Below, in pieces: positions 1-64,000 of a stretch of DNA of 64,000 bases. This DNA is from Massilia niastensis DSM 21313. GTDB lineage: Bacteria > Pseudomonadota > Gammaproteobacteria > Burkholderiales > Burkholderiaceae_D. Where the stretch lies: contig NZ_KB908076.1 in the NCBI RefSeq assembly GCF_000382345.1, forward strand, positions 124,001 through 188,000. The letters are read 5' to 3'. Below the pieces are notes generated by a model, which ran no database searches, had not been told where the DNA came from, and was given only the letters and a program-made list of their open reading frames with translations. Made by a program: the position numbers and the translations under genes. Numbering within the stretch: the first letter of the stretch is position 1; each line of letters starts with the position of its first letter.

Positions 1-1
1 C

Positions 2-1060
2 GAGGTCAAATGGACCGACACCTTGCGCCTGCATGAAACGATCGCGTCAGCGGTCGACCCGACCACCGCGCTTGCCGTCGGCCTGAAGGTCGACGTCGAC
101 GCGTTGCCGCCGGCCGTCCAGCAGGGCATCAAGGACGGCAGCGTCGACCTGAAAAATCCGCAGACGACCGTCACCCTGCTCAAGCTCAATGCCGTGGTCG
201 GCCTGGCCGGGCAGGTGGAAACGGTGGCCGGCAGGGATGTGCTCAGGCGCGTCGGCACCACCTGCGCGCTGTGCCATTCGACCGTCGACGATTCGTTCGC
301 CAAGGGCATCGGCAAGCGCCTGGACGGCTGGCCGAACCGCGACCTGAACCCGGGTGCGATCATCGCGCTCTCGCCCGCGCTGAGCGCCGCGCAGAAGGCC
401 GTCTACAACTCCTGGGGACCGGGCAAGTACGACCCGCGCTTCAGCATCGACGGAAAGAATGGCCCGGTGACGATCCCGCCGGCCTACGGCCTGAAGGACT
501 TGCGCAGCATTACCTTCACCGGCGACGGCGACGATGTCAGTTACTGGAACCGCTACGTCGCCGTGACCCAGATGGGTGGGCTCGGGCACTTCGCCGACCC
601 GCGTATCGGCGTGGACATCACCAATGGCGCGGTCAACCGGGTGGAACCGCTGCTGCCGGCGCTGCGCGCCTACCAGCTCTCGCTCGACGCCCCGCCGCCG
701 CCGGCGGGCAGCTTCGATGCGGTGGCCGCCGCGCGCGGCCGCCTGCTGTTCAACGGCAAGGGCACCTGCCTGAGCTGCCACAGCGGACCGAAGTTCACCG
801 ACGCCAACGAGCGCCTGCACGAGGTGTCGGAAGTGGTGAGCGAACCGGAACCGGGCGGCGCGCCCAGCTATGCGTCGCGCAGCGCGACCAAAAAATACCG
901 CACGGCGCCGCTGCGCGGGCTGTGGCAGCACCCGCCGTACTTCCACAACGGGACGGCGGCGACGCCGGAGGATGTGGTGAAGACCTATAACGAGCGCAAG
1001 GCCCTGGGCCTGAGCCCGCAGGAGGTCGCGGACCTGGCGCAGTACCTCAAATCGCTGTAG
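2..1060 (+). CDS. Di-haem cytochrome c family protein (3' part)
   Basis: The reading frame is open from the window edge, so the N-terminus lies outside; the TTG at 23 is only an in-frame codon. Two CxxCH haem-c motifs are visible, CALCH near base 263 and CLSCH near base 767. The C-terminal stretch (PLRGLWQHPPYFHNG, then a helix ending in ADLAQYLKSL) is typical of the second haem domain of cytochrome c peroxidase/MauG-like proteins. These act in the periplasm in electron transfer or peroxide reduction. The substrate cannot be told from sequence. There is a 135-base gap to the next gene on the same strand. Confidence 0.75.
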   Translation, partial: EVKWTDTLRLHETIASAVDPTTALAVGLKVDVDALPPAVQQGIKDGSVDLKNPQTTVTLLKLNAVVGLAGQVETVAGRDVLRRVGTTCALCHSTVDDSFAKGIGKRLDGWPNRDLNPGAIIALSPALSAAQKAVYNSWGPGKYDPRFSIDGKNGPVTIPPAYGLKDLRSITFTGDGDDVSYWNRYVAVTQMGGLGHFADPRIGVDITNGAVNRVEPLLPALRAYQLSLDAPPPPAGSFDAVAAARGRLLFNGKGTCLSCHSGPKFTDANERLHEVSEVVSEPEPGGAPSYASRSATKKYRTAPLRGLWQHPPYFHNGTAATPEDVVKTYNERKALGLSPQEVADLAQYLKSL

Positions 1061-1195
1061 CGCACACCAGGCCGGGCCTGCCACCCCAGGCGGACCCGTG
1101 CGCTGTTACTTGTATTTTTGTTATAGAGTCGTCTCGACTGTCCTTGCCCATTAGATGTCCACGGCCACAATCCTGCATGGCGGAGGGAACGAGGG

Positions 1196-2557
1196 ATGAC
1201 GTCGCAACTGACGAACGAATTGCGGTTTGCTACCCGTGCGCTGCTTCGCGACAACTGGTTATGCCAGTCCTCCTTGCGTAAGCTGCGGCGCAACGAACAA
1301 CTCGACAGCGAACAGCTGGACCGCATGCAGGCGCGCTACCTGCATAAAACCCTGCAAACCGCGATCGCGCGTTTGCCGTTCTATTCCCACATCTCGCCGG
1401 CGTTCTCCGTGGACGAAGCGCGGGACGTGCTGCACACCTTGTTTCCCATCATTACCAAGGAAACGCTGCTGGCCAATCCCGCCACCCTGTACCCGCACGG
1501 AGGCGCCCGGCGGCCCTGGGAAGCCGCCGGCAAGACCAGCGGCACGACGGGAACGCCGCTCGTCATCTATCGCAGTATCGAATCGCTGCTGCTCGAGAAC
1601 GCGTTCGTGAAGCGCCACTGGACCTGGGCGGGCTACGAGGATGGCATGCCACGGGCGACGCTCAGGGGCGACATGGTCGTCGGCCTGGAGCGCAAGGAAC
1701 CGCCATTCTGGTTCTGGAACCGGTATAACCAGCAATTGCTGCTGTCCTCGCGTCATCTGACCAGCGCCCACGTCGGCGCCATCATCGACCGCCTGGAATC
1801 GCTGTCGCCGCCGATCATGCAGGCTTATCCGTCGACGGCGTTTACGCTGGCCACCTATCTTGCGCGCAGCAAGCGGCAACTGCGCATTCCCCATGTCTTC
1901 ACCGCTTCCGAGCCGCTGTATCCCCACCAGCGCGAGCTGATCCTGGAGCGCCTGGGTCTCAGGATCATGGACATGTACGGCATGGCCGAACGGGTTGCGT
2001 TCGCGACCCAGTGCGAACATGGAGAGATGCACATCAATCCCGATTATTCGTACGTCGAGATCGTCGACGAGCAGGGCAGGCGGACCGATGACTACGGTTA
2101 TGTGGTCGGCACGACCTTCCATAACCAGGCGATGCCGCTGGTACGCTATCGCCTGAGCGACCGCACCCGCTGGAAGCCGGGACGCTGTGCCTGCGGGCGC
2201 AGCTTTCCCATGATCGAGAGCGTCACCGGCAAGTACGAAGACAGCATCACCGGCAGCAATGCCGCCGTCGTGAGCCCGTCCGTGCTGACCTTCGCCTTCA
2301 AGGGGGTCGAGCATATCCGGCGCTCGCAGGTTGCCCAGGTCGGTCCGGCGCGCTGGGAAGTGCGGCTGGTGCCTTTCCCCGAATTCTCGGCAGCCGACCA
2401 GAACAAGCTGGTTGACAACATTCACACCCTGGTCGATCCCCATGTCGACGTCAAGGTGGTTCTGGCAACCGAATTGCCCGACACGGCGGCCGGGAAGTTC
2501 CGCTGGGTCGTCAACGAAACGGCGCAGCACACGGCTGCCGCCGAGAGCCCGCATTGA
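1196..2557 (+). CDS. Phenylacetate-CoA ligase / CapK-like adenylate-forming enzyme
   Basis: 453 aa, about the length of PaaK/CapK-type adenylate-forming proteins. The phosphate-binding signature SGTTGTPLVIYRS lies near residues 113-125 and MYGMAER near residue 260 corresponds to the A5-type motif. A CxCGRSFP segment near residue 335 is common in this branch. The family activates a carboxylic acid with ATP, usually to a CoA ester; CapK-like members sit in polysaccharide clusters. No phenylacetate pathway genes are nearby, so the substrate is unknown. ATG chosen because GGAGGGAACGAGGG precedes it. Confidence 0.75.
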   Translation: MTSQLTNELRFATRALLRDNWLCQSSLRKLRRNEQLDSEQLDRMQARYLHKTLQTAIARLPFYSHISPAFSVDEARDVLHTLFPIITKETLLANPATLYPHGGARRPWEAAGKTSGTTGTPLVIYRSIESLLLENAFVKRHWTWAGYEDGMPRATLRGDMVVGLERKEPPFWFWNRYNQQLLLSSRHLTSAHVGAIIDRLESLSPPIMQAYPSTAFTLATYLARSKRQLRIPHVFTASEPLYPHQRELILERLGLRIMDMYGMAERVAFATQCEHGEMHINPDYSYVEIVDEQGRRTDDYGYVVGTTFHNQAMPLVRYRLSDRTRWKPGRCACGRSFPMIESVTGKYEDSITGSNAAVVSPSVLTFAFKGVEHIRRSQVAQVGPARWEVRLVPFPEFSAADQNKLVDNIHTLVDPHVDVKVVLATELPDTAAGKFRWVVNETAQHTAAAESPH

Positions 2558-2584
2558 GGCAGGACAGGCGCAGCGCGCGCCTGC

Positions 2585-3040
2585 TCAGCTACGCAGCAGA
2601 TGCATCACCGTCGCGATCTTGTACGGCTTGCCCACGAACAGATAGTTGCGGTCGCGGTTGGCCAGCAGCGCCGGCACCGTGAAGCCGGACGTCAGGACCA
2701 CCTTGATCCAGGGATAGCGCTCGGTGACCGTATCGGCCAGCTGCAAGCCGTTCATGCTGGGCATCATGATGTCGGAGAACACGGCATCGATATCGTCGTG
2801 GCGCTCGAGCAGCGCGAGCGCCTCCGCTCCCGAATACGCGACCACCACCTCGAGTCCCTGGTTGCGCAGCAGCGCCTCCGCCAGTTCCGCCAGGTCCTGC
2901 TCGTCGTCGACGACCAGCACCTTGGCCAGCGATGCTCCGGTGGATTCGTCCTGGTCCGGCGACGCCGGCAACTGGCTCCGGTCACGGCGCCTGGGCGGCT
3001 CCGTCACGAAACAGGGCCTGGAGGGAGCGTGCTGCAACAT
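2585..3040 (-). CDS. Stand-alone response regulator receiver protein
   Basis: 151 aa from the ATG at 3040 (an in-frame TTG at 3052 is the alternative). After a low-complexity N-terminus of about 40 residues comes a single CheY-like receiver: acidic pair in VLVVDDE, phospho-acceptor Asp in VFSDIMMP, switch Thr/Ser in VLTSGF, and conserved Lys in VGKPYK. There is no output domain, so it probably works by protein contacts, as CheY-like or hybrid-kinase partners do. No kinase is adjacent. It converges on the ligase gene with 27 bases between the stops. Confidence 0.8.
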   Translation of the reverse strand: MLQHAPSRPCFVTEPPRRRDRSQLPASPDQDESTGASLAKVLVVDDEQDLAELAEALLRNQGLEVVVAYSGAEALALLERHDDIDAVFSDIMMPSMNGLQLADTVTERYPWIKVVLTSGFTVPALLANRDRNYLFVGKPYKIATVMHLLRS

Positions 3041-3192
3041 GATTCTTGACAATGGGTATCCGTGTTTCGATGAAGTCCGCCGAAGCCGGCCCGCTCAGGC
3101 AGGCCTCGGCCCCAGTATGGGCCAAGCGGGACAGCGGCCGCACACGATTGCCTGCCGGCACCTGACCGGTGTGAGGCGCAGCGCGCAGCGCC

Positions 3193-4101
3193 TCAGGCCT
3201 GCTTCTCGTCCGGCGACAGGATGTTCAGGAAGGCGCGCACCACCGGGGCGTCGTCCTGCACCGGATAGCTGATGTACAGGTTGGCGGACGGCGCATTGGT
3301 GCGGATCGGCAGGAAGCGCACGCCCGGCCAGCCGATGCGGCTGGTGGTTTCCGGCATCAGGGCCACGCCCAGCCCGGCGCCGACCATGGCCAGCAGGGTT
3401 TGCGGCTCGGCCGCTTCCTGGAAGATGGTCGGCTGGAAGCCGGCGTTGACGCAGCACTGGATCAGGTAGCGCGGCTCGGCCGACTGGTCCAGGTGCAGGG
3501 TCAGCATCGGCTCGCCGGCGATATCAAGCAGCTCGATGTCTTCGTGCGCCGCCAGCGGATGCTGCTCGTTCACCGCCACGCACACGTTCTCGCGGAAGCA
3601 CAGTTCCTGGTGCAGGCTGGCCTGCCTGAGCACATCCTGCTCGATGCGCGGCTCGCGCCAGAAGCCGATATCGATCTGCCGGTTGCGCAGCGCTTCCCAC
3701 TGGTCGTTCGGCCCCATCTCGTGGATGGTCCAGGTCACGCGCGGGAACTGGCTCTGGAACTGCTCCAGCAGGCTGGGGATCGGTCCCCACATGGCCGAAC
3801 CGACGATGCCCACCCGCAGCCGGCCGACTTCGCCGCGGTCGATCTGGCGGATGGTGTCGATGGTCATGCGCATCTTCGCCAGCAGTTCGGCCGCCTCGAC
3901 CATCAGCGCCTTGCCGGCCACCGTCAGTTCGAAGCTGCGCGTGGTGCGGGTGAACAGGCGCACCCCCAGCTCGCTCTCCAGCTTCATGATCTGCTGGCTC
4001 AGCGGCGGCTGCGAGATGTGCAGGCGTTCGGCGGCGCGGCTGAAGCTCTTTTCTTCGGCCACCGCGAGGAAGTATTTCAGCTGTTTCAGGTCGATCGACA
4101 T
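3193..4101 (-). CDS. LysR-family transcriptional regulator
   Basis: 302 aa, normal for LysR proteins. Residues 1-65 are the winged helix-turn-helix (FSRAAERLHISQPPLSQQI), followed by a linker helix and a periplasmic-binding-protein-like effector domain. The start at 4101 gives the usual LysR N-terminus (MSIDLKQLKYFLAVAEE); a longer frame running into psuG is not used. The gene lies 20 bases downstream of psuG on the same strand and is probably cotranscribed with psuK-psuG, so it may control nucleoside or pseudouridine use. The effector is not known. Confidence 0.9.
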   Translation of the reverse strand: MSIDLKQLKYFLAVAEEKSFSRAAERLHISQPPLSQQIMKLESELGVRLFTRTTRSFELTVAGKALMVEAAELLAKMRMTIDTIRQIDRGEVGRLRVGIVGSAMWGPIPSLLEQFQSQFPRVTWTIHEMGPNDQWEALRNRQIDIGFWREPRIEQDVLRQASLHQELCFRENVCVAVNEQHPLAAHEDIELLDIAGEPMLTLHLDQSAEPRYLIQCCVNAGFQPTIFQEAAEPQTLLAMVGAGLGVALMPETTSRIGWPGVRFLPIRTNAPSANLYISYPVQDDAPVVRAFLNILSPDEKQA

Positions 4102-4121
4102 GGGCGTGCGCGTCAATGGGG

Positions 4122-5042
<921 letters not shown>

Positions 5043-5044
5043 GG

Positions 5045-6154
5045 TCAGTCCTGGGAAGGTTCGTGGAAAGGAGCCTGGAGGCGGCCGGGGTCGAGCAGCG
5101 GCGACACGGTCTGCTCGCACTCGAGGGTCATGGCGGACAACTGCAGTCCGCGGCCGCAGGCCAGTGCCAGGTCGGGATCCCCGCCGTGCAGCGACCAGCA
5201 CACGGCGGCCGCGAAGGCGTCGCCGGCGCCGGTGACGTCGACCACCCGGACCGGCGGCGCGTCGAGGCGCGCCATGCCGTCCGGGCTGGTGAACATCACG
5301 CCGCCGGCGCCGCGCGTGACGACCACGTCCTGCACGCCTTCGCGCTGGACTGCAAGGCAGGCGGCGGCGATATCGGCATCGTCCAGCAGGGGACGGCCGA
5401 CCCGGGCCGCCAGTTCGCCGGCATTCAGGATCAGGAGGCGCAGGCCGGACAGCTTGCGCGGCAGGCGCGCCATCTTCGGTTCGGAGACCGCGACCACGGC
5501 CATGTCGACGCCGTCGCGCACGGCATCCTCGAGCAGGGCGGCGATGGTGTCGTACGGCAGGTTCAGGTCGGCCACGATCAGCGAGGCGCCGGCGCGCTGC
5601 TGCTGGCGCGCCACCAGGAAGTCGGGGGTGAGCGCTTCGTTGATCGCCATGTCGGCCAGCGCGACCGCCATCTCGCCATCGGTGTCCAGCACGGCGGTGT
5701 AGGTGCCGCTGCTGGCGCCGTCGAGGCGCAGCGTGCCGCGGGTGTCGATGCCGACGCCTTCCGCATGGGCGAGCAGGGCGCGTCCGGAGGCGTCGCCGCC
5801 GACCGCCGTGATCAGGGATACCGGCGCGCCTAGGCGGGCCAGGTTCTCGGCGATGTTGCGCGCCACGCCGCCGAAGGATTCGTCCTGGCGCGCCGGATTC
5901 GAGGTGCCGAGAGTAAGCTTGCCGAGCGAGCGCAGCTTGCGGTCCAGGTTGGCGGCGCCGATGCACAGGATCGGCCGGTGGTCCGGCAGCACGTAGGCGC
6001 GGCCGAGGATGCGGCGCTCGCGCACCAGGGTGGCGATGTAGTTGGCGACCGCGGAACGCGACAAGCCCAGTTGCGTGGCCAGATCCTGCTGTGAAATGAA
6101 GGGATTGGCACGGATCAGTTCATATAACTGTTCTTTTTTGGGCAGGTCGCTCAC
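5045..6154 (-). CDS. psuK: Pseudouridine kinase with N-terminal winged-helix domain (PfkB family)
   Basis: 369 aa. Residues 1-55 form a winged helix-turn-helix (ISQQDLATQLGLSRSAVANYI). Residues 60-350 are a PfkB/ribokinase fold with the signature VVDVTGAGDAFAAAV, which carries the catalytic Asp, and an FGGVARNIAENLARLG substrate motif. The kinase phosphorylates pseudouridine to its 5'-phosphate for PsuG. HTH-kinase fusions of this type are known in the PfkB family and may act as self-regulating repressors. Two identical sites 21 bases apart lie just upstream (6166-6198). The first codon is GTG. Confidence 0.88.
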   Translation of the reverse strand: MSDLPKKEQLYELIRANPFISQQDLATQLGLSRSAVANYIATLVRERRILGRAYVLPDHRPILCIGAANLDRKLRSLGKLTLGTSNPARQDESFGGVARNIAENLARLGAPVSLITAVGGDASGRALLAHAEGVGIDTRGTLRLDGASSGTYTAVLDTDGEMAVALADMAINEALTPDFLVARQQQRAGASLIVADLNLPYDTIAALLEDAVRDGVDMAVVAVSEPKMARLPRKLSGLRLLILNAGELAARVGRPLLDDADIAAACLAVQREGVQDVVVTRGAGGVMFTSPDGMARLDAPPVRVVDVTGAGDAFAAAVCWSLHGGDPDLALACGRGLQLSAMTLECEQTVSPLLDPGRLQAPFHEPSQD

Positions 6155-6165
6155 GGTCGTGTCTC

Positions 6166-6198
6166 AAACAAATGTTTATCAATACTAGACAAATGTTT
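6166..6198. promoter_or_regulatory. Tandem operator candidate upstream of psuK
   Basis: AAACAAATGTTT at 6166-6177 and AGACAAATGTTT at 6187-6198 are near-palindromes whose starts are exactly 21 bases (two helical turns) apart. They lie 12 to 44 bases upstream of the psuK start, in the divergent gap between psuK and xapA. Placement fits an operator for the HTH domain of PsuK, or for the LysR regulator; the binding protein is inferred. Confidence 0.5.
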
Positions 6199-6405
6199 TT
6201 CCGGTGTCAACCAGTCGTCTGCATGGTAGCACTGGATCCGCTTATTTATCCGGTAATGATATAAATCGGGAAGAAAAATGGTATTTGCCATACATATCGG
6301 GCTTCATGCATAGTAATACTATTCGGCTGACCATCTCCGCACCTGCTGCGGCAGCGCCACCAGCCTCTCCGAACGCCCCCCGACCAGCACACACAAGGAA
6401 GATCC

Positions 6406-7245
6406 ATGTCCAGCAATACCCCATTCGAAGCCGCCGACATCATCCGTGCCCGCAAGCCGGGCTTTACGCCGCGCGTGGCGCTGATCCTCGGTTCGGGCCT
6501 GGGCGTGCTGGCCGAGCAGATGGCGGACGCGGTGGCGATCAGCTACGCCGACCTGCCGGGCTTCCCGATCAGCACCGTGCACGGCCACGCGGGCGAACTG
6601 GTGCTCGGCACCCTGGCCGGCGTGCCGGTCGCCTGCATGAAGGGCCGCGGCCACTTCTACGAAGGCTATGGCCCGGGCGTGATGACCTCGGCCATCCGCA
6701 CCCTGAAGCTGATCGGCGCCGAACTGCTGTTCGTCACCAACGCCGCCGGTTCGCTGCGCGTCGAGGCCGACGCCGGCAGCCTGGTGGCCCTGACCGACCA
6801 CATCAACTTCCTGCCGGGCAGCCCGATGGCCGGCCCGAACGACGAGCGCTTCGGTCCGCGCTTCTTCAGCATGGCCAACGCCTACGATGCGGAAATCCGC
6901 GAACTGGTCAAGCTGACCGCACAGGAGAAGGGCATCACCCTGCACGAAGGCGTGTACCTGGCCGCGGCCGGCCCGCACTTCGAGACGGTCGCCGAAATCC
7001 GCGCCTTCAAGACCCTGGGCGCCGACGTGGTCGGCATGTCGCTGATCCCGGAAGTGATCGCCGCCCGCCATTGCGGCCTGAAAGTGGCCGCCGTCTCGGC
7101 CATCACCAACCTGGCCGAAGGCCTGAGCCCGTTCGCGCTGTCGCACGAGCAGACCCTGAAGTACGCCGCCGTGGCGGCCAAGGACATGGTCACCCTGATC
7201 CACTCCTTCGTCGAGCGCCTGGGCGCGACCCCGCGCGCAGCCTGA
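6406..7245 (+). CDS. xapA: Purine-nucleoside phosphorylase (XapA/PNP-II type)
   Basis: 279 aa. Closely resembles trimeric-fold purine nucleoside phosphorylases of the E. coli XapA kind: ALILGSGLGVLAEQM (phosphate loop), TVHGHAGELVLG, CMKGRGHFYEGY, FVTNAAGS, and the base-specificity region VSAITNLAEGLS. It splits purine (deoxy)nucleosides with phosphate into base and (deoxy)ribose 1-phosphate. AGGAAG precedes the ATG. First gene of a rightward run with deoB and deoC, which take the sugar phosphate onward. Purine range (xanthosine versus inosine/guanosine) cannot be fixed from sequence. Confidence 0.93.
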   Translation: MSSNTPFEAADIIRARKPGFTPRVALILGSGLGVLAEQMADAVAISYADLPGFPISTVHGHAGELVLGTLAGVPVACMKGRGHFYEGYGPGVMTSAIRTLKLIGAELLFVTNAAGSLRVEADAGSLVALTDHINFLPGSPMAGPNDERFGPRFFSMANAYDAEIRELVKLTAQEKGITLHEGVYLAAAGPHFETVAEIRAFKTLGADVVGMSLIPEVIAARHCGLKVAAVSAITNLAEGLSPFALSHEQTLKYAAVAAKDMVTLIHSFVERLGATPRAA

Positions 7246-7275
7246 ACCCTTTATCCATAGAGAGCGAGCGATATC

Positions 7276-8469
7276 ATGTCACGCGCATTCATCCTCCTGC
7301 TTGACTCGTTCGGCCTGGGCGCGCTGCCCGATGCCGACAAATACGGCGACACGGGCGCCAACACCTTCGGCCACATCGCCGAGTGGGCCGCCAGGGAAGG
7401 CAAGCCGATGTCGCTGCCGAACCTCGAGCGCCTGGGCCTGGCGGCCGCGGCGCACAAGGCCAGCGGCGAATGGGCCGCCGGCTTCGGGCTGCGCGACGGC
7501 TTCACCGGCGCCTGGGGCGTCGCGCGCGAGCAGTCGACCGGCAAGGACACCCAGAGCGGCCACTGGGAAATCGCCGGCGTGCCGGTGCTGTTCGACTGGG
7601 GCTACTTCCCGAAGACCGTGCCCTCGTTCCCGAAAGAGCTGACCGACAGGCTGCAGGAGATCACCGGCGTGGCCGGCTGGCTCGGCAACTGTCACGCTTC
7701 CGGCACCACCATCATCAACGAACTGGGCGACGAGCATGTCGCCAGCGGCAAGCCGATCCTGTATACCTCGGCCGACTCGGTGCTGCAGATCGCCGCGCAC
7801 GAAGAGCATTTCGGCCTGGAGCGCCTGTACCAGGTGTGCGAAGCCGCCTACGAGCTGGTCAAGCCGTACAACATCGGCCGCGTGATCGCCCGTCCGTTCC
7901 GTGGTGCGAACGGCGACTACAAGCGCACCGCGAACCGCCACGACTACGCCGTGCCGCCGACCGCGCCGACCCTGCTGGACCACGTGAAGAACGACGGCGG
8001 CGAAGTCATCGCGCTGGGCAAGATCAGCGACATCTTCGCGGCCCAGGGCGTGACGCGCCTGGTCAAGGGGCCGGACAACATGGCCCTGTTCGACCGCCTG
8101 CTCGAGGTGGCGGACGAAGCGGGCGACAAGTCGCTCACCTTCGTGAACTTCGTCGACTTCGACATGCACTTCGGCCACCGCCGCGATGTCGCCGGCTATT
8201 CGAACGCGCTGCACGAACTGGACGCGCGCATGCCGGAATTCATGGCCAGGCTCAAGGAAGGCGACCTGGTCGTGATCACCGCCGACCATGGCTGCGACCC
8301 GACCGCGCCCGGCTCGGACCACACCCGCGAGCACATCCCGATGATTTTCTTCGGCCCGGGCGTCGCCCCGCGCGAACTGCCGGTTGCGGATACTTTCTCC
8401 GACATCGGCGCCACCCTGGCCAAGCACCTTGGCGTCAAACCACTTTCGAACGGAACCGCACTGCTATGA
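7276..8469 (+). CDS. deoB: Phosphopentomutase
   Basis: 397 aa, standard DeoB length. Converts (deoxy)ribose 1-phosphate to the 5-phosphate. Metal-binding alkaline-phosphatase-superfamily motifs are visible: LLLDSFGLGALPDA at the N-terminus, GKDTQSGHWEIAG with the phosphorylated Thr region, FVNFVDFDMHFGHRRD, and TADHGCDPTAPGSDHTREH near the C-terminus. The stop overlaps the deoC start as ATGA, so the two are translationally coupled. Confidence 0.97.
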   Translation: MSRAFILLLDSFGLGALPDADKYGDTGANTFGHIAEWAAREGKPMSLPNLERLGLAAAAHKASGEWAAGFGLRDGFTGAWGVAREQSTGKDTQSGHWEIAGVPVLFDWGYFPKTVPSFPKELTDRLQEITGVAGWLGNCHASGTTIINELGDEHVASGKPILYTSADSVLQIAAHEEHFGLERLYQVCEAAYELVKPYNIGRVIARPFRGANGDYKRTANRHDYAVPPTAPTLLDHVKNDGGEVIALGKISDIFAAQGVTRLVKGPDNMALFDRLLEVADEAGDKSLTFVNFVDFDMHFGHRRDVAGYSNALHELDARMPEFMARLKEGDLVVITADHGCDPTAPGSDHTREHIPMIFFGPGVAPRELPVADTFSDIGATLAKHLGVKPLSNGTALL

Positions 8470-9422
8470 CCCAGCCCCTGGATTTCAAACGTAATACCGC
8501 CGTCGGCCTGGACCTGGGCCTGGTCAACGGCATCAAGGTCAACCGCAATGCGGCCGACCGCCGCGCCGCCAGCCTGGCCAACCGCCGCACGGTCAAGAAA
8601 GAATACCAGGCCGCCTGGCTGGTCCGCGCGATCGAATGCATGGACCTGACCACGCTGTCGGGCGACGACACCCCGGGCCGCGTCGAGCGCCTGTGCATGA
8701 AGGCGATGCGCCCGCTGCGCACCGACCTGATGCAGGCCCTGGGCCTGGAGCGCCTGACCACCGGCGCGGTCTGCGTGTACCATGAAATGATCCAGCCGGC
8801 CGTCCGCATCCTGGAAGGCCGCCTGCCGATCGCCGCGGTGTCGACCGCGTTCCCGGCCGGCCTGTCCAGCCTGGAAACCAAGCTGCGCGAGATCGAGCTG
8901 TCGGTGGCCGCCGGCGCGACCGAGATCGACATCGTGATCACCCGCCAGCACGTCCTGACCGGCAACTGGCAGGCGCTGTACGACGAGATGGTGGCTTACC
9001 GCCAGGCTTGCGGCGAAGCGCACGTGAAGGCGATCCTCGCGACCGGCGACCTGGTCACCCTGGAAAACGTGGCCAAGGCCTCGTGGGTGTGCATGATGGC
9101 CGGCGCCGATTTCATCAAGACCTCGACCGGCAAGGAAGGCGTCAACGCCACCATCCCGGTGTCGCTGGTGATGGTGCGCGCGATCCGCGACTACTACGAG
9201 CAGACCGGCTTCATGGTCGGCTACAAGCCGGCCGGCGGCGTCTCGACCGCCAAGTCGGCGCTGCAGTACCTGACCGTGATGAAGGAAGAGCTGGGCAATG
9301 AATGGCTGCAGCCGCACCTGTTCCGCATCGGCGCATCGAGCCTGCTGACCGACATCGAACGGCAGCTCGAGCACTACGTGACGGGCAACTACTCGGCCGC
9401 CCACCGCCACGCGCAACCTTAA
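8466..9422 (+). CDS. deoC: Deoxyribose-phosphate aldolase
   Basis: 318 aa, the longer proteobacterial DeoC form. Cleaves 2-deoxyribose 5-phosphate to acetaldehyde and glyceraldehyde 3-phosphate. The Schiff-base Lys region is in MVGYKPAGGVST, and the other conserved lysine segments are VKAILATGDL and ADFIKTSTGK. Start at 8466 overlaps the deoB stop. The following aldehyde dehydrogenase gene begins 17 bases after the stop, a logical partner for the acetaldehyde product. Confidence 0.96.
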   Translation: MTQPLDFKRNTAVGLDLGLVNGIKVNRNAADRRAASLANRRTVKKEYQAAWLVRAIECMDLTTLSGDDTPGRVERLCMKAMRPLRTDLMQALGLERLTTGAVCVYHEMIQPAVRILEGRLPIAAVSTAFPAGLSSLETKLREIELSVAAGATEIDIVITRQHVLTGNWQALYDEMVAYRQACGEAHVKAILATGDLVTLENVAKASWVCMMAGADFIKTSTGKEGVNATIPVSLVMVRAIRDYYEQTGFMVGYKPAGGVSTAKSALQYLTVMKEELGNEWLQPHLFRIGASSLLTDIERQLEHYVTGNYSAAHRHAQP

Positions 9423-9439
9423 ACTCCAACGGATTCGTC

Positions 9440-11818
9440 ATGCCAACAATTAAAGAGATTCTTCAGACCATGGACTACGGCCCCGCACCAGAAAGCACCA
9501 AGGAAGCGCAAGCGTGGCTGGACCAGCATGGACGCCGTTTCGGGCTGTTCATCGACAACGCCTGGACCGAGGCTGCCGAGACCTTCGCCAGCAACAACCC
9601 GGCCGACGGCAGCGAACTGGCCCAGGTGACCCAGGCGACCGCGGAAGACGTGGAGCGCGCCGTGGCAGCCGCGCGCCGCGCCCAGCCGGGCTGGGTGGCG
9701 CTGGGCGGCCATGGCCGCGCACGCGTCATGTACTCGCTGGCCAGATTGCTGCAGAAGCATGCGCGCCTGTTCGCGGTGCTCGAGACCCTGGACAACGGCA
9801 AGACCATCCGCGAGACCCGCGATGCCGACCTGCCGCTGGCCGCGCGCCACTTCTACCACCATGCCGGCTGGGCCCAGCTGCAATCCGAAGAGTTCGCGGA
9901 CTACCGCGCCGTCGGCGTGGTCGGCCAGATCGTGCCGTGGAACTTCCCGCTCCTGATGCTGGCATGGAAGATCGCCCCGGCGCTGGCCGCCGGTAACACG
10001 GTGGTGTTCAAGCCGGCCGAGTACACGCCGCTCACCGCACTGCTGTTCGCCGAGATCTGCCAGCGCGCCGGCGTGCCGGCGGGCGTGGTCAACATCGTCA
10101 CCGGCGACGGCCGCGTGGGCGAGGCGATCGTCAACCATCCGGGCATCGACAAGCTGGCCTTCACCGGCTCCACCGAAGTCGGCCGCCTGATCCGCAAGGC
10201 CACCGCCGGCAGCGGCAAGAAGCTGTCGCTGGAACTGGGCGGCAAGTCGCCCTTCATCGTGTTCGACGACGCCGACCTGGACGCCGCGGTCGAAGGCCTG
10301 GTCGATTCGATCTGGTTCAACCAGGGCCAGGTCTGCTGCGCCGGTTCGCGCCTGCTGGTGCAGGAATCGGTGTATGACCGCTTCATCGCCAAGGTCAAGG
10401 CGCGCATGGAAAACCTGCGCGTCGGCTCGCCGCTCGACAAGTCGAACGACATCGGCGCCCTGGTCGATCCGGTCCAGCAGCAGCGCATCCACGGCCTGGT
10501 CGAATCGGCGCGTGCCGAGGGCTGCCAGGTCTGGCAGCCGGCCTGCGAAGCCCCGAGCGCGGGCTCGTGGTACCTGCCGACCCTGATCACCGGCGCCTCG
10601 ACCTCGGCCGCCGTGGCCCAGGCCGAGATCTTCGGACCGGTGCTGGTGGCGATGAGCTTCCGCACCCCGGCCGAAGCCGTGCAGCTGGCCAACAACACCG
10701 TGTACGGCCTGGCGGCCTGCGTGTGGAGCGAGTCGATCAGCCTGGCGCTGGACGTGGCGCCGCAGATCAAGGCCGGCGTGGTGTGGATCAACACCGCCAA
10801 CCAGTTCGACGCGGCCTGCGGCTTCGGCGGCTACAAGGAATCGGGTTACGGCCGCGAAGGCGGCAAGGAAGGCATGTACGAGTACCTGACCCCGCTGTCG
10901 GAAGACGCGCGTCCCGCCGCGCCGGCCGTGGTGGACAAGGTCAAGCCCAAGGCCATCGAGTCCGACAGCCCGTTCGCGGTCGACCGCACCGCCAAGCTGT
11001 ACATCGGCGGCAAGCAGGCGCGCCCGGACGGCGCCTACAGCCGCGCGATCAATGGCGCCAACGGCGCCTTCCTGGCCGACGTGGGCGAGGGCAACCGCAA
11101 GGACATCCGCAACGCGGTGGAAGCGGCGCACAAGGCATCCGGCTGGGCCAAGGCGACTGCGCACAACCGCGCGCAGGTGCTGTACTACATCGCCGAGAAC
11201 CTGGCGATCCGCGCCGACGAATTCGTGGCCCGCATCGCGCAACAGACCGGCAGCCGCAACGCGCAGCAGGAAGTGCAGGCATCGATCGAGCGCCTGTTCT
11301 ACTGGGCGGCGTGGTGCGACAAGTACGACGGCCAGGCGCACCAGCCGCCGATGCACGGCATCACCGTGGCGCTGAACGAGCCGGTCGGCGTGATCGGCAT
11401 CATCTGCCCGAACGAGAACCCGCTGCTGGGCTTCATCTCGCTGGTGGCCCCGGCGCTGGCGCTGGGCAACCGCGTGGTGGCCGTGCCGTCGGAAGCGCAT
11501 CCGCTGTCGGCGACCGACCTGTACCAGGTGCTGGACACCTCGGACCTGCCGGGCGGCGCGCTCAACATCGTCACCGGCAGCGCGGACGAGCTGGCGCGTA
11601 CCCTGGCCTCGCACGGCGAGGTCGATGCGGTGTGGCGCCACGACGGGAAGGCAGAGGGCTGCGCCGAAGTGGAGCGCCTGTCGGCGGATTCGCTCAAGCG
11701 CACCTGGACCGGCGGCGGCAAGGGCCGTGACTGGTTCGATGCGAAGCAGGCGTGCGGCCGCACGGTGCTGCAGCACGCGAGCCAGGTCAAGAACGTCTGG
11801 ATTCCGTACGGCGTCTGA
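9440..11818 (+). CDS. ALDH16-type aldehyde dehydrogenase with C-terminal pseudo-ALDH domain
   Basis: 792 aa, far longer than a usual ALDH (about 500). Residues 20-500 are a full catalytic domain: PWNFP with Asn168, LELGGKSP with Glu265, and FNQGQVCCAGSR with the catalytic Cys at 299. Residues from about 513 repeat the ALDH fold start (KLYIGGKQ, VGVIGIICPNENP) but end before any catalytic Cys and lack the Glu motif, ending in a conserved-looking VKNVWIPYGV. This layout is the ALDH16 family, whose second domain is catalytically inactive and structural. Start at 9440 gives a normal MPTIKEIL N-terminus. Between deoC and deoA, it most likely oxidises acetaldehyde. Confidence 0.88.
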   Translation: MPTIKEILQTMDYGPAPESTKEAQAWLDQHGRRFGLFIDNAWTEAAETFASNNPADGSELAQVTQATAEDVERAVAAARRAQPGWVALGGHGRARVMYSLARLLQKHARLFAVLETLDNGKTIRETRDADLPLAARHFYHHAGWAQLQSEEFADYRAVGVVGQIVPWNFPLLMLAWKIAPALAAGNTVVFKPAEYTPLTALLFAEICQRAGVPAGVVNIVTGDGRVGEAIVNHPGIDKLAFTGSTEVGRLIRKATAGSGKKLSLELGGKSPFIVFDDADLDAAVEGLVDSIWFNQGQVCCAGSRLLVQESVYDRFIAKVKARMENLRVGSPLDKSNDIGALVDPVQQQRIHGLVESARAEGCQVWQPACEAPSAGSWYLPTLITGASTSAAVAQAEIFGPVLVAMSFRTPAEAVQLANNTVYGLAACVWSESISLALDVAPQIKAGVVWINTANQFDAACGFGGYKESGYGREGGKEGMYEYLTPLSEDARPAAPAVVDKVKPKAIESDSPFAVDRTAKLYIGGKQARPDGAYSRAINGANGAFLADVGEGNRKDIRNAVEAAHKASGWAKATAHNRAQVLYYIAENLAIRADEFVARIAQQTGSRNAQQEVQASIERLFYWAAWCDKYDGQAHQPPMHGITVALNEPVGVIGIICPNENPLLGFISLVAPALALGNRVVAVPSEAHPLSATDLYQVLDTSDLPGGALNIVTGSADELARTLASHGEVDAVWRHDGKAEGCAEVERLSADSLKRTWTGGGKGRDWFDAKQACGRTVLQHASQVKNVWIPYGV

Positions 11819-11824
11819 ATTAGC

Positions 11825-11963
11825 TACGTAGGGTGGGCGGGTCACCCGCCCACGCGGTGAGAGTTGGCGGTTGCCGGACCCTTGATGGGAACGGAGCCGT
11901 TTCGTATCAACGCGTGGTCAGAAATCAGTCCACAGGACTGATTTCTCCCGCCCACCCTGCATT
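11825..11963. repeat. Palindromic intergenic element, copy 1 (MITE-like)
   Basis: Ends are near-perfect inverted repeats: GTAGGGTGGGCGGG at 11828-11841 and CCCGCCCACCCTGC at 11947-11960 (13 of 14 match). Inside are a 9-bp hairpin (11833-11841 with 11845-11853) and a perfect 12-bp hairpin (11920-11931 with 11935-11946, loop ACA). CCCACGCG and CGCGTGG cores are shared with the second copy at 59091-59178. It fills nearly the whole gap between the ALDH gene and deoA and may terminate or process the mRNA there. Confidence 0.7.
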
Positions 11964-11974
11964 GAAAGGATTAC

Positions 11975-13300
11975 TTGATGTTTCTCCCGCAAGAAATCGT
12001 CCGCAAGAAGCGCGACGGCGGCATCCTGAGCGCCGAGGAGATCCAGTTCTTCGTGCGCGGCATCCCCGACGGCAGCGTCACCGAAGGCCAGATCGCCGCG
12101 CTGGCGATGGCCGTCTATTTCAACGACATGAACATGGACGAACGCGTCGCCTTCACCCTGGCGATGCGCGATTCGGGCCAGGTCATGGAATGGAAGTCCC
12201 TGGACCTCCCGGGCCCGGTGGTCGACAAGCACTCCACCGGCGGCGTCGGCGACGTGGTCTCGCTGATGCTGGGCCCGATGATCGCCGCCTGCGGCGGCTT
12301 CGTGCCGATGATCTCGGGACGCGGCCTGGGCCACACCGGCGGCACCCTCGACAAGTTCGACTCCATCCCCGGCTACTGCACCGTTCCCGACCCGGAACTG
12401 TTCCGCCAGGTCGTCAAGGACGTGGGCGTGGCCATCATCGGCCAGACCGCCCAGCTGGCGCCGGCCGACAAGCGCTTCTACAGCATCCGCGACACCACGG
12501 CGACCGTGGAATCGGTGGCGATGATCACCGGCTCGATCCTGTCCAAGAAGCTGTCGGCGGGCCTGGATGCGCTGGTCATGGACGTCAAGGTGGGCAGCGG
12601 CGCCTTCATGCCGACCTACGAGAAATCGGTCGAACTGGCGGAAAGCATCGTCCAGGTGGGCAATGGCGCCGGCACCCGCACCTCGGCCATCCTGACCGGC
12701 ATGAACGAGTCGCTGTGCCACGCCGCCGGCAACGCGGTCGAAGTACGGGTTGCCATCGACTACCTGAGCGGCAAGTCGCGCCCAAGGCGGCTGCACGAAG
12801 TCACGATGGCGCTGTGCGCCGAGATGCTGCTCATCTCGGGCCTGGCCGCCAGCGAGACCGAGGCCCGCGCCAGGTTGCAGGCGGCGCTCGATTCGGGCGA
12901 AGCCGCCGAGCGCTTCGCGCGCATGGTGGCCGCGCTGGGCGGTCCGGCCGACCTGATGGACAAGCCGGACGCGCATCTGGAGACCGCGCCCGTCATCGTT
13001 CCGGCGCCTGCGCTGCAGGCCGGTTATGCGGTTGCGGTCGATACCCGCGGCCTGGGGCTGAGCGTGGTGGCCCTGGGCGGCGGCCGCGTGCGTCCGCAAG
13101 ACCCGATCGACTTCGCCGTCGGCCTGACCGGCCTGGTGGAACTGGGCGACAAGGTCGACGCCGGCCAGCCGCTGGCGCTGGTGCATGCGCGCACCCCGGA
13201 GGCAGCCGGGCAGGCCGTGCGCCAGGTGCAGGCGGCCTACCGGATCGGCGACAGCAAGCCGGCTGCCGAGCCGATGATCCACCGTACCATCCGTCCTTGA
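11975..13300 (+). CDS. deoA: Thymidine phosphorylase
   Basis: 441 aa, typical DeoA. Splits thymidine or deoxyuridine with phosphate to base and deoxyribose 1-phosphate. Signature [14 protein letters not shown] and the glycine-rich [19 protein letters not shown] are present, with the Lys/Ser-rich VKVGSGAFM phosphate site and a C-terminal swivelling domain. Cytidine deaminase follows 11 bases later, so cytidine-type nucleosides are first deaminated and then can enter this pathway. Confidence 0.97.
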
Positions 13301-13311
13301 GAGACACCGAC

Positions 13312-14935
<1,624 letters not shown>

Positions 14936-14945
14936 ACCGGACGGC

Positions 14946-15482
14946 TTACCACATCAGGTCGTCCGGGATCTTGTAGGCGGCGTAAGGATCGTCCTCTTCC
15001 ACTTCTTCGACCTTCTTCTTCACCTGCACGACGATGGAAGCGTCGCGTTCCGCGATCTTCTCGGCGATCACGCGCGGCACCAGTTCGAAGTGGCCGTTCA
15101 GGCCGACGATCACCAGGCGGCCGGCGACCAGGTGCTCCTGCACCCTGGACGACACGTAGATGCGCTCGATCTTGCTGCCGAAGGTGAAGTTGTAGGGGAC
15201 GTCGCCCTTGCCCTTGTCCTGGCGGTTCTGCTGCACCATCTGCGCGATCTGCGCGACGATGGCTTTCTGGGTCGCGGCCGCGTCGCGCTGGGCGTTCAGT
15301 TCGCGCGCCCGCTCGGCGTTCTTGCGCTGCATCTCGAGCGCCGCCTCGCGCGCCTCGTTCACCGATTCGGTGCCGGTGCGGCGTTCGATTTTCTTCTGCT
15401 TGGTTTTGTCCTGGTTGACCTTCTTGACCTTGTTCTTGTCGACCAGGCCGGCTTTCAATAACTGCTCCTGCAGCGAGACCAT
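14946..15482 (-). CDS. DUF2058 family (YaiL-like) nucleoid/polynucleotide-associated protein
   Basis: 178 aa. N-terminal MVSLQEQLLKAGLVDKNK followed by a long charged, helical, Lys/Arg-rich segment (residues 15-85), then a compact C-terminal part with YNFTFGSKIERIYVS and ending DDPYAAYKIPDDLMW. This is the DUF2058 layout, found in E. coli YaiL. Function is not settled; annotations call it nucleoprotein or polynucleotide-associated. It converges on the deaminase gene with about 10 bases between stops. Confidence 0.85.
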   Translation of the reverse strand: MVSLQEQLLKAGLVDKNKVKKVNQDKTKQKKIERRTGTESVNEAREAALEMQRKNAERARELNAQRDAAATQKAIVAQIAQMVQQNRQDKGKGDVPYNFTFGSKIERIYVSSRVQEHLVAGRLVIVGLNGHFELVPRVIAEKIAERDASIVVQVKKKVEEVEEDDPYAAYKIPDDLMW

Positions 15483-15577
15483 GTTGTAATTCCCTAGATA
15501 ATGTTTGCCTGTTTGCCGCCACCGGAATCGGCGGCTGGTGCACAGCCGCTAGCATAGCAAAGCCGGGCGCTCCAGCG

Positions 15578-15985
15578 TCAGCCTTTCCACGGATCGTAGG
15601 TGCCGACATGCCACACATGGCCTTCCGGATCGCGGCAGGCGAAGACCCGTCCGCCGAAAGGCGCGTCGTCGATTTCCTGCACGATGCGCGCGCCGCTCTC
15701 GACCACGCGCGCGTAGATCTCATCCGCGTCGTTCACCTGCACCCAGGTGGTCTGGGTCTGCACGCCGCCGATCCGTTCGGGCGGCACGATCAGCTGCGCA
15801 AACCTGTCGTCGGCGTGCGAGCCGAGCATCACCATGCCGCCGCCCAGCACCAGCTCGGCGTGGGCGACCGCGCAGCTCTTGCCCGGCACCACGAGACGCT
15901 GCTCGAAACCGAGGCAGCGGCACAGCCAGTCGATGGCGGCGGGGGCGTCGCGGTAGCGCAGGCAGGGTATGACCGTCGAGCTCAT
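15578..15985 (-). CDS. VOC/glyoxalase-fold protein
   Basis: 135 aa. Pattern of the vicinal oxygen chelate superfamily, PhnB-like or bleomycin-resistance-like: opening VIPCLRYRDAPAAIDWLCRCLGF, a middle MVMLGS, and closing FACRDPEGHVWHVGTYDPW. These proteins bind small molecules or metals in a paired beta-alpha-beta fold. Substrate unknown. The ATG at 15985 is preceded by GAGGA; a longer in-frame extension has no ribosome site. Confidence 0.8.
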   Translation of the reverse strand: MSSTVIPCLRYRDAPAAIDWLCRCLGFEQRLVVPGKSCAVAHAELVLGGGMVMLGSHADDRFAQLIVPPERIGGVQTQTTWVQVNDADEIYARVVESGARIVQEIDDAPFGGRVFACRDPEGHVWHVGTYDPWKG

Positions 15986-16110
15986 TGCATCCTCCTCGTG
16001 ATGGGTGTCGGACAAGGTCCCATGGTACCGCAGGCGCCGTGCCAAGCTTGAAATCCTGGACAAGTGCACAACATATGGTGGATATCTGTTCTTCGATGAG
16101 GAGCACCACC

Positions 16111-16803
16111 ATGCACCAGTCAGATGCACAGATGCTGCACGATTTCCTGGGCCAGCTGGTCCAGGCGCGCGGCGTCCAGAAGGACCCCGAGGCGGACGCG
16201 CTGATCCGGCGCGCCGTGTCCCAGCAACCGGATGCGGCCTACCTGCTCGTGCAGCGGGCGCTGCTGATGGAACAGGCGCTTTCGGCTGCGCAGGAGAGGA
16301 TCGCGTCGCTGGAAAACCAGCTGAGCGGCTCGCAGCGGCGCGCCGGCGGCTTCCTCGATCCGCATTCCTGGGGGCAGCGTGCGCAGGTGTCCTCGCATGC
16401 GCCCCAGCACTACCAGCACGCCCACCAGGTTTCCTCCCAGCACGGGACGCCGGGATTCATGCAACGCGGGTCGGGCTTCCTGCGCGGCGGCGGCGGCGGT
16501 CTCCTGGGCACGATGGCCGCCACCGCGGCCGGCGTGGCGGCGGGCAGTTTCCTGTTCCACGGACTGGATAACCTGTTCCACGACCACGACCAGGGCGGCC
16601 ATCACCTGTTGTCCGATAACGATGCAGGCAATGCCCCCGGCGACCAGTCGGGAAGCGCGCTGGCCGACCAGGCAGGACTGAACGCGATCGACCAGTCCCT
16701 CGACCAGCCGGCCGCAGGCTTCCTCGACAGCGGCGAGGCCGGCATCGAGGGCAACCACGGCTTCTTCGACGGCGACGGTTCGGACGAAGGGCTGTTCAGC
16801 TGA
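16111..16803 (+). CDS. DUF2076 domain protein
   Basis: 230 aa. N-terminal helix with DAQMLHDFLGQLVQARG and PDAAYLLVQRALLMEQAL, then a low-complexity Gln/His/Ser part, a Gly-rich stretch leading to a hydrophobic segment (LLGTMAATAAGVAAGSFLF), and an acidic tail with His-rich patches. This order matches DUF2076 proteins, thought to be envelope-associated and of unknown role. GAGGAG lies seven bases before the chosen ATG. Confidence 0.8.
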   Translation: MHQSDAQMLHDFLGQLVQARGVQKDPEADALIRRAVSQQPDAAYLLVQRALLMEQALSAAQERIASLENQLSGSQRRAGGFLDPHSWGQRAQVSSHAPQHYQHAHQVSSQHGTPGFMQRGSGFLRGGGGGLLGTMAATAAGVAAGSFLFHGLDNLFHDHDQGGHHLLSDNDAGNAPGDQSGSALADQAGLNAIDQSLDQPAAGFLDSGEAGIEGNHGFFDGDGSDEGLFS

Positions 16804-16805
16804 AC

Positions 16806-17564
16806 TCACATCTGCTGGAACAGGTAGGTGTGGTTGCGGCTGACTTCCAGCTCGTGCGGATAATTGCGCAGCCTGAGCATGTGGCGGCCGCGCAGGTCGC
16901 GCGTGACTTCGGCGATCGCGTCCACCCGCACCAGGGTCGAGCGGTGGATGCGCCAGAACTCGTCCGGATCCAGCTCGTCCGCCAGTTCCTTCAGGGTCTT
17001 GCGGATCAGGTGCTGGCCGGTCACGGTCTGCACGCAGGTGTATTTCTCGTCCGACTGGAAGAACAGCACCTCGCGGGTGCTGATCATGCGCAGGCTGTTG
17101 CCGACCTGGGCCTGGATCCAGCGCAGGTAGCTGCGCGCCTTGGCGCCGTCCTGGCGCAGCAATTCGTTGATCTGGGCCAGCTGGGCGCCGATATCCTTGG
17201 GCGGGTGCGCCAGCCGGCGCCGCAGGCGCTCGCAGGCCGTGCCCAGGCGCTCGGCCGTCACCGGCTTGAGCAGGTAATCGATCGCGCCGTGTTCGAAGGC
17301 GTCGACCGCGTACTCGTCGTAGGCGGTGACGAACACGATGTGGCAGCGGTTGTACAGCTGGCGCGCGGCCTCGATCCCGCCCATGCCGGGCATGCGGATG
17401 TCGAGGAAGGCGATGTCGGGCCGGTGGGCGGCCGCCAGGTCGACGGCTTCCAGCCCGTTGGCCGCCTCCGCCACGATGCGCAGCTCGGGCCAGGCCTCGC
17501 CGAGGCGCATGCGCAGCTGCGCGCGCATCGCCTGTTCGTCGTCGGCGACCAGGGCGGTGGCCAT
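16806..17564 (-). CDS. LytTR-family response regulator
   Basis: 252 aa. Receiver domain at residues 1-120 with Asp8-Asp9, phospho-acceptor Asp55 in FLDIRMPG, and Lys in DYLLKPVT. Residues 150-252 are a LytTR DNA-binding domain (VLFFQSDEKYTCV, FWRIHRSTLVRVDAI, LEVSRNHTYLFQQM). Its ATG overlaps the kinase stop as TGATG, so the pair is translationally coupled. The target promoter is unknown. It converges on the DUF2076 gene with two bases between stops. Confidence 0.92.
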   Translation of the reverse strand: MATALVADDEQAMRAQLRMRLGEAWPELRIVAEAANGLEAVDLAAAHRPDIAFLDIRMPGMGGIEAARQLYNRCHIVFVTAYDEYAVDAFEHGAIDYLLKPVTAERLGTACERLRRRLAHPPKDIGAQLAQINELLRQDGAKARSYLRWIQAQVGNSLRMISTREVLFFQSDEKYTCVQTVTGQHLIRKTLKELADELDPDEFWRIHRSTLVRVDAIAEVTRDLRGRHMLRLRNYPHELEVSRNHTYLFQQM

Positions 17565-18454
17565 CAGCCGTCCTCCGTCATCCGGTAGGGCAGGCGGATC
17601 GAGGCGCAGGCCCCGCCTTCCGGCGGCGTCTCGATCACGAGTTCGGCCTGGCTGCCGTACAGCAGCGCCAGCCGCTCGCGGATATTCGCCAGGCCCACGC
17701 CGTCGCCCTTGTGCAGGTTGATGCCGACCCCGTCGTCGCACACGTCCACGTGCAGGATCGCGCCCACCACATGGGCGCGCACCAGGATGGTGCCGCCCGC
17801 CACCTTCGGTTCCAGCCCGTGCTTGATCGCATTCTCGATCAGGGTCTGGAGCATCATCGGCGGGAAGGGCGAGCTGCCGAGGAAGTCGGGCACCTCGAAG
17901 CGCACCGCCAGCCGCTCCTTCATGCGCGCCTGCATGATGGCGAGGTAGGCGCGCGACAGTTCGACCTGCTTGCCCAGGGTGCCGCCGGAGCCGGAACGCA
18001 TCTGCGGCAGCGAGGAGCGCAGGTATTCGACCAGGTGGGCGTGCACGCGCGAGGCTTCCTTCGGATCGGTGTCGATCAGCTGGCCGATCAGGGCCAGGGT
18101 ATTGAACAGGAAGTGCGGCTCGACCTGGGCCTGCAGCGCCGCCATCTTCGCTTCCATCAGGCGCCGCTCGAGGGTGGCGACATCGGCCTTGTCGGCCGCT
18201 TCCTTGGCCATCAGTTCGGCGCGGCGCTTGCCGCCGGCCAGCACCTTGACGCCGAAGGAGATCAGGATGAACCAGACCGCCTGCTCGCCCAGCTGCAGGA
18301 AGATGCCGAAGGCGAGCGCCAGGAACCAGGTCAGGTACAGCTGGCGCCACTCGACCATGGCCAGCCAGTCGAAGAAGCGCCACCACAGGACGCCTGCTTC
18401 GCTGACGGCATCGCGGACGAAGTCCACCGCGCGGTTGAGTTGCGTAGCCACCAT
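17564..18454 (-). CDS. LytS-type sensor histidine kinase
   Basis: 296 aa. Two hydrophobic segments at about residues 40-75 with almost no external loop, then the His_kinase module: QVEPHFLFNTL with phospho-accepting His114, followed by an ATPase domain with NAIKHGLEP (N box), CDDGVGIN and GVGLANIRERL. The short loop suggests it senses a membrane cue or a partner protein. It sits between a small membrane protein gene and its regulator gene in one operon. Confidence 0.92.
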   Translation of the reverse strand: MVATQLNRAVDFVRDAVSEAGVLWWRFFDWLAMVEWRQLYLTWFLALAFGIFLQLGEQAVWFILISFGVKVLAGGKRRAELMAKEAADKADVATLERRLMEAKMAALQAQVEPHFLFNTLALIGQLIDTDPKEASRVHAHLVEYLRSSLPQMRSGSGGTLGKQVELSRAYLAIMQARMKERLAVRFEVPDFLGSSPFPPMMLQTLIENAIKHGLEPKVAGGTILVRAHVVGAILHVDVCDDGVGINLHKGDGVGLANIRERLALLYGSQAELVIETPPEGGACASIRLPYRMTEDG

Positions 18455-18455
18455 C

Positions 18456-18719
18456 CTACTCTCCGATCTGGCGCGGCCGGCGGCCGAACACGGCGCCAGC
18501 CACGAACTTCAGCAACAGGAAGCCGACGAACAGCGTCAGGACCAGCGGCACGATGGTCAACAGGCAGGCCAGCAGGATGGCGGCGACCAGCAGCACCGGC
18601 CAGGGCAGCGCGGCGAGCGTGCGCGCGCCGGAGCGGACCGCGCGGGCGCAGCGGTGGCCAAGGTCTTCCATGTCAGCAAAAAACGAGGAAAAACGGGATT
18701 CGAGACGGGTGGGTTTCAT
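18456..18719 (-). CDS. Small membrane protein upstream of LytS/LytTR pair
   Basis: 87 aa. A basic N-terminus (about 35 residues) and one long or two closely spaced hydrophobic segments, from WPVLLVAAILLACLL to LTLFVGFLLLKFV, then a short basic tail. The stop is one base from the kinase start, so it is the first gene of a three-gene operon. No family recognised. Partnership with the kinase as a sensor accessory is inferred from the tight coupling only. Confidence 0.65.
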   Translation of the reverse strand: MKPTRLESRFSSFFADMEDLGHRCARAVRSGARTLAALPWPVLLVAAILLACLLTIVPLVLTLFVGFLLLKFVAGAVFGRRPRQIGE

Positions 18720-18843
18720 GCAGGGTCCTTTCGTGGGTCGATGGATCCACTGTAGGCCGCCGCCAGCCCAACCGCCAGCATCATCCGATAAAGCGCATGA
18801 TTCCCGGGTTTAACGGTGCACAGGGCGGATGAATGGGAAGCGC

Positions 18844-19410
18844 CTAGATTTTCCGCTTGCGCTCGTCCCAGTAGCTGCGCAGCAGCCCGTAGAACACCGT
18901 GTCCGCGTATTCGCCATGCACCAGCCAGCGCTGCGGCATGAAGCCTTCCTTGCGAAAGCCCAGCTTTTCCAGCACCACGGCCGAGGCGGCGTTGCGAGGG
19001 TCGATGTCGGCTTCGATCCGGTTCAGGTCGACGGCGCTGAAGCCATGCTCGAGCGCGGCGCCAATCGCCTCGGTGGCGTAGCCGTGGCCCCAGTGCGCGC
19101 TGGCGATGGCGTAGCCGAGTTCGCAGCGCCGGTTCTGGTTGAAGAAGTGGTGCAGGTTGACGGTGCCGACCAGCTCACCGCTATCGGCCAGCTCCACCGC
19201 GAACCGGATATCGGTCTCGTCGCGGTAGCTTTCCAGCGCCCGCGCAATGGCGGTTTCGGCAAAGGAGATATCGGTCCAGGGCTCGGCGCTCCAGTATCGC
19301 ACCACGGCGGGATCGGCAAACACGGTGAACAGTGCCGGCGCATCGTGCTGGGTCAGGGGCCGCAGTACCAGCCGTTCGGTCGTGAGGACAGGGGTGGCGT
19401 ATGTGGACAT
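18844..19410 (-). CDS. GNAT-family N-acetyltransferase (RimJ/RimL type)
   Basis: 188 aa. Opens with TPVLTTERLVLRPLTQHDAPALF, the usual start of RimJ/RimL-like acetyltransferases; acetyl-CoA loop around GYAIASAHWGHGYATEAI; closing EKLGFRKEGFMPQRWLVHGEYADTVFYGLL segment seen as separate motifs. Transfers an acetyl group from acetyl-CoA to an amine, often a protein N-terminus or small molecule. Substrate unknown. Confidence 0.85.
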   Translation of the reverse strand: MSTYATPVLTTERLVLRPLTQHDAPALFTVFADPAVVRYWSAEPWTDISFAETAIARALESYRDETDIRFAVELADSGELVGTVNLHHFFNQNRRCELGYAIASAHWGHGYATEAIGAALEHGFSAVDLNRIEADIDPRNAASAVVLEKLGFRKEGFMPQRWLVHGEYADTVFYGLLRSYWDERKRKI

Positions 19411-19584
19411 GGCGATGTATTGTCGATGTTGTATTCAGGAGCATATCATTGCTTTGAACCAAATGAACAGACTGTTACAAAAGCGCTCACAGGGGTTTGC
19501 CGGCCCCCGGATGGTTGCCAGATGGGCCAGATTTGTTCACACTTCATTATTGGCACAAGTTGCCAGCCAGCCGAGGAGAGTCGC

Positions 19585-20901
19585 ATGAATGAGTCGAGGC
19601 CCGCATCGATGTCGTCCTTCTGGATGCCGTTTACGAACAACCGCGATTTCAAGGCCGACCCGCGGCTGCTGGTGTCGGCCGAAGGCATGTATTACAAGGA
19701 CGTCGACGGCAAGCGGGTGCTCGACGGCACCGCCGGCCTGTGGTGCGTGCCCTGCGGGCACGCGCAGCCGAAGATCGTCGAGGCCATCGGCCGCATGGCC
19801 GGCCAGCTCGACTTCGCGCCCACTTTCCAGATGGGCCACCCGGCCGCGTTCGACCTGGCCGAGCAGCTGATGGACTACACGAACCACAAGTTCGGCCACG
19901 TGTTCTATACCAACTCGGGTTCGGAGGCGGTCGACACCGCCCTCAAGATCGCGCTGGCCTACCACAAGGCGCGCGGGGAGGGCAGCCGCACCCGCCTGAT
20001 CGGCCGCGAGCGCGGCTACCACGGCGTGGGCTTCGGCGGCCTGACGGTGGGCGGCATCGGCCCCAACCGCAAGCAGTTCGGCCCGCTGCTGCCCGGCGCC
20101 GACCACCTGCCGCACACGCACGACCTGCAGAAGAACGCGTTCTCGCGCGGCGAACCGGACTTCGGCGTCGAACTGGCCGACGAGCTGGAACGCCTGGTGG
20201 CGCTGCACGATGCCTCGACCATCGCCGCCGTCATCATCGAGCCGGTGGCCGGTTCGACCGGGGTGCTGGTGCCGCCCAAGGGCTACCTGAAGCGCCTGCG
20301 CGAGATCTGCGACAAATACGGCATTCTCTTGATCTTCGATGAAGTCATCACCGGCTTCGGACGCCTGGCCACGCCCTTCGCCGCCGACTATTTCGAGGTC
20401 GAGCCGGACATGATGACGACCGCCAAGGGCATCACCAACGGCGCCATCCCGATGGGCGCCGTGTTCAGCAAGCGCTTCATCCACGACGCCTTCATGGATG
20501 CGCCGGCGGGCATCGAGCTGTTCCACGGGTATACCTATTCGGGCCACCCGGTGGCCTGCGCGGCCGCCCTGGCCACGCTCGAGGTGTTCCGCGAACAGCG
20601 GATCCTCGAGAATGCGAAGAACATGCAGTCCTATTTCGAGGATGCGCTGCATTCGCTGCGCGGGCTGCCGCACGTGATCGACCTGCGCTCGATCGGCATC
20701 GTGGCCGGCATCGAGCTCGAATCCATTCCCGGCAAGCCCGGCGCGCGCGCCTACGGCGCCCTGAAGAAAGCCTTCGCCGACGGCATCCTGATCCGCACCA
20801 CGGGCGACATCATCGCGCTGTCGCCGCCGCTGATCCTGCAGCGCCAGCATGTGGACGAACTGTTCGGCAAGCTGGCGACCCTGCTGAAGAAGCTCGACTG
20901 A
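19585..20901 (+). CDS. Omega-amino acid:pyruvate aminotransferase (class III, PLP)
   Basis: 438 aa. Class III aminotransferase with the DFAPTFQMGHP and FYTNSGSEAVDTALKIAL motifs of beta-alanine:pyruvate transaminases, catalytic-site LIFDEVITGFGR, and the PLP Lys in MTTAKGITNGAIPMG. Such enzymes convert beta-alanine (end product of reductive uracil breakdown) to malonate semialdehyde. GAGGAGAG precedes the ATG at 19585. It is followed by a PreT-like gene and an NCS1 transporter, which fits pyrimidine catabolism. Confidence 0.9.
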   Translation: MNESRPASMSSFWMPFTNNRDFKADPRLLVSAEGMYYKDVDGKRVLDGTAGLWCVPCGHAQPKIVEAIGRMAGQLDFAPTFQMGHPAAFDLAEQLMDYTNHKFGHVFYTNSGSEAVDTALKIALAYHKARGEGSRTRLIGRERGYHGVGFGGLTVGGIGPNRKQFGPLLPGADHLPHTHDLQKNAFSRGEPDFGVELADELERLVALHDASTIAAVIIEPVAGSTGVLVPPKGYLKRLREICDKYGILLIFDEVITGFGRLATPFAADYFEVEPDMMTTAKGITNGAIPMGAVFSKRFIHDAFMDAPAGIELFHGYTYSGHPVACAAALATLEVFREQRILENAKNMQSYFEDALHSLRGLPHVIDLRSIGIVAGIELESIPGKPGARAYGALKKAFADGILIRTTGDIIALSPPLILQRQHVDELFGKLATLLKKLD

Positions 20902-20975
20902 CCGGCATGGGCGTTACCCCCATCATCCATTGCAAGGCCACCTGGACCTCATTCCCATAACAACAAGAGAGGCAT

Positions 20976-21962
20976 ATGTTCCAGTCAGAAGAACAGCCTG
21001 CCGCGCCGGCATGCCGGCCGCACCCATTCCCGCGCCATGCGGCGCCGCCCACCGGCAAGCAGGTCGCCGTCATCGGCGCGGGACCGGCCGGGATGGCCTG
21101 TGCGCACCGCCTGGCCATGCTCGGCAATGGCGTCACCGTGTTCGAGGCCCGTTCCCGGGAGCGCATGCAGGCCGCGCCCGCACTGGAGGGAGAGGGCGCC
21201 CGCGAGCAGCTCGCCGCCCTGCTGGCGGCCGGACGGATCCGCATCGAGCATGGCAGCAAGCTGGGCTTGAACCTCGAGCTGGCCGAGCTGCACCTGTCGC
21301 ATGACGCCGTGTTCGTCGCCGTCGGCCTGGCCGCGGGCCGCGTGCTGGGCCTGACCGGGGACGAGGCCCCCGGCCTGCGCGACGCCGGCAGGCGGGTGAC
21401 CGCGGTCTGCCACCCCGAGGACCTGGGCGCGCTGGCGGCGCCGCAGCGCGCGATCGTGATCGGCGCGGCGCGCGGCGCGGTCGACACGGCGGCGCGCCTG
21501 AAGCGGCTCGGCGCGCAGGACGTCACCCTGGTCTACCGGCATGGCCTGGAAGCGGATGGCTACGAGTTCGAGACCGCGCGCGCCAGCTTCGTGCGCATCC
21601 GCACCTGGGCCTGGCCGCTCGAGGTCTTGCGCGACGAGCGCGGCCTGGTCGCAGCGGTGCGCTTCGAGCAGACCCGCATGCAGGATGGCCGCCTGGTCAA
21701 CACCGGCGGCTTCACCGAGATCGCCACCCATGCCGTCCTGAAGGCCGTGGGACGGGCGGGCGAGGGCGCCTGCGAGGCGGACGACAGCGTCCGGCGCATC
21801 TCGCGCGAGGGCGACCGCATCCGGGTCGACCCGTGTTTCCGCACCGCGCTGCCGGGCGTCTATGCCGGCGGCGACTGTGTCGCACCGGGCCAGGAAGCGC
21901 CCCAGGCGCTGCGCCACGGGCGGCTGGCGGCGCAGGCGATCCACGCCGACCTGCAGTCATAA
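20976..21962 (+). CDS. PreT-like flavoprotein lacking the N-terminal iron-sulfur domain
   Basis: 328 aa, against over 400 for dihydropyrimidine dehydrogenase subunit PreT/PydX. The FAD Rossmann motif VAVIGAGPAGMACAHRL lies near residues 29-46 and a typical C-terminal AGGDCV segment near 300. Missing are the N-terminal cysteine-rich [4Fe-4S] region and the GG-x(4)-GIP-type motif after the FAD site. The second nucleotide motif, normally GxGxxA-like, reads VIGAARGAVDTA. No partner PreA gene follows. It may be a decaying or repurposed enzyme. The frame is intact and an AAGAGAGG site precedes the ATG. Confidence 0.7.
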   Translation: MFQSEEQPAAPACRPHPFPRHAAPPTGKQVAVIGAGPAGMACAHRLAMLGNGVTVFEARSRERMQAAPALEGEGAREQLAALLAAGRIRIEHGSKLGLNLELAELHLSHDAVFVAVGLAAGRVLGLTGDEAPGLRDAGRRVTAVCHPEDLGALAAPQRAIVIGAARGAVDTAARLKRLGAQDVTLVYRHGLEADGYEFETARASFVRIRTWAWPLEVLRDERGLVAAVRFEQTRMQDGRLVNTGGFTEIATHAVLKAVGRAGEGACEADDSVRRISREGDRIRVDPCFRTALPGVYAGGDCVAPGQEAPQALRHGRLAAQAIHADLQS

Positions 21963-22050
21963 AAAAAAGCAAACGGATGGGGAGACGTCCGGCAGCGCAG
22001 GTAGGTTTGCGCTACACTCGCGCGCTACGAACGAATGGAGAACCCGCCCC

Positions 22051-23505
22051 GTGAGCACCACCCCCGCATCCCATACCGACCTCTGGAACGACGACCTCGC
22101 CCCGACCGACGCCGCCCAGCGCACCTGGCGCTGGTATCACTTTGCCGCGCTGTGGGTCGGCATGGTGATGTGCATTCCCGCCTACACGCTGTCGGCCAGC
22201 CTGATCGAGGCCGGCATGTCGGGCTGGCAGGCGGTGTTCACCGTGTTCCTGGCCAACGCCATCGTGCTGGTGCCGATGCTCCTGATCGGCCATGCCGGCA
22301 CCAAGTACGGGATTCCCTATGCGGTGCTGGCCCGTACCTCGTTCGGCACCACCGGCGCCAAGCTGCCGGCGCTGATGCGCGCCATCGTCGCCTGCGGCTG
22401 GTACGGCATCCAGACCTGGTTCGGCGGCAGCATGATCCATACGCTGCTGGGCGTGATGAACGGCGCACCGATCGGCGGGGCGCCGATCGCGGCGCTGGGC
22501 ATCAACCTCGCCCAGCTGCTGTGCTTCCTGGTGTTCTGGGCGATCCAGCTGTACTTCGTGGTGCACGGCATGGAATCGATCCGCAAGCTCGAGACCTGGA
22601 CCGCGCCGCTGAAGATCGCGATCTGCTTCGTGCTGCTGTGGTGGGTGCATGACAAGGCCGGCGGCTTCGGCCCGCTGCTCGACCAGCCTTCGCAGTTCGC
22701 CCCGGGCGGCAAGAAGGAAGGGCAGTTCTGGACCGCGTTCTGGCCGTCGCTGACGGCGATGATCGGCTTCTGGGCCACCCTGGCGCTGAACATCCCCGAC
22801 TTCACGCGCTTCGCGAAATCGCAGCGCGACCAGGTGGTGGGGCAGAGCGTCGGCCTGCCGCTGCCGATGGGACTGCTGGCCGCGCTGGCGGTGATCGTCA
22901 CCTCGGCCACCGTGGTCCTGTACGGGAAGGCGCTGTGGGACCCGGTCGACCTGGCCGCGCGCATGACCGGGATCGCGGTGCTGGTGGCGCTGATCGTGCT
23001 CCTGATCGACACCGTGAGCGTGAACCTGGCCGCCAACCTGGTGGGGCCGGCCTATGACTTCTCGGCGCTGGCGCCAAGGCAGATCAGCTACCGCACCGGC
23101 GGCTACATCACCGCCGGCCTGGCGCTGGTCATGATGCCCTGGAAGATCCTGGAAACCACCCATAACTACATCTTCACCTGGCTGGTCGGCTACTCGGCGC
23201 TGCTCGGGCCGATCGCCGGCGTGCTGGTGGTCGACTACTACCTGGTGCGCAAGACCCGCCTCGACGTCGCGCAGATGTACGTCCACGACGGCATCTACTC
23301 GTACGGGAACGGCTGGAACACGGCGGCCCTGGTCGCCTTCGCGCTGGGGGTGCTGCCGAATATCCCGGGCTTCCTGAACGCGGCCTTCCCGGCTTCCTTC
23401 CCCGATGTCGGCGAAGGCTTCAAGACCATCTACACCTACGCCTGGTTCGTCGGCGTCGCGATCGCCGCGCTGGTGTACGGCCTCATGATGCGCCGCCGGG
23501 GTTGA
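22051..23505 (+). CDS. NCS1 nucleobase:cation symporter
   Basis: 484 aa with GTG start at 22051. About 12 hydrophobic segments. NCS1 hallmarks: N-terminal DLWNDDLAPTDAAQRTWRWYHF, WYGIQTWFGG in the substrate region, NIPDFTRFAKSQRDQ, and DYYLVRKTRLDVAQMY near the C-terminus. NCS1 carriers import uracil, allantoin, hydantoin or cytosine with a cation at the inner membrane. Context with a transaminase and PreT-like gene favours a pyrimidine or hydantoin. Confidence 0.92.
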   Translation: MSTTPASHTDLWNDDLAPTDAAQRTWRWYHFAALWVGMVMCIPAYTLSASLIEAGMSGWQAVFTVFLANAIVLVPMLLIGHAGTKYGIPYAVLARTSFGTTGAKLPALMRAIVACGWYGIQTWFGGSMIHTLLGVMNGAPIGGAPIAALGINLAQLLCFLVFWAIQLYFVVHGMESIRKLETWTAPLKIAICFVLLWWVHDKAGGFGPLLDQPSQFAPGGKKEGQFWTAFWPSLTAMIGFWATLALNIPDFTRFAKSQRDQVVGQSVGLPLPMGLLAALAVIVTSATVVLYGKALWDPVDLAARMTGIAVLVALIVLLIDTVSVNLAANLVGPAYDFSALAPRQISYRTGGYITAGLALVMMPWKILETTHNYIFTWLVGYSALLGPIAGVLVVDYYLVRKTRLDVAQMYVHDGIYSYGNGWNTAALVAFALGVLPNIPGFLNAAFPASFPDVGEGFKTIYTYAWFVGVAIAALVYGLMMRRRG

Positions 23506-23507
23506 AC

Positions 23508-24170
23508 ATGGCATCGAACCGCTTCCGCACCGCGCCCAGGTCCATGGCCGCCGCCATCCTGCTGCTGAGCGCGGCCGCCACCGCCGGCGCCCACGACCAC
23601 AGCTACGGCGCGCACGGCATGGTGCTGTTCGGCGACCGCGACGGACTGTATGCCTCGCACCTGCCGCTGTTCAAGGCGCCGCACGACCGCCAGGTGGTGC
23701 TGCAGCTGCGCCTCGCCGATCCGCGCCTGGACCGGGAGCTGCGCGCGCGCATGCAGGGCGCGACCGCGCTCTGGACCATCGATCCGGAGCGCTTCGAGCT
23801 GTCGCGCCTCGACCCGGCCAGCGCCTCGCCCCTGCGCGCATTCAAGGCCGACATCGTCGAAGGCCATTTCGAGCGCGGCGGCCGGCAGCGCCATGCGCAG
23901 GCGCAGTTCGTGGTCGAGAAGGTGGTCTACCACTGGCGCCTCGATCCCGGCCTGCGGGTGGCCACCACGTCGCGCTACCTGCCGGTCGGGAAGTACCTGG
24001 TGAAGAAGCTGGACAGCCGTCCGGACTTCGACCACATCGTGAAGCTGGCGCAGCCGCTGAAGGAAGCGCTGACGATCGAGCGGCCGGACCTGTCGAATCC
24101 CGAGGCGGCGCTGGGCCAGCGGGCGCCGGTGGTCGGCACCGTGTATTTCGAGACCGGCGACCTGGAATAA
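23508..24170 (+). CDS. Predicted periplasmic protein, unknown function
   Basis: 220 aa. Signal peptide: basic start, hydrophobic SMAAAILLLSAAATAGA, then a His-rich mature start (HDHSYGAHG). The rest is a mixed beta-rich domain without a family I recognise; a QFVVEKVVYHWRLDP strand and a KYLVKKLDSRPDFDH segment stand out. It starts two bases after the NCS1 stop. ATG at 23508 is preferred to the TTG at 23502. The His-rich start might bind metal, which is speculative. Confidence 0.65.
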   Translation: MASNRFRTAPRSMAAAILLLSAAATAGAHDHSYGAHGMVLFGDRDGLYASHLPLFKAPHDRQVVLQLRLADPRLDRELRARMQGATALWTIDPERFELSRLDPASASPLRAFKADIVEGHFERGGRQRHAQAQFVVEKVVYHWRLDPGLRVATTSRYLPVGKYLVKKLDSRPDFDHIVKLAQPLKEALTIERPDLSNPEAALGQRAPVVGTVYFETGDLE

Positions 24171-24177
24171 GGGGCGC

Positions 24178-26640
24178 TCAATCGGCCGGCGCCGCGGCCG
24201 CAACGGGCGCTGCGCCGGCTGCGCCGTTCGCCCGCTGCTCCACTTCCAGCGCCGCCTTTTCGTTGTCCATGCCGCGGTACACGGCGGCCAGGTCGCGGGC
24301 GGTCTCGATCGTTTGATGATGCGCCGGCTGGAGCTGGACGCGCATGTCGAGCGCCTGGCGCAGCAGGTCGCCCGCTTGTGCATGCCGCCCCAGCTGCCGC
24401 AGGGCGAGGCCTTGCAGGTGCAGGACCTCGGCCAGCTGCCAGCCCGGGCGGCCGGGCGCGTCGGCCTGCATGATCGCGATGGCGCGTTCGAGCACGGCCC
24501 TTGCCTGTCCATGGCGGCCGGTGGCAAGGTAAAGTCTTGCCAGGCTCTTCAGGCTGATCGATACCTCCTTGTGTCGCCGGCCGAGGACTTGCTCGCGCAT
24601 GCGCAGCGAGCGCGACAGCAGGTCTTCCGCCTCCCGGTATTTCCCGGCCTTCGTCAGCAGCACGCCCAGGTTGTTCCAGCTGGTGGCAAGGGCATGCCCG
24701 GGTTTGCCGCCACTGTGCTTCTCGCGTATGGCCAGCGCCCTGCGGAAGCCTTGTTCCGCCAGGGCGAGCTGTCCCCGCTCCATGTGGTTATAGGCCAGGT
24801 TGCCCAAGGGGCCTGCGAGGGACGCGTCGGCCTGGCCGAAGCGCGCCTCCAGCGCAGCAATGGACTGCAGGAAGAGTGGTTCGGCCTGCGCATAGTTGCC
24901 CTGGAAATACAGCAGCTGTGCCAGGGATCCGCGTGCGCGCGCCGTTTTCGGATCGTCGCGTCCGAGCGCCTTCTCCAGGATGTCCAGGGCCAGCCGCTTG
25001 TCATGCAAGGCCTGGTCGAAGCGGTCGCGCATGAAGTGGATGGTGCCGAGCATGCCGTAGCTGGAAGCGGCCTGTGCCGATTCCGGTCCGTGCACTGCCA
25101 GGTGCAGAGCCAGGTTGCGCTGGAATATCGGCTCGGCGAGTTCCGGGCGCTCGCTTTCCACATACAGGTAGCCCATCTCCTCGAGGTTTTCCGCCACCAT
25201 GGCAGGCGGCGCATTGCCCAGCTTGTCCAGCAAGGCCATCTGGTCCTTCAGGTAGCGTTCGGCGGCATCGAATTCGCGCCGCTCGCGGTAGGCGCTGCCG
25301 ACCCTCCCCAGTGCCAGGATGAAGTACAGGTCGCGGCTCGCCACGGCGGATGCGGCCTGCGCCGCCGCACGCCGGATGATGGGTTCGGCATCCGCGGCGT
25401 GGCCATGTTCGACCAGCAGGGCGGCGGATTCCAGGATGGCCCCGGCATTGCCGGCGGCGATTTCCTGCTCGACCAGGGCCTGGACCCTGGCCGGATTGCG
25501 TGGAAGGCCCCGGCCTTCGACGTGCATCCGGATCAGGTAACTCGTCGCCGGAGCGAAGCCGGCCCCGCTGGCTTGCCGGAACAGCTGCGCGGCCCTGGCG
25601 TCGTCGCGCGCGACGCCCGTACCTTGCTCCAGGCACCGCGCCAGCAAAAACTGACCGTGTGAATCGCCACTCTCGGCCGCGCGCGTGAACAGCGCGATGG
25701 CGGCGGGCAGGTCGACCGGCCGTCCCGCACCGCTCAGGTGCATCCGGCCCAGCTGGACCATGGACCGGGCGTCGCCGATCTCGACGCCCTTGCTCAGCAG
25801 GCGGTACGCCTCGACATAATCCTGGGGCACGCCTTGCCCGTCGAGGTACATGATTCCCAGCAGGTTGATCGAATCGACCTGCCCATCCTCGACGCCAAGC
25901 CGGAGCAGGCGCAGGGCTTCCTCGCTGTCCGGTTCGCCACCATGGCCGTTCGCATAAAGACGGCTGAGCCGGAAGCGGGCATCGGCCTGGCCCAGCGCCG
26001 CCGCCTCACGGTACCAAAGTCGGGCACGCTGCAGGTCTTGCCTGACGCCGGTTCCCTTTTCATAGGCCCTGCCGAGATCGGCCATCGCATGGGGATTGCC
26101 CAGTTCGGCCGACTTCAGCATCAGTTCGTAGCCCTTCGCCGGGTCGGGCGCGACGCCGCGGCCTTGCAGGTACAGGAGGCCGAGATTGCGCACGCCATAG
26201 GAATTGTCCTGGTGCGCAGCCTTGGCGTACCACTGCAGCGCCTGTACCGGATCGCTGCGCTCGACGCTCAGGCCCACCTCGACCTGGGCATCCGCATGGC
26301 CCAGGTCGGCTGCTTCGCGCATCAGCTTGTCCGCGAGGGCAGGGTCGTGCGCGACGCCTGTGCACTGGCTGAGGCACAGTGCCAGGCCGTACATGCCCGA
26401 GGCGCTGCCTTTCCCGGCAGCCAGGCGGAACCAGTTGGCTGCCGCGGCATGATCCCGGACGACGCCATCGCCATCGTGAAAGCGCCAGGCGAGTTCGACC
26501 ATGGCGTCCGTATCGCCACCCTGGGCCGCCAGCTGTTGCGCCTGCACTGTTGCCGGCGACACCCTGGAAGGGACGGCGGCGCGCGCCGGACCAGCCAGGA
26601 CCAGGAACGACAGGACGAGGCAGGCGCGGCGGAAGCTCAT
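24178..26640 (-). CDS. Sel1-repeat and TPR protein, secreted
   Basis: 820 aa. N-terminal signal peptide (ACLVLSFLVLAGPARA). Residues 35-400 contain about ten Sel1-like repeats of roughly 36 residues (for example AMVELAWRFHDGDGV, GVRNLGLLYLQGRGV, SMVQLGRMHLSGAGR). Residues about 490-780 contain tetratricopeptide repeats of the kinesin light chain type (LGNLAYNHMERGQLALAEQGF, SWNNLGVLLTKAGKYREAE). A Pro/Ala tail ends it. Solenoid scaffolds of this kind mediate protein contacts in the periplasm. Partner unknown. Confidence 0.82.
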   Translation of the reverse strand: MSFRRACLVLSFLVLAGPARAAVPSRVSPATVQAQQLAAQGGDTDAMVELAWRFHDGDGVVRDHAAAANWFRLAAGKGSASGMYGLALCLSQCTGVAHDPALADKLMREAADLGHADAQVEVGLSVERSDPVQALQWYAKAAHQDNSYGVRNLGLLYLQGRGVAPDPAKGYELMLKSAELGNPHAMADLGRAYEKGTGVRQDLQRARLWYREAAALGQADARFRLSRLYANGHGGEPDSEEALRLLRLGVEDGQVDSINLLGIMYLDGQGVPQDYVEAYRLLSKGVEIGDARSMVQLGRMHLSGAGRPVDLPAAIALFTRAAESGDSHGQFLLARCLEQGTGVARDDARAAQLFRQASGAGFAPATSYLIRMHVEGRGLPRNPARVQALVEQEIAAGNAGAILESAALLVEHGHAADAEPIIRRAAAQAASAVASRDLYFILALGRVGSAYRERREFDAAERYLKDQMALLDKLGNAPPAMVAENLEEMGYLYVESERPELAEPIFQRNLALHLAVHGPESAQAASSYGMLGTIHFMRDRFDQALHDKRLALDILEKALGRDDPKTARARGSLAQLLYFQGNYAQAEPLFLQSIAALEARFGQADASLAGPLGNLAYNHMERGQLALAEQGFRRALAIREKHSGGKPGHALATSWNNLGVLLTKAGKYREAEDLLSRSLRMREQVLGRRHKEVSISLKSLARLYLATGRHGQARAVLERAIAIMQADAPGRPGWQLAEVLHLQGLALRQLGRHAQAGDLLRQALDMRVQLQPAHHQTIETARDLAAVYRGMDNEKAALEVEQRANGAAGAAPVAAAAPAD

Positions 26641-27122
26641 GGTGAATGGCCGGTTGACGAGGTAAGGGCCAGTCTGCGATTTTGCGCAAATTTTGTCAAA
26701 TTAATAACATCCGGCAACGCACTGTCCAGCAGCGCAACAAGCCTCGAGCCTCCAGGCCGTCTCCGGAGGGGAGATCGTTGTAAGGGTGAGACGATCTCCG
26801 GCATTTGACGTATTTTTCTTTTGGTTTCCTACAATAAATAACTCTCCCAAAGTGTAGTTGTGTATAGTTGCCACGTAGGAATATTCCTACCTGGAAACCA
26901 ATAACAAGAAGTCACAACGCCCGGTTATCGACCGGCAGCCCTGGCCATCCACCTTCCGATCAATAAATCCAGGAAGCATCTTGCGCGCCTCATGCACCAG
27001 GCGGGCGTACGCGCCGACATCCAGTGTGTGGCTGATTCCCTGGATGGGCGGAGCACAAGAAGAAGCTTCGATGACGAAGTGCACGGTGCTTTACCATCCG
27101 AATTGAAGAACAAGGAATGTGA
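26641..27122. other. Intergenic region with inverted repeats, no convincing gene
   Basis: This 482-base gap separates the Sel1 gene from the chemoreceptor gene. It holds an inverted repeat GGAGATCGT / ACGATCTCC (26770-26778 and 26791-26799), a TTGACG at 26805-26810 followed after 19 bases by TACAAT (26830-26835), and the palindrome at 26871-26894. A 65-codon minus-strand frame at 26887-27084 has no recognisable domain or ribosome site and is not called. Confidence 0.5.
26871..26894. promoter_or_regulatory. 24-bp interrupted palindrome upstream of chemoreceptor gene
   Basis: GTAGGAATATTCCTAC at 26875-26890 is a perfect 16-bp palindrome. Flanking CCA (26871-26873) and TGG (26892-26894) extend the symmetry across one C/C mismatch. 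The AT-rich setting and symmetry suggest a dimeric regulator site controlling the chemoreceptor/EAL operon. The protein is unknown. Confidence 0.5.
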
Positions 27123-28835
27123 ATGTTTACAACTATGAGAGTGGGGACACGTCTTCTCGCGGGATTTCTGACGCTTGCCCTCTTCAGCGCGGTGGTCGGC
27201 ATCGTCGGCATGCGCGGCATGGGGGAGATCAACGACCAGGCCACCGACCTTTACGAAAAAGAGTTGCTCGGCGTTTCCTACATCAAGGAAGCGAACATTA
27301 ACCTCATCTACATCGGCCGTGCGCTCAGTAACATGCTGCTCGCTTCTTCCCAGCAGCAGCGGATGGCGTACACCGCCCAGATCGACAAGGCGCGGGCCGC
27401 GCTGCGCATGAATGCCGACAAGGCCAGGCCCCTGTTCCATACCGAGGCGGGCAAGAAGAAGTTTGCCGACTTCGAGCGCAAGATCGCGGAATACGATGTG
27501 CTCATCCCATCCCTCATGAAGCGCATGCAGACCCAGGAGATGCAGGAGGAATCCGAGGTCGTCCAATATTTCTTCGGCGATTTCCGCAAGTCGGTCAATA
27601 CCCTCGACGAGATGGTGGACGAACTGGTCACCATGAAGGAACAGGCGGCCCGGCAGGCCGATGAGGAAACCGGCGAAACCTATGCGCACAGCCTGTGGAT
27701 CATGATTGTCCTCGTTTCCGGCAGCGCCATCACCGGCATTGCGCTCGGCGTCCTCCTTACCCGCTCGATCACCCGTCCCCTGGGCAATGCGGTGCGCGTG
27801 GCGCAGTCCGTCGCCGCCGGCGACCTGACCAGCCGCATCGAGGTGAACGCGAGCGACGAAACCGGGCAGTTGCTGCTCGCCCTCAAGGAAATGAATGACA
27901 GCCTGGTGAATATCGTCGGCGAGGTGCGCAGCGGCACCGATACCATCGCCACGGCCTCGAGCGAGATTGCGACCGGCAACCTGGACCTGTCGTCGCGGAC
28001 CGAAGAGCAGGCTTCGTCGCTGGAGGAAACCGCCTCCTCGATGGAAGAGCTGGCATCGACGGTGAAGCAGAATGCGGACAATGCGCGCCAGGCCAACCAG
28101 CTGGCCGTCGCGGCGTCGGAGATCGCCATCAAGGGCGGGCAGGCGGTGTCCGAGGTCGTGGCGACCATGTCCTCGATCCACGATTCGTCCAGGAAGATCG
28201 TCGATATCATCGGCGTGATCGATGGCATCGCCTTCCAGACCAATATCCTGGCCCTGAACGCGGCCGTGGAAGCGGCGAGGGCGGGCGAGCAGGGCCGGGG
28301 ATTTGCCGTCGTCGCCAGCGAAGTGCGCAACCTGGCGCATCGCTCGGCCGCCGCGGCCAAGGAAATCAAGTCGCTGATCGGCGATTCGGTGGACAAGGTG
28401 GATACCGGCGCCAGGCAGGTCGGCCAGGCTGGCCAGACGATGCGGGAAGTCGTCGACAGCGTGCGCCGCGTCACCGACATCATGGGAGAGATCACGGCCG
28501 CCAGCCAGGAGCAGAGCGCCGGTATCGAACAGGTCAACCAGGCGGTCGCGCAAATGGACGAGGTGACGCAGCAGAATGCGGCCCTGGTGGAAGAGGCGGC
28601 GGCCGCCGCCGGTTCGCTCCAGGACCAGTCCGCGAAGCTTGCGCAAGTCGTCAGCGTGTTCAAGCTCGACCGCGTGCAGGCGTCTTCGGCGCAGCCCGCC
28701 GGTTCCAGGCGCCGGGGTTCCGACGCGACGGCGAGCCTTGCCCTGGCAAGGACGGTCGTGGAACGCGCGCGCGCGCCGGGTCGAGCGCGTGGCGCAAGCC
28801 CGGAGTCTGCGCCCAGCGAATGGGAGCAGTGCTGA
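27123..28835 (+). CDS. Methyl-accepting chemotaxis protein
   Basis: 570 aa. First membrane segment at about residues 11-31, a four-helix-bundle periplasmic sensor domain (4HB_MCP) to about 190, second membrane segment ([21 protein letters not shown]), HAMP domain, then the coiled-coil signalling domain. The hairpin tip [20 protein letters not shown] and [11 protein letters not shown] lies around residues 365-400. A variable tail lacks a clear CheR/CheB tether pentapeptide. Detects small molecules and controls CheA. Six bases before the next gene, so likely one operon. Confidence 0.95.
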
Positions 28836-28841
28836 ACAAGG

Positions 28842-31103
28842 ATGCCTGAACCGGTCATGACATTCCGATCAGTCCTGTTCTTCCTGGCTTGCCTGGTGCT
28901 CGGTGCGCAAGGCGCCGCACCGGCGCAGGAAGCCGGGGGACGCGGCGCGCGCGTCGTGTTCGCAGGCGACCAAGCCGATTACTATCCTTATCATTTCCTC
29001 GACAAGGGAGAGCCGAAGGGCTTCGATGTCGAGCTGTTCCAGCGCATGGCAAGAAAGGAAGGCTGGTCCACGGCATTCCGGTTCGAGGACTAGGACAAGG
29101 CCTTGAGCCTCCTCGAGTCCGGGGAAGTCGATGTCGTGCCGATGTTCGTCACCAAAGAGCGGGCGAAGAAATATCTTTTCAGCGAACAGATCCTCTCCCG
29201 CAGCTATCTGGTGTTCGGGCGTACAGGGAGCAGGTATGTCGGTTCGATCAAGGCGCTCTCGCACCAGCGTGTTGCTGTACAGTACGCCAGCATGGCCTGG
29301 GAAGAGCTGCATGCGGATGCCGCATCGCCGATGATCATTCCGGTGAACCGGGAAGCGGCTGCCATTACCGCCGTTGCACAAGGCCAAGCCGACTATGCGA
29401 TCGTGCCGGACTACATCGGCTATCACGCGATCAAGGAGTACGACATCAAGGGCATCGTCGCTGTCAGTCCTCCCGTACTGGAGCGCAGCTACGTGTTCGG
29501 GATCGCGCGTACACGGCCGGAACTGCTCGCCAGGGTCAACGCCGGCTTGCGGGAGCTCCAGACCAGTGGCGGACAGGATGAGCTGTATATCAAATGGCTG
29601 GCGAACCTGACGCCTCCAGCCACGAGTGACCGTTCCGGCCTGATGGCGGGAGCGTGGATGGCGGTTCCCTTGCTGCTGACAACGGTGCTTGGCGTCCTTT
29701 GGTGGCGGCGCGCGCACCGGCGCAGCCAGCTGCAGTTCCAGCGCGCGGAAGGCGAGGCGAGCCTGCGCCGGAAAGCCCAGCACCAGATACACCTGCTCGC
29801 CTTCCGTGATCCCACGACCGGCATTTCAAACCGACATGCCTTTGAACGGGGGCTGGGCGGGCCGCTGAAGCTGGCCGCGCAACGCGGCGGCAGCTGCGCG
29901 GTCATGCGTATCGATGTGGTCAACCTCGGCCTGATCGAAACGGTGGCGGGAAAGGGCTTGAGTGATGAGCTTGTCCGGGTCGTGGCCGAACGGCTGGTGG
30001 GCCGATGGGAGGAAAGGCATGTGGCGCATTTCGGAGGCGGCCAGTTTGCCGTCATGCTGCGTGGCGATCACTGCGACGCCTCGTTCGACGACGACTTGTC
30101 GATGCTGATGAACCTGGTGCAGCGGCCGATCGACGCACAGGAGTTGACGCTGACCCTGGATTGCCGCGCCGGCCTGGCCCGATGCCCGGATCACGGTTCC
30201 GAAGCTTCCGAACTCTTGCGTGCCGCGGAGGTCGCATGCGGAGCAGCCCGTGACGGCCACCTGCGTACCCAGGTCTACCATCGGGGCCTGGAGCCCGATC
30301 CGCGCAACCTGACCCTGCTGGGTGACCTGCGGCAGGCACTGCTGGACAATACGCTCGGCTATGCCATCCAGCCGAAATTATGCCTTTCCACGCGCCGCAT
30401 CGTGGGCGCCGAGATGCTGGTACGGTGGAACCATCCGCGCTACGGCGCCCTGTCACCCGACATGTTCGTTCCCCTGGCCGAGCAAACCGGCGTGATCGGC
30501 ACGATGACCTTGTACCTGGTGCGGCATGCTCTGCAACACTGCAGGCAATGGCAGGAACTCGGACTCGACATGTCCTTGTCCGTCAACGTGTCGGTCAACG
30601 ACCTGGCCAATCCGGAGCTGGTCGACGCGCTGATCGGCGACGCCGAGGCCCTGGGACACATGCTCATCCTGGAAGTCACCGAGACCGGCATCATGCGCGA
30701 CGCGGACGAGGTGCTGCGCTCGATCGGACGCCTGCGCTCCATCGGCATCCGCATCTCGCTTGACGATTTCGGCACCGGTCACGCTTCGCTGACCTATCTC
30801 CAGCGCATGGCCCCGAACGAGTTGAAGATCGATCGCTCCTTCGTGACCAACCTGCTGCACTCCGCCAGCGATCAATCGATCGTCCGCACCAGCATCCAGC
30901 TAGCCCATGATCTGGGCGCAACGGTCACGGCGGAAGGCATCGAGGACGAAGACACCCTGGCATGGCTGGCGGCGGCAGGCTGCGATAGTGCCCAAGGCTT
31001 CGCGATCGCCAGGCCGATGCCTGTTTCCGAATTCATGAGCAGCAGGCTGGTGGGCAGGGCATGGAACGGACCGGCCGAGCGTCCATTGCGCAGCGCGAGC
31101 TGA
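28842..31103 (+). pseudogene. Periplasmic-sensor GGDEF-EAL protein interrupted by an in-frame amber codon
   Basis: A single frame of 753 residues is broken by TAG at 29091-29093 (codon 84). Before it: signal peptide and start of an SBP_bac_3 solute-binding domain; after it the same frame continues the domain ([13 protein letters not shown]) to about residue 255, a membrane segment near 265-285, a GGDEF domain with degenerate GGGQF, and an EAL domain with EML, NVS, EVTE, DDFGTG, LKID, EGIE and QGF. The Trp codon TGG is expected at the stop in this family (ED-W-DKAL). EAL residues look catalytic, so c-di-GMP breakdown is likely if made. Alternatives: sequencing error, readthrough, or restart near 29103. 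Confidence 0.75.
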
Positions 31104-31109
31104 GCGTCC

Positions 31110-32858
31110 TCAGCTCGCCAGCGAGCGCAGGAAGTCGAGCAGCACCTGCCCCGCGATCTCGGCATCGTCGGCGGTCATGGTCTCGAGCGGGTTGTGGCTG
31201 ATGCCGCCGTTGCCGCAGCGCGTGAACAGCATCGCCACCCCGGTGAGCTGCGCCATGCGCATCGCGTCGTGGCCGGCGCCCGAGGGCAGGTCATGGCGCG
31301 GCAGGCCGGCGCGTTCGACCGCTACGCCCAGCTGCTCCATCAGGTGCGGCGAGCAGGGCACGGCTTCGGCTTCCACCAGCTTCCACAGCTTTTCCTCGAT
31401 CCCGCGCCGCGCGCAGATGGCGCTGATGCCGGCCAGGATGTCGTCCACCGCCGCCAGCCGTTCGGCATCCGCGGCCGCCCGGATGTCGAGCGACAGCCGG
31501 CAGGCTCCCGGCACCACGTTGACCGAACCGCCGGGCACCTCGAGCTGCCCGACCGTGCCCACCAGCGCGCCGCGCCCGGTGCAGCGCCCCTCCACCAGCA
31601 GCACGATCTCGGCGGCGGCGGCGGCGGCATCCCTGCGCATGTCCATCGGCGTGGTCCCGGCGTGGCTGGCCACCCCGTCCAGTTCGACCAGGTAGCGCGA
31701 GCTGCCCGCGATGGCGGTCACCACGCCCAGCGGCAGGCCGCGCTCCAGCAGCACCGGTCCCTGTTCGATGTGCACCTCGACGAAGCCCAGCAGCGAGGCG
31801 GGGTCGCGCGCGATCGCGGGGATGGCGGCCGGATCGTGCCCGGCCGCGGCCAGCGCTTCGCGCATGCTGACGCCTTCCGCGTCCTGCTGTTCGAGCAGGG
31901 CCGGATCGAAGCTGCCGCTCACCGCGCTGCTGCCGAGGAAGGTGCTGCGAAAGCGCACGCCTTCCTCTTCGGCGAAGCCGATGACTTCCAGGTCGAAGGG
32001 CAGGCGCTCGCCGCGCGCGTGCAGGTGGCGCACCAGGGCGACCGGCAGCAGGATGCCGAGCCGGCCGTCGTACTTGCCGCCATTGCGCACGGTGTCGTAG
32101 TGCGAACCGGTGAGCAGGGTTTTCGCGCCCGGCCGCGCTGCCGCGTAGCGCCCGACCACGTTGCCGACCGCGTCGATATGCACCTCCATGCCGGCCTCCC
32201 GCATCCAGTCGGCGATGGCCGCCGCGGTGCGCTGGTGCGCCGGCGTCAGGTAGGCGCAGGTGAGATTGGCTTCGCTGTCGCTGATGGCGCCGAGGGTCTC
32301 GGCCCATTCCATCACCGCAGGGCCGAAGTCGTGCCGCACGCCCAGCAGCTGGTTGAGGCGGATCTCGGCGATGCGGTGCACCTGGCGCAGGCACTCGGCC
32401 ATCTCGGCGGCGCGCCCGTTCTTCAGGCGCCGGGCGAAGGTCTCGATCACGGCGCGGCGCGTCAGGCCGCGCCCGGTCGGCCCCTTGACCGCGAGGATGA
32501 AGGGAAAGCCGAACTTCTCGCTGTACTGGCGGTTGAGGTCGTGCAGCGCCGTGTATTCCTCGGGCGTGCAGCGGTTCAGGCCCGAGCTGGCCTGCTCGTC
32601 CACCGATTCGGGCGTCATCTCGCCCGCGATCGCGGCCTTGCCGGCCAGTTCGGGGTGGGCGCGCAGCAGGACCAGTTGCTGGTCCTCGCCGGCCGCGCCG
32701 ACCGCCGCCTGCAGCGCCAGCTTGAGCGCCGCCAGGCTGGCGAAGGGCCGCTGCTGCGCCGCACGCTCGGCGACCCAGGGCGAGTTTTCGTAGATGCCGC
32801 CCAGGGCGGCGGCAAAGGCCTGCGGGTCGCAGGCGTTCAGGCTGGTGAGAGTGGTCAT
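31110..32858 (-). CDS. UraD-AllC fusion: OHCU decarboxylase / allantoate amidohydrolase
   Basis: 582 aa with two enzymes. Residues 1-165 are 2-oxo-4-hydroxy-4-carboxy-5-ureidoimidazoline decarboxylase, with LLRAHPELAGKAA containing the key His and FGFPFILAVKG. Residues 170-582 are an M20 family allantoate/ureidoglycolate amidohydrolase: TGSHYDTVRNGGKYDGRLG, GFAEEEGVRF, HIEQGPVLLERG, SHAGTTPMDMRRDA, and a metal-binding SGAGHDAM. The fusion joins steps on both sides of allantoin hydrolysis in urate breakdown; no allantoinase gene is in the window. ATG at 32858 preferred over the longer frame. Half-sites GTATATCG lie upstream. Confidence 0.9.
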   Translation of the reverse strand: MTTLTSLNACDPQAFAAALGGIYENSPWVAERAAQQRPFASLAALKLALQAAVGAAGEDQQLVLLRAHPELAGKAAIAGEMTPESVDEQASSGLNRCTPEEYTALHDLNRQYSEKFGFPFILAVKGPTGRGLTRRAVIETFARRLKNGRAAEMAECLRQVHRIAEIRLNQLLGVRHDFGPAVMEWAETLGAISDSEANLTCAYLTPAHQRTAAAIADWMREAGMEVHIDAVGNVVGRYAAARPGAKTLLTGSHYDTVRNGGKYDGRLGILLPVALVRHLHARGERLPFDLEVIGFAEEEGVRFRSTFLGSSAVSGSFDPALLEQQDAEGVSMREALAAAGHDPAAIPAIARDPASLLGFVEVHIEQGPVLLERGLPLGVVTAIAGSSRYLVELDGVASHAGTTPMDMRRDAAAAAAEIVLLVEGRCTGRGALVGTVGQLEVPGGSVNVVPGACRLSLDIRAAADAERLAAVDDILAGISAICARRGIEEKLWKLVEAEAVPCSPHLMEQLGVAVERAGLPRHDLPSGAGHDAMRMAQLTGVAMLFTRCGNGGISHNPLETMTADDAEIAGQVLLDFLRSLAS

Positions 32859-32909
32859 GGGCTGTCCATCGTTCAAGCAGTGGATGATAAATCCTGCAAG
32901 CCTCGCGTC

Positions 32910-32951
32910 GTATATCGCCCGCCGCATGCGCTCCCTCGGCGCGCCGATATA
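32910..32951. promoter_or_regulatory. Candidate regulator half-sites upstream of the UraD-AllC gene
   Basis: GTATATCG at 32910-32917 and the inverted CGATATA at 32945-32951 lie 52 to 93 bases upstream of the UraD-AllC start and just past the LysR gene end. The same half-site occurs in the lysR-puuD gap (33907-33935). Shared site and neighbouring LysR gene suggest common control; not proved. Confidence 0.4.
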
Positions 32952-32961
32952 AGGCCCGGGC

Positions 32962-33900
32962 CTAGGCCTGGACCAGGGCGCGCGCGGCGGCGCTGATCTG
33001 GTCGCGCAGCCATTTGTGCTCGGTCGACTGGTGCACGCGCTGGTGCCACAGCTGGTAGAAGCGCATCGGCGGGAACTTGACCGGCACCGTGAAGCTCTTC
33101 AGCGGCAGCGTCTTTTCATAGAAGCGGATGAACTGGCGCCCGGTCGTCAGCAGCAGGTCGCTCTGGGTCAGCATATAGGGAATCAGGCCGAAGTAGGGCG
33201 ACTCGACGGCGACCTTGCGCTGCATGCCCTGGCGCTCGAGGTAGGCGTCGATCACGCCATGGTAGCCCGGCAGCATCTGCGATGGCGCCACGTGGGGCAG
33301 GCTCAGGTAGTCCTCGACCGTCATCGCATCGCTCGCGGTGCGCCGCGCGTAGGGACTGTCGGCGCGCATGGTGCAGATGATCGGGTCCTCGAACAGCTTC
33401 GAGATGTGCAGGTGGGCCGGCGGCTCGTCCCAGTTGGCGATCACCAGGTCCATCTCGCCGTCGGACAGCATGCGCAAATAGTCCAGGCCCGGCCCCAGGC
33501 TGTGGATCACGACCTTGCTGTTGGGCGAACCGCGGCGCAGCACCGCCACCACGTTCGGCAGGAACTGGGTGTCGAGGTAGTCGGGGGCGGCGATGTGGAA
33601 GGTGCGCGCCGCCTCCTCGGGCACGAAGGGCGATTTTTTCACGAACAGGCTCTCGGCCTCGTCGAGGATGCGCTTGGCCGGCTTGAGCAGGCTTTCGCCG
33701 TGCTGGGTCGGCACCATGCCGCGCGCGCCGCGCACCAGCAGCGGGTCGCCGGTCAGCTCGCGCAGCTTGCGCAAGGAGGCCGAGATCGAGGGCTGCGGCT
33801 GGTTCAGCTTGAGCGCGACGCGCGAGACGTTCTTCTCGACCAGCAGCAGGTACAGGATGCGGATCAGGTGCAGGTCGAGGTGCTGGGGCAGGCTGGACAT
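32962..33900 (-). CDS. LysR-family regulator of purine catabolism (inferred)
   Basis: 312 aa. N-terminal winged helix-turn-helix (NVSRVALKLNQPQPSISASL) followed by the effector domain (FHIAAPDYLDTQFLPNVV). NodD/PecT-like subgroup start MSSLPQHLDLHLIRILYLLL. It is divergent from puuD and lies between puuD and the UraD-AllC gene, so both are likely targets. The inducer (urate or a downstream intermediate) is inferred only from position. Confidence 0.88.
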   Translation of the reverse strand: MSSLPQHLDLHLIRILYLLLVEKNVSRVALKLNQPQPSISASLRKLRELTGDPLLVRGARGMVPTQHGESLLKPAKRILDEAESLFVKKSPFVPEEAARTFHIAAPDYLDTQFLPNVVAVLRRGSPNSKVVIHSLGPGLDYLRMLSDGEMDLVIANWDEPPAHLHISKLFEDPIICTMRADSPYARRTASDAMTVEDYLSLPHVAPSQMLPGYHGVIDAYLERQGMQRKVAVESPYFGLIPYMLTQSDLLLTTGRQFIRFYEKTLPLKSFTVPVKFPPMRFYQLWHQRVHQSTEHKWLRDQISAAARALVQA

Positions 33901-33906
33901 CGCTGT

Positions 33907-33935
33907 GTATATCGAAGCAGATATGTCGAATATAC
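33907..33935. promoter_or_regulatory. Candidate LysR operator in lysR-puuD gap
   Basis: Inverted repeat GTATATCGA (33907-33915) and TCGAATATAC (33926-33935), separated by ten bases, lies just upstream of the LysR start at 33900 and 69 bases before puuD. Its half-site matches the one at 32910-32917. The dyad with T-N-A character fits LysR binding. Confidence 0.5.
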
Positions 33936-34003
33936 GCTAGTTTTCATGTTGTAGAAATTGAAATCGGTTTATCTTCGAGGAATCCCGCAACCAGGAACCC
34001 CCC

Positions 34004-35239
34004 ATGGACGTATTCGGATACCTGGCCCCGTACGGCCTCGAATGGCTCAACCTGCTCGTACGCTGGCTGCACATCATCACCGGCATCGCCTGGATCGGCG
34101 CGTCCTTCTATTTCGTCTGGCTCGACAACAGCATCCGTCCGCCGGCGCCCGGCTCGGAGCTGGCGAAGAAGGGCGTGGCCGGCGAGCTGTGGGCGGTGCA
34201 TGGCGGCGGCTTCTACAACCCGCAGAAATACCTGGTGGCGCCGGCCGAACTGCCCAAGGAGCTGCACTGGTTCAAGTGGGAAGCCTATTCCACCTGGCTG
34301 TCGGGCTTCGCGCTGCTGGTCATCGTGTACTACCTGAACGCGCAGGCCATGATGGTCGACCGCGGCGTGGCCGACCTGTCGAGCTGGCAGGCGGTCGGCA
34401 TCGGCCTGGCCAGCCTGGTGGTGGGCTGGGTCGTGTACGACCTGCTGTGCCGCTCGCCGCTGGGCAGGCACGACCTGGCCTTCGGCGCCGTCGTCTACGG
34501 CTTCCTGGTCGCCAGCGCCTGGGTGCTGAGCCATCTGCTGAGCGGCCGCGCGGCCTACCTGCACGTGGGCGCGATGATCGGCACCATGATGGTCGCCAAC
34601 GTGGCCATGCTGATCATCCCGGGCCAGCGCAAGATGGTCAATGCCATGCTGGCGGGGCGGAAGCCCGATCCGGCGCACGGCATCCGGGCCAAGCAGCGCA
34701 GCGTCCACAATAACTACTTCACGCTGCCGGTGCTGTTCATCATGATCAGCAACCACTATGCGATGACCTACAGCCATGCGTATTCCTGGGCGGTGCTGGG
34801 CGCGATCATGCTGGCGGGCGTGTTGATCCGCCACTTCTTCAACCTGCGCCACAAGGGCCGCATCGAATGGCAGTATCCGGCGGCGGGCGTGGCCCTGCTG
34901 GCGGCGGTGGCGGTGGCGATCGCGCCCGCGCCGCCGGCGGGCGGCGCGGCGGCCGCCGGATCGAGTCCCGCCGCGCAGTTCGCCAGCGTGCGCACCATCG
35001 TCGACCAGCGCTGCGTCGGCTGCCATGCCGAGCGGCCGACCCAGCCCGGCTTCGCCACCGCGCCGGCCGGGGTGATGCTGCACACGCCGGAACTGCTCAC
35101 GCAGAACGCCGCCCGCATCTACCAGCAGACGGTGCAGACCAGGGCGATGCCGCTGGCGAACCTCACCCACATGACCGACGCCGAACGGGCCCAGATCGGG
35201 GCCTGGTTCGAGGCCGGCGCCAGGACAGGAAACAACTAG
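34004..35239 (+). CDS. puuD: Urate hydroxylase PuuD with C-terminal cytochrome c domain
   Basis: 411 aa. About eight membrane segments in the first 310 residues, opening with WLNLLVRWLHIITGIAWIGASFYF as typical for PuuD, with conserved His residues likely in cofactor binding. Residues 325-400 form a cytochrome c domain with CVGCH near residue 337. PuuD oxidises urate to 5-hydroxyisourate at the inner membrane and passes electrons to the respiratory chain. The stop TAG directly abuts the ATG of the next gene. Confidence 0.93.
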   Translation: MDVFGYLAPYGLEWLNLLVRWLHIITGIAWIGASFYFVWLDNSIRPPAPGSELAKKGVAGELWAVHGGGFYNPQKYLVAPAELPKELHWFKWEAYSTWLSGFALLVIVYYLNAQAMMVDRGVADLSSWQAVGIGLASLVVGWVVYDLLCRSPLGRHDLAFGAVVYGFLVASAWVLSHLLSGRAAYLHVGAMIGTMMVANVAMLIIPGQRKMVNAMLAGRKPDPAHGIRAKQRSVHNNYFTLPVLFIMISNHYAMTYSHAYSWAVLGAIMLAGVLIRHFFNLRHKGRIEWQYPAAGVALLAAVAVAIAPAPPAGGAAAAGSSPAAQFASVRTIVDQRCVGCHAERPTQPGFATAPAGVMLHTPELLTQNAARIYQQTVQTRAMPLANLTHMTDAERAQIGAWFEAGARTGNN

Positions 35240-36487
35240 ATGGATACCACACAGCTGCAGGAACGACTGCTGGCATGGATCGACGCCCACTTCGACGAGG
35301 AAGTCGGCTTCCTCCAGCAGGTGGTGCGGGTCCCCACCGACACCCCGCCGGGCAACAACGCGCCGCATGCGGAGGCGGTGGCCGCCATGCTGGAAAATCT
35401 TGGCTGGCAGGTCGGGAAGCATCCGGTGCCGGCGCAGCTGGTGCGCGACTATGGCATGGAAAGCATCACCAACCTGATCGTGCGGCGCGCCTATGGCGCG
35501 GGCGGCCCGACCCTGGCGCTGAACGCCCACGGCGACGTGGTGCCGCCGGGCGAGGGCTGGACCCGTCCGCCCTACGGCGCAGTGGTGGAGGACGGCTATC
35601 TCTATGGGCGCGCGGCCGCGGTGTCGAAGAGCGACTTCGCGACCTATGTCTTTGCGGTGCGCGCGCTGGAGGCGCTGGGCGCGCCGCTGCGCGGCGCGGT
35701 GGAGCTGCACTTCACCTATGACGAGGAATTCGGCGGCCTGCTGGGGCCGGGCTGGCTGCTGGAGCAGGGGCTCACGCGGCCGGATGCCGTGATCGCGGCG
35801 GGCTTCAGCTACCACATCGTCACCGCCCACAACGCCTGCCTGCAGCTGGAGATCACCGTGCACGGCAAGGCCGGCCACGGCGCGATGCCGGAAACCGCGG
35901 TCGACGCGCTGCAGGCCGCGACCCGCATCCTGAATGCGATCTATGGCCAGCTGCCGGAACTGAAGAAGATCCGGAGCCAGGTGGCGGGCATCGATTCGCC
36001 GACCATGCTGGTCGGGCGCATCGACGGCGGCACCAATACCAATGTGGTGCCGGGCAAGGTGGTCATGAAGATGGACCGGCGCATGATTCCGGAAGAAGAC
36101 CCGGTGGCGGTCGAGGCCCAGGTGCGCGCGCTGGTCGAGGACGCGGTGCGCGGCATGCCCGGGATCCGGCTCGAGATCCGGCGCCTGCTGCTGTCGCAGG
36201 CCCTGCGGCCGCTGCCCGGCTCCGAGCGGCTGGTGGCCAGCCTGCAGCGCCACGGCCGCGCCGTCATGGGCGAGGAGATCGCGGCGCAGGGCACGCCGCT
36301 GTACGCCGACGCGCGCCTGTACGGAGAGCGCGGCATCCCGGCGGTGCTGTATGGCGCCGGCCCGCGCACGGTGCCGGAATCGAACGCCAAGAAGGCCGAC
36401 GAGCGCCTGTCGCTCGAGGACTTGCGCAAGGCGACCAAGGTGGTGGCGCTGACCCTGCTCGACTTCCTCGCGCCCGCCCAGGGATGA
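35240..36487 (+). CDS. M20-family metallohydrolase (ArgE/DapE type)
   Basis: 415 aa. M20 metal site pattern: NAHGDVVPPGEGW (first metal His and Asp), TYDEEFGGLLGP (catalytic Glu pair), and a dimerisation domain with HGKAGHGAMPETAVDAL. Family members hydrolyse amides of small molecules. Starts on the base after the puuD stop, so cotranscribed and translationally coupled. That placement suggests a purine-catabolic amidohydrolase role, but the substrate is not evident. Confidence 0.85.
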   Translation: MDTTQLQERLLAWIDAHFDEEVGFLQQVVRVPTDTPPGNNAPHAEAVAAMLENLGWQVGKHPVPAQLVRDYGMESITNLIVRRAYGAGGPTLALNAHGDVVPPGEGWTRPPYGAVVEDGYLYGRAAAVSKSDFATYVFAVRALEALGAPLRGAVELHFTYDEEFGGLLGPGWLLEQGLTRPDAVIAAGFSYHIVTAHNACLQLEITVHGKAGHGAMPETAVDALQAATRILNAIYGQLPELKKIRSQVAGIDSPTMLVGRIDGGTNTNVVPGKVVMKMDRRMIPEEDPVAVEAQVRALVEDAVRGMPGIRLEIRRLLLSQALRPLPGSERLVASLQRHGRAVMGEEIAAQGTPLYADARLYGERGIPAVLYGAGPRTVPESNAKKADERLSLEDLRKATKVVALTLLDFLAPAQG

Positions 36488-36493
36488 GCGTCG

Positions 36494-38836
36494 TCAGCGC
36501 GGCACGATCGCGAACTGCGGCCCGGTGCCGTAGTTCGGCTTGACGCTGCGCGCCATGAACTGCTGCCAGGCCTTGCGGCCTTCCTCGCCCAGGGCGTCGG
36601 CGGCATAGGCCAGCGCCGGCTGCATGTTCGACGGGAAACCGGCCACCGACGAGGAATAGCCGGACATCTCGCCGGGGCGCAGCTTGAGGGCGGCCGCCAT
36701 CTCGGCGCTCGCGCAGGGTAGCGGCCGCACTTCGGGCTCGTGGCTGGCCTGGAACACCTGGGCGATCGTGTCGTAGAACGGGGCGGTGGGACTGTCCCGC
36801 ACCACCAGCGCATACATCGCGCCCGTGACCCAGCAGCTGCCCTCGCCGATCATGCGCGCGACCGGGAATTTCGCCTTCCACTTCAGCAGCGGCCTGGCCT
36901 TGTCGAATCCCAGTTCCGCCGCACGCCCCACCGCGGAAGTGAAGAAGTCGTCCATCCAGGGCGCCGCGGCGGTCTTCTTCCTGTAGCCGATCGCATAGCC
37001 GTTGGCGATGATGCCGAGCTTGTTGGCTGCCGGATTGCGGGGATACTCGGCGTTGTACCACTCGAGATTGCTGTCCAGGATTTCCAGGAAGTGGGACTTG
37101 AGCGGATGGCCGTCGGGCGTGATGTAGGCCGCCTCGGCCAGGGTGCGCAGTCCCCAGGCCTGGCCGCGCACCTGTTCCGGCTTGAGCAGGCCCTTGCGGC
37201 GCTCGCGGTAGCCGGGGTTCGAGGCGAAGACGTCGTACATGGCCCAGAACTGCAGCTCTTCCAGGTAGTAGTGGTCGCCGGTGACGAGGTAGGGCAGGTA
37301 GGCGAAGTTCGGCTGGTGCGAGATATCGTGCTTGTTGGGCGTGCGGCAGGCCTCCTTGCTGGCGCACGGGGGGAACATCTCGGACTTTCCGGTCTCCCGG
37401 TTGCGCGCATCGGACGCGCTCCCGACGGTGGTCATGTTGGGGTAGTCGAGCAGGCTGACCGGCAGGCCGGTGCGGCGGTCGCGGTAGTGCATCGACCAGC
37501 TGCCGGCCAGGTCGGCGGTGCCCAGGGTGAGCATCTTGGCGCGCGGATCCATGCCCAGCAGGTACATCGCGGCCCAGCCGGGCTGGAGGCCGATGTCGGG
37601 CCGCCCGCCGGTGGTGCCCATGGCCCGCATCGCCAGGCCGACGCCCATCGGCTCCGAACTGGGTCCCCGCCATTGCTCGACCAGTTTCGCCAGCGCGCGT
37701 TCGTCCACCTGGACCGAGCGGTCGTAGTTCGGCAGCGCGAAGGAATCGATCAGCTGCCGGGTGTCGTGGCGCAGGTGCACGGCCGGCGCCGCGCCGCCCC
37801 ACCAGGCCAGGGTGCGCCAGCGGGCGTGGTGGTAATGCTCCAGGGCCGCTTTCGAGACCACCTTCTCGCCGCCGACCGTGATTTCGGCGTCGTAGGTGAA
37901 ATTCTGCGGATCCGGCTCGAACGCCCAGTTGTTCTCGACCGTGACGTCGACCCGCGCCTTGCGCACGCCCGGATACCAGCGCACCGCGAAGCGCGCGGCG
38001 AGATGCGGGTGGGCCTTGCCGTCGGGGCCGGCCAGCGGCGCGGCGACATGCCATTCGCGCGCCACCGGGCCGTCCAGCCAGGCCTCGGCTTGTCCGCGCT
38101 TGAGCAGCTGTTCCAGCGAGGCCGTATAGGCCTTGCCCTCGACGGTCGCCCTGACCGTGGCGTCCAGGCCGGCACGCAGCAGGGCCGCCGGCGTCGCCTT
38201 GTCGTCGGCGGCGGCCGCCTTGCTGTCGGGTTTGGCCTTGACCAGGCCGAGCGCGAGCTGCCTGGCCTGTGGCGCGGGCAGCAGGGCCGAGACGACCGCA
38301 TGGCGCAGCGATCCGTCCCGATGGCGCGCCTTGGCGTCGACCTGCAGCGGCACGGCGGCGCCGTCGGCCAGCCTGCCTTCCAGCCGCACGCCGCGCTCCA
38401 CCGCGCCCGGCGCGAACACCTGGCCGAAGGTGACGGGAATCCGCTCCTCTTCGCCGGCCGCGCCGCTGCGCTCCACCCAGACCGTGGCCAGCGCGCCCGC
38501 GATGCGCGCCGGCCCCGCGGGCGGCGCGGCCGGCGGGGTGGCTGCCGGGGTGGCTGCGGATGTGGCGGAATCCGCTTCTGGTGTTGCGGATTTGCGACCC
38601 GGCGGCGCCGTTTCCTGCGCTGGCGGCTGGCGCCCCGCAGCCGGATCCTGCACGGGCGCCGGCGCGCGCTCGGCGCCGTAGCGGGAATCGAGCACCTTTC
38701 CCCAGTCGAGCTGTTCGCCCGAGGGCAGGCCCTTGTATGGCTGCTCCGCCTGGTCCTTCTGGAAGGCGTGGGAGGGAAGCGCGAGCAGTGCGGCGGCGTG
38801 GAGCAGGGCGCTCAAGACAGGACGTGGCATAGGCAT
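36494..38836 (-). CDS. Large secreted protein, unknown function
   Basis: 780 aa. Signal peptide (LSALLHAAALLALPSHAF), a Pro/Ala/Thr-rich linker at about residues 55-110, then a beta-rich domain (TVWVERSGAAGEEERIPVTF) and a long alpha-helical part with aromatic patches (GDHYYLEELQFWAMYDVF, NLEWYNAEYP). This layout recalls polysaccharide-active proteins with a barrel plus an alpha/alpha toroid, but I recognise no family. The ATG at 38836 is used; 38830 is also possible. Four bases apart from the M20 gene end, convergent. Confidence 0.65.
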   Translation of the reverse strand: MPMPRPVLSALLHAAALLALPSHAFQKDQAEQPYKGLPSGEQLDWGKVLDSRYGAERAPAPVQDPAAGRQPPAQETAPPGRKSATPEADSATSAATPAATPPAAPPAGPARIAGALATVWVERSGAAGEEERIPVTFGQVFAPGAVERGVRLEGRLADGAAVPLQVDAKARHRDGSLRHAVVSALLPAPQARQLALGLVKAKPDSKAAAADDKATPAALLRAGLDATVRATVEGKAYTASLEQLLKRGQAEAWLDGPVAREWHVAAPLAGPDGKAHPHLAARFAVRWYPGVRKARVDVTVENNWAFEPDPQNFTYDAEITVGGEKVVSKAALEHYHHARWRTLAWWGGAAPAVHLRHDTRQLIDSFALPNYDRSVQVDERALAKLVEQWRGPSSEPMGVGLAMRAMGTTGGRPDIGLQPGWAAMYLLGMDPRAKMLTLGTADLAGSWSMHYRDRRTGLPVSLLDYPNMTTVGSASDARNRETGKSEMFPPCASKEACRTPNKHDISHQPNFAYLPYLVTGDHYYLEELQFWAMYDVFASNPGYRERRKGLLKPEQVRGQAWGLRTLAEAAYITPDGHPLKSHFLEILDSNLEWYNAEYPRNPAANKLGIIANGYAIGYRKKTAAAPWMDDFFTSAVGRAAELGFDKARPLLKWKAKFPVARMIGEGSCWVTGAMYALVVRDSPTAPFYDTIAQVFQASHEPEVRPLPCASAEMAAALKLRPGEMSGYSSSVAGFPSNMQPALAYAADALGEEGRKAWQQFMARSVKPNYGTGPQFAIVPR

Positions 38837-38865
38837 GTTGGCTTGGCGTTTCTCGGGTTGGACAT

Positions 38866-38893
38866 GAAAAAAGGCGCCCGGAGGCGCCTTTTC
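38866..38893 (-). terminator. Rho-independent terminator of S9 peptidase gene
   Basis: On the minus strand the stem GGCGCC with a short loop is followed by T6 (stem arms 38866-38878 and 38883-38893 on the plus numbering). It lies 12 bases past the S9 peptidase stop and before the next gene's start. Confidence 0.8.
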
Positions 38894-38904
38894 ATCTTAC
38901 CGCG

Positions 38905-41262
38905 TTACTGCTTGAGTGTGCGTTCGAACAATTTATAGATCCGGCGGTACTGGTCGAACCAGGCTTCCGGCTGCACGTAGGCGTGGCGTTCCAGCGGATA
39001 GCTGGCCAGCTCCCAGTTGTCCTTCTTCAGCTCGATCAGGCGCTGCGCCATGCGCACCGAATCCTGGTAGAACACGTTGTCGTCGACCATGCCGTGCGAG
39101 ATCAGGAGGTGGCCCTTCAGGTTCTCGGCGTACTCGATCGGCGACGAGACCTTGTAGGCCTGCGGGTCGATGTCCGGCGTATTCAGGATGTTGGCGGTGT
39201 ACTCGTGGTTGTAGGTGATCCAGTCGGTCACCGGGCGCAGCGCGGCGCCCGACTTGAACACTTCCGGCGCGCGCATCAGGGCCATGAAGGTCATGAAGCC
39301 GCCGTAGCTGCCGCCGTAGACGCCGACGTTGGCGGCGTCGCCCTGGTGGTGCCTGACCATCCAGTTCACGCCGTCGATGTAGTCGGTCAGTTCCGGATGG
39401 CCCATCTGGCGGTAGATCGCGGTGCGCCACTTGCTGCCGTAGCCCTTGGAGGCGCGGTAGTCCATGTCGAGCACGATGTAGCCGTTCTGCACCAGCAGGT
39501 TGTGGAACATCTGCTCGCGGAAGTAGTTCGGATAGCGCTTGCTGACGTTCTGCAGGTAGCCGGCGCCGTGCACGAACATCACGATCGGGTACTTCCTGCC
39601 CGGTTCCAGCTGGGCCGGACGGTACAGCTTGGCCCAGACCGGGTCGCCGCCGTCGCTCGACGGCACCGCCACGTACTGCGGCTCGATCCACTGGCGCGCC
39701 TTGAAGTCGGGGGTGCGGGTGTCGGTCAGCTTGCTGGCCGCGCCGCCCGAGACCGGCACCGTGGCGAGCTGCACCGGGGTGTAGCTGGACGACCAGTGCA
39801 CCAGCAGCTTGCCCTCGTCCGGCGACAGGCGGAAGCCTTCCACGCCGTCGAGCTGGGTCACTTCGCGCAGCGCGCCGCTCTTCGCGTTCACGGCGCAGAC
39901 TTCGTAGTCGCCCGGGGTGGCGCGGTTGCACACGAAGTAGGCGGTGCCGCCGTCATGGGTCCAGCGCACGTCGGTCGCTTCCCACTTGCCCTGGGTCAAG
40001 GCGCGCGAGGCGCCGCTGGCGGCGTCCACCGTGTACAGGTGCGAATAGCCGCTTTCCTCGGACAGGTACCACAAGCTGCGGTTGTCCGGCAGCCAGCCGA
40101 ATTCGGCGTTGTCGTAGTTGACCCAGGCGGCGTCGCTCACGCGGTGCAGCGGCTTGAGCTTGCCCGCGCCCAGGTCGACGGTGGCGATCCAGCGGTCCTT
40201 GTTGTCCACCGAGCGCAGCATGATGGCGACATTGGCGCCGTCCCGGCTCCAGTGGATCGCGTCGGAGCCGTCGGCCACGCGCACCGCACGGCTGCCCTTG
40301 AGCGGATCGAGCTTGTTGGCGGCGCGCAGGGCGGCCAGCGGGTCGGTCGTAATTCCCGGAAGCACGTCAAAGGACAGGTCTTGCACCTTATTGGTGCGCA
40401 GGTCGACCAGCTTCAGTGCATGGCCGGCCGGCATGTTGCGCCCCACCCTGGTGCGCTGGTCGTCGAATTCCTCGTAGCCCGACTCGGTCACGTAGCGCGG
40501 CATCTTGCCGACGCGGCCCTTGTCGCCGTTCTTCAGCGCGGTGACGACCACCAGCCAGCGGCCGTCCGGCGACAGCGTGCTGCCTTCGAGCGTGACCTTG
40601 TCGCCGAAATAGACCGGGGACGGCGCCATCGACGGGTCGATCCGGCGCAGCTCTTCGGTGCGCGAGCGCAGCGCCTCGCGCTCGTCCTTCTGGCGCTGGA
40701 GCGTGGTGATCAGGCGCAGCTGCATGGCGCGCAGCGCGTCGTCGTCGGGAGCGGCCGGGTCCTTGGCGGCGCGCGGCAGCGCGGCCGGGCCGACCACCTT
40801 GGTGGCGCGGTCCCACAGGTACCAGTCGGCGCCGATGCGGTATTGCACGCCGCGCTCGTCGGCGGTGTACTGCGCGTCTTCCAGCTTGCTGGCGCCGCGC
40901 GTGATCTGGGTCAGGGCGCCGTTGTTCAGGTCGCGCTCGAACAGGTCGCCGTTGCGGCGGACCAGCACGCGCTTGTGGTCGCGGTCATACGTCACCTCGG
41001 CGCCGTCGTCGATCTTCGCCAGCTCGGCGTCGGGCACCAGGCGCGGCTTGCCGTTGGCGGCCAGGAAGGTGTCGCGGATCGGCGAGCCGGTGCGCTTCTG
41101 CCTGTAGTAGACCTGCTTGCCGTCCCAGCTCCACCATGCGGTTTCCACCGGTGTGCCGATCCAGTCGGGATGGGCCATGGCCTGGTCGAGGGTGATGGGC
41201 GTGGAGGCCGCCGCCGGCAGCGCGATCAGCGCCGCGAGAATCGTAAGTGCAGGGGTACGCAT
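38905..41262 (-). CDS. S9-family prolyl peptidase (dipeptidyl-peptidase IV type)
   Basis: 785 aa. Signal peptide (LTILAALIALPAAAS), an eight-blade beta-propeller region to about residue 530, then the alpha/beta hydrolase. Catalytic Ser in YGGSYGGFM, Asp in GMVDDNVF, His in LERHAY. DPP-IV-like enzymes in the periplasm remove N-terminal dipeptides after Pro or Ala. The start at 41262 gives a signal peptide; longer in-frame extensions do not. Confidence 0.92.
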   Translation of the reverse strand: MRTPALTILAALIALPAAASTPITLDQAMAHPDWIGTPVETAWWSWDGKQVYYRQKRTGSPIRDTFLAANGKPRLVPDAELAKIDDGAEVTYDRDHKRVLVRRNGDLFERDLNNGALTQITRGASKLEDAQYTADERGVQYRIGADWYLWDRATKVVGPAALPRAAKDPAAPDDDALRAMQLRLITTLQRQKDEREALRSRTEELRRIDPSMAPSPVYFGDKVTLEGSTLSPDGRWLVVVTALKNGDKGRVGKMPRYVTESGYEEFDDQRTRVGRNMPAGHALKLVDLRTNKVQDLSFDVLPGITTDPLAALRAANKLDPLKGSRAVRVADGSDAIHWSRDGANVAIMLRSVDNKDRWIATVDLGAGKLKPLHRVSDAAWVNYDNAEFGWLPDNRSLWYLSEESGYSHLYTVDAASGASRALTQGKWEATDVRWTHDGGTAYFVCNRATPGDYEVCAVNAKSGALREVTQLDGVEGFRLSPDEGKLLVHWSSSYTPVQLATVPVSGGAASKLTDTRTPDFKARQWIEPQYVAVPSSDGGDPVWAKLYRPAQLEPGRKYPIVMFVHGAGYLQNVSKRYPNYFREQMFHNLLVQNGYIVLDMDYRASKGYGSKWRTAIYRQMGHPELTDYIDGVNWMVRHHQGDAANVGVYGGSYGGFMTFMALMRAPEVFKSGAALRPVTDWITYNHEYTANILNTPDIDPQAYKVSSPIEYAENLKGHLLISHGMVDDNVFYQDSVRMAQRLIELKKDNWELASYPLERHAYVQPEAWFDQYRRIYKLFERTLKQ

Positions 41263-41427
41263 CGTCGATAGTGTTGAGTGAAAGGAAATGCTGTCTCGCC
41301 AGAAAAAGCGAGTGCATTCTAGCTCAGCCACCACTCAACGGCGAGGAAATACGCAGGTAAACACAAACGCCGGCAATACATATGTATGGTCGGCGCGAAA
41401 GGGGAGCGGCATGCTGCGCCGCAGCGT

Positions 41428-41535
41428 TCAGATCACCCGGTACGGGCCTTTCGGAGTGCGCGGCAGGAACAGGGCGAGGCGGCCGACGATGCCCAGCACG
41501 GCCAGGGCGACAGGGATGTATTCGAGCAGGCTCAT
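41428..41535 (-). CDS. Micro-ORF 2: 35-aa single-pass membrane protein candidate
   Basis: Reading ATG at 41535 to TGA at 41428: MSLLEYIPVALAVLGIVG continues to a hydrophobic helix and a basic tail (PRTPKGPYRVI). Starts three bases after the stop of micro-ORF 1, so translation is probably coupled. One transmembrane helix of about 20 residues. No known family recognised. Too short for standard ORF finding. Confidence 0.5.
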   Translation of the reverse strand: MSLLEYIPVALAVLGIVGRLALFLPRTPKGPYRVI

Positions 41536-41538
41536 GGT

Positions 41539-41652
41539 TCAACCCCGCACTGCCGGAGCCCAGCCGCCATGGGCGGCGTAGAGTTCCTGCGAAAAGCTGC
41601 GGACGGCCGCGAGCGCGGCGGCGAAGAAGCTGGTACGGATGGTGGTGCTCAT
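41539..41652 (-). CDS. Micro-ORF 1: 37-aa protein candidate
   Basis: Reading ATG at 41652 to TGA at 41539. N-terminus STTIRTSFFAAALAAVRSFS is amphipathic or weakly hydrophobic, then an aromatic/Gly patch (YAAHGGWAPAVRG). Strong Shine-Dalgarno GGAGAAAA eight bases upstream, a -10/-35 pair further up and an inverted repeat across the -10. First of a two-gene unit with micro-ORF 2. Function unknown. Confidence 0.5.
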   Translation of the reverse strand: MSTTIRTSFFAAALAAVRSFSQELYAAHGGWAPAVRG

Positions 41653-41669
41653 GTTGTTTTCTCCGGTAA

Positions 41670-41717
41670 ATACTGCGATGTTGCGTTGCAGTATAGGGGC
41701 TCCATCGTCATAAGCAA
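41670..41717 (-). promoter_or_regulatory. Promoter and inverted repeat for the two micro-ORFs
   Basis: On the minus strand TTGCTT (plus 41712-41717), 16-base spacer, TATACT (41690-41695). Inverted repeat ATACTGC (41670-41676) and GCAGTAT (41688-41694) overlaps the -10 and could be an operator or a 5' leader hairpin. Confidence 0.5.
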
Positions 41718-41894
41718 ACTTTTGATTCGTGATCTCATCGATACAAATTATGAATAACTGTCGCTTTATCCTCAGGCAAGATATTTGTTGCAGGAATGTC
41801 TGCGCTGTCGAGGCATGAATAAGAAGGGCATTGCCGCAGAGTATTTTCCTGGGGCATGAGGACGGGTGGTGCGAATCTTGCATTCAACCGGTGC

Positions 41895-42539
41895 ATGAAA
41901 CCGCCCCACAACGCCTCATCCCATCTGCGCATCGTTGTCGTGCTGCCGGCCACGCCGCCGGGCGCCGATCCCGACCAGGCGCTGGCCGCCCAGGCCCGGC
42001 GCAGCGCCGCGCTGCGCATCGGCCTGCTCGAATCGGGCTACGACCTGGTCGCCTCGCTGCCGGCGGACGTCTTCCTGCCCGAGCGCATCGCCCAGCTGCA
42101 GCCCGACCTGATCATCGCCGACAGCGAGTCCGACGCGCGCGACATCCTGGAGCACGTCGTGATCGCCACCCGCGACGAGCGCCGCCCGATCGTGCTGTTC
42201 ACCGAGGACGACGCGCCGGCCAGCATGGATGCCGCGATGGCGGCGGGCGTGTCCGCCTACATCGTGGCGGGCCTGCAGCCGGAACGGGTCAAGGCGGTAC
42301 TCGACGTGGCGCTGGCGCGCTTCCGGCGCGAGCAGAAGCTGCTCGACGAACTGTCCGACACGCGCCAGAAGCTGGCCGAGCGCAAGGTCGTCGACCGCGC
42401 CAAGGGCCTGCTGATGGCGCGCTACCGCTTGACCGAGGAGCAGGCCTACCAGCGCCTGCGCAGCATGGCCATGAACAAGAACCTGAAGCTGGCGGAAATC
42501 GCCCAGCGCATACTCGATGTGGAAGACCTGCTGGGCTGA
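41895..42539 (+). CDS. nasT: ANTAR-domain antitermination regulator NasT
   Basis: 214 aa from ATG 41895 (an alternative ATG lies at 41856). Residues 10-140 are a receiver-like fold in which the usual acidic pair is missing (VVVLPATPPGAD) while LIIADSES keeps an Asp. Residues 155-214 are the ANTAR RNA-binding domain: AERKVVDRAKGLLMAR and EEQAYQRLRSMAMNKN. NasT binds two hexaloop hairpins in the nas leader to prevent termination and is held by NasS when nitrate is absent. Both hairpins are seen at 43894-43934. Confidence 0.9.
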   Translation: MKPPHNASSHLRIVVVLPATPPGADPDQALAAQARRSAALRIGLLESGYDLVASLPADVFLPERIAQLQPDLIIADSESDARDILEHVVIATRDERRPIVLFTEDDAPASMDAAMAAGVSAYIVAGLQPERVKAVLDVALARFRREQKLLDELSDTRQKLAERKVVDRAKGLLMARYRLTEEQAYQRLRSMAMNKNLKLAEIAQRILDVEDLLG

Positions 42540-42559
42540 ACCCGGCGCGAAGGAGAACT

Positions 42560-43729
42560 ATGGCAGCTTTGGCAGGCAAGGGCGCGTGGGCGCTTGGCTC
42601 GGACCGCCCCGAGATCGAGACCGTCAGGATCGGCTTCATGCCGGTGGCGGACTGCGCCCCGGTGGTGATGGCCTCGGTGCTCGGCCTGGACGAGAAGCAT
42701 GGCGTGAAGTTCGCGTTGAGCCGGGAGCAGTCCTGGACCGGCATGCGCGACCGGCTGCTGAGCGAGGAACTGCATGCGGGCCAGGTGCTGTACGGGATGC
42801 TGTACGGCGTCCAGATGGGGATCGGCACCCAGCGCCGCGACATGGCGGTGCTGATGAACCTGAACCAGAACGGGCAGAACATTACGCTGTCGCGCGCGCT
42901 GGCGAGCTGCGCCCACGATCCGGTCGCGCTCAGGCGGCTGGTGTATGCCGAGCGCAGGCGCCTGACCTTCGCGCATACCTTCCCGACCGGGAACCATGCG
43001 ATGTTCCTGTATTACTGGCTGGCGGCGGCGGGCATCGATCCGTCCGCGGACTGCCAGGTGGTCACCGTGCCGCCCGGCCAGATGGCGAACAGCCTGGCGG
43101 CCGGCCACATGGACGGCTTCAGCGCCGGCGAGCCCTGGGGCCTGCGCGCGCAGCGCGACGGCGCGGGCATCCAGGCCGCATCGAGCGAGCAGGTCTGGCC
43201 CAACCATCCGGGCAAGGCGCTGGGCGCCCTGGCCAGTTTCGCGGACCGGCACCCGAACACCTGCCGCGCCACGATCGCGGCCATGCTGGAGGCGGCGCGC
43301 TGGCTGGACGCCTCGCGCACCAACCGCGAAGCCGCGGCCGAGGTGCTGGCCAGCCCGGGCTACGTCAACGCCAGCCGCGAACTGCTGCAGTACTGCCTGG
43401 CGGGCCGCCAAGGCGCGGGAGGCAAATGGCGCGGCCACAACGGCCTGCGCTTCCATGCCGACGGCGAGGCGAATTTTCCCTGGCTGTCGGACGGCATGTG
43501 GTTCCTGACCCAGCACCGGCGCTGGGGCCTGCTGCGCACCGATCCGGCCTACCGCGCGGTCGCGCTCGAGGTCCAGCGCATCGGCCTGTACCGCGAGGCG
43601 GCCGAGCTGACCGGCACACCTCTGCCGGAAGGCAACATGCGCAAGTCGGTGCTGATGGATGGGCGGGTATGGGATGGCCTCGACCCCACGACCTACCTGG
43701 ACGGGTTCGCGCACCCGCATGCGGCATGA
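42560..43729 (+). CDS. nasS: Nitrate/nitrite sensor NasS (NrtA-like, cytoplasmic)
   Basis: 389 aa. Homologous to NrtA/CmpA nitrate-binding proteins: IRIGFMPVADCAP-like opening (VRIGFMPVADCAPVVMA), TFAHTFPTGNHAMFLYYWL, DGFSAGEPWG, and HPNTCRATIAAML. No signal peptide precedes it and no nitrate ABC transporter permease is nearby, which fits the soluble NasS that sequesters NasT until nitrate or nitrite binds. AGGAGA precedes the ATG, 20 bases after nasT. Confidence 0.88.
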   Translation: MAALAGKGAWALGSDRPEIETVRIGFMPVADCAPVVMASVLGLDEKHGVKFALSREQSWTGMRDRLLSEELHAGQVLYGMLYGVQMGIGTQRRDMAVLMNLNQNGQNITLSRALASCAHDPVALRRLVYAERRRLTFAHTFPTGNHAMFLYYWLAAAGIDPSADCQVVTVPPGQMANSLAAGHMDGFSAGEPWGLRAQRDGAGIQAASSEQVWPNHPGKALGALASFADRHPNTCRATIAAMLEAARWLDASRTNREAAAEVLASPGYVNASRELLQYCLAGRQGAGGKWRGHNGLRFHADGEANFPWLSDGMWFLTQHRRWGLLRTDPAYRAVALEVQRIGLYREAAELTGTPLPEGNMRKSVLMDGRVWDGLDPTTYLDGFAHPHAA

Positions 43730-43833
43730 GTAGCGCATGCGCAGTGCATGGAAACGCATCATTCTTGGGCATGGTGCACTGCAATGTAGCGCAGGCGGCC
43801 CCCGTACTGACGTCTTTCCCTCACGGGCGTACA

Positions 43834-43849
43834 TGGCACGGGTCTTGCA
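43834..43849 (+). promoter_or_regulatory. Sigma-54 promoter of the nas operon
   Basis: TGGCACG-GGTC-TTGCA matches the RpoN -24/-12 consensus, with GG at 43835-43836 and GC at 43847-43848. Transcription should begin near 43860, just upstream of the antitermination leader. Upstream inverted repeats with GTGCA half-sites (GCAGTGCATG at 43741-43750 and ATGGTGCACTGC at 43771-43782) may be NtrC sites; this is weaker. Confidence 0.8.
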
Positions 43850-43893
43850 CATAGTCTTGCAGGATCAACGGCGATCTCTTTACAAAATTCAAC

Positions 43894-43934
43894 GCTAGCC
43901 TAACGAGGGGCCGGCAACCTGGACAACGGCGTCC
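43894..43934 (+). promoter_or_regulatory. ANTAR (NasT) two-hairpin RNA motif
   Basis: Hairpin P1: GCCT-AACGAG-GGGC at 43898-43911, with the stem extended to 43894-43915 across one mismatch. Hairpin P2: GGAC-AACGGC-GTCC at 43921-43934. Both are hexaloops with A at loop position 1 and G at position 4, the known ANTAR recognition rule. The 3' arm of P2 overlaps the 5' arm of the terminator, so NasT binding excludes termination. Confidence 0.85.
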
Positions 43935-43978
43935 GCTTTCCTGCATCAAGTGCTGGAGTGCGGACGCCTTTTTGTTTT
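43928..43978 (+). terminator. Regulated leader terminator of the nas operon
   Basis: Stem GGCGTCCGC (43928-43936) pairs with GCGGACGCC (43960-43968), loop 23 bases, then TTTTTGTTTT. It lies 13 bases before the nitrate transporter ATG and shares its 5' arm with hairpin P2. It is the off state of the leader. Confidence 0.9.
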
Positions 43979-43991
43979 CAAAGGAAAAGAC

Positions 43992-45290
43992 ATGGCCAGC
44001 AAAGCGGACAGTATCAAGCTCTTCTCGTTCTCAGACGCACCGATGCGTGCCTTCCACCTGACCTGGATGGCCTTCTTCGTATGCTTCTTCGCCTGGTTCG
44101 CCTGCGCACCGCTGATGCCGGTGATCAAGGGCGAATTCGGGCTCTCGATGGAACAGATCGCCAACATCAACATCGCCGCCGTCGCGATCACCATCTTCGT
44201 GCGCCTGGTGATCGGTCCGCTGTGCGACCGCTTCGGCCCGCGCAAGGCCTATACCGGCCTGCTGCTGCTCGGTTCCATCCCGGTGCTGGGCGTGGCGATG
44301 TCGCAGAGCTACGAGAGCTTCCTGCTGTTCCGCCTGGGGATCGGCGCCGTCGGCGCCAGCTTCGTGATCACCCAGTACCACACCTCGGTGATGTTCAGCC
44401 CGAAAGTGGTCGGCACCGCCAACGCGGCGACGGCCGGCTGGGGCAATGCCGGCGGCGGCGCCGCGCAGGCCTTGATGCCGCTGCTGCTGGGCGCGGTCAC
44501 CATGCTGGGCGTCAGCCAGGCGCTGAGCTGGAGGGTGGCGCTGGTGGTGCCGGGCATCCTGATGATCATCATGGCCTTCGTCTACTGGAACTATACCCAG
44601 GACTGCCCGGCCGGTAACTACGACGACCTGCGCAAGGCCGGCACCCTGCCGGAAGGCAGCGGCAAGGGCGGCTGGGCCAGCTTCACGGCCGCCTGCCGCA
44701 ACCACCGCGCCTGGCTGCTGTTCATCACCTACGGCGCCTGCTTCGGCATCGAGATCTTCATCCATAACATCGCCGCCGTGTACTTCGTCGATCACTTCGA
44801 CCTGACCCTGGGCCAGGCCGGCATGGCCGTCGGCGGCTTCGGCCTGCTGGCCCTGTTTGCCCGCGCCCTGGGCGGCATGCTGTCGGACCGCTTCGCCCGC
44901 AACGGCGACCTGAACCGTCGCATCACCGTGCTGTTCGTGATGATGATCGGCGAAGGCCTGGGCCTGCTGTGGTTCGCCAACGCCGAGGGCGTGGCCTACG
45001 CCGTGATCGCGATGCTGTGCTTCGGCCTGTTCACCCACATGGCCTGCGGCGCCACCTATGCGCTGGTGCCCTTCGTGGCGCCCAAGGCGCTGGGCGGCGT
45101 GGCCGGCATCGTCGGCGCGGGCGGCAACGTCGGCGCGGTGGCGGCCGGCTTCCTGATGAAGGGCACCGGCGACATCAAGCAGACCCTGATGATCCTGAGC
45201 GTCCTGGTGCTGGTAGCCAGCATCTGCGCGCTCGCGGCACGTTTCACCCTGACCGCCGCCGAATCGGCGCCGGCAGTTTCGGCAGCATAA
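43992..45290 (+). CDS. Nitrate/nitrite MFS transporter (NarK/NasA type)
   Basis: 432 aa with 12 membrane segments. Nitrate-signature glycine-rich helix is seen as AATAGWGNAGGGAAQALMPLL, cut here into AATAGWGN and GGGAAQALMP, and IVGAGGNVGAVAAGFLMKGTG in the second half; conserved Arg in helix 2 (IFVRLVIGPLCDR). Imports nitrate for assimilation. AAAGGAAAAG precedes the ATG at 43992, just after the leader terminator. First structural gene of the nas operon. Confidence 0.93.
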   Translation: MASKADSIKLFSFSDAPMRAFHLTWMAFFVCFFAWFACAPLMPVIKGEFGLSMEQIANINIAAVAITIFVRLVIGPLCDRFGPRKAYTGLLLLGSIPVLGVAMSQSYESFLLFRLGIGAVGASFVITQYHTSVMFSPKVVGTANAATAGWGNAGGGAAQALMPLLLGAVTMLGVSQALSWRVALVVPGILMIIMAFVYWNYTQDCPAGNYDDLRKAGTLPEGSGKGGWASFTAACRNHRAWLLFITYGACFGIEIFIHNIAAVYFVDHFDLTLGQAGMAVGGFGLLALFARALGGMLSDRFARNGDLNRRITVLFVMMIGEGLGLLWFANAEGVAYAVIAMLCFGLFTHMACGATYALVPFVAPKALGGVAGIVGAGGNVGAVAAGFLMKGTGDIKQTLMILSVLVLVASICALAARFTLTAAESAPAVSAA

Positions 45291-45304
45291 GGAAGGAGCA
45301 GCAA

Positions 45305-47833
45305 ATGCATATCGTCGTCATCGGCCACGGAATGGTTGGCCACAAATTCGTCGACACCCTGGCGGCCAGCGGCCGCACGGACGTGCGCGTCACGGTACTG
45401 GGCGAGGAACCGCGCCCGGCCTACGACCGGGTCCACCTGTCGGAATTCTTCTCCGGGAAGACCGCGCAGGACCTGTCGCTGGTCGAGCCGGGCTTCTTCG
45501 ACCGCGACGGCCTGGCGCTGCGCCTGAACGCCCAGGTGGTGGCGATCGACCGCGCCGCCAGGGTGGTGACCCTGGCGGGCGGCGAGGAAGTCGCCTACGA
45601 CAAGCTGGTGGTGGCCACCGGCTCCTATCCCTTCGTGCCGCCGGTGCCGGGCTCCGACCGCAAGGACTGCTTCGTCTACCGCACCATCGAGGACCTGGAA
45701 GCGATGCAGGAATGCGGCGAGCGCTCGCGCACCGGCGTGGTGGTCGGCGGCGGCCTGCTGGGCCTGGAATGCGCGAAAGCGCTGCGCGACCTGGGCCTGG
45801 CGGCCCACGTGGTGGAATTCGCGCCGCGCCTGATGGCGGTGCAGGTCGACGATCCGGGCGCGCGCGTGCTGCGCACCCGCATCGAGGAACTGGGCGTGGG
45901 CGTGCACACGCAGAAGAACACCCTGGCCATCGTCGACGGCGAGGAGGCCACCCACCGCATGCAGTTCGCCGACGGCAGCCACCTCGAGACCGACATGATC
46001 GTGTTCTCGGCCGGCATCCGCCCGCGCGACGAGCTGGCGCGCACCTCCGGCCTCACCATCGGGCCGCGCGGCGGCATCGTGATCGACGACAGCTGCCTGA
46101 CCTCCGACCCGCATATCTACGCGATCGGCGAATGCGCGCTGTGGAACGGCCAGCTGTTCGGCCTGGTGGCGCCGGGCTACGACATGGCGCGCACCGCCGC
46201 GCGCCACGTGCTGGGCACCGAAGCCGGCTTCACCGGCGCCGACATGAGCACCAAGCTGAAACTGATGGGCGTGGACGTGGCCAGCATCGGCGACGCCCAT
46301 GGCGCAACGACGGGCAGCCGCAGTTACCAGTTCCTGGACGAGCGCAAGCAGATGTACCGCAAGATCGTGGTGTCCGACTGCGGCAAGTACCTGCTCGGCG
46401 CGGTGCTGGTGGGCGACGCCTCGCCCTACGGCAGCCTGCTGCAGACCATGCTCAACCGCATCGAACTGCCGGAAGCGCCCGAATTCCTGATCCTGCCGGA
46501 CGGCGGCGGCGCGGAGCGCCCGGCGATCGGCGTCGACAAGCTGCCGGCCAGCGCCCAGGTCTGCTCGTGCAACGACGTCTCGAAGGGCGCCCTGTGCGCC
46601 GCGGTCGAAGGCGGCGCCGCCACGCTCGGCGAGCTGAAGAGCTGCACCAAGGCCGGCACCGCCTGCGGCGGCTGCGTGCCCCTGATGACCCAGGTGATGA
46701 ACGCCGAGCTGAAGAAGCTGGGCGTGGCCGTCAATAATCACCTGTGCGAACACTTCCCGTATTCGCGCCAGGAGCTGTACCACCTGGTGCGCGTGGAAGG
46801 CATCAAGAGCTTCGGCGAACTGCTGGAGCGCCACGGCAAGGGCCTGGGTTGCGACGTCTGCAAGCCGACCGCCGCCAACATCCTGGCCTCGGTGTGGAAC
46901 GACTTCGTGCTCAAGCCGAAGCACGCCAGCCTGCAGGATTCGAACGACTACTTCCTCGGCAACATCCAGAAGGACGGCACCTACTCGGTGGTGCCGCGCA
47001 TGCCGGGCGGCGAAGTGACGGCCGACGGCCTGATCGCGGTGGGCATGGTCGCCAAGAAGTACGGCCTGTACACCAAGATCACCGGCGGCGCGCGGGTCGA
47101 CATGTTCGGCGCCCGTGTCGAGCAGCTGCCCCTGATCTGGGAAGAGCTGATCGCGGCCGGCTTCGAATCCGGCCACGCCTACGGCAAGTCGCTGCGCACC
47201 GTGAAGTCCTGCGTCGGCTCGACCTGGTGCCGCTACGGCGTCGGCGACAGCATCGGCTTCGGGATCGCGCTGGAAAACCGCTACAAGGGCCTGCGCGCCC
47301 CGCACAAGATCAAGTTCGGCGTGTCGGGCTGCACCCGCGAGTGCGCCGAGGCGCAGGGCAAGGACGTGGGCCTGATCGCCACCGACAAGGGCTGGAACCT
47401 GTACGTGTGCGGCAACGGCGGCATGAAGCCGCGCCACGCCGAGCTGCTGGCCACCGACCTGGACGACGCCACCGCGGTGCGCCTGATCGACCGCTTCCTG
47501 ATGTTCTACGTCCGCACCGCCGAGCGCCTGCAGCGCACCAGCGTGTGGCGCGAGAACCTGGAAGGCGGGCTGGAATACCTGAAGCAGGTGGTGGTCGAGG
47601 ACAGCCTGGGCCTCGGCGCCGAACTGGAAGCGCAGATGCAGCACGTGGTCGACACCTACGCCTGCGAATGGAAGGAAGCCGTCACCGACCCGGCCGTGCG
47701 CAGCCGCTTCCGTCACTTCGTCAACAGCGAGCAGGGCGACGAGAACGTCGTGTTCGTGCCTGAGCGCGGCCAGATCCGCCCGGCCGCACCCGATGAACGC
47801 CGCCGCACCATTCCCATTGCCAGCGCCGCCTGA
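45305..47833 (+). CDS. nirB: Nitrite reductase large subunit
   Basis: 842 aa, normal for NirB. Residues 1-300 are FAD and NAD binding (HIVVIGHGMVGHKFVD, VVVGGGLLGLECAKAL). Residues around 419-470 are a BFD-like [2Fe-2S] site (CSCNDVSKGALC, CTKAGTACGGC). The C-terminal half holds the sulfite/nitrite reductase ferredoxin-like and sirohaem domains, with cysteines in SCVGSTWC and GCTREC. Reduces nitrite to ammonium with NAD(P)H in the cytoplasm. Fifteen bases after the transporter. Confidence 0.96.
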   Translation: MHIVVIGHGMVGHKFVDTLAASGRTDVRVTVLGEEPRPAYDRVHLSEFFSGKTAQDLSLVEPGFFDRDGLALRLNAQVVAIDRAARVVTLAGGEEVAYDKLVVATGSYPFVPPVPGSDRKDCFVYRTIEDLEAMQECGERSRTGVVVGGGLLGLECAKALRDLGLAAHVVEFAPRLMAVQVDDPGARVLRTRIEELGVGVHTQKNTLAIVDGEEATHRMQFADGSHLETDMIVFSAGIRPRDELARTSGLTIGPRGGIVIDDSCLTSDPHIYAIGECALWNGQLFGLVAPGYDMARTAARHVLGTEAGFTGADMSTKLKLMGVDVASIGDAHGATTGSRSYQFLDERKQMYRKIVVSDCGKYLLGAVLVGDASPYGSLLQTMLNRIELPEAPEFLILPDGGGAERPAIGVDKLPASAQVCSCNDVSKGALCAAVEGGAATLGELKSCTKAGTACGGCVPLMTQVMNAELKKLGVAVNNHLCEHFPYSRQELYHLVRVEGIKSFGELLERHGKGLGCDVCKPTAANILASVWNDFVLKPKHASLQDSNDYFLGNIQKDGTYSVVPRMPGGEVTADGLIAVGMVAKKYGLYTKITGGARVDMFGARVEQLPLIWEELIAAGFESGHAYGKSLRTVKSCVGSTWCRYGVGDSIGFGIALENRYKGLRAPHKIKFGVSGCTRECAEAQGKDVGLIATDKGWNLYVCGNGGMKPRHAELLATDLDDATAVRLIDRFLMFYVRTAERLQRTSVWRENLEGGLEYLKQVVVEDSLGLGAELEAQMQHVVDTYACEWKEAVTDPAVRSRFRHFVNSEQGDENVVFVPERGQIRPAAPDERRRTIPIASAA

Positions 47834-47856
47834 GCGCACGATTCTAGGAGAACGAC

Positions 47857-48204
47857 ATGCCCCGTGACCTTCAGCAGGATAACTGGACCGCGATCTGCGC
47901 CATCGACGAGATCGTCCCCGACACCGGCGTCTGCGCGCTGATGAATGGCCGCCAGGTGGCGGTGTTCCGGATCGGCGAAGAAGCGCCGCGCGTGTTCGCG
48001 ATCGATAACTTCGATCCGAATTCGGCCGCGGCCGTGCTGTCGCGCGGCCTGGTCGGCAGCATCGGCGAGCGCATCGTGGTGGCCTCGCCGATCTACAAGC
48101 AGCATTTCGACCTCGAGAGCGGAGAATGCCTGGAGGCGCCGCAGCATTCCGTGACCAGCTACCCGGCCCGGCTGGAAGGGGGCAAGGTATGGATAGCGGC
48201 GTAA
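47857..48204 (+). CDS. nirD: Nitrite reductase small subunit
   Basis: 115 aa, NirD-type Rieske fold. Opening WTAICAIDEIVPDTGVCAL and the core VFAIDNFDPNS followed by SPIYKQHFDLESGEC fit NirD. The Rieske cluster ligands are absent, as is usual for this subunit, so it is structural. TAGGAG precedes the start. The next gene begins inside its last codons (16-base overlap). Confidence 0.93.
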   Translation: MPRDLQQDNWTAICAIDEIVPDTGVCALMNGRQVAVFRIGEEAPRVFAIDNFDPNSAAAVLSRGLVGSIGERIVVASPIYKQHFDLESGECLEAPQHSVTSYPARLEGGKVWIAA

Positions 48205-49418
48205 AACCCAGGCTGGTCGTGGTGGGCAACGGCATGGCCGGCATGCGCACCGTCGAGGAATTGCTGGCGCTCGCGCCCGGCATGTACGACATCACGGTGT
48301 TCGGCGCCGAGCCGCGCACCAACTACAACCGCATCATGCTCTCGCCGGTGCTGGCCGGCGAGAAGGACTTCGACGAGATCGTGCTGCACACGCGCGAATG
48401 GTATGCGGAGCACGGCATCACCTTGCACGCGGGCGACCCGGTGGTGGGCATCGACCGCCGCCGCCGCGTGGTGCGCGCGCAGTCGGGCTGCGAAGTCGCC
48501 TACGACCGGCTGCTGCTGGCCACCGGCTCCAGCCCCTTCATCATCCCGGTGCCGGGTTCGCAGCTGGCGGGGGTGGTCGGCTTTCGCGACCTGGACGACG
48601 TCGAGACCATGCTGCAGGCGGCGCGCCAGGGCGGCCGCGCGGTCGTGATCGGCGGTGGCCTGCTCGGGCTGGAAGCGGCCAACGGCCTGCTGCGGCGCGG
48701 CATGGAAGTCACGGTGGTGCACCTGACCGACAGCCTGCTCAACCAGCAGCTCGACAGCAGCGCCTCGCTGCTGCTCAAGGCGGCGCTGGAGCGCCGCGGC
48801 CTGCGCATCCAGCTGTCGGCCCAGACCGCCGCGATCCTCGGCACGGATAAAGTGGAGGGCGTGCGCTTCCAGGACGGCAGCGAGGCGCCCGCCGAGCTGG
48901 TGGTGATGGCGGCCGGCGTGCGTCCCAACGTCAGCCTGGCGCGCGAGGCCGGCCTGCACGTCGAGCGTGCGATCGTGGTCGACGACACCCTGCAGACCTA
49001 CGACCCGCGCGTCTACGCCGTCGGCGAATGCGTCCAGCACCGCAAGAACACCTTCGGGCTGGTGGCGCCGATCTGGGACCAGGCGCGCGTGTGCGCGGCC
49101 CACCTGGCGGGCTTCGGCCACCGCCGCTACGTGCAGCAGGCCACCGCCACCAAGCTGAAGGTCACCGGCATCGACCTGTACTCGGCCGGCGACATCGTCG
49201 GCGGCGAGGGCAGCGAAGACCTGGTGCTGCGCGACCGCCGTTCCGGCATCTACAAGCGCCTGGTCCTGGCCGGCAACCGCGTCACCGGCGCGGTGCTGTA
49301 CGGCGACGTGGCGGACGGTCCCTGGTATTTCGACCTGATCCAGCGCGGGGCCGATGTTTCCGGTTATCGCGACCGCCTGCTGTTCGGGCCTGCGCTGTGC
49401 GAGGCGCAAGCCGCGTGA
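48189..49418 (+). CDS. FAD/NAD(P)-dependent reductase for nitrate assimilation (NasB-like)
   Basis: 409 aa. FAD Rossmann start RLVVVGNGMAGMRTVEELL, NAD site VVIGGGLLGLEAANGLL, and YAVGECVQHR near residue 280; closing pyridine-disulfide-like dimer domain. It resembles the N-terminal part of NirB without the iron-sulfur and sirohaem parts. In nas operons such proteins feed electrons from NAD(P)H to nitrate reductase. It overlaps nirD by 16 bases and ends ten bases before the nitrate reductase gene. Confidence 0.87.
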   Translation: MDSGVKPRLVVVGNGMAGMRTVEELLALAPGMYDITVFGAEPRTNYNRIMLSPVLAGEKDFDEIVLHTREWYAEHGITLHAGDPVVGIDRRRRVVRAQSGCEVAYDRLLLATGSSPFIIPVPGSQLAGVVGFRDLDDVETMLQAARQGGRAVVIGGGLLGLEAANGLLRRGMEVTVVHLTDSLLNQQLDSSASLLLKAALERRGLRIQLSAQTAAILGTDKVEGVRFQDGSEAPAELVVMAAGVRPNVSLAREAGLHVERAIVVDDTLQTYDPRVYAVGECVQHRKNTFGLVAPIWDQARVCAAHLAGFGHRRYVQQATATKLKVTGIDLYSAGDIVGGEGSEDLVLRDRRSGIYKRLVLAGNRVTGAVLYGDVADGPWYFDLIQRGADVSGYRDRLLFGPALCEAQAA

Positions 49419-49428
49419 AGGAGTGACG

Positions 49429-52104
49429 ATGTTGAAGAAAGTGGAAGCGATCCGCACCACCTGCCCGTATTGCGGCGTGGGTTGCGGCGTCAAGGCCACG
49501 CCGCTGGGCGAGGGCGAGGCGAAGATCGAGGGCGACGAGGACCATGCGGCGAACCGGGGACGCCTGTGCGTCAAGGGTTCGGCGCTGGGCGAGACGCTGG
49601 GCCTGGACGGCCGCCTGCTGCATCCGGCCATCCGCGAGGAGGGCAAGCTGCGCCAGGCGGGCTGGGACGAGGCGCTGGACAAGGTCGCGGGCAGCCTGTC
49701 GCGCATCATCGCCGAGCATGGCCCGGACGCGGTGGCGCTGTACGTCTCCGGCCAGATCCTGACCGAGGACTACTACGTCGCCAACAAGTTCATGAAGGGC
49801 TATGTCGGCAGCGCGAACATCGACACCAATTCGCGCCTGTGCATGTCCTCGGCCGTGGCCGGGCACAAGCGCGCCTTCGGCGAGGACGTGGTGCCCGGCT
49901 GCTACGAGGACTTCGAGCTGGCCGACATGATCGTGCTGGTCGGCTCGAACGCCGCCTGGTGCCACCCGACCTTGTTCCAGCGCATCGTCAAGGCCAAGGA
50001 AGCGCGTCCCGGACTGCGCATCGTCGTCATCGACCCGCGCCGCACCGCCACCTGCGAGCTGGCCGACCTGCACCTGCCGGTCAAGCCCGGCGCCGACGTC
50101 GCGCTGTTCAACGGCCTGCTGGCCTGGCTGGCGCGCCACGGCGCAGCCGACCAGGCCTTCGTCGAGGCCCATACCGAAGGCCTGGAAGCGGCGCTGGCGG
50201 CGGCCGACGGCGAGCTGGAGGACGTGGCGCGCGCCTGCGGGCTCGATCCGGCCCTGCTGCGCGACTTCTACGAATCCTTCGCCGCCACCGAGAAAGTGGT
50301 GACCGCCTTCTCGATGGGCGTGAACCAGTCCACCAGCGGCACCGACAAGGTCAACAGCATCATCAACTGCCACCTGCTCACCGGCCGCATCGGCAGGCCC
50401 GGCATGGGGCCGTTCTCGCTGACCGGCCAGCCGAACGCGATGGGCGGGCGCGAGGTCGGCGGGCTGGCCAACATGCTGGCCGCCCACCTCGATATCGACA
50501 ATCCGGCCCACCGCGAGGCCGTGCGCAGCTTCTGGAACGCCCCGCGCATCGCGCAGAAGCAGGGCCTGAAGGCGGTCGACCTGTTCCGCGCGGTGGAAGA
50601 GGGCAAGGTCAAGGCGGTCTGGGTCATGGCCACCAATCCGGTGGTCAGCATGCCCGACGCCGACCAGGTGCGGCGCGCGCTGGCGGCCTGCGAACTGGTG
50701 GTGGTGTCGGACGTGGTGGCGGGCACCGACAGCGCCGCCTTCGCGGACGTGCTGCTGCCGGCCCTGGCCTGGGGCGAGAAGGACGGCACCGTCACCAATT
50801 CCGAGCGCTGCATCTCGCGCCAGCGCGCCTTCCTGCCGGCGCCGGGCGAAGCGCGCGCCGACTGGGACGCGCTGTGCGGCGTGGCGAAGCGCATGGGCTA
50901 TGAGGGCTTCGACTACGCCGGCGCCCACGAGATCTTCGACGAGCACGCGCGCCTGTCGGTGTGGCGCAATGCCGAAGACGGACATCCGCGCGCCTTCCGC
51001 CTCGATCCGCTGGTGGGAATGGACCGCGCCGCCTATGACGCGCTGGACCCGGTCCAGTGGCCGCTGCGCAGCCGCGGCGAAGGCACGGCGCGTCTGTTCG
51101 CCGGCGGCGGCTTCTCGCATCCGGGCGGCAGGGCGCGCTTCATCGCCACCGTGCCGCGCGCGCCGGTGAACGCACCCGGCGGCGAATTCCCGCTGGTGCT
51201 GAACACCGGCCGCCTGCGCGACCAGTGGCACACGATGACGCGCACCGGCAAGTCGCCGCGCCTGGCGGGCCACGCGCCCGAACCCTTCGTCGACCTGCAT
51301 CCGCACGACGCCCTGCTGTGCGGCGTGCGCGAGGGCGAGCTGGCGCGCGTGACCAGCCGCTGGGGCGCCATGGTGGCACGCGTCGCCCATGGCGGCGGCA
51401 TCGCGCGCGGGGCGGCCTTCGTGCCGATCCACTGGAACGGCCAGACCGCGTCCGATGCGCGCGTGGGCGCGCTGGTCAACCCGGAAGTCGATCCGGTCTC
51501 GGGCGAGCCCGAGTTCAAGCACACACCGGTGCGGATCGAGCCCTTCGGCGTGAACTGGCACGGCTTCATCCTGAGCCGCGACGAGCTCCAGCTCGAGCGG
51601 ATCGCCAACTGGACCCGGGTGCGCGGCAGCGGTTTCCTGCGCTACGAGCTGGGCGGACGCGAACCGGTCTCGCCCGAGTGGGCGCGCGCGCTGCTGGGCG
51701 CGGACGAGGAGGCGGACTGGATCGAATACCAGGACAAGGCCGGGGGCATGCTGCGCGCGGCGCTGGTGGTCGACGGACGGCTGCAGGCCTGCGTGTTCGT
51801 GGCGCGCCGTCCCGATCTGCCGTCGCGCGCCTGGCTGGGCGGACTGTTCGCGCAGGAACTGCTGGACAGCGCCGACCGCGCGACCCTGCTGGCGGGCCGT
51901 GCGCCGGCCCTGGGACCGGATCCGGGACCGACCGTGTGCTCCTGCTTCGGCGTGGGACGAAATACGATCTGTGCGGCGATCCGGGACAAGGACCTGAAGA
52001 CGGCGGGCGAGGTGACGGCCTGCGTGAAGGCGGGCGGCAACTGCGGCTCGTGCGTGCCGGAGATCAGGAAGCTGCTGGACGAAGTGCGCTGCGCGGAAAC
52101 CTGA
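49429..52104 (+). CDS. nasA: Assimilatory nitrate reductase catalytic subunit
   Basis: 891 aa. N-terminal [4Fe-4S] ligands in CPYCGVGC (residues 12-19) and GRLCVKG; molybdenum-bis-PGD domains with the presumed Mo-Cys in NSRLCMSSAVAG near 138; a molydopterin dinucleotide-binding C-terminal part; and a final BFD-like [2Fe-2S] site from about 835 (CSCFGVGRNTIC, GGNCGSCVPEI). No Tat signal, so cytoplasmic and assimilatory. Reduces nitrate to nitrite for NirBD. Paracoccus naming would call it nasC. Confidence 0.95.
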   Translation: MLKKVEAIRTTCPYCGVGCGVKATPLGEGEAKIEGDEDHAANRGRLCVKGSALGETLGLDGRLLHPAIREEGKLRQAGWDEALDKVAGSLSRIIAEHGPDAVALYVSGQILTEDYYVANKFMKGYVGSANIDTNSRLCMSSAVAGHKRAFGEDVVPGCYEDFELADMIVLVGSNAAWCHPTLFQRIVKAKEARPGLRIVVIDPRRTATCELADLHLPVKPGADVALFNGLLAWLARHGAADQAFVEAHTEGLEAALAAADGELEDVARACGLDPALLRDFYESFAATEKVVTAFSMGVNQSTSGTDKVNSIINCHLLTGRIGRPGMGPFSLTGQPNAMGGREVGGLANMLAAHLDIDNPAHREAVRSFWNAPRIAQKQGLKAVDLFRAVEEGKVKAVWVMATNPVVSMPDADQVRRALAACELVVVSDVVAGTDSAAFADVLLPALAWGEKDGTVTNSERCISRQRAFLPAPGEARADWDALCGVAKRMGYEGFDYAGAHEIFDEHARLSVWRNAEDGHPRAFRLDPLVGMDRAAYDALDPVQWPLRSRGEGTARLFAGGGFSHPGGRARFIATVPRAPVNAPGGEFPLVLNTGRLRDQWHTMTRTGKSPRLAGHAPEPFVDLHPHDALLCGVREGELARVTSRWGAMVARVAHGGGIARGAAFVPIHWNGQTASDARVGALVNPEVDPVSGEPEFKHTPVRIEPFGVNWHGFILSRDELQLERIANWTRVRGSGFLRYELGGREPVSPEWARALLGADEEADWIEYQDKAGGMLRAALVVDGRLQACVFVARRPDLPSRAWLGGLFAQELLDSADRATLLAGRAPALGPDPGPTVCSCFGVGRNTICAAIRDKDLKTAGEVTACVKAGGNCGSCVPEIRKLLDEVRCAET

Positions 52105-52120
52105 GGGTCCGCGGCTCCCG

Positions 52121-52153
52121 GACGCCGTTCCCGCCACTGGCGGCAACGGCGTC
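52121..52153. terminator. Strong hairpin after nitrate reductase gene
   Basis: GACGCCGTT (52121-52129) pairs with AACGGCGTC (52145-52153), with a further GCC/GGC pairing inside. No T-run follows, so this may be a mRNA-stabilising or Rho-related element rather than an intrinsic terminator. It lies between the convergent nitrate reductase and dienelactone hydrolase genes. Confidence 0.45.
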
Positions 52154-52176
52154 ATGAAGCGACGGGCCAGGCGGAA

Positions 52177-52875
52177 TCAGCGCAGCGTGCGCGCGAAGAA
52201 CGCGTCGGTGCGGCCGTTGGCCAGGCGCGCGTCGGCATCGTCGTAGTGGTTGCCGCCCGGACGGGCGAAGGCATGATTGCGGCCCGGGTAGGTGTAGACC
52301 TCGACGTTCTCCTTGCCGGCCAGGGCGCCGGTGATCTTCGCCTGCGCCGCCTTGTCGATGTATTCGTCCTCGCCCGCCAGGTGGTAGAGCAGGGGGGCGC
52401 CGATATTCTCCGCCTCGTCCACGTACTTGTCGGTGCCGCCGCCGTAGTAGGCCGCGAAGGCGTCGGCATCGGTGCGCGCGGCGCTCAGGAAGGTCATCAG
52501 GCCGCCCAGGCAGTAGCCGGTGACGCCGACCTTGCCGCTGGCGTCGTCCATGGTGCGCACCGCGCTGATGGCGGCGGCGATGTCCTGCACACCCCGGTCG
52601 ACGTCATAGGCCTGGTACAGGGCGATGCCCTTGGCCCAGTCGCCTTCCTTCGCTTCCGACATCGACAGTCCCGGCTCGGTGCGCCAGAACAGGTCGGGGC
52701 AGACCGCGATATAGCCTTTGCGGGCATAGTCGTCGGCGATCGAGCGGATGCCGGCGTTCACGCCGAAGATTTCCTGGATCACGATCAGGACCGGATGCGG
52801 ACCGGGCGCGGCGGGGCGGGCAACGTAGCAGTCGAAGCTGCCGTCAGGCGTCTGGACAGTGAGTTTCTCGGACAT
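52177..52875 (-). CDS. Dienelactone hydrolase family protein
   Basis: 232 aa. Alpha/beta hydrolase with the Cys nucleophile in GYCLGGLMTFL, Asp in AGEDEYIDKA and His in YPGRNHAFA; N-terminal PHPVLIVIQEIFGVN. Enzymes of this family hydrolyse dienelactone in aromatic breakdown, but many paralogues act on other esters or lactones. No aromatic pathway genes are near, so the substrate is open. Confidence 0.88.
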   Translation of the reverse strand: MSEKLTVQTPDGSFDCYVARPAAPGPHPVLIVIQEIFGVNAGIRSIADDYARKGYIAVCPDLFWRTEPGLSMSEAKEGDWAKGIALYQAYDVDRGVQDIAAAISAVRTMDDASGKVGVTGYCLGGLMTFLSAARTDADAFAAYYGGGTDKYVDEAENIGAPLLYHLAGEDEYIDKAAQAKITGALAGKENVEVYTYPGRNHAFARPGGNHYDDADARLANGRTDAFFARTLR

Positions 52876-53212
52876 GGTCTTCCTTTCTTGATGTGGAGTA
52901 AGAACCTGGTGCGGCAGGCGGCCGGCGCGGCCGGCCGTGTCAGCTTTGCATCATAGGTCCTTGTGCCGGATTGGAAAAGCCGCAAAAGGCGCATGCCGCC
53001 AGATGCGCAACATCGGCCGCCCCGGCATGCGCGGGACTGCCGCCCTGGCCGGAGGAGGGGGCCGGCCTGTCCGCCCGCCACATTCCCAGAAAGCTGCGAT
53101 AAGGTTTGTCTTGATTGCAGGTCATTGCTTGCTCCTTGTCAGAACCCGCATTCTAGGGAGCCCTGCGCCGGCATTCTTGATATGACGAGACAAATGTTTT
53201 ACTTTACGGGAC
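52876..53212. other. Intergenic region between dienelactone hydrolase and AraC regulator
   Basis: 337 bases. It must hold divergent promoters for the two flanking genes, but no clear -10/-35 pair is visible. It also carries the short minus-strand ORF 52940-53125. Nothing else stands out. Confidence 0.5.
52940..53125 (-). CDS. Candidate 61-aa small protein
   Basis: ATG at 53125 is preceded by AAGGAG at ideal spacing (seven bases). The product has an N-terminal TCNQDKPYRSFLGMWRADR and a C-terminal CAFCGFSNPAQG motif with one CxxC. It lies upstream of the dienelactone hydrolase gene on the same strand, 64 bases away. No homology recognised; low complexity in the middle argues for caution. Confidence 0.35.
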   Translation of the reverse strand: MTCNQDKPYRSFLGMWRADRPAPSSGQGGSPAHAGAADVAHLAACAFCGFSNPAQGPMMQS

Positions 53213-54208
53213 ATGCATGCAATGGTCCGTTCTTCCGGCGCCAGGGGATATTCCGAGCTGATGCGCAGCCTCGGCGTCGACCCCTTGCCGCTCCTGGCAC
53301 GGCATGGCTTGCCGGCGGACCTGGGGCAGGACGAGGAAGCGATGATGCCGCTGCACGCCGTCGCCGCGCTGATGGAGGAGAGCGCGGCAGTGACGGCGTG
53401 CCCGGACTTCGGGTTGCGGCTCGCCGCCAGCCAGGACATCCGCATCCTGGGGCCGCTGGCGGTGGCCATGCAGCATGCGGCGAACGTGCGCGAAGCGGTC
53501 CTGACGGCGTCGCGTTACCTGTTCGCGCACAGTCCCGCGATCCAGCTGAGCATGGTCGAGGCCGGCTCCGCGGTCGAGCTGCGCATGGAGATCGTGCTGC
53601 CGCACACCCCGGTACGGCGCCAGACCCTGGACCAGAGCCTGGGCATCACGCACCGCATCGTGCAGTTCATTGCTGGCAGCAGCTACCAGCTGCTGGCGGT
53701 CACGCTGCCGCACAAGCCGCTGGCCGACCTCCGGGTCTACCGGCGCTTCTTCGGCGCGCCGGTCGATGCGGAGCATGAGCATGGCGCCCTGCTGCTCACG
53801 CCAGCCACGCTCACCAGCTCGCTCGCGAACGCCGATACGGCGCTGCGCGACATCGCGCTGGATTACCTGGGCCGGCTGTATGGCGACCCGAACCTGTCGA
53901 CGGCGGACCGGGTGCGCCGGGCGCTGGGGACGACCCTGAGCAGCAACCGGGGCGACAAGGCGGCCATTGCCGGACTCCTGTTCCTGCACCCGCGCACCCT
54001 GCAGCGCCGGTTGGCGCAGGAAGGCGTGCATTTCGAAGACCTGCGCGACGAGGTGCGGCGCCAGTTCGCGCTGCATTACCTGAGCGAGACGCGCATCCCG
54101 CTGGCCCAGCTGGCCGGGCTGCTCGGCTTTTCCGACCAGTCGGTGCTGACCCGGTCCTGCCTGCGCTGGTTCGGCAGGACGCCCAGCAGGATGCGTCAGC
54201 CCATGTAG
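53213..54208 (+). CDS. AraC-family regulator (OruR/ArgR-like, N-terminal arabinose-binding-like)
   Basis: 331 aa. Residues 10-195 resemble the arabinose-binding-like domain of the OruR/FeaR class (GYSELMRSLGVDPLPLLARH). The C-terminal 90 residues are a double helix-turn-helix AraC domain (RTLQRRLAQEGVHFEDLRDE, PLAQLAGLLGFSDQSVLTRS). It is divergent from the dienelactone hydrolase and might control it. Inducer unknown. Confidence 0.88.
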   Translation: MHAMVRSSGARGYSELMRSLGVDPLPLLARHGLPADLGQDEEAMMPLHAVAALMEESAAVTACPDFGLRLAASQDIRILGPLAVAMQHAANVREAVLTASRYLFAHSPAIQLSMVEAGSAVELRMEIVLPHTPVRRQTLDQSLGITHRIVQFIAGSSYQLLAVTLPHKPLADLRVYRRFFGAPVDAEHEHGALLLTPATLTSSLANADTALRDIALDYLGRLYGDPNLSTADRVRRALGTTLSSNRGDKAAIAGLLFLHPRTLQRRLAQEGVHFEDLRDEVRRQFALHYLSETRIPLAQLAGLLGFSDQSVLTRSCLRWFGRTPSRMRQPM

Positions 54209-54290
54209 CCGCGACGCGGCATCTCGGCGCCAGGCTGGGGCTTCATGGCCGGTGTGTCGAGATGCCCAGGGGCAGGCCTCGAAGAAATGG

Positions 54291-54326
54291 AAAAAGCCGG
54301 ATCGGCTGATGCCTGATCCGGCTTTT
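54291..54326 (-). terminator. Bidirectional terminator between araC-type gene and tRNA-Pro
   Basis: AAAAAGCCGGATC (54291-54303) pairs with GATCCGGCTTTT (54315-54326), loop 11 bases. A/T runs on both sides let it work in both directions; on the minus strand it is 9 bases past the tRNA 3' end. Confidence 0.85.
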
Positions 54327-54334
54327 GGAATTCG

Positions 54335-54411
54335 TGGTCGGGGTGAGAGGATTCGAACCTCCGGCCTCTACGTCCCGAACGTAGCGCTCTACCGGGCTAA
54401 GCTACACCCCG
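54335..54411 (-). tRNA. tRNA-Pro (anticodon CGG), CCA encoded
   Basis: Cloverleaf is complete on the minus strand: acceptor CGGGGTG/CACCCCG, D-arm with AGCTTAGCCCGGTAGAGC, anticodon stem CTACG/CGTAG with loop TTCGGGA (anticodon CGG), and T-arm GGAGG-TTCGAATC-CTCT with loop GTTCGAATC. The discriminator A is at 54338, and encoded CCA occupies 54335-54337. Confidence 0.95.
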
Positions 54412-54418
54412 ACTGTTT

Positions 54419-54440
54419 GAGATGTCGTTTCCGACATCTC
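54419..54440 (-). other. GNRA-capped hairpin in the tRNA-Pro 5' leader
   Basis: On the minus strand GAGATGTCG-GAAA-CGACATCTC forms a perfect 9-bp stem with a GAAA tetraloop, ending eight bases before the tRNA 5' end. It lies between the promoter (54452-54481) and the tRNA. It may help RNase P processing or terminate ispB readthrough; there is no T-run. Confidence 0.5.
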
Positions 54441-54451
54441 GGGAAGGCATT

Positions 54452-54481
54452 ACTATAATTTGCGTTAGTGGTTCCTGTCAA
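54452..54481 (-). promoter_or_regulatory. Sigma-70 promoter of tRNA-Pro, inside the ispB 3' end
   Basis: On the minus strand TTGACA (54481-54476), 18-base spacer, TATAGT (54457-54452). The TTGACA overlaps the last sense codons of ispB (Val-Asp-Arg). Predicted start near 54445 leaves a short leader with the GAAA hairpin. Confidence 0.75.
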
Positions 54482-55454
54482 CAGCGAAACTGCAGAGCTG
54501 GAGCAGGCTGGACTTGTATTCGTTGTCCGGCAGGTCGGCGATGGCGTCGGACGCGCGCTGCGCCGCCTGCTCGGCCTGTTCGCGGGTGTAGGCCAGCGCG
54601 CCGCTCGAGGTGACCGCCGCCAGCACCGCGTCGAAGTGCTGTTCGTCGCCCTGTTCGATGCAGGTGCGCACCAGTTCGCGCTGCTCCGGGGTGCCGTGTT
54701 CCATCAGCCAGATCAGCGGCAGGGTCGGTTTGCCTTCGCGCAGGTCGTCGCCCAGGTTCTTGCCGATTTCGGCGGCGTCGCCCGCGTAGTCGAGCACGTC
54801 GTCGATCAGCTGGAAGGCCGTGCCCAGCGAGCGGCCGTATTCGCCGGCCGCCGCGATCTGCGCATCGCTGGCGCCCGCCACCAGCGCGCCCAGTTCGGCC
54901 GCCGCCTCGAACAGCTTGGCGGTCTTGGAACGGATCACATTCAGGTAGCTCGCTTCGGTCACGTCCGGATCGTGCATGTTCAGCAGCTGCAGCACTTCGC
55001 CTTCCGCGATCACGTTGGTGGCGTCGGACAGGATGCGCATGATGCGCATGTCGTCCAGGCCGACCATCATCTGGAACGAGCGCGTGTACAGGAAGTCGCC
55101 GACCAGCACCGAGGCCGCGTTGCCGAACAGGGCGTTGGCGGTCTGGCGCCCGCGCCGCATCGAGGATTCATCGACCACGTCGTCGTGCAGCAGGGTGGCG
55201 GTGTGGATGAATTCGATCAGCGCCGCCAGCTCGTGGTGGCCGGCGCCGCGGTAGCCGTAGGCGTTCGCCAGCAGCAGCACCAGCACCGGACGGATCCGCT
55301 TGCCTCCGGCGCTGATGATGTACTCGGAGACCTGGCTCACCAGGCTGACTTCCGAGTGCAACCGCTGTCGGATCACCTGGTTGACGGCCTCCATGTCGGT
55401 GGCGATCGAATGGGTGATGGAATTCTGTTGTGCGTGTGGGATAGCGGCTGACAA
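54465..55454 (-). CDS. ispB: Octaprenyl diphosphate synthase
   Basis: 329 aa. Polyprenyl synthetase with both Asp-rich motifs: LLHDDVVDESSMRRG and LIDDVLDYAGD. It makes the ubiquinone side chain from farnesyl and isopentenyl diphosphate. Start: a longer frame runs to a TTG at 55487, but a minus-strand TATAAT at 55501-55496 would put the transcript start at about 55489, leaving no room; the TTG at 55454 is therefore preferred (330 codons). Divergent from rplU, a common arrangement in Betaproteobacteria. Confidence 0.93.
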   Translation of the reverse strand: MSAAIPHAQQNSITHSIATDMEAVNQVIRQRLHSEVSLVSQVSEYIISAGGKRIRPVLVLLLANAYGYRGAGHHELAALIEFIHTATLLHDDVVDESSMRRGRQTANALFGNAASVLVGDFLYTRSFQMMVGLDDMRIMRILSDATNVIAEGEVLQLLNMHDPDVTEASYLNVIRSKTAKLFEAAAELGALVAGASDAQIAAAGEYGRSLGTAFQLIDDVLDYAGDAAEIGKNLGDDLREGKPTLPLIWLMEHGTPEQRELVRTCIEQGDEQHFDAVLAAVTSSGALAYTREQAEQAAQRASDAIADLPDNEYKSSLLQLCSFAVDRNH

Positions 55455-55619
55455 GGCGAACCTGCAATAAACAGTGAGTTTTATCAAGTGCCGCGATTAT
55501 ACGACATGCAAGCAGTACTCGTCCTGCCTAGAACTAAGCCGGTGTTCCGGCGGCAGCCCGCAGGGAAGGGCGGCCGCCGTTGGGCAGGCGCGACGCGCCA
55601 CACTGATCCGTACTGCGTT

Positions 55620-55648
55620 TTGACGCATGGTAGCGATCCATGTATAAT
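55620..55648 (+). promoter_or_regulatory. Sigma-70 promoter of rplU-rpmA
   Basis: TTGACG (55620-55625), exactly 17 bases, TATAAT (55643-55648). Nearly consensus, as expected for a ribosomal protein operon. It leaves a leader of about 70 bases before rplU. Confidence 0.9.
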
Positions 55649-55726
55649 CCCCTGTTCCCCGGCATTCGAACAGTCCAGCGCTCTTGCGCCGTTGGGATTC
55701 TTTTAACATTTGATGAGGTTTCAATC

Positions 55727-56038
55727 ATGTACGCGGTCATAAAAACCGGTGGCAAGCAATATAAAGTTGTCGCTGGCGAAAAACTCAAAGTAGAACAGAT
55801 ACCGGCAGACATTGGTTCCGAACTCACGATCGATCAGGTCCTCGCCGTTGGCGCGGGCGACAGCATCAAGTTTGGTGCTCCGCTGGTCGAAGGTGCGACG
55901 GTGCTGGTGAAAGTGGTTTCGCATGGTCGTCACGACAAGGTCCGTATCTTCAAGATGCGCCGTCGTAAGCACTACCAGAAGCGTCAGGGCCATCGCCAGA
56001 ACTTCACCGAAATCCAGATCGTTTCGATCAACGGCTAA
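55727..56038 (+). CDS. rplU: 50S ribosomal protein L21
   Basis: 103 aa, full L21 length. Opens [13 protein letters not shown] and closes with [17 protein letters not shown]. Binds 23S rRNA in the large subunit. Followed 37 bases later by rpmA, the conserved order. Confidence 0.98.
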
Positions 56039-56075
56039 TCACCGTCCGGTAACCCAAGTCATCAAGGAGCATTAA

Positions 56076-56348
56076 ATGGCACACAAAAAAGGCGGCGGCA
56101 CTACACGCAACGGCCGTGACTCAGAAAGCAAACGCCTCGGCGTGAAGGTGTATGGCGGCCAGGCGATCAACGCCGGCGGCATCATCATCCGCCAGCGTGG
56201 TACCCCGGTGCGCGCAGGCGCCAACGTCGGTACCGGCAAGGACCACACCCTGTTCGCCCTGGTGGACGGCAAGGTCAAGTTCGTCAAGCAAGGCGTCGGT
56301 TCGAAGCAGTACGTGACCGTCGTTGCTGACGAAGCAGTCGCAGCCTAA
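56076..56348 (+). CDS. rpmA: 50S ribosomal protein L27
   Basis: 90 aa. [19 protein letters not shown] start and [20 protein letters not shown] core are characteristic. The N-terminal tail reaches the peptidyl transferase centre. AAGGAG precedes the ATG. A possible attenuator separates it from obgE. Confidence 0.98.
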
Positions 56349-56365
56349 TTTATTAGGTCACGCAC

Positions 56366-57975
<1,610 letters not shown>

Positions 57976-57979
<4 letters not shown>

Positions 57980-59094
57980 ACTCCGTACTCCAACAAGCCT
58001 CCCGCATCATCGTCAAGGTCGGTTCCTCGCTCGTCACCAACGAGGGGCAGGGACTCGACCACCAGGCCATCGCCCGCTGGGCCTCCCAGATCGCCGCGCT
58101 GCGCGCACTCGGCAAGGACGTCCTGCTGGTCAGCTCGGGCGCCATCGCCGAGGGCATGCTGCGCCTCGGTTTCGGTGGACGCCCGACCGACATCCATGAA
58201 CTCCAGGCCTGTGCGGCCGTGGGGCAGATGGGACTGGCGCAAATCTATGAAACCAGCTTCCGCACCCACGGCATCAAGACCGCCCAGGTGCTGCTGACCC
58301 ATGCCGACCTGGCCGACCGCGAACGCTACCTGAACGCGCGCTCGACCCTGACCACCCTGCTGCGCCTGGGCGTGGTGCCGATCATCAACGAGAACGACAC
58401 CGTGGTCACCGACGAAATCAAGTTCGGCGACAACGACACCCTCGGCGCCCTGGTGGCGAACCTGATCGAGGCCGACGTGCTGGTGATCCTGACCGACCAG
58501 CGCGGGCTGTTCTCCGCCGATCCGCGCAAGGACCCGCAGGCGCGCCTGATCGCCGAGGCGCAGGCGGGCGACCCGACCCTGGAAGCGATGGCCGGCGGCG
58601 CCGGCAGCAGCATCGGCCGCGGCGGCATGCTGACCAAGGTGCTGGCGGCGCGCCGCGCGGCCCGTTCCGGCGCGCATACCGTGATCGCCTGGGGCCGCGA
58701 GCCGGACGTGCTGACCCGCCTGGCCGCCGGCGAGGGGATCGGCACCCAGCTCACCGCCGCCACCCCGCGCCTGACCGCGCGCCGCCAGTGGATGGTCGAC
58801 CACCTGCACACCACCGGCGAAGTCGTGATCGACGGCGGCGCGGCGCAGAAGCTGACGCGCGAAGGCAAGTCGCTGCTGCCGATCGGCGTGATCGCGGTGA
58901 ACGGCGAATTCGGGCGCGGCCAGGTGATCACCTGCGTCGACGAACACGGCAAGCCGCTGGCGCGCGGGCTGACCAATTATGCGAGCAGCGAAGTGCGCCG
59001 CATCATGCGCCGCTCGTCGGCCGACATCGAGGGCATCCTCGGCTATGTCGAAGGGCCGGAGCTGGTGCATCGCGACAATATGGTCCTGCTGTAG
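57976..59094 (+). CDS. proB: Glutamate 5-kinase
   Basis: 372 aa. Amino acid kinase domain ([46 protein letters not shown]) and a C-terminal PUA domain ([20 protein letters not shown]). First step of proline synthesis, phosphorylating glutamate. Its stop TAG lies in the 5' part of a palindromic repeat. Confidence 0.97.
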
Positions 59095-59178
59095 GGGGCG
59101 GGTCTTCTCGCCCACGCGCTGATGGTTATCCGCGAGATCCCCGATCCGCGTGGGCAGCGAAGCTGTCAACCCTACGTA
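59091..59178. repeat. Palindromic intergenic element, copy 2 (inverted)
   Basis: Same family as 11825-11963, in the opposite orientation. TIR GTAGGGGGCGGGT (59091-59103) and ACCCTACGTA (59169-59178); core CCCACGCG (59111-59118) and CGCGTGGG (59147-59154). It overlaps the proB stop codon, so it was inserted or arose right at the gene end. Confidence 0.65.
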
Positions 59179-59204
59179 TGTCAATCCGCCATTGAACCAT
59201 AAGC

Positions 59205-59582
59205 ATGACGACACGCTCCCCGCTCGCCACCGTCCAGGCCCAGCTCGACGCCTACAACGCAAGGGATATCGACGCCCTGATGGACACCTATGCGCCGGAC
59301 GCGCAGCAGTTCGCGCTGCACGGCGCCCTGCTGGCGCAGGGACATGAGCAGATGCGCCCGCGCTTCCTGGAACGTTTCCAGGAGCCGGACCTGCATGCGC
59401 GCCTGTTGTCGCGCACCGTGCTGGGCAACTTCGTGACCGACCTGGAACTGGTGACGCGCAATTTCCCGGAAGGCCAGGGCACGCTGGAGATGCTGTGCGT
59501 GTACGAAGTGAGCGAGGGACGCATCGTGCGCGCCTCGTTCGCCGCCGGCGACAAGCGCCTTTACCCCAGCCCGGCCGCCTGA
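59205..59582 (+). CDS. NTF2-like/SnoaL-fold protein
   Basis: 125 aa. NTF2-like cone: VQAQLDAYNARDIDALMDTYAPDA opening with the typical DA-YN-RD pattern, then LHARLLSRTVLGNFVTDLEL and VYEVSEGRIVRASF. Steroid isomerase-type family, function open. Its 3' end overlaps the convergent nth gene by 22 bases. Confidence 0.75.
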   Translation: MTTRSPLATVQAQLDAYNARDIDALMDTYAPDAQQFALHGALLAQGHEQMRPRFLERFQEPDLHARLLSRTVLGNFVTDLELVTRNFPEGQGTLEMLCVYEVSEGRIVRASFAAGDKRLYPSPAA

Positions 59583-60253
59583 ACCGCGGCCTGGACGGCG
59601 GGATCGAGCACGCCTTCGGGCGCCGGTGTTTTCTCGCGGAACTCGCACAGGTCGGCGATCAGGCAATTCCAGCACCTGGGCTTGCGCGCCACGCAGGTGT
59701 AGCGGCCATGCAGGATCAGCCAGTGGTGGGCGTCGTGCAGGAAATCCTTCGGCACGAATTTCAATAGTTTCTGTTCGACGATGTCGACGTTCTTGCCGGG
59801 CGCGATCCTGGTCCGGTTGGCGACCCGGAAGATGTGGGTATCGACCGCCATGGTCGGTTCGCCGAAGGCGGTATTCAGCACCACGTTGGCGGTCTTGCGG
59901 CCCACGCCGGGCAGCGCCTCGAGCGCCTCGCGCGAATGCGGCACCTCGCCGCCGTACTGTTCCACCAGGATCTGGCAGGTGGCGATCACGTTCTTCGCCT
60001 TGTTGTTGTACAGGCCGATGGTCGAGATATAGGTCTTGAGTTCGTCCAGCCCCATGTCGAGGATGGCCTGCGGCGTGTTGGCGACCGGGTACAGGCGGCG
60101 CGTGGCCTTGTTCACGCCGACGTCGGTGGACTGGGCCGAGAGCAGCACCGCGATCAGGAGCTCGAAGGGCGTGGTGAATTCGAGTTCGGTGGTCGGCTTC
60201 GGATTGGCGGCGCGAAAGCGCGTGAAGATGGCGAGGCGTTTGGCTGGATTCAT
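59561..60253 (-). CDS. nth: Endonuclease III
   Basis: 230 aa. Helix-hairpin-helix ALPGVGRKTANVVL with the catalytic Lys, AVDTHIFRVANR with the conserved Asp, and a [4Fe-4S] loop CVARKPRC-WNC-LIADLC (C-x6-C-x2-C-x5-C). Removes oxidised pyrimidines and nicks DNA. Starts seven bases after the RsxB stop. The in-frame extension to 60472 is RsxB sequence and is not used. Confidence 0.95.
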   Translation of the reverse strand: MNPAKRLAIFTRFRAANPKPTTELEFTTPFELLIAVLLSAQSTDVGVNKATRRLYPVANTPQAILDMGLDELKTYISTIGLYNNKAKNVIATCQILVEQYGGEVPHSREALEALPGVGRKTANVVLNTAFGEPTMAVDTHIFRVANRTRIAPGKNVDIVEQKLLKFVPKDFLHDAHHWLILHGRYTCVARKPRCWNCLIADLCEFREKTPAPEGVLDPAVQAAVQAAGLG

Positions 60254-60260
60254 CGGGACA

Positions 60261-60941
60261 TCAGGTCTTGTCTGGCGGATTGCCGGCGGCCTTCTGGCGC
60301 GCCCGTTCCATGGCGGCGGCGATGATCGCGCGCTTGCGTTCCTTCTCGGCCAGTTCTTCTGGGGTATTCGCGGCTTCGGCGGTGACGGCGCGCATTTTTT
60401 CCACCGCCTTGGCGGCCAGGCGCGCCTCGTTTTCCTCGCGTTCGCGGCGCAGGCGCTCGTTGCGGAAATCATGGCGCGCGCGGGCGGCGTCGGCGGCTTC
60501 CTGCGACCAGGCGGCCCACCCGGTCAGGTCGCCGGTAACCGGGATCATCGCGATGCAGTCCACGGGACAAGGCGCCACGCACAGGTCGCAGCCCGTGCAC
60601 AGGCTCGGGACCATGGTGTGCATCTGTTTGGCGGCGCCAACGATCGCGTCCACCGGGCAAGCCTGGATGCACAGGGTGCAACCGATGCAGAGGGATTCGT
60701 CGATGAAGGCGACCGGCCGTGGACGCTCGACGCCGTTGGCGGGGTTGATCGGGATCACCGGGCGTCCGGTGAGGCTGGCCAGGCGGCGCACGCCTTCCAT
60801 GCCGCCGGGCGGGCACTGGTTGATCCCGGCCTCGCCGCGCGCGATCGCTTCCGCATACGGACGGCACGCGGGGTAGCCGCACTTGGTGCATTGCGTTTGC
60901 GGCAGCAGGTCTTCGATCTGGTCGGCGAGGGTCTTGGTCAC
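60261..60941 (-). CDS. rsxB: RsxB/RnfB-like ferredoxin protein
   Basis: 226 aa. N-terminal Fe-S site [16 protein letters not shown]...NQCPPGG, then two ferredoxin [4Fe-4S] motifs [12 protein letters not shown] and [12 protein letters not shown], then a charged helical tail. RnfB proteins of the six-gene complex usually start with a membrane helix; here none is seen and no other rnf genes are present. In Betaproteobacteria this form sits next to nth. Probably a soluble electron carrier. Confidence 0.88.
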
Positions 60942-61115
60942 GGCTGCAAGAAACTGGTAAAGCCGACATTATCCGCCAAAAATGCAACTGAAGCGAAGAT
61001 GCCTTCCCGAAGCGCGCAAGACGCAGGCATTATATGCACGTACAAGGTGTCCGAGCTAACAGACAGGGCGCCGCCGCGGTGCTGTAGTAGGGGTTGGTCA
61101 GGGGAGGGCTTAGGG

Positions 61116-61466
61116 ATGAACGAGTTGATCGTACCAGTCTTGCTCGCCGCGCTCCTGGCGGGCGGGCCGCGGGCGCAGGCGCAGCAACGCCCGCAACTTG
61201 TGGATAGTTCGCGCACGGAACTGCGTGACGAGCGGGTGAAGCGGTCCAGCGCGCCGGCCTACCGGAGCGTCGAGGCAAGCGGCACCGTGCGGCGCGGGGA
61301 ACAATTGCCACCGCGTTACCGTGCCCATCAATACGTGATCGAGAACTGGCGTGCGCTCAGGCTCGATGCGCCGCCGCGCGGGCACCAGTGGGTGCAGGCG
61401 GGGCGTAGTTATGCGCTGGTGGCGATTGCGACGGGGGCGGTGGTGGAGGTGCTGGCGGGGAGGTGA
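61116..61466 (+). CDS. RcnB-family periplasmic protein
   Basis: 116 aa. Signal peptide (LIVPVLLAALLAGGPRAQA). The C-terminal 60 residues have the RcnB pattern: RRGEQLPPRYRAHQYVIENWR then LDAPPRGHQWVQAGRSYALVAIATGAVVEVL as separate pieces. RcnB members take part in nickel/cobalt homeostasis in E. coli; the role here is unproved. AGGGA precedes the ATG. Confidence 0.8.
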   Translation: MNELIVPVLLAALLAGGPRAQAQQRPQLVDSSRTELRDERVKRSSAPAYRSVEASGTVRRGEQLPPRYRAHQYVIENWRALRLDAPPRGHQWVQAGRSYALVAIATGAVVEVLAGR

Positions 61467-61500
61467 GTCGTTCGGGTTGGACTGGCACTGCGCCGGCATA

Positions 61501-61549
61501 CCTGGATCCCTGCGAAGGCGGGGACAATGCCCCTGGCATTGCCCCCAGG
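61501..61549. repeat. REP-like intergenic palindrome
   Basis: GGGG-A-CAATGCC (61520-61531) and GGCATTG-C-CCCC (61535-61546), loop CCT, preceded by CCTGGATCCCTGCGAAGGC. Such GGATCCCTGCGAAGGCGGGG-type units occur scattered in many proteobacterial genomes. It lies after the RcnB-like gene. Confidence 0.5.
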
Positions 61550-61573
61550 TTCGTCGCGCGCCACTAGCGCAAA

Positions 61574-61603
61574 AAAAATGCCGCGGCACCCCGCGGCATT
61601 TTT
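61574..61603 (-). terminator. Rho-independent terminator of phaZ
   Basis: AAAAATGCCGCGG (61574-61586) pairs with CCGCGGCATTTTT (61591-61603), loop CACC. On the minus strand a T8 run follows, 16 bases past the phaZ stop. Confidence 0.85.
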
Positions 61604-61618
61604 CCGTTAACCACCCGA

Positions 61619-62854
61619 TCAACGATGTTCGCGAATGAACTCGCCAATCTTCGGGCAGATGATCTCGCGCCAGCGGCGGCCCGAGAAGATGCCGTAGTGA
61701 CCGGCTTTCGGGGCCATGAACTCGCGGTGCATCTCGGGCGGGATGCCGGAACACAGGTCGTGCGCGGCGCGGGTCTGGCCCAGGCCGGAGATGTCGTCCA
61801 GCTCGCCCTCGACCGTCATCAGCGCCACCGTCTTGATGTCCTGGGGACGCACCAGCTGGCCGCCCACTTCCCAGGTGCCCTTCGGCAAACGGGTTTCCTG
61901 GAACACGGTCTTGATCGTGTCCAGGTAGTACTCGGCCGGCATGTCCAGCACGGCGTTGTACTCGTCGTAGAACTGGCGGTGCGCCTCGGCCGAATCGTCG
62001 TCGCCCTGCACCAGGTGCTGGTAGAACTCGCGGTGGCTCTGCGCGTGGCGGCCCGGGTTCATCGCGATGAAGCCGGCGTGCTGCAGGAAGCCCGGATAGA
62101 CCTTGCGGCCGAAGCCCGGGTAGTTGCCCGGCACCGAGTAGATCACGGTGTTCTCGAACCACGAGAACGGCTTTTCGACCGCCAGGTCGTTGACCGCCGT
62201 CGGCGACTTGCGCGGGTCGATCGGGCCGCCCATCATGGTCATCGACTTGGGCAGCTTCGGATCGTTGTTGGAGGCCATCAGCGAGATCGCCGCCAGCACC
62301 GGCACGGTCGGCTGGCACACCGAGATCACGTGCACGTCCGGGCCGAGATGGCGGATGAAATCCTGCACGTAGAAGACGTAGTCGTCGAGGTGGAAGGGGC
62401 CGGCCGACAGCGGCACCATGCGCGCATCGGTCCAGTCGGTGATGTACACGTCGTGCTCGACCAGCAGCGCGCGCACGGTGTCGCGCAGCAGGGTCGAATG
62501 GTGGCCCGAGAGCGGCGCCACCACCAGCACCTTGGGCTGGTTCAGCGCTTCGAAGGCGCTGTCGGGCATGTCTTTCTTGAAATGCCGGAGCCTGCAGAAG
62601 GGTTTGTTGAGGACGGTGCGCTCGATGATGGCGACGTCTGCGCCGTCGACCGGGACCGTGTCGATCCCGAATTCAGGCTTCTCGTAATCCTTGCCGAGCC
62701 GGTACATCAGTTCGTAGCCGGCGGCGATACGTTGCGCGAAAGGGGTGTGAGCGAAGGGCGAGACTGGATTGGAAAAGAGTTTCGAAGACGCATCGGCCCA
62801 CTGCATGAGCGGGGTCAGGAAGGATCGTTGCATCTCGTGCAGTTGGTAAAGCAT
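61619..62854 (-). CDS. phaZ: Intracellular polyhydroxyalkanoate depolymerase
   Basis: 411 aa. PHB_depo_C family: VLVVAPLSGHHSTLLRDTVRALL, VYITDWTDARMVPLSAG, and the Cys nucleophile in HVISVCQPTVPVLAAI (intracellular PhaZ uses Cys, not Ser). Later TVEGELDDISG and AGHYGIFSGRRW hold the Asp and His. Breaks stored PHB granules. Start at 62854 (MLYQLHEMQRSFL) is standard; upstream extension rejected. Implies a PHB-storing organism. Confidence 0.94.
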   Translation of the reverse strand: MLYQLHEMQRSFLTPLMQWADASSKLFSNPVSPFAHTPFAQRIAAGYELMYRLGKDYEKPEFGIDTVPVDGADVAIIERTVLNKPFCRLRHFKKDMPDSAFEALNQPKVLVVAPLSGHHSTLLRDTVRALLVEHDVYITDWTDARMVPLSAGPFHLDDYVFYVQDFIRHLGPDVHVISVCQPTVPVLAAISLMASNNDPKLPKSMTMMGGPIDPRKSPTAVNDLAVEKPFSWFENTVIYSVPGNYPGFGRKVYPGFLQHAGFIAMNPGRHAQSHREFYQHLVQGDDDSAEAHRQFYDEYNAVLDMPAEYYLDTIKTVFQETRLPKGTWEVGGQLVRPQDIKTVALMTVEGELDDISGLGQTRAAHDLCSGIPPEMHREFMAPKAGHYGIFSGRRWREIICPKIGEFIREHR

Positions 62855-63022
62855 AGGTAATTCCTTTGTAGACAGTTCGCGCCGCAATCGTTTGCGCGTC
62901 ACTTAAAGTCAATTATAGGGCAATTCGGATTGGCCTGCGGAAACGGCTGCCGTCCTCTCCCTTCTGCATGTGTCACTTTTAGCATATTCATCTGCGGCCG
63001 TTGGTGAAACGCACCACATAAA

Positions 63023-63053
63023 AGAAAAAGCCCCGGCTGGCGGGGCTTTTTCT
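63023..63053. terminator. Bidirectional terminator between phaZ and the FNR gene
   Basis: AGAAAAAGCCCCG (63023-63035) pairs with CGGGGCTTTTTCT (63041-63053), loop of five bases. On the minus strand it ends the ferredoxin-NADP reductase transcript, 18 bases past its stop. Confidence 0.85.
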
Positions 63054-63070
63054 TTGCGCGCATGTAACAG

Positions 63071-64000
63071 TTAGTCGAAAACCGGAGTCTCGACGCCGAG
63101 GATCTTGTGCAGCTTCGGCGAGGTCGTCGTGTACTGCATGTGGATTTTCTTGTCCGGGAAGATGTACGGCGCGGCGCCGAAGGCGGCCAGCGCGGCTTCG
63201 TGGAAGCCCGACAGGATCAGCTTCTTCTTGCCCGGGTAGGTGTTGATGTCACCCACGGCGAAGATGCCCGGCACGTTGGTTTCGAATTTCTCGGTATCCA
63301 CGACCTTGAGCTGGCGGCGCTCGATGTCCAGGCCCCACTCGGCGATCGGGCCGAGCTTCGGCGACAGGCCGAAGAACACCATCAGCATGTCGAGCGGGAC
63401 GCGGCGGGTCACGCCGTCCTGGCCGGTGACCTTCACTTCGCTCAGCTTGCCGTCCTTTTCGTCGAAGCCGGTGACCTGGCCGATGATCAGCTGCATCTCG
63501 TATTCGTCGCACAGGGCCTTCATCTTGGCGACCGAGGCTGGGGCGGCGCGGAAGTCCTCGCGGCGGTGCAGCAGCACGACCGACTCGGCCTTGCCGACGA
63601 AGTTCAGGGCCCAGTCCAGGGCGGAGTCGCCGCCGCCGCAGATGACCAGGTTCTTGCCTTCGAACAGGGCCGGATCCTTGACGCGGTAGAACAGCTGGCT
63701 GTTCTCGAACTTCTCGATGCCTTCGACCTTGATCGTGCGCGCCTGGAACGAGCCCACGCCGGCGGCGATGAAGATGGTCTTGGTGATGAAGCGGGTGCCG
63801 GTCGAGGTCTCGACGTTGAAGCGGCCGTCTTCGCGGCGCTGGACGGTGGTGACTTCCTGGCCCAGGTGGAAGGTCGGCTCGAACGGCTCGATCTGCTTGA
63901 GCAGGTTGTCGGTCAGTTCCTGGCCGGTGCACACCGGCACGGCCGGGATGTCGTAGATCGGCTTGTCCGGGTACAGTTCCACGCACTGGCCGCCGACGGC
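63071..64000 (-). CDS. Ferredoxin-NADP reductase (TrxR-like), 5' end cut
   Basis: 310 codons to the window edge; the N-terminal FAD motif is outside. The frame is open at the edge ([20 protein letters not shown]), typical of YumC-type ferredoxin/flavodoxin-NADP reductases. NADP Rossmann site [18 protein letters not shown] near the middle, then [34 protein letters not shown] and a C-terminal extension. Supplies or withdraws electrons from ferredoxins such as RsxB-type partners. Confidence 0.9.

Follow-up and report, generated by a model that had tools for sequence, protein, structure and literature searches.

ANTAR proteins bind hairpins with a six-base loop that has A at position 1 and G at position 4 (A1/G4), and hold an antiterminator (PMC3369931, PMC3369936). 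Two such hairpins are the rule (PMC3369931), and NasR binds a pair with an affinity of ~1 uM, versus ~12 uM for a single hairpin (PMC7496416). A EutV dimer occupies a single hexaloop at any moment, and the proposal is that it sits first on a recruitment hairpin and is then transferred to the antiterminator hairpin. The 2022 EutV-RNA structure leaves unanswered why a leader needs two hexaloops when the dimer binds just one of them at a time (PMC8934654). NasS holds NasT until nitrate or nitrite releases it, and NasT binds RNA of the nasA leader (PMC3795266). ANTAR genes with predicted sigma-54 promoters have also been noted (PMC12316311). Here and below, statements on published systems follow the available portions of the papers cited.

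We analysed a window, i.e., the whole 64,000-nucleotide stretch of DNA, in which a leader precedes a nitrate-assimilation operon. One of the closest described leaders is that of nasF in Klebsiella oxytoca. Like the arrangement proposed for the window, it combines NtrA (sigma-54), NtrB and NtrC with nitrate-dependent ANTAR antitermination (PMC5424462), and it has A1/G4 loops and a second hairpin that overlaps the terminator (PMC3369931, PMC7496416, PMC3369936). However, as described in these sources, it has two hairpins and a one-component regulator, NasR, whereas the window has three hairpins and NasT/NasS. Paracoccus denitrificans resembles the window in having nasTS upstream of the operon, and its NasT binds the nasA leader with nitrate (PMC3795266, PMC5424462). 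Mutations were made there in both hairpins of the leader, HI and HII, and growth on nitrate was compared between a chromosomal HI mutant and a nasT mutant (PMC3795266). It differs in that two hairpins are described, and that the NtrC site is placed at nasT while the site at nasA is called unidentified in the available text (PMC5424462). The Enterococcus faecalis eut leaders, which belong to EutV, also have A1/G4 hexaloops and a P2 that overlaps the terminator, and a recruitment hairpin followed by an antitermination hairpin was proposed for them (PMC8934654). By contrast, they have two hairpins, as far as these sources describe them, and serve an ethanolamine system. The eut type is defined by exactly two hairpins; the window leader falls outside this definition by a third one, which we call P0.

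A sigma-54/NtrC promoter gate followed by ANTAR antitermination is already known from Klebsiella and Paracoccus (PMC5424462, available text). The window probably holds double control of this known kind, in a variant with three conserved hairpins. In the portions of the literature that were searched, we found no ANTAR leader with three hexaloops in series. The region is probably the control region of the nitrate-assimilation operon, with two gates in series and three docking hairpins. Its features are the following.

41856..42539, + strand: nasT, ANTAR antiterminator protein (PF03861, 77.5 bits, residues 168-220)
42560..43729, + strand: nasS, nitrate-sensor-like protein (PF13379, NMT1-type domain)
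43755..43771, + strand: NtrC-like enhancer dyad, CGCATCATTCTTGGGCA, 79 nt before the promoter TGG, predicted from its sequence
43834..43849, + strand: sigma-54 promoter, TGGCACGGGTCTTGCA, a sequence match
43862..43877, + strand: hairpin P0, GGAUC-AACGGC-GAUCU, hexaloop AACGGC, from the leader fold
43894..43915, + strand: hairpin P1, hexaloop AACGAG, the canonical upstream (recruitment) ANTAR hairpin
43920..43935, + strand: hairpin P2, hexaloop AACGGC, antiterminator, whose 3' arm is common with the terminator
43928..43978, + strand: intrinsic terminator, with stem 43928-43968 and U-tract T5GT4 at 43969-43978
43992..45290, + strand: NarK/NasA-type nitrate/nitrite MFS transporter, gene 1 of the controlled operon
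45305..47833, + strand: nirB, nitrite reductase large subunit (TIGR02374, 1126 bits)
48189..49418, + strand: NasB-like FAD/NAD(P)H reductase
49429..52104, + strand: assimilatory nitrate reductase catalytic subunit (NasA/NasC-like molybdopterin enzyme), below equivalog cut-offs

The first-pass annotation had placed nasT and nasS upstream of the leader, and the Pfam matches at 41856-42539 and 42560-43729 bear this out. PF03861 is the sole Pfam match of the nasT product at E<=0.001. The transporter scores 295.2 bits against TIGR00886, slightly under the cut-off of 311.7. A small ORF at 47857-48204 lies between nirB and the NasB-like gene, presumably in the nirD position.

The sigma-54 site that was initially reported, TGGCACG-GGTC-TTGCA at 43834-43849, is the sole zero-mismatch match in the window, and its GG and GC elements are correctly spaced. 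With up to two mismatches, the pattern matches 7 times in the window versus 14 expected, so the weak matches are attributable to chance. Across the whole genome, TGGCAC-N5-TTGCW occurs 15 times, and a reversed control occurs twice. One RpoN match in the genome is over the cut-off. By the rule of 12 nt past the GC element, which we assume to hold here, transcription starts at ~43860. Upstream of the transporter, the promoter core TGGCA[CT]-N7-GC is present at 74 of 78 family loci. An NtrC-like pattern occurs upstream of 65 of 75 family leaders, versus 0.8 expected from shuffles, an expectation that serves as a guide and not as a probability, since the pattern was picked post hoc from the sequences and the relatives share kinship. 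The pattern is found in 6/10 leaders of the window's own genus group and in 6/11 of group g40.

Downstream of the promoter, the initial reading had recognized two A1/G4 hexaloop hairpins. Both of these, P1 and P2, are present, but a third, P0, was overlooked, and the window leader thus has three hairpins with six-base loops carrying A1 and G4. P0 starts ~2 nt past the inferred transcription start, i.e., at the 5' end of the RNA. The pair closing the loop is C-G in P0 and P2 and U-G in P1, whereas a selection with NasR favoured C-G (PMC7496416, available text). The 4-5 nt between P1 and P2 fit the linker of 5-12 nt given for eut leaders (PMC3369931, available text), while the 16 nt between P0 and P1 are longer. 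The overlap of the P2 3' arm with the terminator 5' arm, also proposed at first, consists of bases 43928-43935, and T5GT4 is followed, as had been stated, by 13 bases up to the transporter ATG at 43992.

The terminator stem folds at -30 kcal/mol (z -6.0), and this contributes strongly to the z of -3.8 for the whole leader. A terminator scan of the window does not list this intrinsic terminator, probably owing to the scan's loop limit of 8. The folding energies of the small hairpins are no better than those of shuffled sequences: 28/200 shuffles fold at least as well for P1, 30/200 for P2, 27/200 for P1 and P2 together, and 63/200 for the leader up to 43945. We therefore dropped folding energy as support for P1 and P2, and the case for the small hairpins is made by loop sequence and relatives. 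In the 72-nt segment before P2, there are two A1/G4 hexaloop hairpins (at least 4 pairs, at least 2 of them G-C), while shuffles average 0.025 and 0/200 reach two.

The transporter is present in 78 of 195 genomes of the family. We aligned 74 distinct transporter leaders; the hairpins were read from the alignment for leaders L026 (P1 and P2) and L091 (P0). P0 is present in 71/74 leaders. The three without it (L062, L064 and L076) belong to one genus group, keep the promoter, P1 and P2, and have the promoter ~30 nt closer to P1. Loop positions A1, A2 and G4 are invariant in P0 (71/71), P1 (74/74) and P2 (74/74). Position 3 varies in all three hairpins, and all four bases occur there in P0. The P0 loop lies 18-23 nt past TTGC in 68 of the 71 leaders. 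Under a strict hairpin rule, 65 of the 74 leaders have two hexaloops before P2 and 9 have one, versus 0.03 expected. The pair closing the P1 loop is U-G in 30/74 leaders and C-G in 44/74.

The first-pass annotation had named the loss of hairpin pairing in close relatives as an observation that would count against its reading. Pairing is kept, and the P0 and P1 stems covary. In P0, 99.7% of cells are paired and 2/5 pairs have changes on both sides; for P1 the figures are 90.2% and 5/8. The P2 stem is 100% paired and nearly invariant, with 0/4 pairs changed on both sides. Across the 74 leaders, P2 shows no covariation of its own, because its pairs hardly vary, and its conservation is inseparable from that of the terminator. 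The terminator itself is 99.8% paired, with 1/8 pairs changed on both sides, a count matched by 394/500 shuffles. When the consensus is folded freely, the terminator stands where P2 would be. Among 500 letter shuffles, none reaches the three-helix structure in percentage paired, in cells changed on both sides or in covariation score, while its count of doubly changed pairs is equalled by 11 and its number of pair types by 1. On each of the five measures the structure also scores above all slid versions, an advantage to which its having been written from one of the aligned sequences contributes.

The 80 nearest transporter relatives that we kept, which overlap with the family genomes, are mostly from Massilia, Janthinobacterium, Herbaspirillum, Duganella, Rugamonas and Collimonas. 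In 77 of them, both the P0 pattern and the promoter core are present. The other three are L299 and L307, which are cut by contig ends, and L333, which has a promoter without the P0 pattern.

For a wider search we used a covariance model, R1, that covers P0, P1 and the terminator. R1 matches 115 of the 195 family genomes, and 81 of 300 genomes in the order, where 6 of its 88 matches are in the family. Of the 55 further family matches, which lie outside the 74 leaders, approximately 31 have at least three hexaloops and 19 have two, while 1 has P2 alone and 4 are unclassified. For the 82 matches outside the family, the likewise approximate counts are 26 with at least three (10 family groups) and 42 with two (18 family groups), with 4 having P2 alone and 10 unclassified. 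The three-hexaloop plan thus extends beyond the 74 transporter leaders, but is not universal.

Outside the family, leaders with a clear promoter have their first loop 20-23 nt past TTGC in 24/34 two-hexaloop and 12/16 three-hexaloop cases. In the 16 with three hexaloops, the last gap, between the P2 loop and the loop before it, is 21-25 nt. In two-hexaloop leaders, gaps range from 20 to 78 nt. Where the gap is at least 39 nt, 7/18 contain a strong hairpin of another kind (P<=0.05, mononucleotide shuffles) and 11/18 have no significant hairpin. Two of these long-gap leaders, L117 and L131, have a strong hairpin with another loop type at the place of P1.

Every genome with an R1 match in the family has an ANTAR regulator (115/115). 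In 106 of them it is a NasT match (E<=1e-20), of which three (G014, G037 and G134) are weak, at 39-43% identity. The other 9 have another ANTAR protein of the NIT-ANTAR (NasR-type) architecture, 7 by Pfam scan and 2 by similar sequence. NasT matches occur in 130/195 family genomes in total, and 24 of these genomes have no R1 match at E<=0.001; they have either a NasT without this leader or a leader that is too divergent. Seven of the 9 NasR-type genomes are in genus group g26 (L198-L204). Among the eleven aligned leaders of g26, 7 are in NasR-type genomes and 4 in NasT genomes, and all three loops are present in 11/11, although two of the leaders from NasT genomes, L088 and L090, have a weak P1 stem. 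The two remaining NasR-type genomes (L205 and L206) are in group g30 and have two-hexaloop leaders (L241 and L250). The genome of the window encodes a second ANTAR protein, L207 (C75:22985-23140), with a true receiver domain.

Two Rfam families share parts of this plan. The narK RNA (RF03032) has sigma-54 promoter elements in its model and a start-proximal AACGGC loop, like the window, but two hexaloops where the window has three. The window scores 16.6 bits against it, under the gathering score of 43.2. In the order, 15/150 genomes have an RF03032 match at E<=0.001, and one match exceeds the cut-off. Nine of the ten narK RNA loci that we read contain a promoter, two hexaloops, of which the first is start-proximal, and a terminator; the tenth (L164) shows two hexaloops. 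Most of the narK RNA matches L095-L104 are upstream of proteins that, by eye, resemble NasS or nitrate-binding proteins. A match to RF03032 in the genome of the window is uninformative, as 13/14 control genomes also match at E<=10. Two candidates, L039 and L040, were set aside as coding-like. The Pseudomonas P11 family (RF00625) resembles the window in having, in order, a promoter-like stretch, an AACG loop, GGAC-AAAGGC-GUCC and a terminator arm. It differs in having two hexaloops and in being annotated as an sRNA, and the window scores 17.4 bits against it, under the gathering score of 70. At gathering scores, the whole window matches just a tRNA, away from the leader.

The earlier reading, that the promoter needs nitrogen limitation and readthrough needs nitrate, is supported in each of its parts by comparative evidence; the roles of NtrC, nitrate and NasT here would follow those of their homologues. 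At the first gate, sigma-54 RNA polymerase would start at ~43860 only when nitrogen limitation lets phosphorylated NtrC act from 43755-43771. At the second gate, NasS would hold NasT when nitrate is lacking, and the terminator would halt transcription before the transporter gene. With nitrate, freed NasT would bind hexaloop hairpins in the nascent RNA and hold P2, whose 3' arm would then be unavailable to the terminator. The hairpins would emerge in the order P0, pinned to the transcription start, then P1, at the canonical distance from P2, and lastly the antiterminator P2.

Our inference for P0 is that it serves as an additional recruitment site, on which NasT is loaded early, while P1 and P2 have yet to be transcribed. 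P0 may also be dispensable or have another role, given that it is lacking in L062, L064, L076 and L333, and that two hexaloops are seen in 19/55 further family matches and 42/82 outside the family. We tentatively consider a relay, somewhat against our expectations, in which NasT is loaded on P0 as the polymerase clears the promoter and is passed from P0 to P1 to P2, the RNA being a docking array for NasT or NasR-type proteins. A relay would explain both the pinning of P0 to the start site and the fixed last gap, and the g26 array, which is served by either NasT or NasR-type proteins, would be a common docking array for both.

Other divisions of labour among the hairpins are conceivable. The leader could be an ordinary two-hairpin ANTAR attenuator made of P1 and P2, with P0 as a NasT-free hairpin at the 5' end that protects the mRNA or aids promoter escape. 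The P1-P2 spacing fits known pairs, 3/74 relatives manage without P0, and the position of P0 is tied to the start site and not to P1. However, a stability hairpin needs no such loop as that of P0, with A1, A2 and G4 invariant in 71/71 and position 3 free, and in the narK-type leaders that we read, the A1/G4 hairpin that precedes P2 is the start-proximal one. We therefore regard this explanation as unlikely. Still less probable, in our judgement, is that P0 and P2 are the working pair and P1 is mainly a spacer that joins them. This idea draws on the strong intervening hairpins in 7/18 long gaps (at least 39 nt) outside the family, e.g., L117 and L131, yet the other 11/18 have no significant hairpin, the P1 loop has A1, A2 and G4 in 74/74 family leaders, and the leaders that lack P0 keep P1.

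The activator could also be different. We think it very improbable that the sigma-54 promoter is served by a protein other than NtrC, such that the first gate answers a signal other than nitrogen limitation. The dyad resembles the NtrC motif quoted in the available text of PMC5424462, with mismatches, and ntrC is present in the genome. Other activators do exist, as the NtrC model has 16 matches at E<=1e-50 in the genome of the window, one of them over the cut-off, and the NtrC-like pattern is absent in 10/75 leaders.

With three likely docking hairpins versus the textbook two, the leader offers a natural test of how ANTAR RNA switches work. The three-hexaloop leader can be set beside natural relatives that lack P0 or that have two hexaloops at short or long spacing, and deletions can test the need for multiple hexaloops. 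The relay, if true, would give the proposed model of recruitment and hand-off in ANTAR action an example from nature. In genus group g26, one three-hairpin leader is kept, with NasT in some species and NasR-type proteins in others. The comparison also ties the narK RNA and P11 families, by sequence, to the plan of an ANTAR leader started by sigma-54.

The genome of the window has no R1 match at E <0.8 away from the window leader; the next matches have E 0.87 (antisense, at the same place), 1.98 and 7.25. Elsewhere, in G442, two R1 matches on contig C1, at 563423-563549 (- strand) and 563826-563952 (+ strand), diverge as if they were a common control of two divergent operons.
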